Shown: piece by piece, positions 1 through 52,037 of the stretch
Position numbering within the stretch: position 1 is the first letter of the stretch
Layout: each line of letters begins with the position of its first letter
Notes under the pieces: generated by a model
Told to the model about the DNA's origin: nothing
Database searches by the model: none
What the model saw: the letters and a program-made list of their open reading frames with translations, nothing else
Virus record (IMG/VR): IMGVR_UViG_3300036828_000332
Span: 1 to 52,037 of that record
DNA from: a virus
Strand: one strand, 5' to 3'
DNA: 52,037 nt
Made by a program: the position numbers and the translations under genes

Positions 1-107
1 TCCTCCTGGCCTCGGGCATCCTGCTGGCCTCGGGCATCCTCCTGGCCTCGGGCATCCTGCTGGCCTCGGGCATCCTCCTGGCCTCGGGCATCCTGCTGGC
101 CTCGGGC
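1..107. repeat. 18-bp tandem repeat, left end
   Basis: Five complete units of CTGGCCTCGGGCATCCT(G/C) start at base 6, followed by a partial unit that ends near base 107. Units ending in G and C alternate. The same repeat closes the window (51927-52037), so the two ends probably join. One frame stays open through the array (Leu-Ala-Ser-Gly-Ile-Leu on the plus strand), but no start codon or gene context supports coding. Confidence 0.95.
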
Positions 108-399
108 AATGGTTGGCCACCAGAGACGCACTACGCAGTCGCCACCTCGGTCGGCCGCTACCCACCAGTCTCCCGACTCCGACCTCATGGTGGGCACCAT
201 ACGCGCACTGGTGGGCCAACCTGAGTCGGCCACTCCTAGGTCGTAGCACTCCCGACTCAAGTCGTAGCACTTCCGACCAAAAGGTACTCCCCGGCCAACC
301 GAATGGCCGCGGGCCGGCCGCCCGCACAAAATCGCTAGTATCGACGTAAATTGGTGATTTTACGTGACTTACGCCAACTAAAGTTATAGTAGGTCATAG
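108..399. other. noncoding region with GTAGCAC motifs
   Basis: No convincing gene is present in this stretch. A 78-codon plus-strand frame at 113-349 has no ribosome site and a low-complexity composition. Two copies of GTAGCAC(T) start near 243 and 264, 21 bp apart, and several CGACTC/GAGTCGG motifs surround them. The same motifs recur at 51125-51230, just across the presumed circular junction, so this is one side of a shared repeat region. Confidence 0.6.
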
Positions 400-603
400 T
401 CAAGGCCGGTTTTTGCTGCTCCACGCCAGCGCCGGCTCACTGGTGATTTCTCCGGTCGCTTCATCTCGGCGGTCGCGGCTTTCCCAGACTTCCCACTCGC
501 CGCGGGTGTTCACCTTCGCGCCCAATTCCCGCAGCGCCACAAAGTCGCGCATGGCCCAGACCTTCGCGAGCAGCTTCAGCTTATCCGCTTGTGTCAGCCT
601 CAC
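400..603 (-). CDS. hypothetical protein, 67 aa
   Basis: I do not recognise this protein. It is charged, with an N-terminal helix-forming part (LTQADKLKLLAKVWAM) and a C-terminal part rich in Trp, Glu and Arg. I chose GTG at 603 because it overlaps the stop of the upstream gene as GTGA, the coupling used throughout this genome; the longer upstream frame would run through the neighbouring gene. It is the last gene of the leftmost minus-strand operon and ends in the repeat-rich end region. Confidence 0.65.
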   Translation of the reverse strand: MRLTQADKLKLLAKVWAMRDFVALRELGAKVNTRGEWEVWESRDRRDEATGEITSEPALAWSSKNRP

Positions 604-827
604 AACTCCTCCCGTTCGAGCGCCTGGATGCCCGCATAGACTACCTCGTCGTTTTGCTCTACTGACTGCTGCGGCTCCAGGCGGTGGAATTCCTCGATCC
701 ACTCCTCCAGCGTCATCTTGGCCGCCACGGCCTGCTTGCAGAGACGCAGGCCCATCCGCAAGTGGTCTACTTCGACGGACAGGGCCTCGTTCTCGCGCTG
801 TAATCTTTCTAGTTCAGAATCACTCAT
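600..827 (-). CDS. hypothetical coiled-coil protein, 75 aa
   Basis: The protein begins with a heptad-like stretch (ELERLQRENEALSVEVDHL) that should form a short coiled coil, followed by a helical, acidic C-terminal half. No family is recognised. It is translationally coupled to the next gene by a GTGA overlap. The function is unknown; dimerisation through the N-terminal helix is inferred from composition only. Confidence 0.65.
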   Translation of the reverse strand: MSDSELERLQRENEALSVEVDHLRMGLRLCKQAVAAKMTLEEWIEEFHRLEPQQSVEQNDEVVYAGIQALEREEL

Positions 828-848
828 TCAGGACTATGCTATGGCTAA

Positions 849-1043
849 ATGCTGTTCCCCGCGTTCCTGATTCAGCTCGTTATCGTGCTCGTCGTGGTCG
901 GGCTGGCCCTCTGGATCATCAGCATGATCCCCATGGACCCGGTGATCCTCAGAATGATCCGTATCGTCCTCATCGTGGGCGTGTGCCTCTGGCTGCTGTA
1001 CCTGCTGAGTGGCTTCCTGTCTGTTGCGCCCCTGCGCCGATAG
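849..1043 (+). CDS. small membrane protein, Thivi_2564-like
   Basis: This 64-residue, very hydrophobic protein has two predicted membrane helices (about residues 5-26 and 36-57) separated by a short turn containing Ile-Pro-Met-Asp. That pattern, helix-IPMD-helix ending in LWLL, matches my memory of the Thivi_2564 family of small bacterial membrane proteins, whose function is unknown. It is the only plus-strand gene in the first 16 kb and is convergent with the zinc protein gene at 1057. The ribosome site is weak. It could be a lysogenic-conversion gene or a holin-like protein, but nothing here decides that. Confidence 0.6.
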   Translation: MLFPAFLIQLVIVLVVVGLALWIISMIPMDPVILRMIRIVLIVGVCLWLLYLLSGFLSVAPLRR

Positions 1044-1056
1044 CGGCCCGGGATCA

Positions 1057-1233
1057 TCACTCCTGCGCCCTCCCCGTTCCGTAATCCCCCGTGCCCTCGC
1101 AGTTCTCGCAAGCGCTGAATGTGCGCACGCCTACATCGCAGTCACAGCCGCGTTCCGGTTCACCGCAGATATCGCAGACCAGCCCGGTGCCGTCGCACAG
1201 GGAGCACTTCAATTGTCGTTTGGGTTCGCTCAT
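1057..1233 (-). CDS. DnaJ-type zinc-finger protein, 58 aa
   Basis: The protein contains a CxxCDGTG motif, a CDICG motif, a CDC motif and a final CxxCEGTG, so two half-sites of the DnaJ cysteine-rich (CxxCxGxG) type are present. It should bind one or two zinc ions. Without a J domain, a chaperone role cannot be claimed. I chose ATG at 1233, which overlaps the upstream stop as ATGA; an upstream in-frame start would lie inside the preceding gene. Confidence 0.75.
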   Translation of the reverse strand: MSEPKRQLKCSLCDGTGLVCDICGEPERGCDCDVGVRTFSACENCEGTGDYGTGRAQE

Positions 1234-1439
1234 AGCTTCTCCGCCCAAGACTCCCCCGCAATCCGCCTTAGTCTCCTCGCCTCTTTCGCTTGCTTAGTGA
1301 GCAGCCGAGCCAGTGCCAATGCCTGCGCCGGAGAAAAGACAATATGCCCCATGCCGTTTTCGTCGGGCTTCATGTCGGGGTGATTGATAACGATTTCGTT
1401 CTCATCGTTCAGACCTACTTCGAGATAGCCCCCGATCAT
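1230..1439 (-). CDS. hypothetical protein, 69 aa
   Basis: This small acidic/basic protein has a beta-like N-terminal half (YLEVGLNDENEIVI) and a helical C-terminal half (SPAQALALARLLTKQAKEARRL). It looks like the short conserved phage proteins that carry an FSPAQA-type helix, but no function is known to me. It is coupled by ATGA overlaps to both its neighbours, so it belongs to the same operon as the 310-aa protein upstream and the zinc protein downstream. Confidence 0.7.
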   Translation of the reverse strand: MIGGYLEVGLNDENEIVINHPDMKPDENGMGHIVFSPAQALALARLLTKQAKEARRLRRIAGESWAEKL

Positions 1440-2368
1440 ACCTTGATCCTCACTTCCCGCGGCGCCGCTTCCTTGCCCTTGGTCCCGCGAATCACCGAGG
1501 GTTGCCAGACGAGCTGCTTGTACTTGCCGAACAACCCGCGGCCCTCACGGTAGTCTTTGAAGTGCCCCCGGCAGATGTGCATGGCCTTGGCGATCCCGTT
1601 GGTAGTGCCAGCGCCGCCCTGCGTGCGCAAGATCTGCTTTAACGGCTCGATCTCCAGCGTATGAAACGGACGCGGCCACACGCCTGTTCGCGCGTGGTAC
1701 TTTTTAGCCAATGGTCCCGGCGTCTCCTGGTCGACCACCTTCACGTTCCTGCAATGCAGGAATGACACCGCCAGGAGCGCCGGATGCAAAAGCGTCATAT
1801 GGTCCATGAGGGCTTCATTCCACTGCGGATCCGCGTAGCACTGCATGTGCGGCGTCCCGACCAGCGCGCCTTCCTTGTCGACCAGAAGGAACCACGTGCC
1901 TGCCGGTCCCTCGATCTCCTTGCCGCGAACATCGTAATCGGTGAACATCTCCGCGCATAAGATCCACTTGGCGTTTTCCGGAATCTCTCCGTCCGCTTTG
2001 CATTGCGACGCCTCCGCTGCCATCCACAGAACACCCATGCGCGCGTGTCGCCCCAGCCCGTCCGAAACACTGGTATCGCCGTACTTGTCGCTGTGAATGG
2101 TCTGCGGCATCTTGTGTTCGGTCCAGAAGACCGCATAAGGCGGTGCAAGATTCGGGAAGTCGCGCGTCAGATCCCAATACTCCTGGCCCGTGCCGCGAAA
2201 ATAGTAATCCGCCACGTTGTCAATCAGCAGGACGGGAACCTCGTCCTTGAGAACGATCTCCATCATGCGCCGCGCATGGCGCGACCATTTCTCCTCGTAG
2301 CGCCGGTCTACCCACCACGGCATCTGCAGTCGGCCGGCAGCCCGGATGTCGTCAATCAAGCGCGGCAT
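1436..2368 (-). CDS. hypothetical phage protein, 310 aa
   Basis: I do not recognise a domain with confidence. The C-terminal 90 residues contain the pattern H-x-CRGHFKDY-x5-LFGKYK-x8-RGT; I recall a related HFK-Y-LFGK pattern in uncharacterised actinobacterial and phage proteins, but not a function. The N-terminal part is rich in aromatic and charged residues, including a DNVADYYF segment. Its start overlaps the end of the upstream gene by 17 bp, and its stop is coupled to the next gene. It is the largest unknown early gene. Confidence 0.75.
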   Translation of the reverse strand: MPRLIDDIRAAGRLQMPWWVDRRYEEKWSRHARRMMEIVLKDEVPVLLIDNVADYYFRGTGQEYWDLTRDFPNLAPPYAVFWTEHKMPQTIHSDKYGDTSVSDGLGRHARMGVLWMAAEASQCKADGEIPENAKWILCAEMFTDYDVRGKEIEGPAGTWFLLVDKEGALVGTPHMQCYADPQWNEALMDHMTLLHPALLAVSFLHCRNVKVVDQETPGPLAKKYHARTGVWPRPFHTLEIEPLKQILRTQGGAGTTNGIAKAMHICRGHFKDYREGRGLFGKYKQLVWQPSVIRGTKGKEAAPREVRIKV

Positions 2369-2699
2369 CGGCTACCTCCAGGCGTGGGCGCTTGCTACGT
2401 GCCTCAAACTTGCACACCACTTTTTCGTGCTGCGCTTCCGCCTCTATCCAGGTGGCGCAGCGGTAATACTCGACTGCGTTGTCCTTCCAAAAGACCGCGG
2501 TCTCGAATATGCGCATCCTATATGCGCGCATGAAGTTGTGATCCAATCCCAGGAACAGTGTCGAGATGAAGTACTTTCCGACATTGTGCTCGTTGACGAT
2601 CCGGCCCTTATGCCCCGCGCGGAAACTCCACTCGGCCCACTTCAGAAAATCGGGCTCCTCGACTACGCTCTGGCCGACCAGGATGTAAAGCCGCATCAT
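2352..2699 (-). CDS. conserved phage hypothetical protein, 115 aa
   Basis: The sequence has the layout of a small protein common in phages of high-GC bacteria: an N-terminal Trp-rich stretch (LKWAEWSFRA), a central strand STLFLGLDHNF, a FETAVFW segment and a final WIEAEAQHE helix. I recall this family (core FLGLDH) as conserved in many siphoviruses, with no assigned function. It is the second gene of the operon that begins at the 2948-3033 promoter region and overlaps the next gene. Confidence 0.8.
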   Translation of the reverse strand: MMRLYILVGQSVVEEPDFLKWAEWSFRAGHKGRIVNEHNVGKYFISTLFLGLDHNFMRAYRMRIFETAVFWKDNAVEYYRCATWIEAEAQHEKVVCKFEARSKRPRLEVADAALD

Positions 2700-2702
2700 G
2701 GC

Positions 2703-2939
2703 TCAAATGACCTCCAGTTCCTCGCGCACGCTGAACCGGCAGAGCGTGATCTTCTTGCCCGGATTCTTAATGATGTCTCGCGCCAACTCCAGTAGCGAAT
2801 CCAGATGCGCTCTGTTCGCACAGATCATCGGCAGAGAATACTCTCCGCTAGAGAACGCAGCAATTCGCTCGCCCTCAGGCTCCTGCGCGACGACCGCGAA
2901 TAGCTCATGAATGCGGAGACGATTCTTCTTGTCGAACAT
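2703..2939 (-). CDS. hypothetical protein, 78 aa
   Basis: This is the first gene of a five-gene minus-strand operon. It is a mixed alpha/beta protein with a helix (CANRAHLDSLLELARDII) in the middle; no family is recognised. The start at 2939 sits 10-11 nt downstream of an AAAGGACT ribosome-binding sequence, preceded by the GACAAACAAAC leader that recurs at other transcription starts in this window. Confidence 0.75.
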   Translation of the reverse strand: MFDKKNRLRIHELFAVVAQEPEGERIAAFSSGEYSLPMICANRAHLDSLLELARDIIKNPGKKITLCRFSVREELEVI

Positions 2940-2947
2940 TTATGTGT

Positions 2948-3033
2948 AGTCCTTTCGTTTGTTTGTCTGTCAATGTAATTCGATGCATCATTTTACTGCA
3001 ATCCTACTGCTTTTAAGCAGGATCGGAATAATA
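2948..3033 (-). promoter_or_regulatory. promoter, 5' hairpin and leader of the left operon
   Basis: Read on the minus strand, a TATTAT -10 box (3033-3028) is followed after 7 nt by an inverted repeat CTGCTT-AA-AAGCAG (3020-3007), which would be the 5' end of the transcript. Further on come GACAAACAAAC (near 2967-2957) and AAAGGACT, then the first gene. No good -35 box is visible. The layout matches the modules at 5300-5414, 8822-8876, 48417-48491 and 51295-51371. Confidence 0.5.
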
Positions 3034-3049
3034 CCTCAGTGTCCTAAAC
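3034..3049. repeat. 16-bp direct repeat, copy 1
   Basis: CCTCAGTGTCCTAAAC here and CCTTAGTGTCCTAAAC at 3808-3823 differ at one base. They lie at the two ends of the methyltransferase gene: this copy covers its stop codon, the other ends at its start codon. Such boundary repeats suggest that the gene was gained or exchanged as a cassette. Confidence 0.8.
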
Positions 3050-3808
3050 CAGCGCTGGCGTGAGGTCTAATACTCCCTGGCGAAGGCGGTTCGCCGCGAT
3101 CTCGCAGTAACGTTCGTCGACGTCACAGCCGACCGCTCGAAGGCCGTGGCGCTTGGCGACGACTAAATCCGTTCCGCTGCCGAGGAAGGGCGAAAATAAA
3201 CTGCCGTGCGGTGGGCCGCTATATTCGCAAAGCTGGCTTACAACGGCCTCGGGCTTCTGCGTGGGATGTTCCGCATAACCGTGGCAGTTGGGAGCCCGAA
3301 TAATTGAACGCTGCAACCGTGGACCTCCATCCTCAGAGACATAGGCCATTGCGCCGATATTGCCAGTGTGCGGAGGCCTCGTCTTTCGTCGGGTGATCCG
3401 CGCCGTTGCATCGAGTGTTTTGACGGGATTCTTGTAAACCTGCCCCCATTCGCCCAAATAAAACTGCGCACAGAGTTCATGTACGCGCTTAAAACGGTCA
3501 GAATGGAAGCTGGAACCGTTCTGTTTCTCCCATACAATCTCCTGCGCGAAACTCCAACCTTCAAAATCCGCGGCGTGGCCGAAGAACATGCGGAAACTTC
3601 CGAAGACCCACATGGAACCGCAGGGCGAAAGGGCTGTAAGAATCAGACTCGGCCAACCTCGACACCAGATATCCCAGGCGAGGGACGTATCGCCGTAAGG
3701 GGGGTCCGCGATTACTAGATCGACCGACCCAGCCTCGAGCGAGATTACGACCTCGCGGAAGTCGGCATGATAGATAGCGAGGCCCGACTCTTCAAAGTAT
3801 GGCTTCAC
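3044..3808 (-). CDS. DNA methyltransferase, DPPY type (N6-adenine or N4-cytosine)
   Basis: This 254-aa enzyme transfers a methyl group from S-adenosylmethionine to an exocyclic amino group in DNA. The catalytic motif ADPPYGD is at residues 34-40, HPTQKP at 181-186 and the SAM-binding PFLGSGT at 207-213; the catalytic motif precedes the SAM motif, the order of beta-class enzymes. No endonuclease gene is next to it, so it probably acts as a solitary phage methyltransferase that protects phage DNA or marks it. It starts with GTG at 3808, right after the stop of the previous gene. A 16-bp direct repeat flanks it. The target sequence cannot be read from the protein. Confidence 0.9.
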   Translation of the reverse strand: MKPYFEESGLAIYHADFREVVISLEAGSVDLVIADPPYGDTSLAWDIWCRGWPSLILTALSPCGSMWVFGSFRMFFGHAADFEGWSFAQEIVWEKQNGSSFHSDRFKRVHELCAQFYLGEWGQVYKNPVKTLDATARITRRKTRPPHTGNIGAMAYVSEDGGPRLQRSIIRAPNCHGYAEHPTQKPEAVVSQLCEYSGPPHGSLFSPFLGSGTDLVVAKRHGLRAVGCDVDERYCEIAANRLRQGVLDLTPALV

Positions 3809-3823
3809 CTTAGTGTCCTAAAC
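3808..3823. repeat. 16-bp direct repeat, copy 2
   Basis: This is the second copy, CCTTAGTGTCCTAAAC, lying at the junction between the upstream 125-aa protein gene and the methyltransferase start; 15 of 16 bases match copy 1 at 3034-3049. Confidence 0.8.
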
Positions 3824-4187
3824 TCGCCCCGATGGCATCTTTGGCACACTGACAGCGCCACGCGGTCGAATTGCCTGCATAATCGACGCCGATAATCCAG
3901 CCGGGAACATCCTTGCAAAATGGACACTTCCGCGCGGCTGCCAGTAATGGCGCGGTGTTCGACTGCTCCGGTGTCTTGGTCGGATGGAAGTAGCGGTAAA
4001 TGTGCGATGGCGTCGGCGCTGTCGCTTCGTCGAATAGCCACGACGTCGTGAACACACTTGCTTTGTCGAGATTCGTCGCTGTCATCATTGCGTCGATCAG
4101 CGGATCGACTCCGTCTTCGTCCTTGGGGAATCCGGGCAGACCGGAGAAACGTTTCACGAGCTTCTTGGCTTCAGATCGAGAGATCAT
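3810..4187 (-). CDS. hypothetical zinc-ribbon-like protein, 125 aa
   Basis: The C-terminal third contains CPFC and, about 25 residues later, CQC, a likely zinc-binding pair. The N-terminal 80 residues are helical, without known motifs. ATG at 4187 overlaps the stop of the replication-initiator-like gene as ATGA, so the two are translated together. This position, directly behind the initiator, resembles that of helicase loaders or accessory replication proteins in other phages, but nothing in the sequence shows such a role. Confidence 0.75.
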   Translation of the reverse strand: MISRSEAKKLVKRFSGLPGFPKDEDGVDPLIDAMMTATNLDKASVFTTSWLFDEATAPTPSHIYRYFHPTKTPEQSNTAPLLAAARKCPFCKDVPGWIIGVDYAGNSTAWRCQCAKDAIGASLGH

Positions 4188-5086
4188 ACTCGTCCCTCTC
4201 TTGCGTCGCGTTCTTCGATCCTTGCCCACATACGGGCTGATCGTTCGCCCGCCGACTCAAACGCCCGCGGTGCCGGCTTCCGGATCACCGGCGCTACCAT
4301 CCAGTCCCGATCCTCCAGCCAGCGCCAGAGTTGCGGAATGAACTTACCCGCCTCCAGGGTGTTCCAGTACTCAATCCACTGCGCGTGCCGGATCTCGATG
4401 GTTTTGGCACATCGCGCCGCCGTGTCCGAACCGTCCTGCAGAATGGCATCCAGCTTCACCAGCGCCTTGACCGGCAGCCCCGGCTGCGGATGCACCTTCA
4501 GGAGCGTTTCGCAGAGCTTCAGCGTGAAAGGCGAGCGCAGCGAGAAGCGTTGGCCCTGGAAGATTTGCACAGCAACAGACGGGGGCGCCGCCGCCGCATG
4601 GTGTACGCTCGGCGGCGGCGACCCCGCCTCTCTTCCAGATAAGTAGGTTCTATAAGTAGGTTCAGTAATAGATGGGGCGGGTTCTGATTGGACAAACTGG
4701 TCGCTTCTGATTGGACAAGATTGTCCGATCACGTTGCCGTCCCGATTGAACTTACGCGCGGACTTTTCCACTACTGTGGATATTTTTTTGCACAGCAGGA
4801 CGCCCCACTGATCGCGCGCAGCGATTACGTATTGGCAGGTGCGCTGACATCGCTCGACAGTGATCAATCGCCATTTCCGGAGTTCGGCCAGCGCGCGCTG
4901 CACCGTCCGATAGCACACCCCTAGATCAGCGGCCAATCGGCTGATACGCGGGTTACATTGTCCGGTTGTCTTGTTCCTGTAATCGTCAAGTAAGATCAGG
5001 ACGCGCTGTGCCCAGTTCGATAGATCACGGTTTCCAGCCAGGAATTTTGGCAGGATCAAAGATGGTTGAGCTATACAACTGCCCAT
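4184..5086 (-). CDS. winged-helix replication-initiator-like protein
   Basis: This 300-aa protein starts with a helix-turn-helix region (about residues 20-85): ISRLAADLGVCYRTVQRALAELRKWRLI is the typical recognition helix plus wing of phage and plasmid replication initiators. The middle (about 120-175) is low-complexity and Pro/Ala/Ser-rich, probably a flexible linker, and the C-terminal 120 residues are helical with several Trp (WIEYWNTLEAGKFIP, LWRWLEDRDW). I infer a lambda O-like role in binding the origin, since no other replication protein is visible. It could also be a transcription regulator. It is the first gene after the 5300-5414 promoter. Confidence 0.7.
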   Translation of the reverse strand: MGSCIAQPSLILPKFLAGNRDLSNWAQRVLILLDDYRNKTTGQCNPRISRLAADLGVCYRTVQRALAELRKWRLITVERCQRTCQYVIAARDQWGVLLCKKISTVVEKSARKFNRDGNVIGQSCPIRSDQFVQSEPAPSITEPTYRTYLSGREAGSPPPSVHHAAAAPPSVAVQIFQGQRFSLRSPFTLKLCETLLKVHPQPGLPVKALVKLDAILQDGSDTAARCAKTIEIRHAQWIEYWNTLEAGKFIPQLWRWLEDRDWMVAPVIRKPAPRAFESAGERSARMWARIEERDAREGRV

Positions 5087-5387
5087 AGGGATATCTCCTC
5101 AGCGGACTCGCTGCAGAGCAGTTCGCGGTGTGAAGTTGGGGAAGAATCCGGTCCCGCCGGTGGGTTGATTGGCGAAACCAGGAAGAGATGGGCTATTCTA
5201 AACATGACATGCGCTCCTAGCGCTCCTATTCGGATCGTCTGTAAGTCCTGGTTTGGAAGGTTCCTCAACGGTTCCCCCGGATTAGTCCTTGCAAGTCCTT
5301 TGCGGATCGTTTGGTCGTTTGTTTGTTTTGTCAGCGAGGGCCGCGTGAGATGGCTTAGTCCTCCATCTCTTTACGCGGCCTTTGTTT
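5087..5387. other. leader region upstream of the replication gene
   Basis: No convincing gene lies in these 301 bases. A minus-strand frame of 44 codons (ATG near 5205) overlaps the start of the replication gene and looks accidental. The part from 5300 leftwards contains two GGACT-like purine motifs and the CAAACAAAC leader described separately. A long untranslated leader of about 290 nt in front of an initiator gene leaves room for antisense or structural regulation, but none is evident. Confidence 0.5.
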
Positions 5388-5414
5388 TTAGGGGCTGCGC
5401 TCGTGCCCTGTCAG
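5300..5414 (-). promoter_or_regulatory. promoter with 5' hairpin and CAAACAAAC leader
   Basis: On the minus strand CTGACA (5414-5409), an 18-nt spacer and TAAAAA (5390-5385) form a plausible promoter. Next comes a strong hairpin with outer arms GGCCGCGT (5380-5373) and ACGCGGCC (5346-5339) and inner pairing AGATGG/CCATCT, then GACAAAACAAACAAACGA and AAAGGACT. On the plus strand the hairpin is followed by TTTGTTTTT, so it could also end plus-strand transcription; no plus gene needs this. Confidence 0.5.
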
Positions 5415-5756
5415 CCATTCCGCCAGCTCGCGCGAAGACGCCACGACGGCTACGCGCAGGCGGTAGCCCAAGGTCAATTGCTGAATCTTGAACCGCTGAT
5501 CGGCTGAGAGGCCGCCGCCTGCTTCCCGCTTGACCTCCAGCATGAAACCGGGATGTCTGGCATGGATCACCATGTAATCCGGCAAGCCGCGTTCGCCCAG
5601 GCGAATCCAACGCCCGTCACTTGTCTTAAAAGTGCCGACATGTTGGCGCGCCGGATAGTAGCCGCGTACCCGCAGGAGATCCAGGCAAGCCCGCTCTACA
5701 TCGTTCTCCGAGAGCGGCGGCGGAGCTTTGAGGCGAAAGGCGGGAGCGTGTTTCAT
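5388..5756 (-). CDS. VRR-NUC domain nuclease
   Basis: This 122-aa protein is almost entirely a VRR-NUC nuclease domain: helix SENDVERACLDLLRVRGY at 16-33, GLPD at 57-60, FMLEVKREAGG-LS-Q at 72-87. The Asp, Glu, Lys and Gln of these motifs form the PD-(D/E)XK-type active site. Phage members are thought to act on branched or single-strand-containing DNA, as Holliday-junction resolvases. ATG at 5756 overlaps the end of the C5-methyltransferase gene as ATGA; the longer frame upstream would run inside that gene. The tight pairing with a methyltransferase is unusual. Confidence 0.88.
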   Translation of the reverse strand: MKHAPAFRLKAPPPLSENDVERACLDLLRVRGYYPARQHVGTFKTSDGRWIRLGERGLPDYMVIHARHPGFMLEVKREAGGGLSADQRFKIQQLTLGYRLRVAVVASSRELAEWLTGHERSP

Positions 5757-6349
5757 GGCAGATGCACCCGCGCAATGTGGTCGGCCAGCGGAAACGGGAT
5801 CTTGGAGAGCTTCGCCACCGCGGCCTTGCGCTCCGGAGTGGTCGAATAGAAGCGCGCGAAGTCCGTATCCTCGAAGCGCGGCTTGAACCCCTTGCGGCCA
5901 TCCACCGGGAACGGCATCAGTGCCGGGACATCGCCCCACAGGTAGTAACTGTCGTAGTGCCAGGCCGCGCGCCCCACCCATCGCTGGGCACCACGGACAT
6001 TCTCGATGATCAGTGGAATGTATCGGCCGGCGGCTTGTGACGCTTCCTCCCGGATACGGAAACACGCTTCAAACAGGGAATTATCGGGTGGCGGAAGCTC
6101 GCGAACGCGCTTCCAGGGCATCGCCCGGTAGCTGTACTGCTGGCATGGCGGGGACGCGACAATAACCGCCGCTTTCCTGAACTGCGATCCGTGGAGGGTA
6201 AGTACATCTTGGAGAACGAGTTGCGCGCGATACGGGCGGCGCTCGATGTCGAAACCCACCACATCGTAGCTATTGGCCAGAAAGCCTTCCGTCCAGCCGC
6301 CGAGGCCGCAAAAGAGATCTATGGCGAGAGGCCGCCCCGGAGCGCTCAT
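5753..6349 (-). CDS. short C5-cytosine DNA methyltransferase
   Basis: The 198-aa protein carries motif I (DLFCGLGGWTEGF, 11-23), motif IV with the catalytic Cys69 in SPPCQ, and motif VI ENV (116-118), so it should methylate cytosine C5 using SAM. It is far shorter than a typical enzyme (over 300 aa): a large target-recognition domain and the usual motifs IX-X are not evident. Similar short forms occur in phages. ATG at 6349 was chosen because GGGGG lies just upstream; a GTG at 6361 is possible. It is coupled to the VRR-NUC nuclease gene. Confidence 0.85.
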   Translation of the reverse strand: MSAPGRPLAIDLFCGLGGWTEGFLANSYDVVGFDIERRPYRAQLVLQDVLTLHGSQFRKAAVIVASPPCQQYSYRAMPWKRVRELPPPDNSLFEACFRIREEASQAAGRYIPLIIENVRGAQRWVGRAAWHYDSYYLWGDVPALMPFPVDGRKGFKPRFEDTDFARFYSTTPERKAAVAKLSKIPFPLADHIARVHLP

Positions 6350-6710
6350 AAGAGCCCCCACAGCGCGCCGATGAGGGTAGGAGGGGCCTCCGGGCGCAAG
6401 CGCGCTGGCGGCCTCACAGGCGGCCTCCTAGCGGCCATAAAAAAGAGGGGATCAGGCCTTATCGCGACATGATCCCCTAATGATCCCCCAACCGTTTCTG
6501 GGAGGCTTGTAAATGATTGAAAAATCAGTATGTTAGCTACACATGCCAACCTTTGCAGATTGACAGTATAGCAGCTTTCTTTATCGTATGTTGTTGATTT
6601 TGCTACGCCTGAGTAGCACCTAGAAGGCTCAAATAGGCTCATTTCAGCGCTATTTGATCCCCTATTTGATCCCCTACTTTTCCGAGAGCGGAAATAGGGG
6701 ATCAGGTGGC
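6350..6710. other. noncoding repeat region, candidate attP
   Basis: This 361-bp stretch between the integrase 3' end and the C5-methyltransferase has no gene and is AT-richer than its surroundings. TGATCCCC occurs four times (6470, 6481, 6656, 6668) and its complement twice (6447, 6697). Two of these form a hairpin with TTTTCC/GGAAA inner arms (6668-6704), and another pair is spaced 15 bp (6447-6477). A second inverted repeat, TGCTAC/GTAGCA, lies at 6601-6618. Repeated short sites next to an integrase gene are typical of arm-type binding sites around attP; the crossover core itself cannot be identified without the host junctions. Confidence 0.5.
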
Positions 6711-7997
6711 TCATTGAATAGACACCGCCGTTCCGATCCGGGCCGCGACATCCGCAGGGAATGCCGTGCGGCCCCGAAGCAGGTTTTCAAGATGCGACAT
6801 CTGGGAAATCGTAAGCGCATCGACCGGCTGCATGTAGACCCTTGCTGTCATGTCCGGCTTAGAGTGCCCGAGCTGCGCCTGCACTGCCTTCAGGTCGAGG
6901 CCTACGAATTGGGAGATTGTCGCGAAGGATCGCCGCAGCATCTGGAAGTCGATATCCTGAACGGGAATTTTAGCGCGTATTGCGGCTGGCCGCAGCATAC
7001 AGCGGACAATATTGGAATAGATTGCCGGTCGGCCATCACGCTGCCCCCGGAATAAGAGATCCTTCTGGCCGATACCTTCCGTGGCAATCCAGGCATGGAC
7101 CTCGCCCGCCAGTTCGGGCGGAAGATGGATAAACCGGGACCTTCCGGTCTTGGTGCTCTTGACGTTTCTCCAGCGGTCGAATGCCTTGTTGATATGTATC
7201 CAGGTAGGGCCGACATCTGCCACCGTGACCGCCATCAATTCGGCGGGCCGGGTTGCGCCAAGGATCGATACCCAAACGATCAGCCGGTCCCGGATGTTCA
7301 ACTCATTGAGCAAAGCCGGAAGGTGCTGCGGCGGGAACACACTCTTATCCGGCTTGATCGCCTGTTTGGGAACCCTCAGCCGGACAGTCACCGAGCGCGC
7401 CGGATTCCGCGGTGTCATTCCCCGCTCCAAGGCGAGGTCGAAGATAGCGCGAAGGTTCGTTAGGACGTGTGTGGCATACGAGGTACTGACGCCCTTCTTC
7501 AAGGTCTTTTTTCGCAGATCCTGGCGATGAGCCAGCGATCCCATGAACCGCTTGAGATCCTCGGGGAGAATCGAATCAACTGCCCGCTGGCCCAACGCGG
7601 GAATGATTGAGTTATTGAAGATTGAGCGCGTGTTGCGGCGCGTGCCTTCCTCCCAGTCAACTTCCCGCATGGTCAGATAGTCTTCGCAAAGGTCTGCTAC
7701 CTTCGCGCGCCCAGTGGTGGCTACCGCTTGCCCGGCTTGCCGCCGCAACCATTCACGGTGGATATCCTCTGCTTGTCCCTTGGTGGGAATCTCTACCTTG
7801 GTTCCGATGATGCGCTTGCGTTGCTGCCGGCGCGTAGTGCCATCCGGCTTCGCCACAATGACGTGGTAGAAACCCTTCCACTTCTTTTCGCGCTTGCCTA
7901 CGAGTTCTACCCATCCGTTCTGATGGCTCTCGCGGTTGCGATGCGCCGCGTTGTAGCTGGCGAGATCGGGAAGAGGTGTTGCGATCTTGTTGCTCAC
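6711..7997 (-). CDS. int: tyrosine-type integrase
   Basis: This 428-aa tyrosine recombinase should integrate and excise the phage at att sites. A SAM-like core-binding domain covers about 97-210 (VADLCEDYLTM onward) and the catalytic domain about 220-395: Arg250 in GATRPAEL, Lys280/283 in the beta-hairpin, Arg355, His378 in LGHS and Tyr388 in RVYMQ. The usual HxxR motif reads QMLR, so the first catalytic His is Gln. The N-terminal 90 residues hold a basic segment that may bind arm sites. ATG overlaps the upstream stop as ATGA; it is the last gene of a five-gene coupled unit starting at 8821. Confidence 0.95.
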   Translation of the reverse strand: MSNKIATPLPDLASYNAAHRNRESHQNGWVELVGKREKKWKGFYHVIVAKPDGTTRRQQRKRIIGTKVEIPTKGQAEDIHREWLRRQAGQAVATTGRAKVADLCEDYLTMREVDWEEGTRRNTRSIFNNSIIPALGQRAVDSILPEDLKRFMGSLAHRQDLRKKTLKKGVSTSYATHVLTNLRAIFDLALERGMTPRNPARSVTVRLRVPKQAIKPDKSVFPPQHLPALLNELNIRDRLIVWVSILGATRPAELMAVTVADVGPTWIHINKAFDRWRNVKSTKTGRSRFIHLPPELAGEVHAWIATEGIGQKDLLFRGQRDGRPAIYSNIVRCMLRPAAIRAKIPVQDIDFQMLRRSFATISQFVGLDLKAVQAQLGHSKPDMTARVYMQPVDALTISQMSHLENLLRGRTAFPADVAARIGTAVSIQ

Positions 7998-8197
7998 TTC
8001 CCTTTCTCCAGCCGTTCCATCCGTTGCTCATGGATCTCAGCAATGTGGAGCAACCGCGCCATGCCTTCCATGATCTGGTCGATTTGCGTGCCCTGCTTCC
8101 GAAACTGTTCGCGGTTCTCTATCACCATCAACTCTACGGTTTGCGTTAGCGCCTCATGCCGCTCGATCAGTTTTTCCAGCCGCTCATCAATGGTCAT
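7994..8197 (-). CDS. small coiled-coil protein, 67 aa
   Basis: This short acidic, helical protein (LEKLIERHEALTQTVELMVIENREQFRKQ, then MEGMARLLHIAEIHEQRMERLEKG) has heptad spacing over most of its length, suggesting a coiled-coil dimer or trimer. It resembles in style the 80-aa protein at 8579-8821, which opens the same operon, and the two may pair. ATG at 8197 overlaps the stop of the HTH protein as ATGA. No function is known. Confidence 0.75.
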   Translation of the reverse strand: MTIDERLEKLIERHEALTQTVELMVIENREQFRKQGTQIDQIMEGMARLLHIAEIHEQRMERLEKGK

Positions 8198-8394
8198 CGC
8201 GCAACCGCCTTTGCCTTGTACGGGCGTCCCACCTTGCGGATCTTGAGCGCCTTCAAGTCTTTCTCGGCGATCCTGTATACCTCCCGCGCGCCCCAGGCTA
8301 CCCGGTCGGTCTTCAGCCGCCCCGCGCGGATCAAGGCATATACCCACCAGCGCGAAACCCCTAAGCGCTCCGCTGCCTGATCTACGGTCATCAT
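8194..8394 (-). CDS. excisionase-like HTH protein, 66 aa
   Basis: The protein opens with MTVDQAAERLGVSRWWVYALIRAGRL, a MerR/excisionase-type (HTH_17) helix-turn-helix, followed by a wing (VAWGAREVYRIAEKDLKAL) and a basic tail. Proteins of this type are recombination directionality factors (Xis) or small repressors. Its place two genes upstream of the integrase in a coupled operon favours Xis. A second HTH_17 protein (8898-9110) competes for that role. ATG at 8394 or 8391 overlaps the upstream stop. Confidence 0.8.
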   Translation of the reverse strand: MMTVDQAAERLGVSRWWVYALIRAGRLKTDRVAWGAREVYRIAEKDLKALKIRKVGRPYKAKAVAR

Positions 8395-8582
8395 GCGCGA
8401 CCTCCCTTCGCCGTAAGCACTACTTTTAACCGCATCGTCTGGGGAGTCGCGCCGAATACCTTCAGGTACGCGCGGCAGTCGTCGCACGTCGTCGGGTATT
8501 CTTCACTTGATCCAAGTGTCTGGCACCCGCACATCTTGCACGGTCCAGTTGGCACGCTTGCTATATCCCAGAGTGCGCTCAT
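8391..8582 (-). CDS. zinc-ribbon protein, 63 aa
   Basis: CKMCGC near residue 15 and CDDC near residue 33 form a CxxC-x15-CxxC zinc ribbon. The rest is short and basic. Such small proteins often bind nucleic acid or a partner protein, but no family is recognised. It overlaps both neighbours by ATGA, so it is part of the integrase operon. Confidence 0.75.
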   Translation of the reverse strand: MSALWDIASVPTGPCKMCGCQTLGSSEEYPTTCDDCRAYLKVFGATPQTMRLKVVLTAKGGRA

Positions 8583-8821
8583 GAGCGCCCTCCCTTCCCG
8601 TTGGTGTGTTCCCGGGTAATCGCGCGAATGAGACCGTCAAGGTTCTCCTCGATCCGCTTCATGCGGGCATCGGCGGCATCGACGTACTTATCGACCGTGA
8701 CCGCCAAATGTCCTATGGCCTCCTGCGTCTGAAGCTGGGCCGCTGCCAGCTTGATGAGCGTATCCTGTGTGGTCAGTTGTTTTTCGAGTAACAGCCTGAC
8801 CATCGATTCCATTGATTCCAT
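8579..8821 (-). CDS. small coiled-coil protein, 80 aa
   Basis: This is the first gene of the integrase operon. Residues 5-65 are predicted helical with heptad-like spacing (MVRLLLEKQLTTQDTL, then AVTVDKYVDAADARMKRIEENLDGL). No family is recognised. TAGGAA lies 2 nt before the ATG, with AAAGGACT a little further upstream, directly behind the CAAACAAA leader. Confidence 0.7.
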   Translation of the reverse strand: MESMESMVRLLLEKQLTTQDTLIKLAAAQLQTQEAIGHLAVTVDKYVDAADARMKRIEENLDGLIRAITREHTNGKGGRS

Positions 8822-8876
8822 TTCCTAAGTCCTTTGTTTGTTTTGTCTTATGGCTAATAGCCACATAACAATTATA
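8822..8876 (-). promoter_or_regulatory. promoter, dyad and leader of the integrase operon
   Basis: On the minus strand a perfect TATAAT (8876-8871) is followed by the palindrome TGGCTA-T-TAGCCA (8863-8851), placed where the transcript should begin, then GACAAAACAAACAAAGGACT and the start codon at 8821. No convincing -35 box is seen. The palindrome could be an operator or a hairpin protecting the 5' end. Confidence 0.6.
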
Positions 8877-8897
8877 CAACACAAAGATTCGGTCGTT

Positions 8898-9110
8898 TCA
8901 GATCGGTATTCCCTTCTCCATGGCCCTTCGGCAGTGTTCGATAAAGGCCTCGATATCGGTGGGCAGGAAGCGAACAGAGCGCCCGAGCTTCACCGAGGGC
9001 AGAACCGGCTTACGCTTCCCTTCGGCGTGCGCCAGGACCCAGGCGATAGAGACGTTGAGCCGGTCCGCCACTTGGCGCGCGTTGAGGAGCGCTGCGGAAG
9101 ACTCCCTCAT
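8898..9110 (-). CDS. HTH_17/AlpA-type DNA-binding protein, 70 aa
   Basis: The core LLNARQVADRLNVSIAWVLAHAEG is a MerR/excisionase-type helix-turn-helix, and LPSVKLGRSVRFLPTDIEAFIEHCRR is the typical wing and C-terminal helix of the AlpA/Xis group. It could be the excisionase or a small regulator. ATG at 9110 follows GGGGAGA and overlaps the upstream stop as ATGA. It closes the early operon just before the integrase-operon promoter. Confidence 0.85.
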   Translation of the reverse strand: MRESSAALLNARQVADRLNVSIAWVLAHAEGKRKPVLPSVKLGRSVRFLPTDIEAFIEHCRRAMEKGIPI

Positions 9111-9388
9111 GCCGGATCTCCCCAATCGAATTCTATGGTGTAGGCTGTCAGCGGGCGGTTCGGCTGGCCATCCGGTCTGGGGCCTGCTGTCGATTCCATG
9201 CGATAGAACTGGATGGCCTCTTCGAGCGTCGGGAATTGGCGCGCCAGATCCCGGCGCTCGGTGGCAATTACATGCACGAATCTCTTGTCGCCATCCGCAA
9301 TCGGAGTCGGATCGTAATCCACAACGTAGAGGCCGTCAAGCTCCGTGGGCTCGCCGCTGTGCAGGCCGATGAGGCGCAGGGTGATCAT
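9107..9388 (-). CDS. hypothetical protein, 93 aa
   Basis: This acidic alpha/beta protein starts with strands MITLRLIGL and GLYVVDYDP and has a helix FPTLEEAIQFYRME. It resembles no family I can name. The ATG at 9388 was preferred to the TTG three codons upstream. Its 3' end overlaps the HTH gene. Confidence 0.7.
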   Translation of the reverse strand: MITLRLIGLHSGEPTELDGLYVVDYDPTPIADGDKRFVHVIATERRDLARQFPTLEEAIQFYRMESTAGPRPDGQPNRPLTAYTIEFDWGDPA

Positions 9389-9401
9389 GTAAACCAATCT
9401 T

Positions 9402-10277
9402 TTAAGCCGCGCGCCTGCTCAACAACTTTAAGTACCGAGCCCACGCCTTTCTTGCAGCGTTGCGGTAACTAGACTGTTTTACCTTTGGCCTCTGGCTCCA
9501 CTCTTTTAGTTTGCTCGACAGCTCACGCGTATCGTCGTTTGGGTCTGGATTGCTCTCGTTCAAAACCTCACCCCAAAAGCCAGACGCCGCCTCGGCATCT
9601 GTTGACCACGCAGACAACATTTCCGCAACTACACTCGGCTTGCCGATCATCCAGACATGTTTGACAGGTTTCCGCCCTGCGTGTTTTGAGGAAACGTTAC
9701 TGATGGCATCCAACCAAAGAGCAAACTCCCGATTTGAGCCTTCCTGAAAATACAGCCCGTGATCCCTGGCGACGAACAGTATCGTTCGGTCATCCCCCTC
9801 CTCCCGCTGAAGGTCTCGACGAAAGTAGTCGATCCCCTTGGCTACCTTGCCGAGAAAGGCGGGGGCCAGACCGGCCAACTCTTTGTAGTCAGCCACGTAC
9901 ACACCAATCTTGTCGGTGTTGGTTCTTGCCGCCATGGGGTTGTCGAATAGATCGAATAGTATCGCCGCATCGTCCATGGATGTCAGCGAGTACCTATTGA
10001 TCGTCACACCCAAGTTTTTCGGAAAGGCACCCGCATCACAACCGGCCAGAACTGTAGAAGTGTGCTGGCCGTCCGCGCGCCACTCTCCCTCCTGGCCGTC
10101 GATGATAGCCATCGACCAACATGGTGAATTAAAGCCTTCTTTCTTTAAGCGGTTCCTGAAGAAGGCCAACCTTGACTCTTTAAGTAGACGCTCCCCCGGA
10201 AGGGGGCGCATCGTTGCCACTTTCTGCGCCAGTTCCGGGGTAAGTGGAACAAGTTCCGAGCTGATCTTTCGTACCAT
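9402..10277 (-). CDS. ParB/DGQH-like protein, 291 aa
   Basis: The N-terminal half contains ISSELVPLTPELAQKVATMRPLPGERLL followed by a strand and RADGQHTSTVLA (about residues 68-79), which recalls the ParB/DGQHR fold, where a similar loop binds nucleotide. The rest is unlike ParB: a YVADYKEL helix, a long central part with DYFRRDLQRE and a basic C-terminus. I infer a DNA- or nucleotide-binding protein; the family is uncertain. GGAGAAAACAATG gives a strong ribosome site. Its first 98 bases overlap the end of the upstream gene in another frame, an unusually long overlap for this genome. Confidence 0.7.
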   Translation of the reverse strand: MVRKISSELVPLTPELAQKVATMRPLPGERLLKESRLAFFRNRLKKEGFNSPCWSMAIIDGQEGEWRADGQHTSTVLAGCDAGAFPKNLGVTINRYSLTSMDDAAILFDLFDNPMAARTNTDKIGVYVADYKELAGLAPAFLGKVAKGIDYFRRDLQREEGDDRTILFVARDHGLYFQEGSNREFALWLDAISNVSSKHAGRKPVKHVWMIGKPSVVAEMLSAWSTDAEAASGFWGEVLNESNPDPNDDTRELSSKLKEWSQRPKVKQSSYRNAARKAWARYLKLLSRRAA

Positions 10278-10779
10278 TGTTTTCTCCTGCGCTATTGCGC
10301 GATGTTAAGGCGACTTCCCGCCCATTGGCGGATTGGCCTGGGTTAATAGAGTTGAGTTCGTCTTCGATCCAATCGATCAATCGGCAAAGCTCAAGGGTGA
10401 TAACGTTTTCGGGTGTCCATCTCAGACGGCTTTTTCTTTCGTAGTTTGCCTCCTCTCGACGCCGCTTGATCTCGGCGCGCAACGTCTTATAGAAATCAAC
10501 ATGGGACTGTCCACCAAGATGGGCGTGTCGAGTATGCCAGTCGCAAATATTTCGGAGTTCGCGGTCGATTGTGAATGTAAACTTAGCGCTTCCGACGTTC
10601 TGGATGTCAAGCCACGGGATGGCCGCAGCACGCCTCAAGATCGTATTAGCCACGCAAACAGCAGTCCCTGTTGCTGCCAATTTATCCACCGTTTGAATTA
10701 GGTCCTGTACCGCGCCGTGCCGTCGTGTATTTCCGGCCCTAGAAGCCTCCGCGCTGCTGCCTTTCTTCCGCCCCTTCAT
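10180..10779 (-). CDS. hypothetical protein, 199 aa
   Basis: The N-terminus is very basic (MKGRKKGSS), followed by a helix, a strand-rich central part and a Trp/Arg-rich helical part. The last 50 residues, rich in Ser, Gly and Asn, are of low complexity, and the final 32 overlap the ParB-like gene. No family is recognised. GGAGGAGG lies just before the ATG at 10779, which also overlaps the upstream stop as ATGA, so this start is well supported. Confidence 0.75.
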   Translation of the reverse strand: MKGRKKGSSAEASRAGNTRRHGAVQDLIQTVDKLAATGTAVCVANTILRRAAAIPWLDIQNVGSAKFTFTIDRELRNICDWHTRHAHLGGQSHVDFYKTLRAEIKRRREEANYERKSRLRWTPENVITLELCRLIDWIEDELNSINPGQSANGREVALTSRNSAGENNGTKDQLGTCSTYPGTGAESGNDAPPSGGAST

Positions 10780-11237
10780 AGACCTCCTCCCGGCGGCAGC
10801 CCGAGTGCCTGGTGCCCCGCTTCGAGCGCTTCGAACATGGTCTTCCCCGGCGCGTATTCGATATAAGGCATGAAGACCTCGACGGCCTGGACCATGCCGA
10901 CATCGATCAGCGCGCACTGCGCCTGAACCCAGCGCAGCAATTGACGCCATGCTACGCGGCGGGCTTTTTCGCGCAGCCGGGCTTTCTCGTTGGAATCGAC
11001 ATAAGTGGTGCGCCGTTTCAGTAGCAGTTGATAAACCGGCTCGACACGGGTGGGCATCACAAACAACGTGTCGCGCCCATTCAGCCGCATGGACCAGCGC
11101 AGGCCGGTGATTTCGCCGCCCTCATAATCGGTCGCAATTTGTGTAGCGCCCGCCTGAATCAGACACGCCGAAATCTCCGCCCCGGTCTTGGCCGGGCTGA
11201 TCTCGGTCGATTCCATGAATAGAGTTTTGCTTGGCAT
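10776..11237 (-). CDS. conserved phage hypothetical protein, 153 aa
   Basis: The protein runs from a short polar N-terminus through a beta-rich half (TQIATDYEGGEITGLRW, DTLFVMPTRVEPVY) to helices (LREKARRVAWRQLLRWVQAQCALID) and ends in Gly-rich residues. Its overall shape matches small proteins common in phage early regions, with no function known to me. GAGGGACTG lies before the ATG. It follows a strong terminator, so it may depend on read-through or on a promoter not recognised here. Confidence 0.75.
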   Translation of the reverse strand: MPSKTLFMESTEISPAKTGAEISACLIQAGATQIATDYEGGEITGLRWSMRLNGRDTLFVMPTRVEPVYQLLLKRRTTYVDSNEKARLREKARRVAWRQLLRWVQAQCALIDVGMVQAVEVFMPYIEYAPGKTMFEALEAGHQALGLPPGGGL

Positions 11238-11244
11238 CAGTCCC

Positions 11245-11281
11245 TCAAAAAAGAAAGCGGCAAGCCACGCGGGCCTGCCGC
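11245..11281 (-). terminator. intrinsic terminator after the Pro-rich gene
   Basis: On the minus strand GCGGCAGGCC, a 5-nt loop and GGCTTGCCGC (one G-T pair) form a stem, followed directly by TTTCTTTTTT. It lies 16 bp downstream of the stop of the Pro-rich gene. Confidence 0.85.
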
Positions 11282-11297
11282 CAGCCTCGACTACTTC

Positions 11298-11975
11298 TTA
11301 CTTGTGATGCGTAACCCCCGGAGGAGGCGGCTCCACCGGAACCCAGACCCAAAGCCAGCCGCTAATCTGCGGAAAGTAGGCCAACGCCCAAAAACCGGGG
11401 CTCATGCCGCCGGCCTCACTTGGCGGCAGGTTGATGGGATTCTCAATCGATCCGGTCTCACCACCCGGAGGCGGTCCCGGAGGCTCCGGCCAGATGTTCG
11501 GCGGAATCGGATGCTCGACGTGCGGCGGCGGCAGGATCACCCCGCCCGCAGGCGGATTGGGCCACACTGACGGCGGAATCGGATGCGAGACGGACGGAGG
11601 TGGTCCTCCCGGAGCGATAGGGTGTGCGGGGAAACCGGGACCCTGCGACGGCCCAGGCGGATAGTAGATCGGGTGCGATGGATATCCCGGACTTGGCCAG
11701 ATGCCAGGGCCACCACCACCCGGAGGATTGGGCCATACGCCCGGCGGGATGGGATGCGACGGATATGGGGGGGGCCCACCCGGTGCTACCGGATGCGTCG
11801 GGTATCCCGGCGACGGTGTGCCACCCCAAGTTGGCGGTTGCCAAGGTGCGCCATAACCGGGATCGACGGGGCTGTAAATCGGGTGTGTGGGCGCGCCGAC
11901 ACTTCCCGGAGGGATTTCGATGGGATGCGCTGGCTGCCTCGCGGGGACCAGCCAGACAAGGATAGGTGATGTCAT
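11298..11975 (-). CDS. Pro/Gly-rich repeat protein (HPI-PPG repeats), 225 aa
   Basis: Most of the protein is built from imperfect repeats of His-Pro-Ile/Val followed by Pro/Gly, in larger blocks such as SHPIPPGVWPNPPGG and AHPIAPGGPPP. HPI/HPV occurs about nine times and VWPNPP or IWPEPP three times. The last 40 residues change to an aromatic segment (GFWALAYFPQISGWLWVW). Proline content suggests an extended or polyproline-II rod with an aromatic C-terminal cap. No signal peptide is seen. AAGGAG precedes the ATG, and a strong terminator follows. It sits among early recombination genes, an odd place for a structural-looking protein. Function unknown. Confidence 0.85.
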   Translation of the reverse strand: MTSPILVWLVPARQPAHPIEIPPGSVGAPTHPIYSPVDPGYGAPWQPPTWGGTPSPGYPTHPVAPGGPPPYPSHPIPPGVWPNPPGGGGPGIWPSPGYPSHPIYYPPGPSQGPGFPAHPIAPGGPPPSVSHPIPPSVWPNPPAGGVILPPPHVEHPIPPNIWPEPPGPPPGGETGSIENPINLPPSEAGGMSPGFWALAYFPQISGWLWVWVPVEPPPPGVTHHK

Positions 11976-11998
11976 CGTTTATTACTCCTTTTTGGAAC

Positions 11999-12205
11999 TT
12001 ACTCAGTGAGGGACTCACTGCCCTCTAGTGTGCTGCTGCTTTGTGTCAGGTTCATTTCGGCGCGCCCGATTACGACGCTGAAAATCTTGTGAAGCCGCGT
12101 TTTCATGCGCTCATCATGGGCCGTCTCGGCGGCCAGGGTCGCATAGCCCACGGCCACCACCAGTTCGGTGTAATCGCTGCCATCGAGCTTCAGCGTGACG
12201 GTCAT
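11999..12205 (-). CDS. hypothetical protein, 68 aa
   Basis: This small protein has a strand at the N-terminus (MTVTLKLDGSDYTELVVAVG) and a long helix after it, then a Ser/Thr-rich tail. No family is recognised. ATG at 12205 overlaps the stop of the 51-aa gene as ATGA, so the longer frame upstream is rejected. Confidence 0.7.
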   Translation of the reverse strand: MTVTLKLDGSDYTELVVAVGYATLAAETAHDERMKTRLHKIFSVVIGRAEMNLTQSSSTLEGSESLTE

Positions 12206-12357
12206 ACATCCGGTTCCGCCACATGCAGGAAATCTTCGATCGTCTGCTGAATGTCCGCCGCCAGCTCCCTCACCGTCGCAGGATCCACGACGCCCGCATC
12301 GTCGCAAAAGTACTCGGCCAATTCGTAACACTTTGAATCGAAGGTCTTCGAGCCCAT
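12202..12357 (-). CDS. hypothetical acidic protein, 51 aa
   Basis: The protein starts MGSKTFDSKCYELAEYF and ends DFLHVAEPDV; it is acidic and mainly helical. It fills exactly the space between the stop of the 146-aa gene (adjacent) and the ATGA overlap with the 68-aa gene, which is strong positional evidence for coding. No function is known. Confidence 0.7.
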   Translation of the reverse strand: MGSKTFDSKCYELAEYFCDDAGVVDPATVRELAADIQQTIEDFLHVAEPDV

Positions 12358-12798
12358 CTAATTGACCTCCTTCGGTGGACGTCCGCGCCGCTTCGCAAAG
12401 GGCTGCGCTTCTTCGTCGGGCGGCAAGACCCCCGTCTCGGTAAAGGCGAACGTCTCCTGCAGCTCGTCTGCCGTCATCGCCTCTTCCCGCACGGCTTCGT
12501 GCGTGTCCATGCGGATATACGACTTCATGCCGCGCCGGGGCACATCGAAGGTGATCACGCATTCGGCATCGCGCATTTCGTAACCCTGGTTGATCTTGTC
12601 GGTAGTGGCGGCCACGCGCCCATTGGCTTCCTCGATCCGCGCCGCAAGCGCGCTGGAGACTTCTTTCTTTTGCGCCCGGAGAGAGAAGACCTCTTGCGCC
12701 TCGCGCGCCAGCGATTCACCCAGAACGCGCTTCTCCTCATTTGTGAACGTGTACTTCACCTGTTCAAGAACTACCTTCGGCTGCTTTGAGTCCGGCAT
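12358..12798 (-). CDS. hypothetical protein with AT-hook-like tail, 146 aa
   Basis: Residues 15-70 are helical and charged (EEKRVLGESLAREAQEVF and following), then a strand-rich part (DAECVITFDVPRRGMKSYI) and a C-terminal KRRGRPPKE, which matches the GRP core of AT-hooks. It may bind DNA through this tail. It overlaps the upstream candidate annealing protein gene as TAATG and lies in the recombination cluster. Confidence 0.75.
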   Translation of the reverse strand: MPDSKQPKVVLEQVKYTFTNEEKRVLGESLAREAQEVFSLRAQKKEVSSALAARIEEANGRVAATTDKINQGYEMRDAECVITFDVPRRGMKSYIRMDTHEAVREEAMTADELQETFAFTETGVLPPDEEAQPFAKRRGRPPKEVN

Positions 12799-13817
12799 TA
12801 CTTGGTCTCCTTATCGGCTTCGTCCTTCGCAGGTGCTTCGGGGTTCTTGAGGAGATGTTCGCGCAGGCGTTGCCGCTTGGCGGGCTCCAGCGGCTTTGTG
12901 GTCGCCTCCCCTTCGGCGGGTTCGTTCTTCACGCGCATCAGGTCCGGCCATGTGTACTGCCCTTCCTTCAATCCGTTGAAGATCGCCCCGAGGTGTTGCA
13001 GGGATTCGAGGGTGAGCGATTCGAGCGACTGCCCGTCCAGGTAATCCTTCAGCATGGCGGGCGAGATGCCCAGCGAGCCGAACTTATCCAGGATCTTCTT
13101 TTTGGCCGAGTCCGGATCTTTGGCCGACTCATCCGCCACCGTCGCATCGATGGCGGCGCGGGCTTCGTCCAGAATGTCGCGCGGTAAGAGACGCTGGCCG
13201 TTATCCCGAATCAGCTTCGACCGCTCCGCGCCCATCAGGTTCCGGAACTCGTCTTTGGTGGCTTCGAGCAGATACACCATGTCGCCGTAGGAGTTCTCGC
13301 GCACGCCGCGGGCGGTGCGGCCCTTCTTGACCTCCTTACGCTCGATCAGCTTGTCTACCGTGGCGTCGGTCGAATAGGCCACGTTGGTTTCCAGATCCAG
13401 AACCTTCACCGTCAGCAGCGCCCGGTCGCCGTCTTCATAGGTGATCCGGGCCGTGCTGTGAACGTTGCGCCATGCCATCAGGGCCGACTCTATAAAGCGG
13501 ATTGAGAAGTTCACGGCGAAGGCGTCGCGCCACTGCCCGGTGGCCGGATCCTTCTCGCGTCCCACCGGGCGGTGATAGAGCGCTGTGTCGGCAAAACCCG
13601 GTCTCCGGCAGTCCTTCAGGATGCGCTGCCGAAAGGTGTCGATATCGCGCGGGTTCTTGTAGGCCACCACGTAACTGGCTTCGATCTCCGCTTTCGCTGC
13701 CGCCGCTGCGGCGGTCGGGGCCATATCGCCAGAGACCGAGATCTCTTGCGCCAGCGTTGTGTCGCGCACCGTGACCGAACTGCCGGCCGCCTGCGTGGGC
13801 ATCATTTCATCCTTCAT
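12798..13817 (-). CDS. conserved phage protein, candidate annealing protein, 339 aa
   Basis: The core (about residues 45-270) has conserved-looking segments AYKNPRDIDTFRQRIL-DCRRPGFADTALY-RPVG, AVNFSIRFIESALMAWRNV and TYEDGDRALLTVKVLDLETNVAYS, then GVRENSYGDMVYL. I recall proteins with this layout in many phages and mobile elements, usually unnamed. Lying one gene from a YqaJ-type exonuclease, it is a good candidate for the single-strand annealing partner, but this is inferred from position. The C-terminal 70 residues are charged. A Met four codons downstream is an alternative start. Confidence 0.75.
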   Translation of the reverse strand: MKDEMMPTQAAGSSVTVRDTTLAQEISVSGDMAPTAAAAAAKAEIEASYVVAYKNPRDIDTFRQRILKDCRRPGFADTALYHRPVGREKDPATGQWRDAFAVNFSIRFIESALMAWRNVHSTARITYEDGDRALLTVKVLDLETNVAYSTDATVDKLIERKEVKKGRTARGVRENSYGDMVYLLEATKDEFRNLMGAERSKLIRDNGQRLLPRDILDEARAAIDATVADESAKDPDSAKKKILDKFGSLGISPAMLKDYLDGQSLESLTLESLQHLGAIFNGLKEGQYTWPDLMRVKNEPAEGEATTKPLEPAKRQRLREHLLKNPEAPAKDEADKETK

Positions 13818-14103
13818 TGGTGGGGATCTCCTTCACTTTCTTGAATAGTTTCGACTTCGGGCAGGTGATGAAATGGTTCGTGCCGTCCGCATCGTAGGGC
13901 GCGAGCTTGCCATTGCGATGCCGCACCCAGTAGATCGTGGCGGGACATCCCTTGCATGTGGAAGCCTCACCGATCAGGTGCATCACGGAGGCGACGGCCT
14001 TCAATATTCGCTGGTGTTCTTCCATTAACTTGTGATGCACTTCGACGAGGCGGCGGCGCTGCCGTTCCAGCTCTTCGATATCTCCGGTGGGGCTCATCAT
14101 CAT
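13807..14103 (-). CDS. hypothetical protein with Cys cluster, 98 aa
   Basis: The first 50 residues form a charged coiled-coil-like helix; the rest contains CKGC, a short beta segment (TIYWVRHRNGKLAPYDADG) and a later CP, a layout resembling a small zinc ribbon. It lies between the exonuclease and the candidate annealing protein and overlaps both, so it may act with them. The coiled coil suggests oligomerisation. Confidence 0.75.
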   Translation of the reverse strand: MMMSPTGDIEELERQRRRLVEVHHKLMEEHQRILKAVASVMHLIGEASTCKGCPATIYWVRHRNGKLAPYDADGTNHFITCPKSKLFKKVKEIPTNEG

Positions 14104-15254
14104 GCCCTCGACTCCTTCGCTTCCATTTCCGCCAATACTTCGCGCACCGATTTCATGGGCGCCAGCGGCTTATCGCTCTCGCTGGCGGGTTCCAGTTCAA
14201 TCAATTGCTGCTGCGCCGGAGCCTCGTGCGCTGGCATCACCGCCGCGATCCGCGCCTGTTCCTCCATAAGCTCCGCAGACCCCGCGGCCGACAATACCGG
14301 CGGCAGCAGACTGGCATCGCAGTCCCAGAGGAAACGCCGCGATCCGGGTTCAACCTTTGAGAACTCATCAATGAGAATCTTGCGCTCCGCTGGCGTGGCC
14401 GACAGCATCAGCGTATTCGCCAAGCGCTTCCAGTCGGTTTTCAAGCTGTCCTTCGAGGCGCGGTAGGTAACCCGGCCCGCAGGCCACGTGATCCCTGCGG
14501 CGTCTCCCAGAACCAGCTTGATGCGCGTTGCGAGCCTCTCCCGCACCGCGTTCAGTTCCTCCTCGCGTAAACGCACGCGCGAATACTCGTCGAGCAAGAA
14601 CGCTTCCGTTTCCGACGCCTCCCGCAGCGGCGTGCGGTGCTTCGGAAACATCTGCTTGAGCCAGCGGTCGGCTGCATCGCTGCTGCCGATGGGTGGTCGT
14701 TCGTCGCCGATCAGATAGCGCCGGTAAAACTCCTGCGCGCGGAAGAGCATCTCGCGTTCGGCCTCAGGATCCCGGTCGATCTGATAGATACGCACGTCCT
14801 GGCCACCCACCAGCGCGCAAACGTCCCACACCTCATAACCCAAAGCCGCCATATACCACCAACACTGCGTGATGACGCGCGGTGGAATGTCGTCTGCCGT
14901 TTCGCCCCACTTATGGCGCTGGTCCCAGCGCACCACCTTGAGATCCACGCCGCGCGGCTCGTGCTTGCAAATACCATCCGGCGTGTACACCATCCAGGGC
15001 CGCTCAGGATGCATCCGGGAATCATTGCAGTACTGCGTCTCGCGCCCGGTAATGTGCTCGTAGATGCGCAGCACGCCTTCTTCGAGCATTCGGCCCAGGA
15101 CCATGTAGAGGGGCGCGTCTTTGTCCGCGATGCGTTTCAGGCCGCCGCGCTTCGATGCCCACACGGCAAACGCATCAGTGTCCGGATCGACGCCCAGGAC
15201 GGCCCCGATCTCAGAGCCGCCGATGGCCAACTTCCTCAACGCTTCGTTCAACAT
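14100..15254 (-). CDS. YqaJ-type phage exonuclease, 384 aa
   Basis: The N-terminal 200 residues match YqaJ/lambda-exonuclease-like recombinases: GGSEIGAVLGVDP-TDAFAVWASK near the start, LGRMLEEGVLRIYEHITG (Glu), YTPDGI, GVDLKVVRW (the D-x-K pair) and QCWWYMAALGYEVWDVCALVGG. The Glu, Asp and Lys form the metal-dependent nuclease centre that resects DNA 5' to 3' for recombination. The C-terminal 180 residues are mostly helical and may bind a partner. ATG at 15254 places the GGSEIGA motif at the usual distance from the N-terminus; the longer frame would overlap the zinc protein gene. Confidence 0.88.
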   Translation of the reverse strand: MLNEALRKLAIGGSEIGAVLGVDPDTDAFAVWASKRGGLKRIADKDAPLYMVLGRMLEEGVLRIYEHITGRETQYCNDSRMHPERPWMVYTPDGICKHEPRGVDLKVVRWDQRHKWGETADDIPPRVITQCWWYMAALGYEVWDVCALVGGQDVRIYQIDRDPEAEREMLFRAQEFYRRYLIGDERPPIGSSDAADRWLKQMFPKHRTPLREASETEAFLLDEYSRVRLREEELNAVRERLATRIKLVLGDAAGITWPAGRVTYRASKDSLKTDWKRLANTLMLSATPAERKILIDEFSKVEPGSRRFLWDCDASLLPPVLSAAGSAELMEEQARIAAVMPAHEAPAQQQLIELEPASESDKPLAPMKSVREVLAEMEAKESRA

Positions 15255-15262
15255 ACTCTGCC

Positions 15263-15430
15263 TCAGTCCCTTTCTGCCTCCAGCGCCTTGACATAGAGCG
15301 GCGCGCAGACGTCGCATAGCCAGTAGACATCCACGAACTGCCGCCCTGGCTGGTTGTGGCAGCAATCGCATAAGTGCACGCGCGGGCACGCAAGCGCAGT
15401 CAGTCCCGCGCCCGGTAGGGGCGTCATCAT
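15263..15430 (-). CDS. zinc-finger protein, 55 aa
   Basis: Translated from ATG-ATG at 15430, the protein contains CDCC and, 18 residues later, CDVC, preceded by ACPRVHL, so it is a small zinc-ribbon protein. It ends 8 bp before the exonuclease start. A possible AAAGG ribosome site lies about 13 nt upstream of the first ATG. No family is recognised. Confidence 0.65.
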   Translation of the reverse strand: MMTPLPGAGLTALACPRVHLCDCCHNQPGRQFVDVYWLCDVCAPLYVKALEAERD

Positions 15431-15463
15431 CTCAAGATCTACCTTTGATTGTTTCGCGCGAAT

Positions 15464-15676
15464 CTAACCGGCGCGCCGTCTCTTTGCTGGCGCATCCGAG
15501 ACGATCGGCACGCTGTCCAGATGCGGCGAAGGCAAATTCCGCATCAGCAACTCGTTGATCACGCGGCTAAAAGAACAATACCCGAACTCCGCTTCGGCGC
15601 GAACGGCACAATAAGTTTTTAGCTTCTGGTGCGCTTCACGCGAAACGATAATACCCAGGCGAATACGGTCCAACAT
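15464..15676 (-). CDS. ribbon-helix-helix-like regulator, 70 aa
   Basis: MLDRIRLGIIVSREAHQKLKTYCAVRAEA followed by CSFSRVINELLMRNL has the strand-helix-helix layout of ribbon-helix-helix (Arc/MetJ-like) DNA-binding proteins. It is the first gene of the minus-strand early operon that faces the XRE regulator, so an autoregulatory or Cro-like role is possible. ATG at 15676 with GGAAAGG upstream is preferred to the ATG ten codons earlier. Confidence 0.6.
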   Translation of the reverse strand: MLDRIRLGIIVSREAHQKLKTYCAVRAEAEFGYCSFSRVINELLMRNLPSPHLDSVPIVSDAPAKRRRAG

Positions 15677-15709
15677 AAAACAAGCCTTTCCCGCTGCGAC
15701 CGTCATCCC

Positions 15710-15901
15710 CTACGGGCGCGTGCATTCACGCTTTAGAAGTTCTGGAAACTGTCGATTGCGAAATCGTTTTTGTCCGCTCACGATTTCATGCTTCCGTTTA
15801 TATGCCCATTCCCAAAGCGCGTCAAGAGGCAGAATATCGTTGGTCAGGTGTTTATTCACTGCCTCATATATAGAATTACTTACAATGTAACAGCGGATCA
15901 A
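15710..15901 (-). CDS. possible small protein, 63 aa
   Basis: This is an open frame starting with TTG at 15901. Its composition looks protein-like (EAVNKHLTNDILPLDALWEWAYKRKHEI), but it has no clear ribosome site and no recognised relative. It lies in an AT-richer stretch between the early operon and the regulator. It may be a real leader gene or chance. Confidence 0.3.
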   Translation of the reverse strand: MIRCYIVSNSIYEAVNKHLTNDILPLDALWEWAYKRKHEIVSGQKRFRNRQFPELLKRECTRP

Positions 15902-16033
15902 TGTAGACGATAGCAGCGACCTTAAATCACTCGAAATCGGAACCCCAATAAAAGCGCATAGTTGAGTTGATAGACAGGGTTTTCGATAATACTTTCCGGC
16001 GTGCGCGATGTGTGTCTTTAGAACGGGATAAAA

Positions 16034-16087
16034 GGACCCAAAAATATTTTGGGCGGTCCACTGTCCGGTGTCGCCACTCCGTGGCGA
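16034..16087. promoter_or_regulatory. two dyads upstream of the XRE regulator
   Basis: CCCAAAA-ATA-TTTTGGG (16037-16053), flanked by GGACC and GGTCC, is a strong inverted repeat. TCGCCAC-TCC-GTGGCGA (16071-16087), itself inside GTG/CAC arms, is a second. They lie in the gap between the minus-strand early operon and the plus-strand regulator, where operators of a lysogeny switch are expected. The second could also form an RNA hairpin; neither is followed by a T-run. Confidence 0.6.
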
Positions 16088-16136
16088 GAGACACAGCGAT
16101 AATGATGACTGTCGTTAAACCGTAACGCGCGGTACT

Positions 16137-16415
16137 ATGCATCCATGCAGGGTGCTTTCATGCGGTCTCCATGCCCAGAATCTAAGGCTGGAACGCTTGC
16201 CCACTCTCACCCAAATCGTAGGCGCCAATATCCGCCGCATCAGAAAGCAGAAAAAAATCAGGCAGGAGGATCTGGCGGAATTGGCGGGGTTGGACAAAAC
16301 CACCATGTACCGGATCGAGAACGGCCTTCGCAAGTCCATCGCACTGGTTTCCCTGGAACGCATCGCCAGCGCCCTGGGCGTCAGCGTGGCCAAGTTACTG
16401 AAAGACGGCCGGTAA
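16137..16415 (+). CDS. XRE-family transcriptional regulator
   Basis: Residues 28-86 form a complete XRE helix-turn-helix domain (VGANIRRIRKQKKIRQEDLAELAGL, then TTMYRIENGLRKS, SLERIASALGVSVAKLL). The protein is only the DNA-binding domain plus a short N-terminal extension, so it lacks the cleavage domain of lambda CI-type repressors. A TACTAT box at 16133-16138 overlaps the ATG at 16137, so the real start may be the TTG at 16197 (72 aa, AAGG upstream). It lies divergent from the early operon, with two dyads in between: a plausible lysogeny or early-gene repressor. Confidence 0.85.
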   Translation: MHPCRVLSCGLHAQNLRLERLPTLTQIVGANIRRIRKQKKIRQEDLAELAGLDKTTMYRIENGLRKSIALVSLERIASALGVSVAKLLKDGR

Positions 16416-16423
16416 AACCGGCC
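16407..16423. terminator. hairpin between convergent genes
   Basis: GGCCGGT-AAA-ACCGGCC forms a perfect 7-bp stem covering the stop codon of the XRE gene, 24 bp from the end of the convergent structural operon. No T-run follows on either strand, so ending transcription is likely but not certain. Confidence 0.5.
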
Positions 16424-16446
16424 CTCATTCGGGGTGAAGGGCAACC

Positions 16447-16734
16447 CTAGATCACTTTATTCACCACGCGTTCCACGGCATCGTGCAGAGCGGGATCCGT
16501 GATGGCTGTTCCATCGGTCTGCACCTGATCGTCCATGACGACCGGATGCTGCAACTGGCCGGCCACCGCATCCGGGCTCTGATAGCAAAGCTGCGCCCAC
16601 TTATAACGTGAGTTGTGCGCCTGCGTATCCGGGGGTTCGGTTATATAGTAGTTGGCGATTTCGAGCGCAGCCACTTTCACGCGGCTGCGGAACTCGGGAT
16701 CGCTCATGAGGGCCGCGGATTCGTTGTAAGTCAT
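16447..16734 (-). CDS. hypothetical protein, 95 aa
   Basis: This is the last gene of the structural operon, just after the tail fibre. It starts MTYNESAALMSDPEFRSRVKVAALEIANYYI, a helical segment resembling small proteins found near phage tail or lysis genes, and has an acidic C-terminal half. GGGAGAA precedes the ATG at 16734. It might be a tail-fibre chaperone or a lysis-related protein, but nothing confirms this. Confidence 0.7.
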   Translation of the reverse strand: MTYNESAALMSDPEFRSRVKVAALEIANYYITEPPDTQAHNSRYKWAQLCYQSPDAVAGQLQHPVVMDDQVQTDGTAITDPALHDAVERVVNKVI

Positions 16735-16753
16735 TCGTTCGATTCTCCCTGAT

Positions 16754-19700
16754 TTAGAAAGCTGAGAGCGCGATGCGCCTGATCTGATTGTTGGCGATGG
16801 CGATGTAGAGATAGTTCTGATCGAAGAAAAGTTCACCGGCGTAAGTTGCTTCGGAGGATGAAGCGGGCGTACGAGGACCGTCCCAAAGCCGCACCGTATT
16901 CCCCTGATGATAGATTTTTCCGGTGCCGGTCACGTTGTACGGAGCCACTGGCACGCCGAAAACCCAAATCCCACCATTCGTAACCCGGCCTCTCTCCTGG
17001 GCAACGCCCGCGCCGCCGTTAACCGCGGTCATGAATACCATGTCACCGCCTGGTCCGGAGCCGCTTTGTACGGCGGCCTTAATGCCGCAGTGAGGTCCGA
17101 AACTCGAACCGAACAGGAGCTGGCCGCCGTTATTGACGCCTCCGCCCGTATCCTGCAGATACAACGTTCCTCCGGTAGCATTGCCGGGAGTGTAATTTGT
17201 ATTCGTAGTGCCCGCGCCCTCAACGTGAAGCTGCGCGGAGGGCGATCCCGTGCCGATGCCCACGTTGCCGCTACTAGTCGCGTTGAGAGTCAACGGCAAA
17301 CCCTCGATGTGAAGTGCCAAGTACGCACTCGCGCCCCGATCGTAACTCCACAGATACCCGGCCGCACCACCAACAATTTCTACGCCTTGACCAGTCGCCG
17401 GGCGAGCTGCACTACCCGCCACAATGCGAGACAAACCAGCCACATCAAGTACCGCTGCAGGCGTCGACGTACCGATGCCGACATTGCCGCCGCTCTCACA
17501 AATCGTGACATTCCGCGCTCCGCTCCCTGCTTCCGTCGCGAATAGTCCCAATCTTCTGTTCGTTGCTGTGGGGTCGGTGTAGAGGATGATTTGCCCAACC
17601 AGATAATTCGCTCCATCACCGGAACTAACCAGTTGAACAACCGCGCTTCCCGACGCAGTTACTTTACTTGGCCCGTTTACGACAAGGGCATTATTTCCCG
17701 CTGTGAGCCCTGCGGTTATATTGCCGGTAGAGTTGATTGCTCCAACCACATCGAGAGCCACCACTGGAGCCGTTTTCGCGATGCCGACGAAGCCGCCCTG
17801 TTCGCATAGCGTGACATTACGCCATGAAACGTTGTACTCATTGCATGTGATCGCCAAGCGGCGATTGGTAACGGTGGTAGCATCGCCAAACAACTGGAAG
17901 GCACCTTGCAGGGGGGTGGAGGCATCGCTGGAAGTGATCTCGTACAAACCCAGGGAACCCGAAGTCGCCTTCGGCGATGTCGAGAACTGGACCATCGAAC
18001 TTTGATGCCAGACAGGACCCTCCACATGCAGAGTAACGCTAGGGTTCGTGATCCCGATTCCCACGTTGCCACCCGACGGATTAAAACATAAGCTATTCCA
18101 ACCCGTGCCCGAAATCCCGGCCTGTATGACACCGACATTATTCGTGGTATCGAACCCGAGCCACAGAGACTTGTGGTTATTTCCAGTCGTAGGACTGCCA
18201 GTAAGGGTAAGCTGCGCCAGACCCAAGCTGCCAGTCAAGGCGTTTGCATCTCCCTGGATCAATACAGCGCCAACCCCGGTGGCGAGATTCACAGTTAAGG
18301 GGTTATAGCCCATACCGGCCAGCGCTGAATATACCCGCCACATGTTAGTGGCTGCGTTCAACCCAACGAAACACTGCTCGGCGGCTGTCGAATTATCCAG
18401 CCAGCTTCCCGCGCCCATCCCCGTCACGTAACGCAGCCGTAGGTGGCCATTCACATCCAGGGCTTCCGTGGGAGATGACGTTCCAATCCCCACCAAACCG
18501 GCCGCGCTGATGCGCATCCGCTCGGTGACGACTGCCGCGCCGTTATCCGTGGAGAACACGATATTGCCGTATGCCACCCCGCTCGTGAAGCTACTTTCCG
18601 CGAACATGACGATCTCTGCGACGTAGCGGTCCACCGCTCCGTCGTAGCCCCAGCCGCGAATATCCAACAGCCTGTCACCGGCTTGCAATGCGGTCGGCGC
18701 AGCGGAGGTGCCGCGAGCGACGCGGGCATCCCAAACACATCCCGCACTCGGTTGAGCGCCCGTATATAACTGCTGCGAGATGTACATACTGGTGTTCGCG
18801 GGACTCGTCAGAGTCAAAAGCCCGAGGTTGTAATCGAACAGCAGGTTGGGCGATGCTCCCATCACCCCGGCCTTATTGACCTGGATCTGCTGATCCGCGC
18901 CCGCTGCCGTTCCCGCAGCCGCCGCGGCCCACTTCACACCGAGAGTCTGCGTACTGTCGGCTGTGAGCACTTGCCCATCACCACCCACTGAGAGGCGCGT
19001 GGTGGATGTTCCATGAACGACCAGATCGCCCTTGGTCGTCATAGGGTCGACCATTACGTTCGGCACGCCGATAGTGATGTTCTGTGCGGATTGGCTGATG
19101 AGGACGTTGCTCCCGCCCAGCAGCGTCACTGCGCCTACTAGTGCGCCCGGCGAAAGGGAAGTAACACCTACGAACGCGGCAGGAGCGGCCCACTTCACGC
19201 CGAGGTCTTGGGTGGTGTCGACGGTGAGTATTTGCCCGTTGACGGTGCCGATGGGCATACGCGTGGTGCCGGTCGTTAAACCATGCACGATCAGATCGCC
19301 CTGGGAGGTAGTGGGATCGGACATGCCCGTGCTGCTGTTGATGTTCGGTACAGCGATTTGGATCTGCTGGCCGATCTGGGTCATCGTGACATTCGAACCT
19401 GCCGTAAAGGTCACCGCGCCACTTAGAGCACCTGGCGAAATAGTGGTCACGTAAGTAGTCGAGGGTGAGGCCCATTTCATTCCCGTGGCCTGCGTGGAAT
19501 CGGCAGTGAGTAACTGACCATCGGAACCGATCACGATGCGGGTGTTTCCCGAAGTGGTGCGCGTAATGAGATCGCCCTTGGCTGTAGTTGGGTCTATGAG
19601 AAACGTTGGAGCGGCGGTGATCTTCGACCAGGGCAGACTCGTAATCCAGGCCGGATTCGCATACGACTGCGTGGCATCGACCGCGTTCGTTACCATCGAC

Positions 19701-20707
19701 ACGGTGTAGTCTCCCGCTTGCGCGATGACCGCCCCCGTGCGGCCAAAGGCGCTGGTGACGCCGATAGCTGGCGGCGGTTGCCAGCGCAAACCGAGAGGCT
19801 GCGTCGAATCCGCTACCAGTAGATAGCTGTCCGGACCCACCCCGAAGCGCGCGATAGCGGCGGAGCCCCGCACGATCAGATCCCCTAACGTCGTCGTGGG
19901 GTCGGCCAGGACGTTCGCCAACCTGGACAGATCGACCGCGCCGTAAGCCGAACCATTCCAGTACCAGTAGAGCGAACCTCCTTGATAGCCCAAAGCGCCG
20001 TAACCGGCATCCGGGATATTCAACGAACTGGATGCCGCCCACGCTTTGGAACTCACAAACTGATCCGAGCGCACGCGCATAGTGGCATGCACAATGCCGC
20101 TGACCTGCACCACTGCCGCCGAGCCGTCATCCGCTCCGCCGCCTACCAGCAAATGCCCCTTGCTGTAATCGAAGACGAGATTGGCCGAAGCGCCGGGAAC
20201 CCCTGCGGTATTTACCATCACCTGTTTGTCGTTACCGGGAGCCGCGAACCCGGTGATGGTGCCCCAACGGAGCCCGGTGGCCTGACTCGAATCGCAGATG
20301 AGGATATGCGAATCGGCCCCGATGGGGAATCTGGTGGGTGGCGCGCCCGAGGGCTTTGCGATCAAGTCGCCCTTGGTCGTCGTCGGATCGAGCATTCCCT
20401 GGGCCGCGACCCCCCACTTGACGCCTAACGTTTGGGTGTGATCGATGACCAAGGCAAGGCCATCGCCCACTACTATCGGCAAGCGTTGCAGAGAGCCTAA
20501 GGTGCCAGGAGTAGGCCCGTGGACAATTAGATCGCCCACCGACGTGGTGGGGTCTGTGAAGACGCCTGGGATGGTGCAGTTATTGAGGGCGAAGCCACCG
20601 CCATTGACATCCCCGCCCCAATTGCGGATGTCGTTCGCCACGTTATTCATGTCGACGGCATGCAGCTTGTCGGTGGCTGAAAAACTGTTGTTACTCAACC
20701 AAGCCAT
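16754..20707 (-). CDS. tail fibre protein with two repeat families, 1317 aa
   Basis: The N-terminal ~650 residues contain six copies of a roughly 45-residue unit: D-P-T-T-x3-G-D-L-I ... D-S-T-Q-x2-G-x-(R/K)-W. Residues about 740-1230 contain five copies of G-N-V-G-I-G-T-x2-P-x3-L-D-V-x-G, the repeat seen upstream of intramolecular chaperone domains in phage fibres. No S74 peptidase (endosialidase-type chaperone) domain is seen at the C-terminus, which ends with a short beta segment (YLYIAIANNQIRRIALS). I infer a trimeric beta-structured fibre at the distal tail that recognises the host. It is the third-to-last structural gene. Confidence 0.88.
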   Translation of the reverse strand: MAWLSNNSFSATDKLHAVDMNNVANDIRNWGGDVNGGGFALNNCTIPGVFTDPTTSVGDLIVHGPTPGTLGSLQRLPIVVGDGLALVIDHTQTLGVKWGVAAQGMLDPTTTKGDLIAKPSGAPPTRFPIGADSHILICDSSQATGLRWGTITGFAAPGNDKQVMVNTAGVPGASANLVFDYSKGHLLVGGGADDGSAAVVQVSGIVHATMRVRSDQFVSSKAWAASSSLNIPDAGYGALGYQGGSLYWYWNGSAYGAVDLSRLANVLADPTTTLGDLIVRGSAAIARFGVGPDSYLLVADSTQPLGLRWQPPPAIGVTSAFGRTGAVIAQAGDYTVSMVTNAVDATQSYANPAWITSLPWSKITAAPTFLIDPTTAKGDLITRTTSGNTRIVIGSDGQLLTADSTQATGMKWASPSTTYVTTISPGALSGAVTFTAGSNVTMTQIGQQIQIAVPNINSSTGMSDPTTSQGDLIVHGLTTGTTRMPIGTVNGQILTVDTTQDLGVKWAAPAAFVGVTSLSPGALVGAVTLLGGSNVLISQSAQNITIGVPNVMVDPMTTKGDLVVHGTSTTRLSVGGDGQVLTADSTQTLGVKWAAAAAGTAAGADQQIQVNKAGVMGASPNLLFDYNLGLLTLTSPANTSMYISQQLYTGAQPSAGCVWDARVARGTSAAPTALQAGDRLLDIRGWGYDGAVDRYVAEIVMFAESSFTSGVAYGNIVFSTDNGAAVVTERMRISAAGLVGIGTSSPTEALDVNGHLRLRYVTGMGAGSWLDNSTAAEQCFVGLNAATNMWRVYSALAGMGYNPLTVNLATGVGAVLIQGDANALTGSLGLAQLTLTGSPTTGNNHKSLWLGFDTTNNVGVIQAGISGTGWNSLCFNPSGGNVGIGITNPSVTLHVEGPVWHQSSMVQFSTSPKATSGSLGLYEITSSDASTPLQGAFQLFGDATTVTNRRLAITCNEYNVSWRNVTLCEQGGFVGIAKTAPVVALDVVGAINSTGNITAGLTAGNNALVVNGPSKVTASGSAVVQLVSSGDGANYLVGQIILYTDPTATNRRLGLFATEAGSGARNVTICESGGNVGIGTSTPAAVLDVAGLSRIVAGSAARPATGQGVEIVGGAAGYLWSYDRGASAYLALHIEGLPLTLNATSSGNVGIGTGSPSAQLHVEGAGTTNTNYTPGNATGGTLYLQDTGGGVNNGGQLLFGSSFGPHCGIKAAVQSGSGPGGDMVFMTAVNGGAGVAQERGRVTNGGIWVFGVPVAPYNVTGTGKIYHQGNTVRLWDGPRTPASSSEATYAGELFFDQNYLYIAIANNQIRRIALSAF

Positions 20708-20729
20708 GGCGATGCTCTCCTGTCAGGTT

Positions 20730-21050
20730 TCAGTTTGAAGATTCCGGTAACTCGATTTGCGGTAAGCCGTTTGGTTTGGCGACCAGCGTAGGAACGTCAT
20801 CCGGAACCACCACCACGATGGTCCCCATCTGCGCCCCTGGGCGCGCGTTGTCGAAGCGTTCGATGCCGCGCGCCACCAGTGCCTGCCGGATTAAGCCGCG
20901 CTGCTTCTCAACGGCCTGGTCGCGCCCCTTGCGGGCTTGGTCAAGCTGTTCGGAGAACATGCCGACCTGCGCCCATGCCTGCGTCAATTCCTGGTCGATA
21001 CTCTGCGCGTTCTGTATCTCCCGCTGATCTAACTGAATCGTCTTTTCCAT
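20730..21050 (-). CDS. small coiled-coil protein, 106 aa
   Basis: A long helix (QREIQNAQSIDQELTQAWAQVGMFSEQLDQARKG onward) is followed by a short beta part (GTIVVVVPDDVP). It lies between the two large tail proteins. It may be a fibre attachment or chaperone protein by position only. AAAGGAG lies 7 nt before the ATG at 21050, which decides the start against a longer upstream frame. Confidence 0.75.
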   Translation of the reverse strand: MEKTIQLDQREIQNAQSIDQELTQAWAQVGMFSEQLDQARKGRDQAVEKQRGLIRQALVARGIERFDNARPGAQMGTIVVVVPDDVPTLVAKPNGLPQIELPESSN

Positions 21051-21064
21051 GATGCTTTGCTCCT

Positions 21065-24000
21065 TTACGCAATACTTGTAATTACCCCGCCGTTGACGGT
21101 CACTGTCCTGTTGTCGCCTGTTCTGAACGTCGTCGAGATGCCATACGCGACTCCGAAGATCCCGAACTGGCTGGCCAGTACCACCGCGTTGGCCTGCACG
21201 CCGTTCCCCGACCACGTACCGTTATAATCGCAGCACTTCCTGCCGCTGACCGTAAACGCATCTGTCGTGCCGGAAGGGTTGATCGCCAGGGCCTCGCCGG
21301 TGATTTGACCGGCGGTGGTCAGAGCCCCTCCCCGAACCTCACCACCAGTTTGCACGCCCGACCCACTGAATAAGCCGCCACTGTATCCGGCAAAGCTCAC
21401 TGAGGCGCTGAAATTGAGAAAAACGGTGACGGCACCCGCCGAGCTTGATACTGATATACCGGTTCCACCGGAAAGGGATGTTACTCCATTATTGAAGATG
21501 AGCACCGCACCCGTGGTGGGATTTGCCGCGATCCCCGGTCCCGACGCGGTAATCGAAGTGACGAGGCCGCCGCTGATCCCTCCGACCCAATTCCCGTTGC
21601 TGTCGATGAGTTGTTTCCCGGGGCCCCATCCCAACCAAAGACTGTCCCTAAAGTGAATCTGCCCGTTCTCATCGGCAGTAAAGGTATAGTTCCCGCCACT
21701 GTTGGACAGAAAGAGATGCGAGTCTCCGTAGACAACGCCATTTGTAAGATGACCGGAAGCGATATCCACCGTAATTACTGAGGGATTGACGGGGCTGTGC
21801 AGCGCCAACTGACCCCAAAACTGCGAAGGGAAATCGCTGCCATTCGTATCACCGTTGGTCATCGCGAGAGCCACGATGACCCCGTTGTTCTGTTCGGGCC
21901 TTCCTCGCAACACTAAGCCACGGTTCGTAAGGATCGACCCAAATATCTGTTGCGGCGGTGAGCCGCTGGCCTCGTAAATCTGAATGCCCGGAAACTGCCA
22001 TGAATTGTTAGTCGATCCAACGCCGCTCCAGACGCTCTTGCCCATCAGGATCGTGTAGGCCGGATTCCAGGGAGGATTGTGCAGGCCGTCATTGGGGTTC
22101 GCCGTGAAGTTGATGGAAAAATTATCCGTGTCGCGAATGTAGAACTTTCCCGGAGTTTGCGAACCGTCTATCAGCATTTGCCAGCCAGAGGCACTGGAGC
22201 CGCCCGCCGCGAGCTGCGTAAACCAGGCTCCCGCAGTTACTCCAGGAGGAGCAGGCGACCCGCTACTGTCTCCGGGAGCGGGCGGATTCGTAAGCTGCGC
22301 TCCCATCCGACCTCGTTCGATGCCATAGGCATCGCGCACGGAAATGTACGGATAGGGCGCACCGGCCTGCGCCGCGATCCCGCCGACCATCACGACGCCA
22401 TTCTGATCGATCCACAGAGGCGCGTGCGCGGGCGAGTCGCCACCTATCCAAAGCTGGCCGAACCACGCTCCGCCGTAATTGTTCGCGCCCACGGTGTTTT
22501 GCGGTTGCTGTCCGCCGCTTACCTGCGCTACACCGATCCATCCCACCATCTTGCTATTGCTGTCGTAAACGCCAATCTGCCCGTTCTGCGAAGTAGTCGA
22601 AAAGCTGTTCTTCCCGCCTACTTGCAGGAGCGAGCCGACCTGGATTTTCCCCGCGCCAATAGCGTTTACCGTCAGATCGTTGTTCAACCAGAAGAACTCG
22701 CTGGAGAACCATTGCGGCGTGAGCGGGTTCCGGCTGGGGATGATCACGCCTTCGGTCGGCGTATAGGAAAGCAGGATCGCTGGCGTGACCGTAACGACCA
22801 GGGTGTTACGGTGTCCCTGCGGATCGCGGCTGAGGAGATAGAAAGCGAGTGGGATGCTGTTGCCGAATGACCCCGGCGCGGCAATGGCAGGCGTGGTGAA
22901 GTGATTCGCTCCCTGCGGAACCTGCCAGTAAATCGCATGGGAGATGTCGCCGTTGACGACCAGCGCCACCCAAACACCACCGAACCGATTGTCGGTAGGA
23001 TTCGTCCATGCGCCATTCGTGCCGTTGATGGCGAAGGTCACCATGCGCACGCCATCGCTGGAGGTGCTCTCGGCCGGCACGACCGTGGCTCCTGCATTCA
23101 CGGTCACGGCAGGCGCAAATTCGAGGCCGCCGCCCGTAACCCCTATCCCCGGAGGCCCAACCGTCCAGGCCACAACCGGCGAAGTCCAGCCAGGATTGTT
23201 GCCATAGGTGCTCGGATCGTCTTCAAGCTGGCCGTTGAAATCCACTGCAATTGCCGCAATGGTCCATGTTTCCGGAGCGCTCGGAACATTCGAGACTTCC
23301 ACCGTGGCCTGCATGTCGGTAGAGCTGGTTTGCGACCAGATCTGCGCGGGCACCGGAGCGGTTCCATTGGTCGCCACGCGGTAAAGAAACAACCCGGCAT
23401 AGCGGGCTAATCCGGTCGTTGGGAGCGACCACGCAAAGGTTGCGATATCGACAAAAGATCCATCCAGAAGGTACTGCACGCTGGCGGATCCCGGAACGAT
23501 CCGCAGAGAGGTGACCTTTGGGACTGGCGTCGTTGGATCGATAGTTACATCAACGGAAGGTGTGATCCCATCCACGATGCTGTTCTGGTTGCCGCCGACA
23601 TCCGTACTCACGAAGTAGACGCGGAAGCTGCCTTTCGACGCCTGATACTCGGTCGATTTCCAACTCTCGACATCCCCCACCTGCGGCGAGGTTGCGACGT
23701 AAGGATGCTGCATCGCCTGAATCAGACGGCCATCGTCGAAGTACTTGTACCAGATGGCTACGCCACCGAACGGGGAAAGCCCTGGCGGCCGGTGCGCTTC
23801 CTGTTCCGGTGTGGGCGGCGTGTAGCTGAAGGTGAGCGTATAGAGCGGCGGCGCAAGATTGTATTCCGTGTTGACTTTCACGCCCTGATTCGTCACCAGC
23901 CACGCCACCTCCATGCCGCTCACGTAAGTGCTCGATACGGCTGGAATGGTGACGACGATGGAAGGCGTCGGCGTATGCGTTGTATCATTGGCCCGCACGA

Positions 24001-24478
24001 GCTGAGGACTGCTATTCGGACCAAAAGCCGCGAGGTAAATGCGGATACTGCGGTCTACGTCGCCCTCCGGAATGAGAACCGCCACAGGAGATTTATGCGT
24101 GTCCTGGTCCCGGAGGGGATTCCATTGGCCCGAGACTTGCGCCGATCCGTCGAGCGGCATACTGCCGTCCAGCGGAGCCTCCGTGCCGGAACTGATATCG
24201 GGATCTTCGATAAAGACCGCCGCACCCGCATAATTATTGGCCGTGGCCGTGGCATCCGCGGCATAAGTAACGTCGACCTCTCCCAGATCTGTTTCGCGCG
24301 GGATCACCTTCGCGCCGGAGATCGTAACCGCAGGCGCGCCGCCCACACCTCCGCCACCTGCACCGGCTACTGGTGCTTCGACAATCCAGGAGCTTACGGA
24401 AGCACCCGCGCGCGCTCCCGGAGCCGTGGGCCGGGGCGCTTGGGGCCTTCGAGTGGTGCGGGGTCCGAACAGGCTCAT
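21065..24478 (-). CDS. large tail-tip/fibre protein, 1137 aa
   Basis: The N-terminus is a Pro/Arg/Ala-rich stretch. Several beta-rich segments of fibronectin-III-like appearance follow (about 50-560; for example FSYTPPTPEQEAHRPPG and WTIAAIAVDFNGQ). After these comes a Gly/Asn/Ser-rich beta part with fibre-like sequence. It is coupled by ATGA to the L/J-like hub upstream and probably forms the distal part of the tail tip, corresponding to the C-terminal portion of lambda J. No enzymatic motif was found. Confidence 0.75.
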   Translation of the reverse strand: MSLFGPRTTRRPQAPRPTAPGARAGASVSSWIVEAPVAGAGGGGVGGAPAVTISGAKVIPRETDLGEVDVTYAADATATANNYAGAAVFIEDPDISSGTEAPLDGSMPLDGSAQVSGQWNPLRDQDTHKSPVAVLIPEGDVDRSIRIYLAAFGPNSSPQLVRANDTTHTPTPSIVVTIPAVSSTYVSGMEVAWLVTNQGVKVNTEYNLAPPLYTLTFSYTPPTPEQEAHRPPGLSPFGGVAIWYKYFDDGRLIQAMQHPYVATSPQVGDVESWKSTEYQASKGSFRVYFVSTDVGGNQNSIVDGITPSVDVTIDPTTPVPKVTSLRIVPGSASVQYLLDGSFVDIATFAWSLPTTGLARYAGLFLYRVATNGTAPVPAQIWSQTSSTDMQATVEVSNVPSAPETWTIAAIAVDFNGQLEDDPSTYGNNPGWTSPVVAWTVGPPGIGVTGGGLEFAPAVTVNAGATVVPAESTSSDGVRMVTFAINGTNGAWTNPTDNRFGGVWVALVVNGDISHAIYWQVPQGANHFTTPAIAAPGSFGNSIPLAFYLLSRDPQGHRNTLVVTVTPAILLSYTPTEGVIIPSRNPLTPQWFSSEFFWLNNDLTVNAIGAGKIQVGSLLQVGGKNSFSTTSQNGQIGVYDSNSKMVGWIGVAQVSGGQQPQNTVGANNYGGAWFGQLWIGGDSPAHAPLWIDQNGVVMVGGIAAQAGAPYPYISVRDAYGIERGRMGAQLTNPPAPGDSSGSPAPPGVTAGAWFTQLAAGGSSASGWQMLIDGSQTPGKFYIRDTDNFSINFTANPNDGLHNPPWNPAYTILMGKSVWSGVGSTNNSWQFPGIQIYEASGSPPQQIFGSILTNRGLVLRGRPEQNNGVIVALAMTNGDTNGSDFPSQFWGQLALHSPVNPSVITVDIASGHLTNGVVYGDSHLFLSNSGGNYTFTADENGQIHFRDSLWLGWGPGKQLIDSNGNWVGGISGGLVTSITASGPGIAANPTTGAVLIFNNGVTSLSGGTGISVSSSAGAVTVFLNFSASVSFAGYSGGLFSGSGVQTGGEVRGGALTTAGQITGEALAINPSGTTDAFTVSGRKCCDYNGTWSGNGVQANAVVLASQFGIFGVAYGISTTFRTGDNRTVTVNGGVITSIA

Positions 24479-27400
24479 GTGGTGTAGATGCCTCCTGCCG
24501 TGATGCGCGCCGTGCCGCCCGCCGTCGAGATGACATATTGTTGCGTGCCGTCCGGAAACACATCCGCTCCATTGGCCGCGATCACTGCGTTGTTGGGGCC
24601 GATGTTGAAGACCAACAAGCCGCGCCCCTGGTAGTCTGCCAGGGGAAGGAGATTCACTGCCACATCGTTGGCCGAGGTGTCCACGCGGATAACCTCGTCG
24701 CTGATCTTGATGTCAAACGGTCCCGCTCCCGGCCCCAGAGTCCGCACATTCGGCGGCTGTCCGAAGATGTAAATCATGCGGTAGCAGGCAAAGCCATCGT
24801 CGGTTTTATTGCCGTTCGTATCCACCAGATAGCCGCCTACCAGGACCACTTCATCGGAGAGGTTCGGAACCTGCGTGTGGAGCTGCACCAGGATGTTATT
24901 CGTCGGCGCGGCCATCTGCGAGGTTTGACTGGGATCGAGCCAGTCGGCCGCTTCGACGATATAGAGCGACGTCGCATCCGGGATTACATCCCACGGAGGC
25001 GCAATCTGATGGGTCAATTCGTTGTTGTCCGTGATGTTGCGCCATTGCCCTGCCCCGGTGCCGCGCAAGATGCGAATGAGGTAGCCCACCTCCTTGCCGG
25101 GTTGCATACCAGCCGAACCGGGGAACTGGTTCCGGGTCACACTGTTATCCCACATCGCATTGGTGATCGAGTTGGCATCCGCTGAGGTCGGCTGCGCCCA
25201 CACGATCAGGACATCCCCGATGCCAACTGAAGTCTGAGGATCGCCAGTCACGCAATCCGGTGTAACCGTCATCGTGCCAGTTGGCGCGTCGAAGGCTGTA
25301 ATCTTGAAATTCCACAGTGGCACCTCACCGGCCACGTTGCTGCAAACGAAGAGAAACTGGCCCACCCAGTTGTCTGTGGCTCCGATGAAGTCGTCCGATT
25401 GAATCAGGTTCGGCGCGGTCACATTCGATACGAGAACACCCACGGTACCGGCGTGCAAAATGGTTTTGGCTTGGATCTGGACGCCCCAGGCCGAGCCTTC
25501 CGGCAAACCTTGCGTCCAGTTCTGAATCGGCCCCGGAATCGCGATGCCTGCAGGCGGCGTTCCCGTACCGTTGAATTGAAAGGCGATCTGCCTGCGATCG
25601 TTGGCCGCCCACACATCGTAGCCGATCAACTTGGGGTCGGTCGACGGCGCGACGGTAAGTGTGACCTGCTGGCCGGTGAGGCCCTGCGGAATCCAGACTG
25701 CCGCGAGGTTGGAGGGAGTCGAGGGCGCGCCGGTATTGTCCCGCTGCGTAAGCGCCGCGTACACGGTCTGTGGCCCGTCGAGATTCCCTCCGGAGGACAG
25801 CTCGATATCGAGAATGCGCGGCTGCGTCGGATAACCGAACTGGTTCACCGTCATGTAGCCCTGGACCCAAATCGTCGGAACCCAATTGCCCTGCGCTCCG
25901 ATGTCGTAGTCCTGCCAGAGCTTAAATGTTCGCTCCCACGCCGCATAGATCGGATCGCCCGATACCGGCGCTTCCATATCGGGCAGCCATGCCAGACCAA
26001 TCGGCGGCTGGAGTAGTTCGGGCGGCGCGGCGGGTGGGGCCACATCTTGAGGCTTCGGACCGACAGTCAGATCGTACATGTCGTCGGTGGTCGCGCTGCA
26101 CTGGATGTCAATCGAGAAATCCGGATTCAATGCCCACCGGCTCACGCGGCCTTCGGCGTAGCCGCCACTGTAGGGAAACGTCGAATGGGTGAGCGAAACG
26201 ATGTCGCCCAGTTGGGTTCCGAGCGCCAGGACAGTGGTGCGGAACTGGAAGTTACGGGCAATCATCTGCTCATTGATGCCGGGACCGTTAGGCGGGATGG
26301 GTTCCGTGCCGTGCGGTCCGCTGCCAGCCGCGAGCCCGCCGATCTCTTCCCGCAGGCGTGCTGTTAAGAGACGCGCGCATTGACTCAGATTCGAGACGCC
26401 CGCGAAGTTCATGGTCTGCACCAGGTATTGCGGCGATTCCGGCGTGCCCAGAGTCGAAGCGTGATCGATGTCATAGATAGTGCAATTGTTGAGCTGCCAA
26501 CCAAACTCCTCATCGCCGAAGTTACCCACCAGCCAATTGAAAGCGGGCTGCAGGGGTCCTACGGACAGGCTGCGGAAAAGGATCGTTGCTTCCGTGAAAG
26601 CGTTACCCGCCAACACGCTGGAATTGACCCGGATGAAGGGCCAGAACTTCCCGTTCGAGAAAATGAAGTTTCCCGAACAACAGTTGAGGATTTCGCGCAA
26701 CCAGTCACGTAAAGGCTTCTGCTCTTTCAGAATGCCCCGGAACGGAAACTGCAACTCGTTACCGCTGCCGATGAGCTTCGGCACTGAAGTGTCGCAGATC
26801 GCAGCCATCTCGATGCATTGGTTGAGATCGAAATACTCCTCCATTTGATACGCCGGGATCTGGTCCTGGTTGGATGGATCGACGCGCAGGCCGATGCCGC
26901 GCAGGAATACATTCACAGCCACCCAGATGGTGTTATGCAGCGCGGGCATCCAACTGCGCGCGCCGGGCCCGGTCCAGATCCACCCGCCCAGACCGGAGGT
27001 GATCGAAACGGTCATGGCGTGATCGGATACCGCCGAAAGCTGCAGACCGGCCGCATCCGTGCGCCGAATCTCGGCTAGGGCGATACCGCCCGCAAAGGTG
27101 GATCCTGGCGGAATGAACGGCGTGCCATCGGGATTCGACCAGGGCGCTTGGGTGATCCCCACAAAGTCGTACTGCCCGCAAGGGTCTGTACCGGAAGTCG
27201 CGCGCCATCCGCCGCCCCTGAGCGGATCGTGCGGGGGCTGTCCGTCGAGAGTCGAATTGATGAGGTTTGCGTCGTAGCTGCCTATCGGACCCTCGCCCAC
27301 CACGCCCAATGCGGCGTAAAAACTGTTCTCGTCGCGGCCTTCGGCTACGTCACAAGTCACCAGCATTTGCTCATCGGTGAAAACTTCTTGCAGCGGACGC

Positions 27401-28536
27401 TGATATATCGTGTCGTCGACCACACTGACGCTCGTAAAGCTCGATCTGCCAAAGCCGAACACACCCGTAGTCGAGTCTTTGATACGTACAGACTGCGGCG
27501 GAAATACCACACCTCCGAAGGAATCGGGCACCCCGCGGGTCACACAGGAATCGTAGTCCTTGGGGCAGGTAGTGAGGGCGCTTGTCGACGGACAGAAGCG
27601 CCCCTTGTAGACCTTCCAGCACTGGCGTAGTATCTTCCGTGAAGGGTAGGGCAGCGTCAATTGGAAAATCCCATCAGTGACGTTGATCTGGAATTTGCCG
27701 CTGGTATCGAACTGCCAGTTCGTAAGATAGCCGTTCCAGACGTCAAGCAGCGAAACATCAGTGACATGGAACAAGGTCAATTGGACTTCGGCAGCGTAGA
27801 GATTTACCTGATTGACTAGCGAGGTCCACACGCCATCGGCGTTGCCCAGATTGAAGCTGCCTGCGTCGGAGCTTTCTCCGAGCGTCTGTGAGATCCCGCT
27901 CCAGTCGAGCATTCGCGGCAGGTACACCGTGCTGTCGACGCTGACCCGCTGATTCGAGATATAGATCGCCGACGCGCCGCGCGGCGTGATCGTCACCAGC
28001 GGGATGATCTGCTGGAATTCGTTGGCAAGCGCTGCGGTCAGCTGCGCATCCGGGAAGCGGACCAGATGCGCCCGCGAGTGTAAATCTGGCGTGGTCGCGG
28101 GGATCTCCAGGAACGTAACCCCTGGCCCCTGCGTGAGCAGCGCCACCATGTGATCGAAGGCCAGCGTGGGGTTTTCATAGCGAACATTGTAAGTCGCATT
28201 GCCCGTGGGCTCGTACATCGTCAGAGGGAATTGCGCATAGACGCCCTGCGCCTGTTCCCAGTGGGATTTCAGCTTGTCGTACTCCGTGCAGGACAGATGG
28301 TTCTTAAAAAAGCGAAAGTGGCGCGGTCCGTTCGGAGCCATGAGAAAGCGCTGCTCGACCTTCAGGCCGGCTTGACCGAAGGTATGCACGACCAGCGGCG
28401 GCGTATAGTCGAGCCCTGCGCCCCAATCGGCTTGGAGCGGGAATGCCGCGATCACCGGAGGCGTCGGGATGGGCACCGGCCCGAGCGAATCGCGGACATC
28501 CGGCACCGGAGGCGGAAAGGCGACCAGGCCGCTCAT
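24475..28536 (-). CDS. tail hub protein, L-like and J-like parts fused, 1353 aa
   Basis: The first ~290 residues resemble minor tail proteins of the L/DUF2163 type, with PRMLDWSGISQTLGESSDAGSF. Four cysteines follow, at 306, 315, 324 and 331 (C-x8-C-x8-C-x6-C), like the cluster in lambda gpL that holds a 4Fe-4S centre. The remaining 1000 residues look like the J-type central hub (helical INCCSGNFIFSNGKFWPFIRV region, then beta-rich and Fn3-like parts). In lambda, L, K, I and J are separate genes; here no K/I homologue was seen and L- and J-like parts appear in one chain. It should close the tail tube and carry the fibre. Confidence 0.82.
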   Translation of the reverse strand: MSGLVAFPPPVPDVRDSLGPVPIPTPPVIAAFPLQADWGAGLDYTPPLVVHTFGQAGLKVEQRFLMAPNGPRHFRFFKNHLSCTEYDKLKSHWEQAQGVYAQFPLTMYEPTGNATYNVRYENPTLAFDHMVALLTQGPGVTFLEIPATTPDLHSRAHLVRFPDAQLTAALANEFQQIIPLVTITPRGASAIYISNQRVSVDSTVYLPRMLDWSGISQTLGESSDAGSFNLGNADGVWTSLVNQVNLYAAEVQLTLFHVTDVSLLDVWNGYLTNWQFDTSGKFQINVTDGIFQLTLPYPSRKILRQCWKVYKGRFCPSTSALTTCPKDYDSCVTRGVPDSFGGVVFPPQSVRIKDSTTGVFGFGRSSFTSVSVVDDTIYQRPLQEVFTDEQMLVTCDVAEGRDENSFYAALGVVGEGPIGSYDANLINSTLDGQPPHDPLRGGGWRATSGTDPCGQYDFVGITQAPWSNPDGTPFIPPGSTFAGGIALAEIRRTDAAGLQLSAVSDHAMTVSITSGLGGWIWTGPGARSWMPALHNTIWVAVNVFLRGIGLRVDPSNQDQIPAYQMEEYFDLNQCIEMAAICDTSVPKLIGSGNELQFPFRGILKEQKPLRDWLREILNCCSGNFIFSNGKFWPFIRVNSSVLAGNAFTEATILFRSLSVGPLQPAFNWLVGNFGDEEFGWQLNNCTIYDIDHASTLGTPESPQYLVQTMNFAGVSNLSQCARLLTARLREEIGGLAAGSGPHGTEPIPPNGPGINEQMIARNFQFRTTVLALGTQLGDIVSLTHSTFPYSGGYAEGRVSRWALNPDFSIDIQCSATTDDMYDLTVGPKPQDVAPPAAPPELLQPPIGLAWLPDMEAPVSGDPIYAAWERTFKLWQDYDIGAQGNWVPTIWVQGYMTVNQFGYPTQPRILDIELSSGGNLDGPQTVYAALTQRDNTGAPSTPSNLAAVWIPQGLTGQQVTLTVAPSTDPKLIGYDVWAANDRRQIAFQFNGTGTPPAGIAIPGPIQNWTQGLPEGSAWGVQIQAKTILHAGTVGVLVSNVTAPNLIQSDDFIGATDNWVGQFLFVCSNVAGEVPLWNFKITAFDAPTGTMTVTPDCVTGDPQTSVGIGDVLIVWAQPTSADANSITNAMWDNSVTRNQFPGSAGMQPGKEVGYLIRILRGTGAGQWRNITDNNELTHQIAPPWDVIPDATSLYIVEAADWLDPSQTSQMAAPTNNILVQLHTQVPNLSDEVVLVGGYLVDTNGNKTDDGFACYRMIYIFGQPPNVRTLGPGAGPFDIKISDEVIRVDTSANDVAVNLLPLADYQGRGLLVFNIGPNNAVIAANGADVFPDGTQQYVISTAGGTARITAGGIYTT

Positions 28537-28964
28537 AGGATCTCCCGCAGCCCGAGGCTCACTGTAGCGGAGTTGCCCTTGAATACTCCTGCTAAAACCT
28601 GCATCCGCTCGTTGCCGTAGGTCACGCTCCAGCTACCATCGAAAGTCACGGTGTAACGCCCGACGGTATTCGCTCCAGTGGGATCGGCGGTGAAAGGCGG
28701 CACGGTTTCGCGCGGATTGTAAAAGTAAAACGCATGGCCGAGGTTGGAATTGTAGAAGGTCTGGAGAGACTGAAAAGCATCCGGCAGTAGGGTTTGCTGC
28801 ATGGTGAAGTAGCGGCGGTTGTTCAGCGCCAGCGCGTTGCGGTCGCTCGATCCGTCCGGATACATGTTCAGATCGGCCTCTAAGTGCAATTCCTCGTGGA
28901 AGGCCCGCGAGAGGTTTACCGGCATCACAACGGTGGGTGTGGGAGTGGTGATGTTATTGGGCAT
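28533..28964 (-). CDS. minor tail protein, M-like position, 143 aa
   Basis: The protein is beta-rich with conserved-looking segments (FHEELHLEADLNMYPDGSSD, DAFQSLQTFYNSNLGHAFYFYNP, GRYTVTFDGSWSV). The same layout, a DGS near the start and F-x2-R/N-G-x-aFyFyNP in the middle, occurs in small tail-tip proteins (DUF2460/M-like) directly after the tape measure. The N-terminal part of the next protein contains a related FRFFKNHLSCTEYDKLKSHWE pattern. It is coupled to that gene by ATGA. Confidence 0.7.
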   Translation of the reverse strand: MPNNITTPTPTVVMPVNLSRAFHEELHLEADLNMYPDGSSDRNALALNNRRYFTMQQTLLPDAFQSLQTFYNSNLGHAFYFYNPRETVPPFTADPTGANTVGRYTVTFDGSWSVTYGNERMQVLAGVFKGNSATVSLGLREIL

Positions 28965-28970
28965 CTCTCA

Positions 28971-31900
28971 TTAGCTCAAGGCCGTGAGCGGCTCCTGCAT
29001 CGCGGCTGCCGTGGTCAATCGGCTGTCGCCTGCCGTGGCCGCCGAGGCCGACGCCATGGCAATCGCCGACGGGTTTCCCTGAATGGTCTGCAGCGTCAAT
29101 TGCTGGAATTGGTTGTTGATGAGCCCGGCAGCGCCCGGCACGCCGAGCCCGGACCCTGGCGAGGGATTCGCGCCCTGCGCCGTGATGGCGGCGTGTGCGT
29201 ATTGGTAGCTGGTCGTCCCGGTGTAGGGGTTCTGTACCTGCACGCCGCCGTTATAGGTGGGCTGCAATTGAACCCCCTGTGTCGATTGCGCGATGGTGGC
29301 GTTGTACATCGGCCGCGGAAGGTTGGCCGCCTGCCCGCTCGAAAGGGCATACAGCCGCACGAGATCCTGGATGTCCTGCCCGTGAATGCCCACCTGGACA
29401 TTGCCGCCGTATTTCTGGTCGACGATCTGCTGGATCTGCGTGAGTATCTGGCGGTTCGAGATATCGACGCCGTACACCTGTTTGATCTGAGCGCGGATCT
29501 TCTCCTGTTCGGTCTTGATGAAGAGACGCACTGTACCCGCCACGGCTCCCGCCGCTGCGCCGATAGCCCCGCCGATCAACGCGCCAGCAGGACCGAAGTA
29601 CGCTCCACCAATCGTCGCTCCGGCAAGAGCCCCGCCGCCGATATCCATAAGCATTCCACCGACGCCGCCCTTCTGGAGCCCCGCGCCTACGAGGCCCAGT
29701 CCCGCGCCCGTGAGGATGCCGCCCGTGAACCCGAGGCCCGGAAACATCTGCGCGAGTTGCGGACCCATCAGCGCGCCGCCCGCCGTTGTCATCACGGCGG
29801 AGTGTTTCTTCAATCCGCCGCTTATCAGCATTCCCCCGGCGATAGCCGAAAGATTGGCGACCCCTGGGGAAGTCACCACACTGCCAAAGGTTGTGCCGCC
29901 TGTCGAAGTAGTGCCGATGCCGAACTGGTCTTTCAATTTGCTTAAATCGAAGCCTGCAATCCCGCCTCCTTTGGCACCCGCTCCTGGTTTCCCGAGGATG
30001 CCGCCAAGTCCACTTCCGCCACCGCCAGCACCCCCGAGAGCGGCACCGGCAACCTTCGCCATCTCGGACTGTGTTTTCGTGTTGTAATCGGGCTGCTGCA
30101 TCGCTCCGACCGTCAGAGCCCCCATACTGATCGCTCCGAGGCCAAAGGGGACCGCCGCGCCACCGAACAGGGCTCCGGCACCGGAGACGCCCGCGGGCAC
30201 CCCAGGAGCCATCCCACCGCCACCCATACCAGCGAGTTCTGGCAGGGCTATCTCCGGGGCGGAAACCGCACTGAGCCTAGTAGGCAGACCGGCGAACTGA
30301 TCCATGCTGAAAGCGGGCGCTCCTCCTGTCGCAACCTGGACGGCGACATCCGCGCCGCCCAACTGCTTAAGCGCCTGCATGACGCGCGGTACGTAGGCTT
30401 GCGTTTCGCGAGGCAGCGGAGTTCCCCTGCGAACCGCGCGATCATAAGCGGCTGGCCCCATGTTGTATGCGGCCAGCGCGGCCGACAGATCTCCCGGGTA
30501 GCGCTTCATGAGCTGGCCGAGATAGCGCGCACCGCCCGTCACGTTCTGGAGCGGGTCGGTTACATCGGTAACGCCCATGTCGCTCGCCGTCCCGGGCATC
30601 AATTGCATGAGGCCCCTCGCGCCTTTCAGGGATCGCGCTATGGGATCCCCTGCCGACTCCCCGCTGATGACTGCTCGAATAATCTGCGGTGAAACGCCGC
30701 TGGCGGCACTGGCCTGCTGAATGATGCTGCCATACCGCCCACCCCCGCCGCCCGCCATGCCCCAACCCGTTGCCAGTGACGGCGCAGGGATGCCCATGGC
30801 CGCCAAGCCGCCGCCTTCCCCCGCACCGCCCGCCGCCGCGAACTGCTGGACGGCCAACAGGAAATCCTGCGTGGCCTTGTTGAACGCATCCACGCCCACG
30901 ATGAAAAGATTGGCCGGCTGCACCATCTTGGCTGCTTCCGTTGTTTCGTAAGCCGGTTTGAAGTCGCTAAGGCCCAGCCCTTCCGGAATGAAGCTCGCCG
31001 GAGGCGCGCCGGGTGGCCGTGGTGTCATTCCCTTTTGAAAGAGCGCGCTAATGATTCCGCCGCCGCGCGAGTATTGCACCTCGGGTCTTCCGTATCCCGC
31101 CAGTTCCGTAGCCGACTGCGCTAGGGTCGAACTGAAAAGCTGTTTGGCTTCCCCGAGAAACAACTTCTTGAATACGTCGCCCATGGCCTGCCCGATGGTC
31201 TTGCCCTTCTGCGTGAAGGCATCAAAGATTTCATCGAACTCACCCTTGAAGGCTTCATAGATCCGCTTCTGGTCTTCGATGATGATGTCGTTGGCTTTCT
31301 TCCAGCCCTCAATCCGGTACTTCTGCGTCTCATCAACCGCCTTGATGTCGATCCCCTTCTGTTTTCGGATTACTTCATCCTTACGGGCCTGAATCAACGC
31401 GTCCACTTCGCCGGATGTGTATCCCTGCTTCGCGAAGTCCGCGCGGTGCGCGTTAATCATCGCGACTTCCTCGTCGAGAACCACCTGCAATTCGCCCTTT
31501 TGCTGCGCCGCCACTTCCTCGTTGGATTTGATACGCAACTCCGTGATGCGCGCGAGATTCGCTATCTTCTTGCGCAAGTCCTGTTCGTCGGCGGCTTCGA
31601 TATAAAGAATCTGCGCGTCGTAGGAGCCCTTAATCCGCTCCTGGTTCTGCTTGGCAAGGTCGGTGATCCGCTGCCTTTCTTTCTCGATCACCTTGGAGTC
31701 CATTTCAATCTTTTGCGCTGCGGTGAGCTGATCGCTGAGGCGTTGCGCGGCCGCTCCAGTGATGAGCTTGTCGTGCATCAGCTTGTCGAGCTTCTCGAAG
31801 AGTTCCTTGTATTTGAAAGCCACGGCTTCAACCGGAGAACTGAGAGCCAGCAGGAGGGTCTTACTAGCCGCGAGGCTCCATTCGTCGACTTGGGCCTGCA

Positions 31901-33212
31901 CATCGTCCAGTTTGTCTTTCAAGTTCTCTTGGCCGGGCTTGCCAGTTCCCATGGTCAGATCGGGAACCTTGGCGCCCTTGGGTAGCAGGCCGCTTTTCTC
32001 GGCCAGGGTGGAAATCGTGCTCTGCATCGTCTCCCACACGGTTTTACCCCAACCCACCGCTGAGTCCTTGAGCTTTTTGGCCTGTTCGGGAAAGCGATCC
32101 GCGAGAATGACACCGATGCCCGCGACACCCGCCGCCACAGCCAGAGCCTCCGGGCTCATGAGTGCCAGTACCCCGGCAAGCGATCTCAGAACCGCAACGG
32201 CAGGTCCCACCACACCCGGCACAATTTTCATGACCAGATTGAACGCCCCGAATGCCACGCTTAACGCGACAACATTCACAATCACTTCCTTAACCGGCTC
32301 GGGCAGATCCATGAGCCACTGCGCGAATGCCGCCAGGATCTTTAAGACGCCCATCACCTCTTCGCCCAGCTTCGAGAACGCTCTGCCAAACCCCTCGTCG
32401 CTCATTATTTTTTGGCGCAACACGTCGAAGGCGTCTCCAAGGTTCTTGAGCATTTTGGCTAGGTCGGAAATCTGCGCGCCCGCGCCTCCGGTCTGGTCTT
32501 TCATGGCCTTGAGCATGATGGCAATCGTTTCCGGTCCCGACATCACGCCTTCTTTCAGCCACTTGCGAACCTCGTCGGTAACAACCGGCCTGTTGAGTTG
32601 GGCCGTCATAGCCTGCCGCAGAGCTTCCATTACCTGCACGCCCTGTTTTGGCAACGCCCGCATCAGGTCCTCGGCAGTCAGGAATTCCTTGTTCATGATG
32701 CGCCCGAAGAGGCGCACGATCGTTCCGACGTTTCCTATTTGCCCGCCCATCGCCGTAACCTGGTCGGTGATGATCTTGAGAGTGGCCGGAATGTCTTTGG
32801 CTTCGAAGTTGAATCCGGCTAATTGGCGCGCCGCCTCCTGCAGGTCTTTGAAGCTGAAGATGCTCTGCGAGGCAACCTCGCGGATACCTTCCATCACTTT
32901 CCTAGCGTCGTCTGCATTGTCAACAAACTGCGCCATCATCATCTGGGCACGGCCCATTTCCGAACCAACTCGGACAAGCTGCTCCACCATGCGCACGATC
33001 CCCAAGCCCGCCAGCGCATTGGTGAGGCCTCCGAAAGCGCTGATGGTCTGGTTTACCGCGACGTTAACGCGCCCCAGGCCCGCCGTAGCCTGCGCGGACG
33101 CCTTCTCGCTGGTGGGGCCGGTCTGCGAAATGGCCTGATTCAGCGCGTTGACGTTCTGCTGCGCCGTCTGGCTGTTGAGATCGACCTGGATGTAAATGTT
33201 GTTAGCGGCCAT
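28971..33212 (-). CDS. tape measure protein with lytic transglycosylase domain, 1413 aa
   Basis: The long helical N-terminus (to about 360) carries the tape-measure N-domain (GLGRVNVAVNQTISAFGGLTNAL, a membrane-like segment near 310-370). A coiled-coil region follows (430-660). Residues about 826-947 are an SLT lytic transglycosylase domain: IIRAVISGES with the likely catalytic Glu852, GLMQLMPGTA, ALAAYNMGP. Later come Gly/Ala-rich hydrophobic segments (around 1020-1250) that could insert in a membrane. The protein sets tail length and the enzyme domain opens peptidoglycan during DNA entry. It follows the G/GT genes as in other siphoviruses. Confidence 0.95.
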   Translation of the reverse strand: MAANNIYIQVDLNSQTAQQNVNALNQAISQTGPTSEKASAQATAGLGRVNVAVNQTISAFGGLTNALAGLGIVRMVEQLVRVGSEMGRAQMMMAQFVDNADDARKVMEGIREVASQSIFSFKDLQEAARQLAGFNFEAKDIPATLKIITDQVTAMGGQIGNVGTIVRLFGRIMNKEFLTAEDLMRALPKQGVQVMEALRQAMTAQLNRPVVTDEVRKWLKEGVMSGPETIAIMLKAMKDQTGGAGAQISDLAKMLKNLGDAFDVLRQKIMSDEGFGRAFSKLGEEVMGVLKILAAFAQWLMDLPEPVKEVIVNVVALSVAFGAFNLVMKIVPGVVGPAVAVLRSLAGVLALMSPEALAVAAGVAGIGVILADRFPEQAKKLKDSAVGWGKTVWETMQSTISTLAEKSGLLPKGAKVPDLTMGTGKPGQENLKDKLDDVQAQVDEWSLAASKTLLLALSSPVEAVAFKYKELFEKLDKLMHDKLITGAAAQRLSDQLTAAQKIEMDSKVIEKERQRITDLAKQNQERIKGSYDAQILYIEAADEQDLRKKIANLARITELRIKSNEEVAAQQKGELQVVLDEEVAMINAHRADFAKQGYTSGEVDALIQARKDEVIRKQKGIDIKAVDETQKYRIEGWKKANDIIIEDQKRIYEAFKGEFDEIFDAFTQKGKTIGQAMGDVFKKLFLGEAKQLFSSTLAQSATELAGYGRPEVQYSRGGGIISALFQKGMTPRPPGAPPASFIPEGLGLSDFKPAYETTEAAKMVQPANLFIVGVDAFNKATQDFLLAVQQFAAAGGAGEGGGLAAMGIPAPSLATGWGMAGGGGGRYGSIIQQASAASGVSPQIIRAVISGESAGDPIARSLKGARGLMQLMPGTASDMGVTDVTDPLQNVTGGARYLGQLMKRYPGDLSAALAAYNMGPAAYDRAVRRGTPLPRETQAYVPRVMQALKQLGGADVAVQVATGGAPAFSMDQFAGLPTRLSAVSAPEIALPELAGMGGGGMAPGVPAGVSGAGALFGGAAVPFGLGAISMGALTVGAMQQPDYNTKTQSEMAKVAGAALGGAGGGGSGLGGILGKPGAGAKGGGIAGFDLSKLKDQFGIGTTSTGGTTFGSVVTSPGVANLSAIAGGMLISGGLKKHSAVMTTAGGALMGPQLAQMFPGLGFTGGILTGAGLGLVGAGLQKGGVGGMLMDIGGGALAGATIGGAYFGPAGALIGGAIGAAAGAVAGTVRLFIKTEQEKIRAQIKQVYGVDISNRQILTQIQQIVDQKYGGNVQVGIHGQDIQDLVRLYALSSGQAANLPRPMYNATIAQSTQGVQLQPTYNGGVQVQNPYTGTTSYQYAHAAITAQGANPSPGSGLGVPGAAGLINNQFQQLTLQTIQGNPSAIAMASASAATAGDSRLTTAAAMQEPLTALS

Positions 33213-33564
33213 GGTGCGTGTTCTTGATCGACTCCGTTGAGAACCGGTTTCGCTCCTCGGTCAATAAGCGCAGCAATAAAAACTCCGGGTACGGGATCTC
33301 AGCCAGCCCGACTGTGACCCCCGCCTGCAACGCAAAATCCAGATCGATGGTTTGCGCGATCAACTGGCCTGCTGGAGACTGCAAGTGATCGTCCAGCAAC
33401 TGCGAGGGACATTCGTCGCACCGCGGCGTATCGTTGTTCGCATCGGGGTTCGCCATCAGCACCGTGCCGCATTCGCCCGGTCCGGGACACAGGTCGTTGC
33501 GCCGCAGGATCCGGTGAAAGATGAAGCGCGGCGACGGATACTCCGGCCAGCCGCCGCCCTCTAA
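33202..33564 (-). CDS. tail assembly chaperone T, frameshift extension of G
   Basis: This 120-codon frame has no usable start codon of its own at its beginning: the codons following the slip (TTA GAG GGC GGC) contain no ATG or GTG for 34 codons. It would be made only by a -1 frameshift at the end of the G gene, giving a 318-aa GT fusion. The frame includes LCPGPGECGTVLMANPDANNDTPRCDECPSQL, with Cys pairs, and a helical C-terminus. In lambda, GT recruits tail tube subunits to the tape measure. Independent initiation at the internal GTG (33462) is a possible alternative. It overlaps the tape-measure start by 11 bp. Confidence 0.85.
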   Translation of the reverse strand, partial: LEGGGWPEYPSPRFIFHRILRRNDLCPGPGECGTVLMANPDANNDTPRCDECPSQLLDDHLQSPAGQLIAQTIDLDFALQAGVTVGLAEIPYPEFLLLRLLTEERNRFSTESIKNTHHGR

Positions 33565-33570
33565 AAATTT
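33528..33570 (-). promoter_or_regulatory. -1 ribosomal frameshift site of G/GT
   Basis: Read on the minus strand, the slippery heptamer A AAT TTT (33570-33564) sits in the zero frame directly before the TAG stop of G. After 6 nt a hairpin follows: outer arms GCGGCG (33557-33552) and CGCCGC (33533-33528), inner arms CGGA (33545-33542) and TCCG (33538-33535) with loop GTA. The heptamer fits the X XXY YYZ rule, and the -1 frame leads straight into the T coding frame. Confidence 0.85.
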
Positions 33571-34157
33571 GTTTCGTCATACTTCGGCATCGCCTCTTGT
33601 TCGATAGCCGAAATCACGGCGCGAATGGCAGCGTCCTTATGCACGGCAGGCACGGGACCTTCATACGATTCGCCCTGGCCGCCGCACTTATCCCAGAGCG
33701 TAGCGGCTGCGTCGAGACTGGTGCGGATCTCCTGGCGGTTATAGGGCAGCGAAATCAAGCGCGTGGACTTCTGCAACGTGCGCACCTCGTCCATGGTAGG
33801 AATGCGAACCGTGTGCCTGGTTTCTCCCATCAGGGTGTTCATCGTCACGTCGGCGCTCTCCGCTCCCAATTCAACGTCGATCACATCGCAGGTAGCCAGG
33901 GTGTCGATGATGCGCGTGGCCTCTGCCGCCGTGAGCGCTTGCGCGCCATTGAGCTTGATCGAGTCGTAGAGCTTGGCGTCGGCTTCCGCCGTATCGATCT
34001 GCGTCTCGGTCTGCCCGCGCCCGAGTTGCACCTGCATGATCTTGCGCCGCCTGCGGTGCACGGACCATTCCTCGTCGTTCGGCCAGCGCACAGTAATATC
34101 CGCTTTACCGGTCGAGGTGCGCAGGCCGATGGTAATTGTGGAGTCGGTGTTGAACAT
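33561..34157 (-). CDS. tail assembly chaperone G
   Basis: The 198-aa protein sits between the tail tube and the tape measure, the standard position of tail chaperone G. It is mixed alpha/beta; the middle contains VQLGRGQTETQIDTAEADAKLYDSIK, and the rest is acidic. Its function, with GT, is to keep the tape measure soluble and load tail subunits around it. It ends on a slippery sequence for -1 frameshifting. ATG at 34157 follows the tail-tube stop by 1 nt; an ATG seven codons upstream is possible. Confidence 0.82.
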   Translation of the reverse strand: MFNTDSTITIGLRTSTGKADITVRWPNDEEWSVHRRRRKIMQVQLGRGQTETQIDTAEADAKLYDSIKLNGAQALTAAEATRIIDTLATCDVIDVELGAESADVTMNTLMGETRHTVRIPTMDEVRTLQKSTRLISLPYNRQEIRTSLDAAATLWDKCGGQGESYEGPVPAVHKDAAIRAVISAIEQEAMPKYDETNF

Positions 34158-34158
34158 A

Positions 34159-35277
34159 TTAAAGCCCCAGGATTCCATCTTGTATACAGGTAGCCGTCAG
34201 AGTCACAATAGGCGTCACCCCATCGGTCGGCTGCAAGAGCGTCACGCCGCACTGCACGGTGACGATGTTGTTGTCATCTCCATTTACGACGCTCTGCATG
34301 CGCACGCGCGGCATCTGGATCTGGAAGCTATGGTATAAGGTCCCGGCAATCAGCGCCCCCTGCACGCCAATCGTCGCCGTACCTTCCACGCCGTTAATCA
34401 GGTTGTTGTACTCGGTCGAGCCCTTTTGCGCGCGGGCCACGAAGGAGAACATCATTTCGCGGATGCCATATTCCATGCGTCCGCGCACGGCATAGCCGTT
34501 CTGCGTCCCCGAGCCAGGATACAGGCCCGTATCGAGGCGCACGTTATTATTCCAGCGGAACTCCGATGAGATGAACGACTGCGAGAGCACATAGTCCACG
34601 CCATTGATCGTGATCGTAGCGCCAGCGGCATTCAGAAAATGCTCCTGCGTGATGGCCGGGAGCGGGGTGAGTCCTGGCACTTGCACGTGCCCGCTGCCGG
34701 GGAGATTGCAGCTCACGCGGCAATTAGCGCGGCCCGGTCCCGACTGCATCGTGAGGGTCCAATCGCCGACCACGCACCCGATCAGCATCCGGTCAATCAC
34801 CGAATTCGGGCTGGGGCGGATCTGTTCGTCCCAGGAGAACGTCGGCAGATTGATGCAATCGACAGCCGGGTCGTTCGGCACCGCTGCGTAAGTGACACCC
34901 GTAGCCGCGGTGCCCGTTTTGGTGGCTTTGCCGGTGGTGAAGCAGAACAGCCACGCCAGAAACTCGCTGGAAGCGTACTTCTCCAGAGCCACGCTGGCGT
35001 CCTGGTAGGACGGAAAGACCTGGCTCGGAAATTCGTTGCCCTTGCCGATGTCGAGAGCGTTGGTTTCATTGACCGGATTCAGAACCGACACCGCCGGATT
35101 CACCTTGGTTAAGCTCCACATCTGCGGGAGGGTGTTGGCGGTGGCGACATCGGTCTGCGGCGCATATCCGAAGGCAATGCGCGTCTCCTGAACATTGGCC
35201 GGACAGGACGTGACGGCTTTTGCCCCTCCGGACGGCGGGGTGCGGGACGCGGGCGGTTCTATGATGGCGGTGGACAT
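34159..35277 (-). CDS. tail tube (major tail) protein, 372 aa
   Basis: The protein is almost entirely beta-strand rich, with long polar strands (IAFGYAPQTDVATANTLPQMW near the start and GTATIGVQGALIAGTLYHSFQIQMPRV near the end). It lies immediately before G/GT, where the tail tube subunit is always found. It is larger than lambda V, with an N-terminal Pro/Ser-rich stretch and a C-terminal extension. AAGGAG 6 nt before the ATG at 35277 sets the start; a longer frame upstream lacks this. Confidence 0.82.
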   Translation of the reverse strand: MSTAIIEPPASRTPPSGGAKAVTSCPANVQETRIAFGYAPQTDVATANTLPQMWSLTKVNPAVSVLNPVNETNALDIGKGNEFPSQVFPSYQDASVALEKYASSEFLAWLFCFTTGKATKTGTAATGVTYAAVPNDPAVDCINLPTFSWDEQIRPSPNSVIDRMLIGCVVGDWTLTMQSGPGRANCRVSCNLPGSGHVQVPGLTPLPAITQEHFLNAAGATITINGVDYVLSQSFISSEFRWNNNVRLDTGLYPGSGTQNGYAVRGRMEYGIREMMFSFVARAQKGSTEYNNLINGVEGTATIGVQGALIAGTLYHSFQIQMPRVRMQSVVNGDDNNIVTVQCGVTLLQPTDGVTPIVTLTATCIQDGILGL

Positions 35278-35293
35278 AAAGTTCTCCTTGGGG

Positions 35294-35755
35294 TCATGGC
35301 CTCGGCCAGTCTCCTGTTTCAAGGGTTGTGGTTTCGATGAGCATGTAATCCACGCCCTCGGTATCGGTGTTCCGTGAAATTCGCATCACCTGCGTGGGCA
35401 GAAGACCATCCAGAAGCGGGCAGTTCCGCCAGACCATGCCGTCGCCGGGATTCGGCACGCCCGCCATGATGGCGTCGATCAGATCGAGATCGGACGCCCC
35501 CGGCAGCGAGCGAATGCAGATATCCATGTCGTGCGACCACTTGCTCATTTCGCTTTCGGTGAGATCGCTTCCCCGGTACACAATCAACACCTGCCCCGGT
35601 TGCATCTGGTAAATGGCCTTATCGACGGAATTGGCCGTGGGATTCAGATCGATGTAAGCCACCACCGGATTGACCGGCGCGAGAATCTGTACGATCTCCG
35701 GCACTCCGCCGAGCGTCGACGCCAGGGCATTCACGAGATGGGAGAGGCCGATCAC
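35294..35755 (-). CDS. tail terminator-like protein (U position), 153 aa
   Basis: The protein is mixed alpha/beta with a likely N-terminal helix (VIGLSHLVNALASTLGG) and several central strands (VVAYIDLNPTANSV, QVLIVYRGSDLTESE). It lies between the Z-like gene and the tail tube gene, where tail terminator (lambda U) genes lie. GTG at 35755 overlaps the previous stop as GTGA, which is preferred to the upstream ATG at 35794. The family assignment rests on position. Confidence 0.6.
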   Translation of the reverse strand: MIGLSHLVNALASTLGGVPEIVQILAPVNPVVAYIDLNPTANSVDKAIYQMQPGQVLIVYRGSDLTESEMSKWSHDMDICIRSLPGASDLDLIDAIMAGVPNPGDGMVWRNCPLLDGLLPTQVMRISRNTDTEGVDYMLIETTTLETGDWPRP

Positions 35756-36219
35756 TGGCGCGGCCGGCCTTTCGTACCATCGAGAGGAAACCACGCCTTG
35801 GTAACGTAGTCCCCAAATTGCGTCTGAGCTTCATCGGTTACCACCTTCACGTCGGTGAGAGCAAACCCGATCATCTGGTCATACTTGTTCGCGCGCAGCG
35901 CCTTGGCACGCTCCAGACGCGTCGTATTCTCCGCGCGGATGCGTCCTTCGGCAGCCTTGCGCAGTGTGAAATTAGCCAGCGTTGCGCCGGTCATCACCAT
36001 GTCCCGCACGGCCCGCTTGTGCGTGTACTGTTGCTTGATGATGGCGTACTTAACACTCAGCTTCTTGGCCGGGTTCCCCTCGGCGTTGACCACCCGGCTC
36101 CAGCGCGCTTTCTGTTCGGCCACCATCTTGTCGCCAATGATGCGCAACTGAGGGTTGCTCAGATTCGGTCCGCGCACGCGTCCCGTCTTCTTAACCTGGA
36201 TGTTCAGAGTAGTAGCCAT
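35752..36219 (-). CDS. neck/tail completion protein (Z position), 155 aa
   Basis: This is a basic, largely helical protein (QLRIIGDKMVAEQKARWSRVVNAEGNPAKKLS, then AAEGRIRAENTTRLERAKALRANKYDQMIG) that ends in a small beta part. Its position after the head-joining protein and before the terminator fits lambda Z-like or virion morphogenesis proteins. It is coupled to its upstream neighbour by TGATG. Function inferred from gene order. Confidence 0.6.
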   Translation of the reverse strand: MATTLNIQVKKTGRVRGPNLSNPQLRIIGDKMVAEQKARWSRVVNAEGNPAKKLSVKYAIIKQQYTHKRAVRDMVMTGATLANFTLRKAAEGRIRAENTTRLERAKALRANKYDQMIGFALTDVKVVTDEAQTQFGDYVTKAWFPLDGTKGRPRQ

Positions 36220-36560
36220 CAGAGTACCGGCCCCGCTTCCTGTACGACGATTACCGAAAAGCCCACGGCCAGAGCCGCGATGCGGACTACCTGATACTGC
36301 TTTGCGTCCTTCTGCACCATGTCTCCCGGCGCAGGAGGCAATGCGAGATCGGCGTTCCGAATGTCCATGTGGCTGTAGCGCCCAGGAGAGACCTCTTCAT
36401 CCGACGCACCTTCCTTCCAGAGCACCGAGATCGAAACCGACTGCCAGATGTCGCCTTGCGGCAAATACGACACCGCCCGCCCGAAGGTCGCAATCTGCGC
36501 AGGCCAGAACATCCCCGGCAGGTAGGAGTCGATAAACGGATTGATGGGTGTGGCCGCCAT
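36219..36560 (-). CDS. head-tail joining protein (FI/FII position), 113 aa
   Basis: Short beta-rich protein (VSYLPQGDIWQSVSISVLWKE, a hydrophobic C-terminal part LAVGFSVIVVQEAG) found right after the capsid gene, as are lambda FI and FII. ATG at 36560 was chosen because the frame upstream of it would overlap the capsid gene and has an odd composition. Gene order, not motif, supports the assignment. Confidence 0.6.
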   Translation of the reverse strand: MAATPINPFIDSYLPGMFWPAQIATFGRAVSYLPQGDIWQSVSISVLWKEGASDEEVSPGRYSHMDIRNADLALPPAPGDMVQKDAKQYQVVRIAALAVGFSVIVVQEAGPVL

Positions 36561-36649
36561 GGTGTCGTGCCTTTGCTGCGCCTGCGCCCCTAAACCCCCA
36601 GTACGATCCAGAGGCGCACACCGCGCATTCCGCTGGCACGCGGAATCTG

Positions 36650-37672
36650 TTACTGGACCTTGGCCGCCAAACTGGCATTGGGCCGGAATGGAACCATCAG
36701 AGGCGCGGATTGCAGCATCACATAGCGCACGCTCGGATCGTACTGAATCCAACTCTTTACGTAGTACGGCACGGGCTGCAGGCCGATTTCTTCGTCCCGG
36801 ATCGCGCCATATGCCTGCACGCCTTCGAGAGACGGAGAAACCATGAGCACGGTCCCCACGGGCAGAATCGGCTTTTCTGTCCCGGTCGCCGGGTCGACAT
36901 ACCAGCCGCTATAGACGAAGATGTTGAAGCCTTCGATGGTGCCCATCTGCACGCCGCCTTCGGTGACTTGCGCGGTGGGCTGCATCGACGGCAGGTCCGT
37001 ATAACGCCGGAAGATATTCAATACGTTGGTGATGCCTGCATCGGCGCGGAAGGTTTTCCACACATCCACCGTCATGATGACGTCGTTGGGGAAAACGCCG
37101 GTGTCCTCCAGACAGATTTGCGCCCAGTCCTGCAAGTTATCAAGGATCTTGGCCGACCCGGAATTCCACAATGGATTGGCCGTAAAGGTGTGCGAGGCGG
37201 AGCGTAAAAAGTCTACTACCTGCGTAGGGTACTTATCGCCCGCGATGGTGGATTTGCCGCTTGCCAGCACCTCACCGCACATGACCTCCAGCCGGCGCCG
37301 CAGAATGGTCAATTGATCCTGCATATCGAAGGCGATGAGCGCCCGCACGCGGTCGGCTGGCGACATAGTGCCGCCGATCTGCTCACCGGCCATGCGTTTC
37401 AAGGGCCGGTTCATATCGAACACGCGCTTGTCCTTGATGTAGGCCGGGGTGAAGGTGTTGGTGACGAAGCCCTGGGATGCGACCACTTGACCTTCCACGA
37501 GGGGCGAGACGAAAGGCGCGACGCGCCGCTTGCCCTGGATCACGTCAAAGTGGATCTGCTCGCTTGATTCGGCTTGCGTGATCCCGAAATACCGATCCAG
37601 CAAAAACTGTGGGTTGCCCAGTAAGCTCTGGAGAACGGCAGTCAATACGTCCGTACTAAAGACATCAGCCAT
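36650..37672 (-). CDS. major capsid protein, gpE family, 340 aa
   Basis: The sequence fits the phage capsid protein E family: FSTDVLTAVLQSLLGNPQFLLDRYFG near the N-terminus, FVSPLVEGQVVASQGFVTNTFTPAYIKDKRVFD (about 55-90), MADRVRALIAFDMQDQ-like region and CGEVLASGKSTIAGDKYPTQVVDF (about 130-155), later FNIFVYSGWYVDP and MLQSAPLMVPFRPN. It forms the icosahedral shell together with the D-like decoration protein. The ATG at 37672 is preferred because GGAG lies 9 nt upstream; an ATG at 37687 is possible. Confidence 0.93.
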   Translation of the reverse strand: MADVFSTDVLTAVLQSLLGNPQFLLDRYFGITQAESSEQIHFDVIQGKRRVAPFVSPLVEGQVVASQGFVTNTFTPAYIKDKRVFDMNRPLKRMAGEQIGGTMSPADRVRALIAFDMQDQLTILRRRLEVMCGEVLASGKSTIAGDKYPTQVVDFLRSASHTFTANPLWNSGSAKILDNLQDWAQICLEDTGVFPNDVIMTVDVWKTFRADAGITNVLNIFRRYTDLPSMQPTAQVTEGGVQMGTIEGFNIFVYSGWYVDPATGTEKPILPVGTVLMVSPSLEGVQAYGAIRDEEIGLQPVPYYVKSWIQYDPSVRYVMLQSAPLMVPFRPNASLAAKVQ

Positions 37673-37765
37673 TTGGCGGAACTCCATTCAACTGGGGGCG
37701 AGATCGAGAGGGTATGCGACGCGCCGCCTGTGCCAGAGGATCGGCGCGTCACGCTTGCGGGGCTT

Positions 37766-38410
37766 TTAATGCTTGGGGTTAGGAACGGCTGGATTCGGCT
37801 TGGCCTGGTCCTTGGACTTGTCATGCTCCTTCTTGGCTTCTGTTGCCGACTCGGCTTCCAGCTTTTTCTCCTCGGCCTGTAGTTGCTCGATTTGCTGGCG
37901 GTCCTTCTCCACTTGCGCCTCCAATCGGCGCAACTCGTCCCGCAGGCTTTCCTTGGGGGCCACCTGTGGCAGCGGGCCGCCTGTCGCCGGAAGTCCGGTC
38001 ATGGGAACCAACAGGCCTGAGCGCTGCTCGACGGTGAGGACGTAAATCCCGGTATCCCAGAGTTGCGCCACATCGAGAGCCGCACCTTGCGAGGTGAAGG
38101 TCATGGCGGTATCGAGGAACTTACCCTGCGTGTAGACCAGCCCGGTGAGATTCCCGGCTGTGACGTCAATGTCGGCTGCCAGAATGCAGCGGGCTACCAA
38201 TCCGGTGGCGAAGACGGGCGTGAGCACCGTGGTGCCAGTGATGGGCGTACCGATGGCCGGGCCGAATAATACCGTGCCGTGGGTAAGCGCAGCAGCGCCC
38301 CCGATTAGGGCACTCTGCGAAATAGTTTCCGCCGCGGGAAGCGGGTCGAAAGTGTAAGTGTTGGCCGTAAAGCTGGCCTTCGAGATCGGGGACGTGGGAA
38401 GTGTTGCCAT
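37766..38410 (-). CDS. head decoration protein D with coiled-coil tail, 214 aa
   Basis: Residues 1-140 match the lambda D-type decoration fold (LIGGAAALTHGTVLFGPAIG, CILAADIDVTAGN, GIYVLTVEQRSGL). This protein binds the capsid at its threefold sites and stabilises it. The last 70 residues, absent from lambda D (110 aa), form a charged coiled coil (LRDELRRLEAQVEKDRQQIEQLQAEEKKLEAE) and a Lys/Pro/Asn-rich tail, probably exposed outside the head. A fibre or host-cell binding role is possible. Confidence 0.85.
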   Translation of the reverse strand: MATLPTSPISKASFTANTYTFDPLPAAETISQSALIGGAAALTHGTVLFGPAIGTPITGTTVLTPVFATGLVARCILAADIDVTAGNLTGLVYTQGKFLDTAMTFTSQGAALDVAQLWDTGIYVLTVEQRSGLLVPMTGLPATGGPLPQVAPKESLRDELRRLEAQVEKDRQQIEQLQAEEKKLEAESATEAKKEHDKSKDQAKPNPAVPNPKH

Positions 38411-38428
38411 GTGTCAGTTCTCCTTTCG

Positions 38429-39850
38429 TTACTGGATGTGAGCGTGCTTGCGGTCCTTCGGCACGAAGGCCAGGATACGCTGCGCCTCTGCGGCTGGACT
38501 GGCATTGTCGTGTTCTTCGCCCGGGACGCCCACCTGCGGGTTCGGAATCTGGCCCATGCGGGTGTGGAATCCGGTGGTAGCCTTGGCCACGGGAGCGGCT
38601 AGGAGCAGCTTCTTGGCGGCCTCGGGACTGTGGTTGGTTTCAAGGGCCAGAGCACGGGCCAACTCTTCCCGGCCCTTGGCTTCCTCGCTAGTTAAGATTG
38701 CAGCGATCCGCTGCCGGTCTTCAGTTGGCGTTAGCACGTCGTCACTATCTCCTTCTGGGCTGGAACCGGATGCGGCTTCCTTTTCCCTGCCCTCATCATC
38801 TTCATCGTCATCTTCCTCGTCGTCATCATCCTCTTCGCCGCCGTCATCCTGTTCGTCCTCTTTGACGCCATCCTTTTCGGATTGAGTATCGAGAGCGGGA
38901 GGTGGGGTGCAGTCCTGTTCGTTGTTGATCTGCTCCTCATCCGTCTCCTCTTCCAACTCTTCCTCGTCGAAGGGGCCATCCGCCTGGGCTTTCACGCGCA
39001 ACCCGGGCTTGTCGCGGATCTGCCGGATGGGCGCGCCGGAGCCGTCGCCGCCCCGCAGCACGCCTTGCAACGACCCAATCTCATCCGCCATGCCTGCCGC
39101 GACCGCCGCGGGAGCCATAACGACGGCACCCTTGCCGAAATCGCTCTCCACCTTCTCGGGAGTCGTGCCGCGAAACTGGGCCACCTTGCCGATGAACACC
39201 TGCGCCATCGCATCCACCATCGACTGGAGTTGCGCCCGTCCTTCATCGGTCCCCGGATCGGTGCGCTTGAGCGGGCTCTGCGACGAGACTACATCGTAAC
39301 GCTTGAGGCCCGATTTCTGTTCCGATCCGGAGGCGTCGATTACCGTGGCAAGTACTCCGATAGAGCCCAGTTGCGCTGTTTCGTCGGCCACGATTTTTCC
39401 CGCCGCCGCCGCCAGCCAGTAAGCGCCGGAAGCACCCAGGCCGCCCACGTAGGCTGTCACGGGTTTTTGGGAGTTGGCCGCGCGGATGGAATTCGCCAAT
39501 TCGTTGATGCCGTCGATCTGACCACCGGGCGAGTTAATCGAGAGCACGATGGATTTCACCAGGGGATCGTCGAGCGCCGACTGGAGCCCCGCCGATGCTT
39601 CCTCGACAGAGGTGCCACCAAGGAGCCACGTCCAGATGGAGCGATACCGGAACAGCGTGCCGCGAATGTCCACCACGGCGGTTCCGTTATAGCTGGGAAT
39701 ATCGGTATCCATCGAGGCGGCGTTGAGGCGCGCTGCGGCCTCGAAATCGGGGTGCTCGGCCACGCGGCACATCATCTCCATCGCGTCCGGCGTGATGGCC
39801 CACGGCCTGTCGCTGAAAACTTCCATCGCAAGGGGCATTTGGTCGGGCAT
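38429..39850 (-). CDS. capsid maturation protease (S49/ClpP-like) with scaffold tail, 473 aa
   Basis: Residues 50-265 form an S49-type signal-peptide-peptidase-like protease domain: SINSPGGQIDG at 104-114, catalytic Ser141 in GASGAYW, and Lys195 in SQSPLKR as the general base. It processes portal and scaffold during head assembly, as lambda C does. After it, residues 291-358 are a very acidic, Asp/Glu-rich segment, and the last 100 residues are helical. In lambda the scaffold Nu3 is the C-terminal part of C; here a separate Nu3 start was not seen, but the tail probably serves as scaffold. Confidence 0.88.
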   Translation of the reverse strand: MPDQMPLAMEVFSDRPWAITPDAMEMMCRVAEHPDFEAAARLNAASMDTDIPSYNGTAVVDIRGTLFRYRSIWTWLLGGTSVEEASAGLQSALDDPLVKSIVLSINSPGGQIDGINELANSIRAANSQKPVTAYVGGLGASGAYWLAAAAGKIVADETAQLGSIGVLATVIDASGSEQKSGLKRYDVVSSQSPLKRTDPGTDEGRAQLQSMVDAMAQVFIGKVAQFRGTTPEKVESDFGKGAVVMAPAAVAAGMADEIGSLQGVLRGGDGSGAPIRQIRDKPGLRVKAQADGPFDEEELEEETDEEQINNEQDCTPPPALDTQSEKDGVKEDEQDDGGEEDDDDEEDDDEDDEGREKEAASGSSPEGDSDDVLTPTEDRQRIAAILTSEEAKGREELARALALETNHSPEAAKKLLLAAPVAKATTGFHTRMGQIPNPQVGVPGEEHDNASPAAEAQRILAFVPKDRKHAHIQ

Positions 39851-39853
39851 TGT

Positions 39854-41521
39854 CTACACCACCTCCCGGAGCGGCGTTTCTTCTGGTTGTGCCGGGAATC
39901 CCGGCGACTTCTGCGGCATGGTTGGCTCCTGCCAGAGACCGGCCTCCTGCAGGCGTTTCTTTTCAATCTGCCGCTGGTCGATCACGTCGTTATAGTCGAG
40001 GCCTTGCTCGGCGCATTCGATCTCCAGCGTCGAGATGCCGGTAAACATCCGCACTTGCGCGGCTTCGGCTTCCTTCACCGGATCGATCCAACCCCGGCCT
40101 GGGCCGATCCACTTGGCGCGCGTGTAGAAGGTCCGCTGCGCATAGAAGTCGGGAGCTTCGATCAGCCCCGCGTTCACGGCTTCCTCGAACCAGAGTTCAT
40201 ATACCGGCTGCGCCCAATACGTGGTGAGCCAGGAGCGCCGTGTGGTGAAGTATCGCCAGGACTCCAGGAGTGCCGCCCGCGCGCTGGAATAGTTCGTTTT
40301 CGAGTAATCCTTCATCACCTGCTCGTAGGGCAGGCCCATCGAAAGACCGATCTGCCGGAGCACAAATTCGGAGAACGCGGCGAACTGCGGAGCCGGCCGG
40401 TCGGGTGCGAATGGCACCATCTTATCGCCCGGGTAGAGCGGAATGAAGGTGCCGCCTTCAAGCTGCACGCGGTACTCGTTCTTGGCTGCCAGATAGCCAT
40501 TGGCGTCGCCGCCCACCATTTCCGCCAGGGTCGACGGATCGAGGGGTGTCTCGATGATTCCCGCGACTAGCGCATTGACGATGGCCGATTGCAGTTCCGC
40601 CCGCTGGTAGCTGTCGAGCATGCGGAACTGTTCCAGAACCGGAGCGAGCAGCGGCTTGCCGCGCGTCTGGTCCACGCGATCCGGCGTGTAGACGTGAATT
40701 ACCCGCTTACGGCCCCAGTCGGTTTCAGCCGGGATACATTCCCACTCGCCTGCGATGCCGCCGATAGCGGGAAAGAACATGGCCGGCCAAGTGGAAATCT
40801 TGCGGATGTGGTAAGCCGTGGGGCGTCCGTAGAGGTCCATCTCGATGCCGCCGCGCAGGCAGAGCGTTGGTGTCATGTTGGCAGGATTCGATAAGCGGTC
40901 GGTATCCACCAACTGGAAACAGGTCTTGAAGGGCGAGGTTTGCGGGCGGTCGATCCAAAGCGGCAGCGCCAGACCTTCCCCGTTCTGCAGCACGGAGCGG
41001 AACATCAGCGTTGTCAGGCCGGTAAAGGTGAGCTTGCCCGCTACATCGATAGCCGTGGTATCGGCCCAGGCTTTCCATTGCGACTCGACGGAGCGGCCCC
41101 ATTCCTCGCCCCAGTCGGCATCCTTGCCCAGAGCCCGGTAGTCGGGCCACGCCGAGAGACGCAAGGCGGTCCCAATTACGTTATCGAGGATGGTCTGAAA
41201 TGCCCCTGCCGCCACGCCCGTGTTGCGGTCCAGATCGCGCGACCGGGCCACGAGCGTGCCCATGTCGCTGAGGAGTTCCGCGTCGGCAGCGGCGCGGATC
41301 GGCAGCCAGTTGGACATCTGCTTGCGGATCCACGAGGCCCCGGTGTAGGGTGTGTCGCGGTAGCCGTAGCGCCCGTAGCCGTAGCCCATGCCGTAGTTCC
41401 ATGCGCCGTCTGAGGATTGGCCGCGCAGGCCGCCGAAGAGGCGTGAAAGGAACCCCGGCTTCTTGGCTAGATGCTCCAGCGGGTTGGGCGATGGCGGTGT
41501 TGGGGGCTGCTCGGGTGACAT
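39854..41521 (-). CDS. portal protein, lambda family, 555 aa
   Basis: The dodecameric portal forms the DNA channel at one vertex. Recognised segments: Tyr/Gly-rich stretch MGYGYGRYGYRDTPYTGASWIRKQMSNWLPIRAAADAELL (40-85), DNVIGTALRLSAWPD, VLQNGEGLALPLWI, PADRVDQTRGKPLLAPVLE, and the C-terminal IGLSMGLPYEQVMKDYSKTNYSSARAALLESWR, typical of lambda-type portals. It lies between gpW and the protease as in lambda B. It starts 9 bp after gpW. Confidence 0.93.
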   Translation of the reverse strand: MSPEQPPTPPSPNPLEHLAKKPGFLSRLFGGLRGQSSDGAWNYGMGYGYGRYGYRDTPYTGASWIRKQMSNWLPIRAAADAELLSDMGTLVARSRDLDRNTGVAAGAFQTILDNVIGTALRLSAWPDYRALGKDADWGEEWGRSVESQWKAWADTTAIDVAGKLTFTGLTTLMFRSVLQNGEGLALPLWIDRPQTSPFKTCFQLVDTDRLSNPANMTPTLCLRGGIEMDLYGRPTAYHIRKISTWPAMFFPAIGGIAGEWECIPAETDWGRKRVIHVYTPDRVDQTRGKPLLAPVLEQFRMLDSYQRAELQSAIVNALVAGIIETPLDPSTLAEMVGGDANGYLAAKNEYRVQLEGGTFIPLYPGDKMVPFAPDRPAPQFAAFSEFVLRQIGLSMGLPYEQVMKDYSKTNYSSARAALLESWRYFTTRRSWLTTYWAQPVYELWFEEAVNAGLIEAPDFYAQRTFYTRAKWIGPGRGWIDPVKEAEAAQVRMFTGISTLEIECAEQGLDYNDVIDQRQIEKKRLQEAGLWQEPTMPQKSPGFPAQPEETPLREVV

Positions 41522-41530
41522 GGTTTACTT

Positions 41531-41845
41531 CTATGGCCAGCCGTAAAAGCTGATCGGTTTGCGGACGTTCACGCCGCTGCTGCCATAGCCGCCGCTCGCG
41601 CCAGCGGTGACAACTCCATTTAGATAATCGATCAGGCGCTGCAGATCCGCCGCGCTGGTGGCGGCAAAGGTCACACGGCCCAGTTGCGGCGTTTCGACCC
41701 CGGAGGGCATCTGTCCGATGAGCAGGTTGAAATAAGCCTGCTGCGCCTGCGTGAGCATGGTTTGTGCCTGATCCGGCGTCAATCCGCGCAGGGCCACTTT
41801 CAGGTCCATGGGCATGGGCGCGTTGGCTCGATAGGGAGGCGTCAT
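41531..41845 (-). CDS. gpW-like head-tail joining protein, 104 aa
   Basis: The core contains LTPDQAQTMLTQAQQAYFNLLIG and VTFAATSAADLQRLIDYLNG; the pattern V-x-F-x-A-T-S-x-x-D-L-x-x-x-I is that of lambda gpW, which binds DNA ends and completes the neck. N- and C-terminal Pro/Gly-rich extensions make it longer than gpW (68 aa). It lies between the large terminase and the portal, as in lambda. Confidence 0.88.
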   Translation of the reverse strand: MTPPYRANAPMPMDLKVALRGLTPDQAQTMLTQAQQAYFNLLIGQMPSGVETPQLGRVTFAATSAADLQRLIDYLNGVVTAGASGGYGSSGVNVRKPISFYGWP

Positions 41846-41848
41846 AAG

Positions 41849-44800
41849 TTACTCCAGAAAACTGTCCGTGTTGGCCCCGTGTGACCGGAACTCCGGCATG
41901 GGGGTTTGGCCCTTCGAACCCAGGCCGGTTTTCCCGCCCACAGCGGCACCCGCCCGCAGAGCGGCCTCGATATCACCCCAACGCTTATCGGTAAAGACCT
42001 CCAGGCGCAGCACCGCCGCCGCCGCGCGGGCATAGATCCGGCAGTTACCCGCGACAAATACTTGCCCGTTCCGCCTGCAGATCAATGTGCCGTTCGGCAC
42101 GGTGGCGCAATAAACCTTTCCATCATAGGCAACGGACTTTCCGATAAACCCCCGCTGCCCATTGCCGCCGCCGTCGAGGGAGGCTTTTTTCGTGTGGGCA
42201 TTCTCATGAACGTGATACTGATCTTTGGTGTTATCGCCAGAACGCCCGCGAATACTGTAGGCAGCGGCTTTGCGGATATGGATCCGCGGTGCGCAGCCAA
42301 GTTTGATAAAGAGTTCCTGGTAATCATCGGCCAAGTCTTTGCAGATGGTGGCAATCGCCCGGCACCCGTTATTCTGATTCCATCCATCCCCGGCGATGGC
42401 TGCATCTATGAAGGCCGAGATTACGTCCATACCGGACTTCTTGATCCACAGCGGAACTCGCCGCGCTTCTTGAAGGCGACCCCATTGAATAACCTCATTG
42501 TGAAGTTGTTTCGAAGTGCACGTGAATTTGTGGACACCTTCGTTCCAATTAAAGCGCCAAGGCAAGCGATCGAGCAGTTCCGCGATCACCTCGACATTCG
42601 CAGTCTTGGTCTGGGTAATCGATACGAGGCGCCGGTGCGAGCCTTCATAGTGATTGGTAATCGCCGAACCTTCAGTTATCCACCAGCCGTAGAAACTCGC
42701 CAGATCGACGGCCTTTACGTTCCGCGACGGCTCGATCTCCAGCCCGGAATCATCCTTCGAACTGGCCGGTATTGAGATGCAACACGGCCCAGTTGCGGAC
42801 CATCGTCCCGTCAGCTTGATTTGATGACGTTGCGTCAGGTCCTTGGCGAGCGTAATAGTCGGCGTTGCGGCAATGACGGCGTTCCGGTTCGGCAGGTAAG
42901 TCACCATGCGGTGATTCGGCGTTACCAAAATGTCGAGACGCCTGCCCGTAAGGTAAATCATTTCGCCTGAATGGTTTCGGCTGATGAGATCTGATGGCTT
43001 TTGAAACTCGATTGCATCGCTTTCAAGTTCCACAGTTGCTAATTTCTGGTTGGACACATTCGCAAACGGAGACCAGCCAGCATCGGTAAGCACTTCGGTT
43101 TCGCCATCGAAACAGTCGAGCGCTTCGTTGCGGTCGCGGCGCTTTTCCCATTTTGTGGTCGTGCGCCCAGCTAAGGTGTGCGTGATCAATTGCTCGGCGC
43201 ATAGTTGGTCGAAGAATTCCTTACCGTAGCCGGGAAAGTGGCAGTAGCCCGCCGGCCAAATCTCTCCGGCCGCGAGGTCCGGGACATTCAGGCGCAACGC
43301 GCGGTAGAGTTCCTCTTTGCCGATGGAGGTATTCACCGGCCACAGGCGCACGCCGCCGCGCACGATGCGGCCTCCTGCCGTGACATCCATGAACGACGGT
43401 GCGCCCACAAAGGCCGAGATGTGGGAGTGGGTTTCGCCCTTTACCGCCATCACGCTTTGCGATCCCATGCGCCTTACCCATTCGTAGACGCGCATGGTGT
43501 TGAACCCGGAATCGACGGCCAGCTTCTTAATGCGCAGCGCGCCGCCGTAAAAACTCGGGAATTCCTCATCTAGCACTTCCGCCAGCTTGGCCCACACCTC
43601 GGGCTGGTTGGTGTTGCCGTCGAACACGCGGTAATCCACGGACCAGGATTCGCGGTTGCGGCCCCAGGCAACCACCTCACATTCGATGCGGTTGACCTGC
43701 ACATCGACCCCGGCTGTGAGCACGAGCCCACCCTCGGGCACCTCGCCCATCGCATAGAGTTCGCGCCGCTCGTAGAGACGGTCTACATCCGGCACTTCGC
43801 CCTGATCGGCCCATGGCACACCGAGGACGGTGTTGTAGAAGGCCTGTAACTTCTCGGGAGACACCATGCTCTTATCCCGCATCCGCATGATCTGGGTCCA
43901 GGAGAGCCAGCCGACCGGCGAGTAATAGCTGGAGAGGTGGAAGCCCTTGGTAACGCCATCGCCCAAGCCGAGAGAACGCCACTCGCCCGCGGCTAACATG
44001 ATGGTCTTCTCGTGGTCGAAGATCTCCTTTTCGCAGTCCTGGCAGCGATAGGCCGCGCGGTGCGGCATCGCTGCGGACCATTGCAATTGCTCCGGCAGCA
44101 AGGTGATGAAGACGCCACAGCGCGGGCACGGCACGAAGTAGTAGCACTGATCCGACTGGCTGAAGAACGTTTCAATGCGGCTACGGCCTGCAATCGTGGG
44201 TGTCGACGCGATGAGGATTTTCTTGCGCCGGAAATTCGAGGTGCGCGCTATGGCCAGATCGCAGGGCTCGCCCTCACGATCCACGTTCGCCGGATAGGCG
44301 TCCACCTCATCGAGAAACAGATAGCGTGCCGCCATGGAACGCAGGCCCTTGGCGCTGTTGGCTCCCGCCAGCACCAGAATGCCGCCCAGGAACTCTTTGG
44401 CCAGAATGGTATTGCCGGAGTCGCGCTCCTTCGGAGAACGCACCAAGGTGCTCAGAATCGGACAGTCTTCGATCAAGGGACCGATGCGCTGCTTCGAGTT
44501 GCGCTTGGCCATGGTTTCGGTTGGTTGCACCACCAGCATGGGACCGGGCGCTAAATGGATCACATAGCCCATCCAGTTGATCCCGGCTTCGGTGGCGCCA
44601 ACCTGCGAGCCTTTCATGAACACCACCCGTTCGCAGGGCGATTCCGGCATCAGCGCGTCCATGATCTCGCGCAGGTAGGGCGTGCGGCTGGTGCGCCACA
44701 TACCGGGCTCCGGCGATGAGCGCGTCGTCAGAACCCGGTACTGATCCGCCCATTCGCTGATGGCCAGCTTCGGGTCGGGCCGCGCACCCATGCGGCAGGC

Positions 44801-44872
44801 TTTGACTGTAGCTTCATAGGCGTTGGCGAGACCAGGGAGGGAAGCGTGCAGCGTGTTCCCTGGCGTGATCAT
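41849..44872 (-). CDS. large terminase subunit, GpA family, with intein, 1007 aa
   Basis: This is the DNA-packaging ATPase and nuclease. The ATPase has FMKGSQVGATEAG (Walker A, about 85-97) and LFLDEVDAY (Walker B, 185-193); a C-x2-C pair pattern lies near 245-275 (CPRCG, CQDC). The nuclease domain starts near 390 (GVDVQVNRIECEVVAWG). At residue 587 an intein of 357 residues interrupts NEALD/CRIYARAA, a conserved nuclease motif. After splicing the terminase is 650 aa, near lambda A (641). Its start overlaps the TerS stop by ATGA. Confidence 0.95.
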   Translation of the reverse strand: MITPGNTLHASLPGLANAYEATVKACRMGARPDPKLAISEWADQYRVLTTRSSPEPGMWRTSRTPYLREIMDALMPESPCERVVFMKGSQVGATEAGINWMGYVIHLAPGPMLVVQPTETMAKRNSKQRIGPLIEDCPILSTLVRSPKERDSGNTILAKEFLGGILVLAGANSAKGLRSMAARYLFLDEVDAYPANVDREGEPCDLAIARTSNFRRKKILIASTPTIAGRSRIETFFSQSDQCYYFVPCPRCGVFITLLPEQLQWSAAMPHRAAYRCQDCEKEIFDHEKTIMLAAGEWRSLGLGDGVTKGFHLSSYYSPVGWLSWTQIMRMRDKSMVSPEKLQAFYNTVLGVPWADQGEVPDVDRLYERRELYAMGEVPEGGLVLTAGVDVQVNRIECEVVAWGRNRESWSVDYRVFDGNTNQPEVWAKLAEVLDEEFPSFYGGALRIKKLAVDSGFNTMRVYEWVRRMGSQSVMAVKGETHSHISAFVGAPSFMDVTAGGRIVRGGVRLWPVNTSIGKEELYRALRLNVPDLAAGEIWPAGYCHFPGYGKEFFDQLCAEQLITHTLAGRTTTKWEKRRDRNEALDCFDGETEVLTDAGWSPFANVSNQKLATVELESDAIEFQKPSDLISRNHSGEMIYLTGRRLDILVTPNHRMVTYLPNRNAVIAATPTITLAKDLTQRHQIKLTGRWSATGPCCISIPASSKDDSGLEIEPSRNVKAVDLASFYGWWITEGSAITNHYEGSHRRLVSITQTKTANVEVIAELLDRLPWRFNWNEGVHKFTCTSKQLHNEVIQWGRLQEARRVPLWIKKSGMDVISAFIDAAIAGDGWNQNNGCRAIATICKDLADDYQELFIKLGCAPRIHIRKAAAYSIRGRSGDNTKDQYHVHENAHTKKASLDGGGNGQRGFIGKSVAYDGKVYCATVPNGTLICRRNGQVFVAGNCRIYARAAAAVLRLEVFTDKRWGDIEAALRAGAAVGGKTGLGSKGQTPMPEFRSHGANTDSFLE
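42044..43114 (-). other. intein with LAGLIDADG-type endonuclease motifs in TerL
   Basis: Residues 587-943 of the terminase form a complete intein of 357 aa. Block A: CFDGETEVLTDAGW with Cys1. Block B: TPNH (intein 65-68). Two dodecapeptide motifs: LASFYGWWITEGS (138-150, Glu) and FIDAAIAGDGW (235-245, Asp), with spacing usual for DOD homing endonucleases. Blocks F and G: VYCATVPNG...QVFVAGN, followed by extein Cys. The penultimate residue is Gly instead of the common His. The spliced extein reads NEALD-CRIYA, as in intein-less GpA proteins. Confidence 0.95.
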
Positions 44873-45423
44873 GCGGCCAGCTTTCCTTCCGAGTAGGCGT
44901 CGAACACCTTGCGCAGCTCATCTTCGAGCAACTGCTGGCACGCGCCGATGTTCAATTCCCCTGCCAGCAGCGGAGCGATGCGCGACGGGATGTTGAAACA
45001 CGCCTCGCGGATGGTGCGGAATTCCTGGAAGCGGGCGTTCTCGACATCCGCGGTGGGCGTGAGATTGCCGACGCGTTCCTCGTAGCGGGTCTTCTTCAGC
45101 AGCGCCTCGTAAACCTGCGTCGATGCCCTGGCGCGGGCATAGGCTGTCGAGCGTGTTTCGTCGGGCTTAGGGATATCGGCGTTGGGGATTTCCGGCAGCG
45201 TGCCGCTGAATTCCACCGGCTTTCCACCGCTGCCGCCGGACGCGGATCGGTTGTTGTGGCCCTTCTCGTGGTGCGTGGTGGCGTGGAACTCCGCCACGGC
45301 TTGATCGAGGTCGTAGAGGCCGTCCGCGCCGGGTGTAATGCGTCCCGCTTGCATGGCAATATGGACCGCCATGCGGCTGCGCTTGAGCGCCTTGGCGAGT
45401 TCGATTTCTCCCACGCGGGCCAT
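44869..45423 (-). CDS. small terminase subunit, Nu1-like, 184 aa
   Basis: The N-terminal 45 residues (VGEIELAKALKRSRMAVHIAMQAGRITPGADGLYDLDQAVAEF) form the Nu1-type winged-helix DNA-binding domain, which recognises the packaging site. A flexible Gly/Ser-rich stretch and a long helical C-terminal half (ARARASTQVYEALLKKTRYEERVGNLTPTADVENARF) for oligomerisation and TerL binding follow. The order TerS-TerL-gpW-portal is that of lambda. It is the first gene of the 29-kb structural operon. Confidence 0.9.
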   Translation of the reverse strand: MARVGEIELAKALKRSRMAVHIAMQAGRITPGADGLYDLDQAVAEFHATTHHEKGHNNRSASGGSGGKPVEFSGTLPEIPNADIPKPDETRSTAYARARASTQVYEALLKKTRYEERVGNLTPTADVENARFQEFRTIREACFNIPSRIAPLLAGELNIGACQQLLEDELRKVFDAYSEGKLAA

Positions 45424-45475
45424 CGCGCTGATTCTAACGTGGAAAACTCTCTTTCACCAAATGCTAAATTCAAGC
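45424..45475. promoter_or_regulatory. divergent intergenic gap, terminase / ParB-like operon
   Basis: These 52 bp separate the start of the structural operon (minus) from the ParB-like gene (plus). Two divergent promoters should lie in or near the gap. A TAGAAT lies on the minus strand 5-10 nt before the TerS start, with TTGGTG 18 nt upstream, and would leave almost no leader. Nothing here looks like a cos site with certainty. Confidence 0.3.
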
Positions 45476-46114
45476 ATGAGCGACGCGATGCCTCTCGACA
45501 CCCAGACTTGGCCGGCAGATCAGGTCGAGCGCTGGCCGCTCTCGAAGCTGGTCCCCTATGCGCGCAATGCCCGCACACACTCCCAGGAACAGATCCGGCA
45601 GGTGGCCGCATCCATGCGCGAATGGGGTTGGACCATCCCGGTCCTGGCCGATGATCGGGGCGGCATCATCGCAGGACACTGTAGGGTGAGTGCTGCGGAG
45701 ATAAATGGCTACGACGAAGCGCCCGTAATGGTAGCCCGCGGCTGGTCGGATGCTAAGAAACGGGCTTACATCATTGCCGATAACAAGCTGAGTCTCAATG
45801 CCGGATGGGACGAAGAACTGCTGGGTCTGGAATTGCTAGAGCTGCGCGAGAGCGGCGTCGATCTTGGATTGACCGGCTTTGCGGGCTCGGAGTTGGCAGA
45901 CCTGCTGCGCGAAGTCGAAGAGGCCCAGCCTCCGGAGTTGCCCACGGGAGAGCGCACGCCATACCGGCAGATCACCTTTACTCTGCACGATGAGCAGGCG
46001 GAATTGGTCGCGCTGGCCATCGCGGCAGCCAAAGCCAAGGGACCGTTCTCGCTGGAATTGAATGAGAACGTCAACGGCAATGCCCTGGCGCGGATCTGCG
46101 AGGCGTACTTATGA
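45476..46114 (+). CDS. ParB N-domain protein, 212 aa
   Basis: Residues 20-110 form a ParB/Srx-type domain (WPLSKLVPYARNARTHSQEQIRQVAASMREWGWTIPVLADDRGGIIAGHCRVSAAE), with GHCR at 67-70 as the nucleotide-binding box. The C-terminal half (DNKLSLNAGWDEELLGLELLELRESGVDLGLTGF onward) is the region that usually links this domain to a DNA methyltransferase; here no methyltransferase follows, and a Mom-like modification protein is encoded two genes on. ATG at 45476; an ATG five codons upstream is possible. It is coupled to the next gene by ATGA. Confidence 0.88.
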   Translation: MSDAMPLDTQTWPADQVERWPLSKLVPYARNARTHSQEQIRQVAASMREWGWTIPVLADDRGGIIAGHCRVSAAEINGYDEAPVMVARGWSDAKKRAYIIADNKLSLNAGWDEELLGLELLELRESGVDLGLTGFAGSELADLLREVEEAQPPELPTGERTPYRQITFTLHDEQAELVALAIAAAKAKGPFSLELNENVNGNALARICEAYL

Positions 46115-46263
46115 ATCTCTATATCGTGCTAATGCGGTCCTGGGACGGCGGTTTTCGGGTCGAGGCTATTTTCGAAACCCAGGAGTTGGCGGAGAAGCGT
46201 GGCCGGGAATTGGGAAATGAATCCAAAGTAGTGATGCTAGAAGCGGTTCTGTTCAAGTTATGA
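46111..46263 (+). CDS. small protein coupled to Mom, 50 aa
   Basis: The protein (MNLYIVLMRSWDGGFRVEAI, then a helix QELAEKRGRELG, then a short strand) is defined by exact ATGA overlaps at both ends, linking the ParB-like and Mom-like genes. It lacks the Cys residues of Com, the Mu activator of mom translation, so it is not a Com homologue. It may be an accessory subunit of the modification system; function unknown. Confidence 0.75.
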   Translation: MNLYIVLMRSWDGGFRVEAIFETQELAEKRGRELGNESKVVMLEAVLFKL

Positions 46264-47048
46264 CCACAGCCAAGGATCTGCGCGTTGCCGTGATCGGATC
46301 CGCCGATGCCCACGCCTTCATGCGCAAGACGCACTATTCCCATAAGAGCGTACAGAATTCGCAACTACACCTCGGGGTCTTTCTCGGGACACGCCTCGAA
46401 GGCGCCATGCAATTCGGACCGCCGCTGGATCGCCGGAAGTTGATCACGCTGGTTCGCGATACGCCTTGGACCGGCTTCCTGGAATTGAACCGCATGGCGT
46501 TCACCGACAACCTGCCGCGCAATTCGGAAAGCCGCGCCATCGCGGTCGCCATGCGCCTGCTGAAGAAACACTTCCCGCAGATTCAGTGGATCGTCAGTTT
46601 TGCCGACGCCACGCAATGCGGGGATGGTACGATTTACCGCGCCTCGGGATTCGTGCTTACCGCGATCCGCGCGAACACCACCATCTGGGGAGGACCAGCC
46701 GGCGAGGTGATTACCAACATCGGCATCCGCACCAGCGGCCAAGCCATCCAGTCGTTTGCCCATGTGGGCGGCAAAGACGTGTACCGGGGCGGAGCCAGCA
46801 TGACGCACTTCCGCGCGGCGGGCTTCCGTCCGCTGAAAGGCTTCCAGCTTCGCTATCTCTATTTCCTTCACCCTACGGCCAGGGAACGGCTGACCGTGCC
46901 GGTGATACCATATTCGGCAATTCGCACGGCAGGCGCTACAATGGCTCGCGGTGTGCGTCCCAGCGTCGGAAGTATCCCGGTAGACACAGCCGCGTTCCCC
47001 GCGGAAGAGGGCGGTTCGACTCCGACCCCGACGCTCCAAGATCCATAG
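46260..47048 (+). CDS. Mom-like DNA adenine modification protein, 262 aa
   Basis: The sequence matches the layout of phage Mu Mom-like proteins with a GNAT-type fold: HYSHKSVQNSQLHLGVFLGTRLEGAMQFGPP (25-55), GFLELNRMAF (72-81), and WIVSFADATQCGDGTIYRASGFVLT (110-134), where the S-F-A-D and G-x-I-Y-x-A residues are typical. Mom converts adenine to N6-carbamoylmethyladenine and shields phage DNA from many restriction enzymes. The last 50 residues are Pro/Thr-rich and likely flexible. It ends an operon with the ParB-like and 50-aa genes. Confidence rests on remembered motifs. Confidence 0.75.
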   Translation: MTTAKDLRVAVIGSADAHAFMRKTHYSHKSVQNSQLHLGVFLGTRLEGAMQFGPPLDRRKLITLVRDTPWTGFLELNRMAFTDNLPRNSESRAIAVAMRLLKKHFPQIQWIVSFADATQCGDGTIYRASGFVLTAIRANTTIWGGPAGEVITNIGIRTSGQAIQSFAHVGGKDVYRGGASMTHFRAAGFRPLKGFQLRYLYFLHPTARERLTVPVIPYSAIRTAGATMARGVRPSVGSIPVDTAAFPAEEGGSTPTPTLQDP

Positions 47049-47081
47049 CCGCGCGTACTATGTAACCTAAAGGAGCATTCG

Positions 47082-47738
47082 ATGCCTGCATTGAATATCA
47101 CCGAAACGCTTTCTCTCACGCACGCTGTCGTAGCCACCAGCCCGGCGTCCCCCAGCAGCGCCAAAACCGTAAGCAGCGGCCCGGTCAAGATCAACCAGAT
47201 CGGCAACAATGTCTCCAGCGGCATTCAAATCGTGACGACCACTGCCGCGGTCATCAATATCGGAGCAGTGTCGGGAGGCGCACTGGGCCGCTTCGCCATC
47301 AAAAACCTGGACGGCGCGAATGACCTGAGCGTGTTGCCGGGACTGGCCGGACCGGCGTTCCTCACATTGCTGCCCGGAGAAATGGCGCAAGGCCGCTTCG
47401 ACGCCAGCGTTACGGCTCCAGCGGTGCTGACGAGCGCCGCAGCGGGTAGTTCGATTACCGCCATAGCCGTGGCGACCGGTGGCGCCGGCTATACGGTTGC
47501 GCCAACCGTTACCCTGGCCGGCGCAGGCGCAGGCACTGGAGCGGCATTCACAGTGAACCTGACAGGAGGCGCGGTTAGCTCTGTCACTGTGACTGCCGGA
47601 GGGTCCGGGTATCCCAGTAGCGGCGTAACCGCGACATTTACAGGTGGCACCTTTACCACCGCCGCTACGGCTGGCGCGGTCACGGTAACAACGCCAGCCA
47701 CGACGGTGTTGATGGAATACATCGTCTGTGCGGACTAG
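47082..47738 (+). CDS. virion-associated-like protein with GGxGY insert, 218 aa
   Basis: Residues 1-120 are beta-rich and Thr/Ala/Ser-rich ([32 protein letters not shown]). A segment with two GGxGY-x5-T-V-T/A-T-F units (about 130-205: [15 protein letters not shown] and [16 protein letters not shown]) follows, and the C-terminus ends LMEYIVCAD. The insert resembles small beta modules found in phage surface proteins. Expression is probably good (AAAGGAG before the ATG). Function unknown; a capsid or tail surface component is possible even though it lies outside the structural operon. Confidence 0.75.
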
Positions 47739-47948
47739 ATGACCGTCGAGTTCACGCGCCAGGGCAAAACCTACTTCTGCGTGCTCGGCCCGGTTCATGG
47801 GCGCACGCCACCAGAGCGGATTTCTATTGCCTTCCGGCCTTGCGCCTACAAAGCGCCGGTCATGCTGGAACTCGCCTATCTCGGCCGCGATCCGGCGCGG
47901 GCCATAGAACTGTACCAGCCCGTCGAAAGCGATCCTGGCGAAGACTGA
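47739..47948 (+). CDS. hypothetical protein, 69 aa
   Basis: The small protein starts directly after the preceding stop (TAG then ATG). It has alternating strand-like segments (TVEFTRQGKTYFCVLG, SIAFRPCAYKAPVMLELAYLG). No family is recognised. It may be the partner of the upstream protein. The 17-bp repeat array begins 12 bp after its stop. Confidence 0.65.
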   Translation: MTVEFTRQGKTYFCVLGPVHGRTPPERISIAFRPCAYKAPVMLELAYLGRDPARAIELYQPVESDPGED

Positions 47949-47959
47949 ATTCCCGCAGC

Positions 47960-48061
47960 GTGAAGCTCCTTCGCGGGTGAAGCTTCAGACGCGGTGAAGC
48001 CCTTATTGTGGTGAAGCTCCGGGACTCGTGAAGCCTTCTGGTGAGTGAAGCTCTCTCGTGC
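47960..48061. repeat. 17-bp periodic repeat array, six units
   Basis: GTGAAGC occurs at 47960, 47977, 47994, 48011, 48028 and 48045, exactly every 17 bp; the following base is usually T, then about 9 bases without similarity. The last part lies in the 3' end of the gene on the other strand. The same array, three units, occurs at 51035-51085. Confidence 0.9.
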
Positions 48062-48383
48062 GCGTCCCCACGACGTAGCGGTCGAGCAACTCGTGAAAGA
48101 CTGTCACGCAGCCGGCGCAAAGGTCCGGTGGCAAGCTTCGGACTCGTCGGCGACCAGTTACCACCAGAAGTGCGGCACCGCAATAAGCGTGCCATGGGTC
48201 ATCGAACAACTCCAGGTGTGTCACGCCGTCGAAGTCGCGCACCCGTAAGTCGATCTGATTGAGCACCCAGGTCTGCAGGAACCGCCGTTGGTGCTGCAGC
48301 AGCCCGTTGCGGGCGCGCACCGCCTGGCATTCCCGGCAGACTCGCTTCACCGTTTTGCCGCATTCCGCGCAGATCACGCGCAC
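48003..48383 (-). CDS. zinc-binding hypothetical protein, 126 aa
   Basis: The protein begins with CAECGK and, after 10 residues, CRECQ, then contains FDDPWHAYCG and LPPDLCAGCVTVFHELLDRY; these Cys pairs should bind zinc. It starts with GTG at 48383 and runs divergent from the plus-strand cassette. Its last 16 residues are encoded inside the repeat array, so the C-terminus (ELHSPEGFTSPG) was probably created or altered by the array. Function unknown. Confidence 0.65.
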   Translation of the reverse strand: MRVICAECGKTVKRVCRECQAVRARNGLLQHQRRFLQTWVLNQIDLRVRDFDGVTHLELFDDPWHAYCGAALLVVTGRRRVRSLPPDLCAGCVTVFHELLDRYVVGTRTRELHSPEGFTSPGASPQ

Positions 48384-48416
48384 CAGAATATCAGGATTTC
48401 GACTGTTTGCTGAATG

Positions 48417-48491
48417 TTGACAGAGACAGCAAAGTTAGGTATCCTATAAGAGATCGGATAGCCGATCAGAAACGGACTAAGACAAACAAAC
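48417..48491 (+). promoter_or_regulatory. promoter, 5' hairpin and leader of the right cassette
   Basis: TTGACA (48417-48422), 17-nt spacer and TATCCT (48440-48445) make a good promoter. The predicted transcript starts at a palindrome, GATCGG-ATAG-CCGATC (48452-48467), followed by AAACGGACT and GACAAACAAAC (48481-48491), directly before the ATG. The palindrome can be an operator or a protective hairpin. Confidence 0.75.
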
Positions 48492-48767
48492 ATGACTATT
48501 CAACAAGCGGCACAAACGGCACTCGATATTCAGTACGCTTCCAACGCTTCGGGAGTGATTAAAACGCTGGCAGGACCAGTGACAGAAGCGATCTGGGAAG
48601 AGGTGCGCAGCTCGGGCAGCGGGTGTTTCAACCGGCACCCGATCATCGCCATGTTCCTGTTCAAGATCGGTGAGCTGAACGGCTGCGGAATCAGTTCGCT
48701 CGATTCCGGTTATGAGGCGGCTGAGCAGGCGTGCAGAGCACTCGCGAATCAGGAGGTGGCCCAGTAA
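48492..48767 (+). CDS. hypothetical protein, 91 aa
   Basis: First gene of the plus-strand cassette. The protein is mainly helical (QQAAQTALDIQYASNASGVIKTLAG, CFNRHPIIAMFLFKIGELNGCG). No family is recognised. Its stop overlaps the next start as TAATG, preceded by AGGAGGTGG, so the two are expressed together. Confidence 0.75.
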   Translation: MTIQQAAQTALDIQYASNASGVIKTLAGPVTEAIWEEVRSSGSGCFNRHPIIAMFLFKIGELNGCGISSLDSGYEAAEQACRALANQEVAQ

Positions 48768-49075
48768 TGCCCGCAGAGATCACTCCCCAGGAGATGCACG
48801 AAAAGATGCTGGCCATTGCGGCCACCCTCGGGCTCCCGAAGCACTATCAAAACGATCTTCTCTTTCATGACCTGGAAGCGCTGTGCGATATGCGCGCTGC
48901 AGGCAAAACGAGGTTCTGGTGGCGGCTGCGCGAATGCGGCACCCAATTCTCTTCGCACTCGGAGAGCTACGCGCGGATGGCGTGGAGCAATGAGCAGGGC
49001 CACTGCTACTTTGGCGATCTGGCGACCGGCGAACTCCGGCTGTTGCCGGTTCCGGCCGAAAGGCGGGTGCGGTAG
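48767..49075 (+). CDS. hypothetical protein, 102 aa
   Basis: A helical N-terminus (ITPQEMHEKMLAIAATLGLPKHYQNDLLFHDLEAL) is followed by a Trp/Arg-rich part and short strands at the C-terminus (GHCYFGDLATGELRLL). No family is recognised. AGGAGGTGG gives a strong ribosome site for the ATG at 48767. Confidence 0.75.
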   Translation: MPAEITPQEMHEKMLAIAATLGLPKHYQNDLLFHDLEALCDMRAAGKTRFWWRLRECGTQFSSHSESYARMAWSNEQGHCYFGDLATGELRLLPVPAERRVR

Positions 49076-49522
49076 ATGGCGGCCAACGATTCCAAGCCCG
49101 GTTGTTTGAGCATCATTGCGTTCTTCCTCTTTCTGGGAGGCGCAGTGTGGCTATTCCAAACTCTCACGGCAACTCCGCAGGATAAGGCCCGGTGGGCCAA
49201 GAATGACCGAGAGCATGCCGCATATAACGCACAGAAGGTGAAGGATCCGCAATCGCAACTCGAATATTACGCTTGCAAGGAAGTGCAAAAATACGCACTT
49301 GCTCAACTCCGCGCTCCTTCTACGGCAGACTTCCCCTCTTGCACATGGGATGGGAAGGGGACGGTCACCTACAAAGGCGACGGGCATTACGAGGTAAATT
49401 CCTACGTCGATTCACAGAACGGCTTTGGTGCGATGCTCCGTAGTACGTTTTGGGGAAAGATAGACATAGCAGGGAAGCAGTGGACGATCTCTGATTTCGG
49501 TTTTGAAGGAGAGTTGCAATGA
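49076..49522 (+). CDS. membrane-anchored hypothetical protein, 148 aa
   Basis: Residues 9-31 (GCLSIIAFFLFLGGAVWLFQTLT) form a membrane helix or uncleaved signal anchor; the remaining 115 residues, with two Cys (ACKEV, SCTWDG) and beta strands (GTVTYKGDGHYEVNSYV), should be outside the cytoplasm. The C-terminal half resembles small secreted beta domains of unknown function. In a phage it could take part in lysis, superinfection exclusion or host surface change; the sequence does not decide. It starts directly after the preceding stop. Confidence 0.75.
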   Translation: MAANDSKPGCLSIIAFFLFLGGAVWLFQTLTATPQDKARWAKNDREHAAYNAQKVKDPQSQLEYYACKEVQKYALAQLRAPSTADFPSCTWDGKGTVTYKGDGHYEVNSYVDSQNGFGAMLRSTFWGKIDIAGKQWTISDFGFEGELQ

Positions 49523-49713
49523 CCCTCTTTATCCGAATCGGGAATCTCACTTACGAGGTTCCCCGCAGCGGTATGAATGGCCTCCTGGGGCAACTCAAGG
49601 TGGCCGCGGATGCAAGCGGCAAGCCGGTGACAGCTACCATCACGGTGCTGCCGGCCGCAGCTCAACGCGCCTGCGATCTCATCACCGATACGCTGCAGGA
49701 GTTCCGCCGATGA
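49519..49713 (+). CDS. hypothetical protein, 64 aa
   Basis: A small protein with a beta-turn N-terminus (TLFIRIGNLTYEVPRSG) and helix. Coupled by ATGA to the membrane protein upstream and to the DUF3768 gene downstream. No family is recognised. Confidence 0.7.
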   Translation: MTLFIRIGNLTYEVPRSGMNGLLGQLKVAADASGKPVTATITVLPAAAQRACDLITDTLQEFRR

Positions 49714-50039
49714 GCGACACCAAGCGCATCGCCGAACTCAACAACCTCGCGCGCACCGCGATGGGCATCTGTAGCCGAGCCCGCCAGACTAGCGGCATCT
49801 CGGCACTGCCGCCCGCGGTTCAATCCCGCATCCGCGAAAAGGTGGAAACCTTCTCGGATTTCACCCCCGGTAACGACCCGCACGGCGAGCGCGACTTTGG
49901 CGCGTTCGAGCACGATGGCGAACGTATCTTTTGGAAAATCGACTACTACGACAAGGCCCTGGAGTGGGGAAGTGAAGACCCGGCGAACCCGCAAGTTACC
50001 ACGCGGGTTCTGACCATCATGCTGGCCGAAGAGTACTGA
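49710..50039 (+). CDS. DUF3768 family protein, 109 aa
   Basis: The C-terminal 65 residues contain FSDFTPGNDPHGERDFGAFEHDGERIFWKIDYYDKALEWGS and the final TTRVLTIMLAEEY, the signature of DUF3768, small proteins common on proteobacterial plasmids and mobile elements. Function unknown. The presence of this plasmid-type gene marks the cassette as accessory cargo. ATG at 49710 overlaps the upstream stop. Confidence 0.88.
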   Translation: MSDTKRIAELNNLARTAMGICSRARQTSGISALPPAVQSRIREKVETFSDFTPGNDPHGERDFGAFEHDGERIFWKIDYYDKALEWGSEDPANPQVTTRVLTIMLAEEY

Positions 50040-50058
50040 AGAAATGAAAGGACTCATT

Positions 50059-50364
50059 ATGAAGACGACGAAAATACCAGACACAAGAACCCTTGCCGAA
50101 AAGCGCCGCGATGCCAGTTTGGCACGCCAAACCTTCTCGGGTGGACATGGCAAACGATCCAAAAAGATCCGCTGCGAATGCGGACAGATGACTGCCGCGC
50201 GGGCCCTCGCCAGAGGCCACTACTGCGGAGCCGAAGCGGTTGCAGCTCGGGCGGCCGATGAGATCACCAACCTTTGGTGGGCCGCGCCGGATGAGAACAG
50301 ACTGAGCAAGCTGGACGTGGTTCGCGAGATCATCCTGCGCCACTTCAAGGAATCGAAAGCATGA
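50059..50364 (+). CDS. hypothetical protein with CxC cluster, 101 aa
   Basis: The N-terminal half is very basic (KKIRCECGQMTAARALARGHYC), with three Cys near residues 43-60, a possible zinc site; the C-terminal half is helical. Of two possible starts, ATG at 50059 is preferred because AAAGGACT (the ribosome site used at other starts here) precedes it; the ATG at 50044 lies before that site. It ends with an ATGA overlap to the next gene. Confidence 0.72.
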   Translation: MKTTKIPDTRTLAEKRRDASLARQTFSGGHGKRSKKIRCECGQMTAARALARGHYCGAEAVAARAADEITNLWWAAPDENRLSKLDVVREIILRHFKESKA

Positions 50365-50804
50365 GCCACTACGAGTTTGTTCTGGTGCGATCCGCTGGCG
50401 ATAAGTGGGGTCCGAGCATCTGGAACTTTTACGAAACACAGGAGGATGCCGCGCAAGCGGCACTGCAGGTCAATTCGCAGGAACGCGGCGATCTCTATAC
50501 GCCGATGACCTACGTGCGCTTCCAGGAGTTGGAGCGGGAGTTCTGGCTGAAGGAGGGACCATCCAGGATCTCCGCCGAGAAGTTCCATGACATGCTGAAT
50601 GTCTTGCCGCCCATGCGCTGGAAACAGGAGGGTGCTTTCAACTCCTTCATGATGTCCGAGCGCATGAGCGGAACATTCACCTACCAGTACGCGCAGCTCG
50701 GGTTCGAGCCCGGAGCGGTGTACTTCCAAAAGATGGTGGATCTGGCGGATGCGACAACTTTTATGACTGAAAAGAATGTGAGGGAACTATGCAGCTTACG
50801 GTAA
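50361..50804 (+). CDS. hypothetical protein, possibly DUF1419-like, 147 aa
   Basis: The N-terminal 60 residues have a WGPSIWNFYETQEDAAQAAL helix and are unassigned. The C-terminal half, ISAEKFHDMLNVLPPMRWKQ and FNSFMMSERMSGTFTYQYAQLG, resembles my memory of DUF1419-type plasmid proteins (E-x-F-x-x-M-L-x-V-L-P-P). This is tentative. It overlaps the next gene by 16 bp. Confidence 0.65.
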   Translation: MSHYEFVLVRSAGDKWGPSIWNFYETQEDAAQAALQVNSQERGDLYTPMTYVRFQELEREFWLKEGPSRISAEKFHDMLNVLPPMRWKQEGAFNSFMMSERMSGTFTYQYAQLGFEPGAVYFQKMVDLADATTFMTEKNVRELCSLR

Positions 50805-50986
50805 CAATCACCATGGGCAATGATGCCATGCAGACCGGCGAGGATCTGGCCGACGCGCTGCGCAGGGTGGCGAAGGAGGTTGAGGATCTGAGAATGACCG
50901 AAGCCCATGCGGAAAGGCTGTCGGGCCGCATCCGAGACGTCAACGGCAATACGGTAGGAGGGTGGAGTGTAACAGGCACAGCATAG
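50789..50986 (+). CDS. hypothetical protein, 65 aa
   Basis: A short protein with strand-like start (MQLTVTITMGNDAM), then an amphipathic helix (GEDLADALRRVAKEVEDLR) and a glycine-rich C-terminus. No family is recognised. Last gene of the plus-strand cassette, followed after 11 bp by an intrinsic terminator. Confidence 0.7.
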   Translation: MQLTVTITMGNDAMQTGEDLADALRRVAKEVEDLRMTEAHAERLSGRIRDVNGNTVGGWSVTGTA

Positions 50987-50997
50987 GCAATTTGACC

Positions 50998-51033
50998 AGC
51001 CCCGATTCGGACCATTCCGGATCGGGGCTTTTG
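50998..51033 (+). terminator. intrinsic terminator of the right cassette
   Basis: AGCCCCGAT (50998-51006) pairs with ATCGGGGCT (51021-51029), with short inner pairing (CGG/CCG), followed by TTTT. It lies 12 bp after the last gene of the cassette. Confidence 0.85.
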
Positions 51034-51034
51034 C

Positions 51035-51085
51035 GTGAAGCTCATCTTGTGGTGAAGCTCTGCACTTGGTGAAGCTCTGCAAGCT
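51035..51085. repeat. 17-bp periodic repeat array, three units
   Basis: GTGAAGCTC occurs at 51035, 51052 and 51069, again exactly 17 bp apart, in the same orientation as the array at 47960-48061. The two arrays flank the eight-gene plus-strand cassette. Confidence 0.9.
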
Positions 51086-51124
51086 CAGCTTAGCCCTGGT
51101 CGGAGTCGGTAAAAGTGAAGTGAA

Positions 51125-51230
51125 ATAGCACTTTCAACTTCAGCTCGTAGCACTTTTGGTCGGTAGCACTTTTCACCAGGTTCGTAGCACTTTGGTCGGG
51201 TAGCACTTTTGACTCGGATCGTAGCACTGT
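51125..51230. repeat. GTAGCACTTT iteron-like repeats
   Basis: (G/A)TAGCACT(T)(T) occurs six times, beginning near 51125, 51147, 51163, 51184, 51200 and 51221. The spacing alternates between 16 and 21-22 bp (composite of about 37 bp). GGTCGG or GACTCGG follow several copies. Two more copies lie at 243 and 264, across the presumed circular junction. Such iterated sites are typical of replication initiator or regulator binding. Confidence 0.85.
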
Positions 51231-51294
51231 CATTGGCCTTGATCCCCATGGGGGAATGGGGGAATGGATCGTATAAAAATCTTTTGCTGATCTC

Positions 51295-51371
51295 TTGACA
51301 TATTCAGCATGTCATGCGTACTATGGTCAAGTACCCGCTAATGCGGGGTATAGAAACGGACAAATAAACAT
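51295..51371 (+). promoter_or_regulatory. promoter, dyads and leader of the H1-like gene
   Basis: TTGACA (51295-51300), 18-nt spacer and TACTAT (51319-51324) form a good promoter. A palindrome GCATG-T-CATGC (51307-51317) lies in the spacer, an ideal operator position. The transcript should start near TACCCGC-TAAT-GCGGGGTA (51332-51350), another hairpin, followed by AAACGGACAAATAAAC and the ATG, closely resembling the 48417-48491 module. Confidence 0.75.
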
Positions 51372-51857
51372 ATGACAAACAAACAGATCAAGAATTCAGT
51401 AGCGGCAGAAAAGAAGATTGTCGATACTCTCAAGGCAGTAAAGGCAGCTCCGGCAGCTCCCAAGGCCTCTAAGGCTCCGGCAGCTCCCAATAAGGCATCC
51501 AAGGCAGCTCCGGCAGCTCCCAAGGCAGCTCCCAAGGCCTCTAAGGCTCCGGCAGCTCCTAAGGCCTTCGGCATCCACATCAACAAGACAGGCCGCGTAT
51601 GCTTCTCTTCTACCGCTGCAGCGCGCATTCCTGCAGACATGCCACATGCCCGCGTATTGGCCGATGGCAAGAAAATCAGCATCATTCCTGTAGCGAAATT
51701 TGCAGAGGATACTACGGAAATCCGCTTTGCTGGCAATCGGCCGTATATCTCCGCTACCAAAATCCTCAAGGGTACGGGCCTTTTTGATGGCTCCAAGAGC
51801 TTTGATTTCGAGGCCGCGCCCATCAATGGATGTGGCTTTCAATTCGTAATGGCTTAA
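51372..51857 (+). CDS. histone-H1-like protein with unknown C-terminal domain, 161 aa
   Basis: Residues 15-65 are a Lys/Ala/Pro repeat tail (KAAPAAPKASK, KAPAAPK units) like the H1-type tails of bacterial nucleoid proteins, which coat and condense DNA. Residues 66-161 form a distinct small domain (FGIHINKTGRVCFSSTAAARIP, KKISIIPVAKF) with beta-strand character, unrecognised by me. The gene has its own promoter and terminator and is not coupled to others, so it may be expressed in lysogens. A chromosome-packaging, host-silencing or partner-binding role is inferred from the tail only. Confidence 0.75.
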   Translation: MTNKQIKNSVAAEKKIVDTLKAVKAAPAAPKASKAPAAPNKASKAAPAAPKAAPKASKAPAAPKAFGIHINKTGRVCFSSTAAARIPADMPHARVLADGKKISIIPVAKFAEDTTEIRFAGNRPYISATKILKGTGLFDGSKSFDFEAAPINGCGFQFVMA

Positions 51858-51882
51858 TCTCCCAAACATCCGCTTTACTCTT

Positions 51883-51915
51883 AAGGCCGCCTGCAGAAAT
51901 GCAGGCGGCCTTTTT
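51883..51915 (+). terminator. intrinsic terminator of the H1-like gene
   Basis: AAGGCCGCCTGCA, a GAAA loop and TGCAGGCGGCCTT form a perfect 13-bp stem followed by TTT (a run of five T in all). It lies 25 bp after the stop codon and just before the terminal tandem repeat. Confidence 0.95.
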
Positions 51916-51926
51916 CATTTCCCGAG

Positions 51927-52037
51927 CTGGCCTCGGGCATCCTGCTGGCCTCGGGCATCCTCCTGGCCTCGGGCATCCTGCTGGCCTCGGGCATCCTGCT
52001 GGCCTCGGGCATCCTCCTGGCCTCGGGCATCCTGCTG
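51927..52037. repeat. 18-bp tandem repeat, right end
   Basis: Six complete units of CTGGCCTCGGGCATCCT(G/C) and the first three bases of a seventh run to the end of the window. It is the same repeat as at 1-107. Confidence 0.95.

Follow-up and report, generated by a model that had tools for sequence, protein, structure and literature searches.

Inteins of phage large terminases have been described in mycobacteriophages (TerL1-a to -e, TerL6-f and Pham3880-g; PMC5050341), where they carry endonucleases, occur sporadically and are all located in the ATPase domain of their hosts (Terminase_1, Terminase_6 or Pham3880 proteins). In the same survey several class 1 phage inteins had Gly, Lys or Ser in place of the penultimate histidine, and a histidine of block F was able to substitute for the penultimate one (2016 mycobacteriophage study, PMC5050341). 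In the Bethlehem RDF (gp51) intein, replacing the penultimate Gly by His turned complete splicing into splicing with a half-time of more than 5 hours (PMC5050341). The penultimate and block-F histidines are common but non-essential helpers on which most inteins draw for splicing. Other inteins lacking the penultimate histidine are known to splice, at least as recounted in PMC5050341 and for Chen et al. (2000) as cited in a review (PMC4031507); the review gives Asp, followed by Cys, as the commonest residue at position F:4, and His as the commonest at F:13.

The intein examined here resembles the mycobacteriophage TerL inteins in bearing an endonuclease, in its large terminase host and in its sporadic occurrence, but its host is a GpA terminase and its site the C-terminal nuclease motif. 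As is often the case for mycobacteriophage class 1 inteins, it has no penultimate histidine; the residue is Gly, as in the class 1 RDF intein of phage Bethlehem, although the likeness concerns the penultimate residue and the host protein is a different one. With TliVMA, PhoVMA, PI-SceI and PI-PkoII (PDB 7qsu, 7qst, 1vde and 2cw7) it shares the combination of a Hint domain and a two-motif LAGLIDADG endonuclease, whereas those inteins come from cellular hosts and are 12–17% identical to it in sequence.

The window, i.e. the whole stretch of 52,037 bases analysed (virus record IMGVR_UViG_3300036828_000332 of IMG/VR), encodes a terminase with both GpA_ATPase and GpA_nuclease domains, and thus of the GpA (lambda-type) family. 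The gene is set in a lambda-like packaging cluster, followed downstream by a gpW-like protein, a portal (Phage_portal_2), an S49 protease and a capsid protein E. A Mom family protein (PF25680, E 6.5e-51) is encoded next to the packaging genes, on the other strand (46260–47048, plus); in phage Mu, Mom serves DNA modification against restriction. A family scan with nine aligned inteins as the query gave 346 confirmed related stretches, and the top 80 of these were retained. At least 54 same-site inteins (the window included, and partly near-duplicates) are full-length and inserted directly between Asp and Cys; the conservation counts in the following list of features refer to these.

41849..44872, minus strand: GpA-type terminase large subunit precursor, 1007 aa, with the intein in frame
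43979..44716, minus strand: GpA_ATPase domain (PF05876), residues 53–298, Pfam E 1e-89
43112..43948, minus strand: GpA_nuclease domain (PF20454), residues 309–587, upstream of the insertion, Pfam E 2e-78
43115..43129, minus strand: NEALD, the final five N-extein residues, a conserved nuclease motif corresponding to lambda gpA 585–589
42044..43114, minus strand: class 1 intein with LAGLIDADG homing endonuclease, 357 aa, precursor residues 587–943
43112..43114, minus strand: Cys1, block A, the first splicing nucleophile (54 of the 54 same-site inteins listed)
42911..42922, minus strand: block B, TPNH, with Thr65 and His68 (each in 54 of the 54 listed)
42668..42712, minus strand: LAGLIDADG motif 1 (LASFYGWWITEG) with catalytic acid Glu148 (Glu in 40 of the 54 listed)
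42380..42421, minus strand: LAGLIDADG motif 2 (ISAFIDAAIAGDGW) with catalytic acid Asp243 (Asp in 54 of the 54 listed), Pfam LAGLIDADG_3
42071..42118, minus strand: block F, KVYCATVPNGTLICRR, with Cys336 at F:4 (54 of the 54 listed) and Gly342
42044..42064, minus strand: block G, QVFVAGN, with penultimate Gly356 and Asn357 (each in 54 of the 54 listed)
42041..42043, minus strand: Cys+1, the first C-extein residue; Cys is normal here in most intein-less GpA terminases
41849..42043, minus strand: C-extein, from CRIYA through the stop

The original prediction of a 357-residue intein between NEALD and CRIYA proved exact to the base, and its removal leaves a computed terminase of 650 aa. All of the splicing blocks it had claimed were found, with Cys1, the TxxH motif of block B (T65PNH68), blocks F and G, and a C-terminal N357 followed by Cys+1, as expected of class 1, and so were the two LAGLIDADG motifs with their acids E148 and D243. 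A Pfam match to LAGLIDADG_3 at precursor residues 816–868 (E 1e-5) was above the curated cut-off; the curated intein_Nterm model scored 16.4–18.6 bits against a cut-off of 24.5, so family scans by themselves are weak for calling the intein. The Hint fold was predicted in an AlphaFold2 model of the intein (mean pLDDT 85.9, pTM 0.87), for which a fold search returned the inteins TliVMA, PI-PkoII, PhoVMA and PI-SceI as top PDB matches, with E down to 2e-16. With 54 homologous inteins at one site and a predicted fold like that of crystallised inteins, the insert is not a chance resemblance. Judged from its sequence, 42044–43114 is a genuine and complete class 1 intein, an element of a known kind, which is very probably functional and mobile. 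Assignment to class 3 was rejected, as C1 is present, B:12 is Met70 rather than Trp and G:5 is Ala355 rather than Thr; the sole class 3 signature residue found was the Cys at F:4.

RNEALD or its neighbours show almost no variation among GpA terminases. Lambda gpA has RNEALDC at 584–590, so that E586 is 4 residues and D589 1 residue ahead of the splice point; D401 belongs to the first acidic motif of gpA. We take E586 and D401 to be the positions of lambda endonuclease-defective mutants. A profile search found no solved GpA chain in the PDB, and hhalign of the GpA profile against HK97 TerL gave no alignment; a catalytic role for E586 and D589 is therefore suggested by their position in lambda gpA and by the mutants. 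The predicted location in the GpA nuclease motif was borne out, and could be narrowed to the point where the conserved Asp that ends RNEALD meets the following Cys. Since the insertion falls within such a motif, we infer that the unspliced chain would be nuclease-inactive and is expected to be without cos cutting, and splicing would plausibly control packaging, as the site suggests. No published intein at the GpA nuclease site was found in the literature searched, although the search was limited and the site may have been described. The insertion site is under-described, unusual and widely re-invaded.

A scan of IMG/VR turned up intein-less terminases that can be aligned over their whole length and lack the insert, and 74 non-redundant alleles of this kind provide uninterrupted host homologues. 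The closest of them, L011, has 96.3% protein identity and 88.6% DNA identity to the window terminase; its sequence runs ...RNEALD CRIYARAAAA... without a scar at the join, which is the NEALD-CRIYA junction that had been predicted for intein-less homologues. The position equivalent to +1 is Cys in 64 of the 74 alleles, and Thr, Val, Ala or Leu in the rest; of the 10 close alleles that are non-redundant, 3 have Thr, Val or Ala instead. In close intein-less alleles with such a replacement (L012, L039, L016 and L017), the codon carries 2–3 base changes; possibly they are resistant to the intein, or the changes reflect simple drift.

In a tree of 88 N-extein sequences, the window was sister to the intein-less L011 (100% SH-aLRT), and it was the only same-site carrier within its clade of 10 rows, which suggests a recent arrival. 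Intein presence requires at least 5 changes across well-supported branches of the terminase tree, a count that does not separate gain from loss. Acquisition is favoured because the intein has a lower G+C content than its exteins (53.8% vs 61.8 and 66.2%; at third positions, 61.3 vs 78.5 and 75.4) and is related to the intein of L002. As to a co-conversion tract, no clear identity peak was seen beside the insertion when the window was compared with the empty alleles.

The same-site inteins were found in the contexts RNEALD/C and variants, with NHFLD/C in one distant host clade, and in GpA terminases as little as ~20% identical. Those from IMG/VR (most of L002–L009 and L047–L098) share the Asp/Cys site and identical splicing residues with the window intein and are 41–70% identical to it where comparable; unlike it, they reside in hosts whose terminases are 23–59% identical to that of the window, and some of their endonucleases are degenerate. 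In 494 of the 545 carrier pairs compared, intein identity exceeded terminase identity by over 5 percentage points, for example 67% against ~26% for L047 and L055, and 69.9% against 59.2% for the window and L002. Part of the loci entered the comparison through similarity of their inteins, and this raises intein identity against that of the hosts; with differences of 20–40 points, however, this bias is insufficient as an explanation by itself. Inteins thus more alike than their hosts indicate that the family moves horizontally.

Further inserts were observed elsewhere in GpA terminases. In L005 (ORF 1115–5299) and L006 (ORF 977–5311), a second insert of ~363 aa is present in the Walker A region besides the nuclease-site intein; it has no Cys1 and ends in PTHN/T, as in class 3 inteins, and L005 has two LAGLIDADG_3 stretches by Pfam. 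L144 has such an insert there too, and its residue at the nuclease +1 position is Val. Related inteins follow DVQDDRIE of the first acidic nuclease motif in L101 (1779–2996), and RNE in L077 (4001–5059; NE/CLDTYV), three residues upstream of the usual site. GpA terminases have thus been invaded at several conserved motifs.

On this evidence we hold with high confidence that the window carries a class 1 LAGLIDADG intein at RNEALD/C of its GpA terminase that splices without a helper histidine and spreads by homing. Cys1 would attack the N-terminal junction, the N-extein would be transferred to Cys+1, and Asn357 would cyclise without help from a penultimate or block-F histidine, leaving the 650-aa terminase. 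The cutting target of the endonuclease is very probably the RNEALDC-coding DNA of intein-less alleles, and homing would thereby spread the intein between co-infecting phages or prophages. The sequence shows the anatomy, the empty sites, the conserved catalytic residues, the predicted fold and the horizontal spread; that splicing and cutting actually take place is what we infer.

The penultimate Gly in place of His was confirmed (Gly356), but the slow splicing that had been expected from it finds no support here, since Gly is fixed in all 54 same-site inteins listed and the RDF intein is slower with His than with Gly (PMC5050341). For the same reason of conservation, Gly356 was rejected as a lesion or a sign of a degenerating intein. 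Gly342 stands at the block-F position that holds His in distant relatives (VPNH), and His was found there in 0 of the 54 listed. With both helper histidines missing, either another residue or no helper at all would have to serve Asn cyclisation; invariant candidates include His68, Cys336, Thr343, Arg347 and Arg348, and, with neither usual helper present, the splicing rate is not predictable from sequence. Perhaps the loss of both histidines makes splicing slow or conditional and times the nuclease activity of the terminase, a regulatory role that would also fit an insertion separating conserved nuclease-motif residues from the remaining domain. We consider this unlikely, as the Gly/Gly pattern is family-wide rather than peculiar to the window phage, and most close relatives have no intein at all.

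Splicing together with homing also has to be weighed against persistence through splicing alone, with an endonuclease that is already dead. In favour of the latter, a related clade has lost one of the two acids and kept the splicing residues: Glu148 is replaced in 14 of the 54 same-site inteins listed, by Gly in 13 and by Asn in L008. These inteins (L062, L064–L071, L073–L075, L098 and L008) have hosts of the NHFLD/NHFFD type, and their endonuclease dN/dS is raised to 0.40 and 0.66, against ~0.10 for the splicing domain, in two pairs that overlap and rest on few changes. Where both acids are intact, informative pairs gave endonuclease values of ~0.16–0.25, similar to the splicing domain; between the window and L002 dS is saturated, so that selection on the window endonuclease is read from its residues and its relatives. 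As the window retains Glu148, Asp243 and an intact reading frame, and as the sole carrier among its close relatives looks like a recent arrival, a dead endonuclease is quite improbable, and the homing endonuclease is probably active. The claim that the intein may home is likewise upheld as probable by both acids, by purifying selection in relatives and by horizontal spread. That the insert is never spliced and the terminase works as the 1007-aa chain we regard as extremely improbable: Cys1, Thr65, His68, Asn357 and Cys+1 are invariant in the 54 inteins listed, the splicing domain is under purifying selection, and the insert splits a motif that is otherwise nearly invariant.

More broadly, we suggest, tentatively and with considerable doubt, that RNEALD/C of GpA terminases is the shared homing target of a large class 1 family that does without both helper histidines; Asn cyclisation would then need another general acid/base or be substrate-assisted. 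If so, close relatives that have lost Cys+1 would be intein-proof escape alleles, and the family-wide loss of both histidines would be a natural test of what Asn cyclisation requires. With a close empty allele at 88.6% nucleotide identity, homing and splicing are directly testable in this system, which may also be a source of efficient inteins. With this locus, the range of phage terminase inteins would reach beyond the ATPase domain into the DNA-cutting motif of lambda-type terminases.
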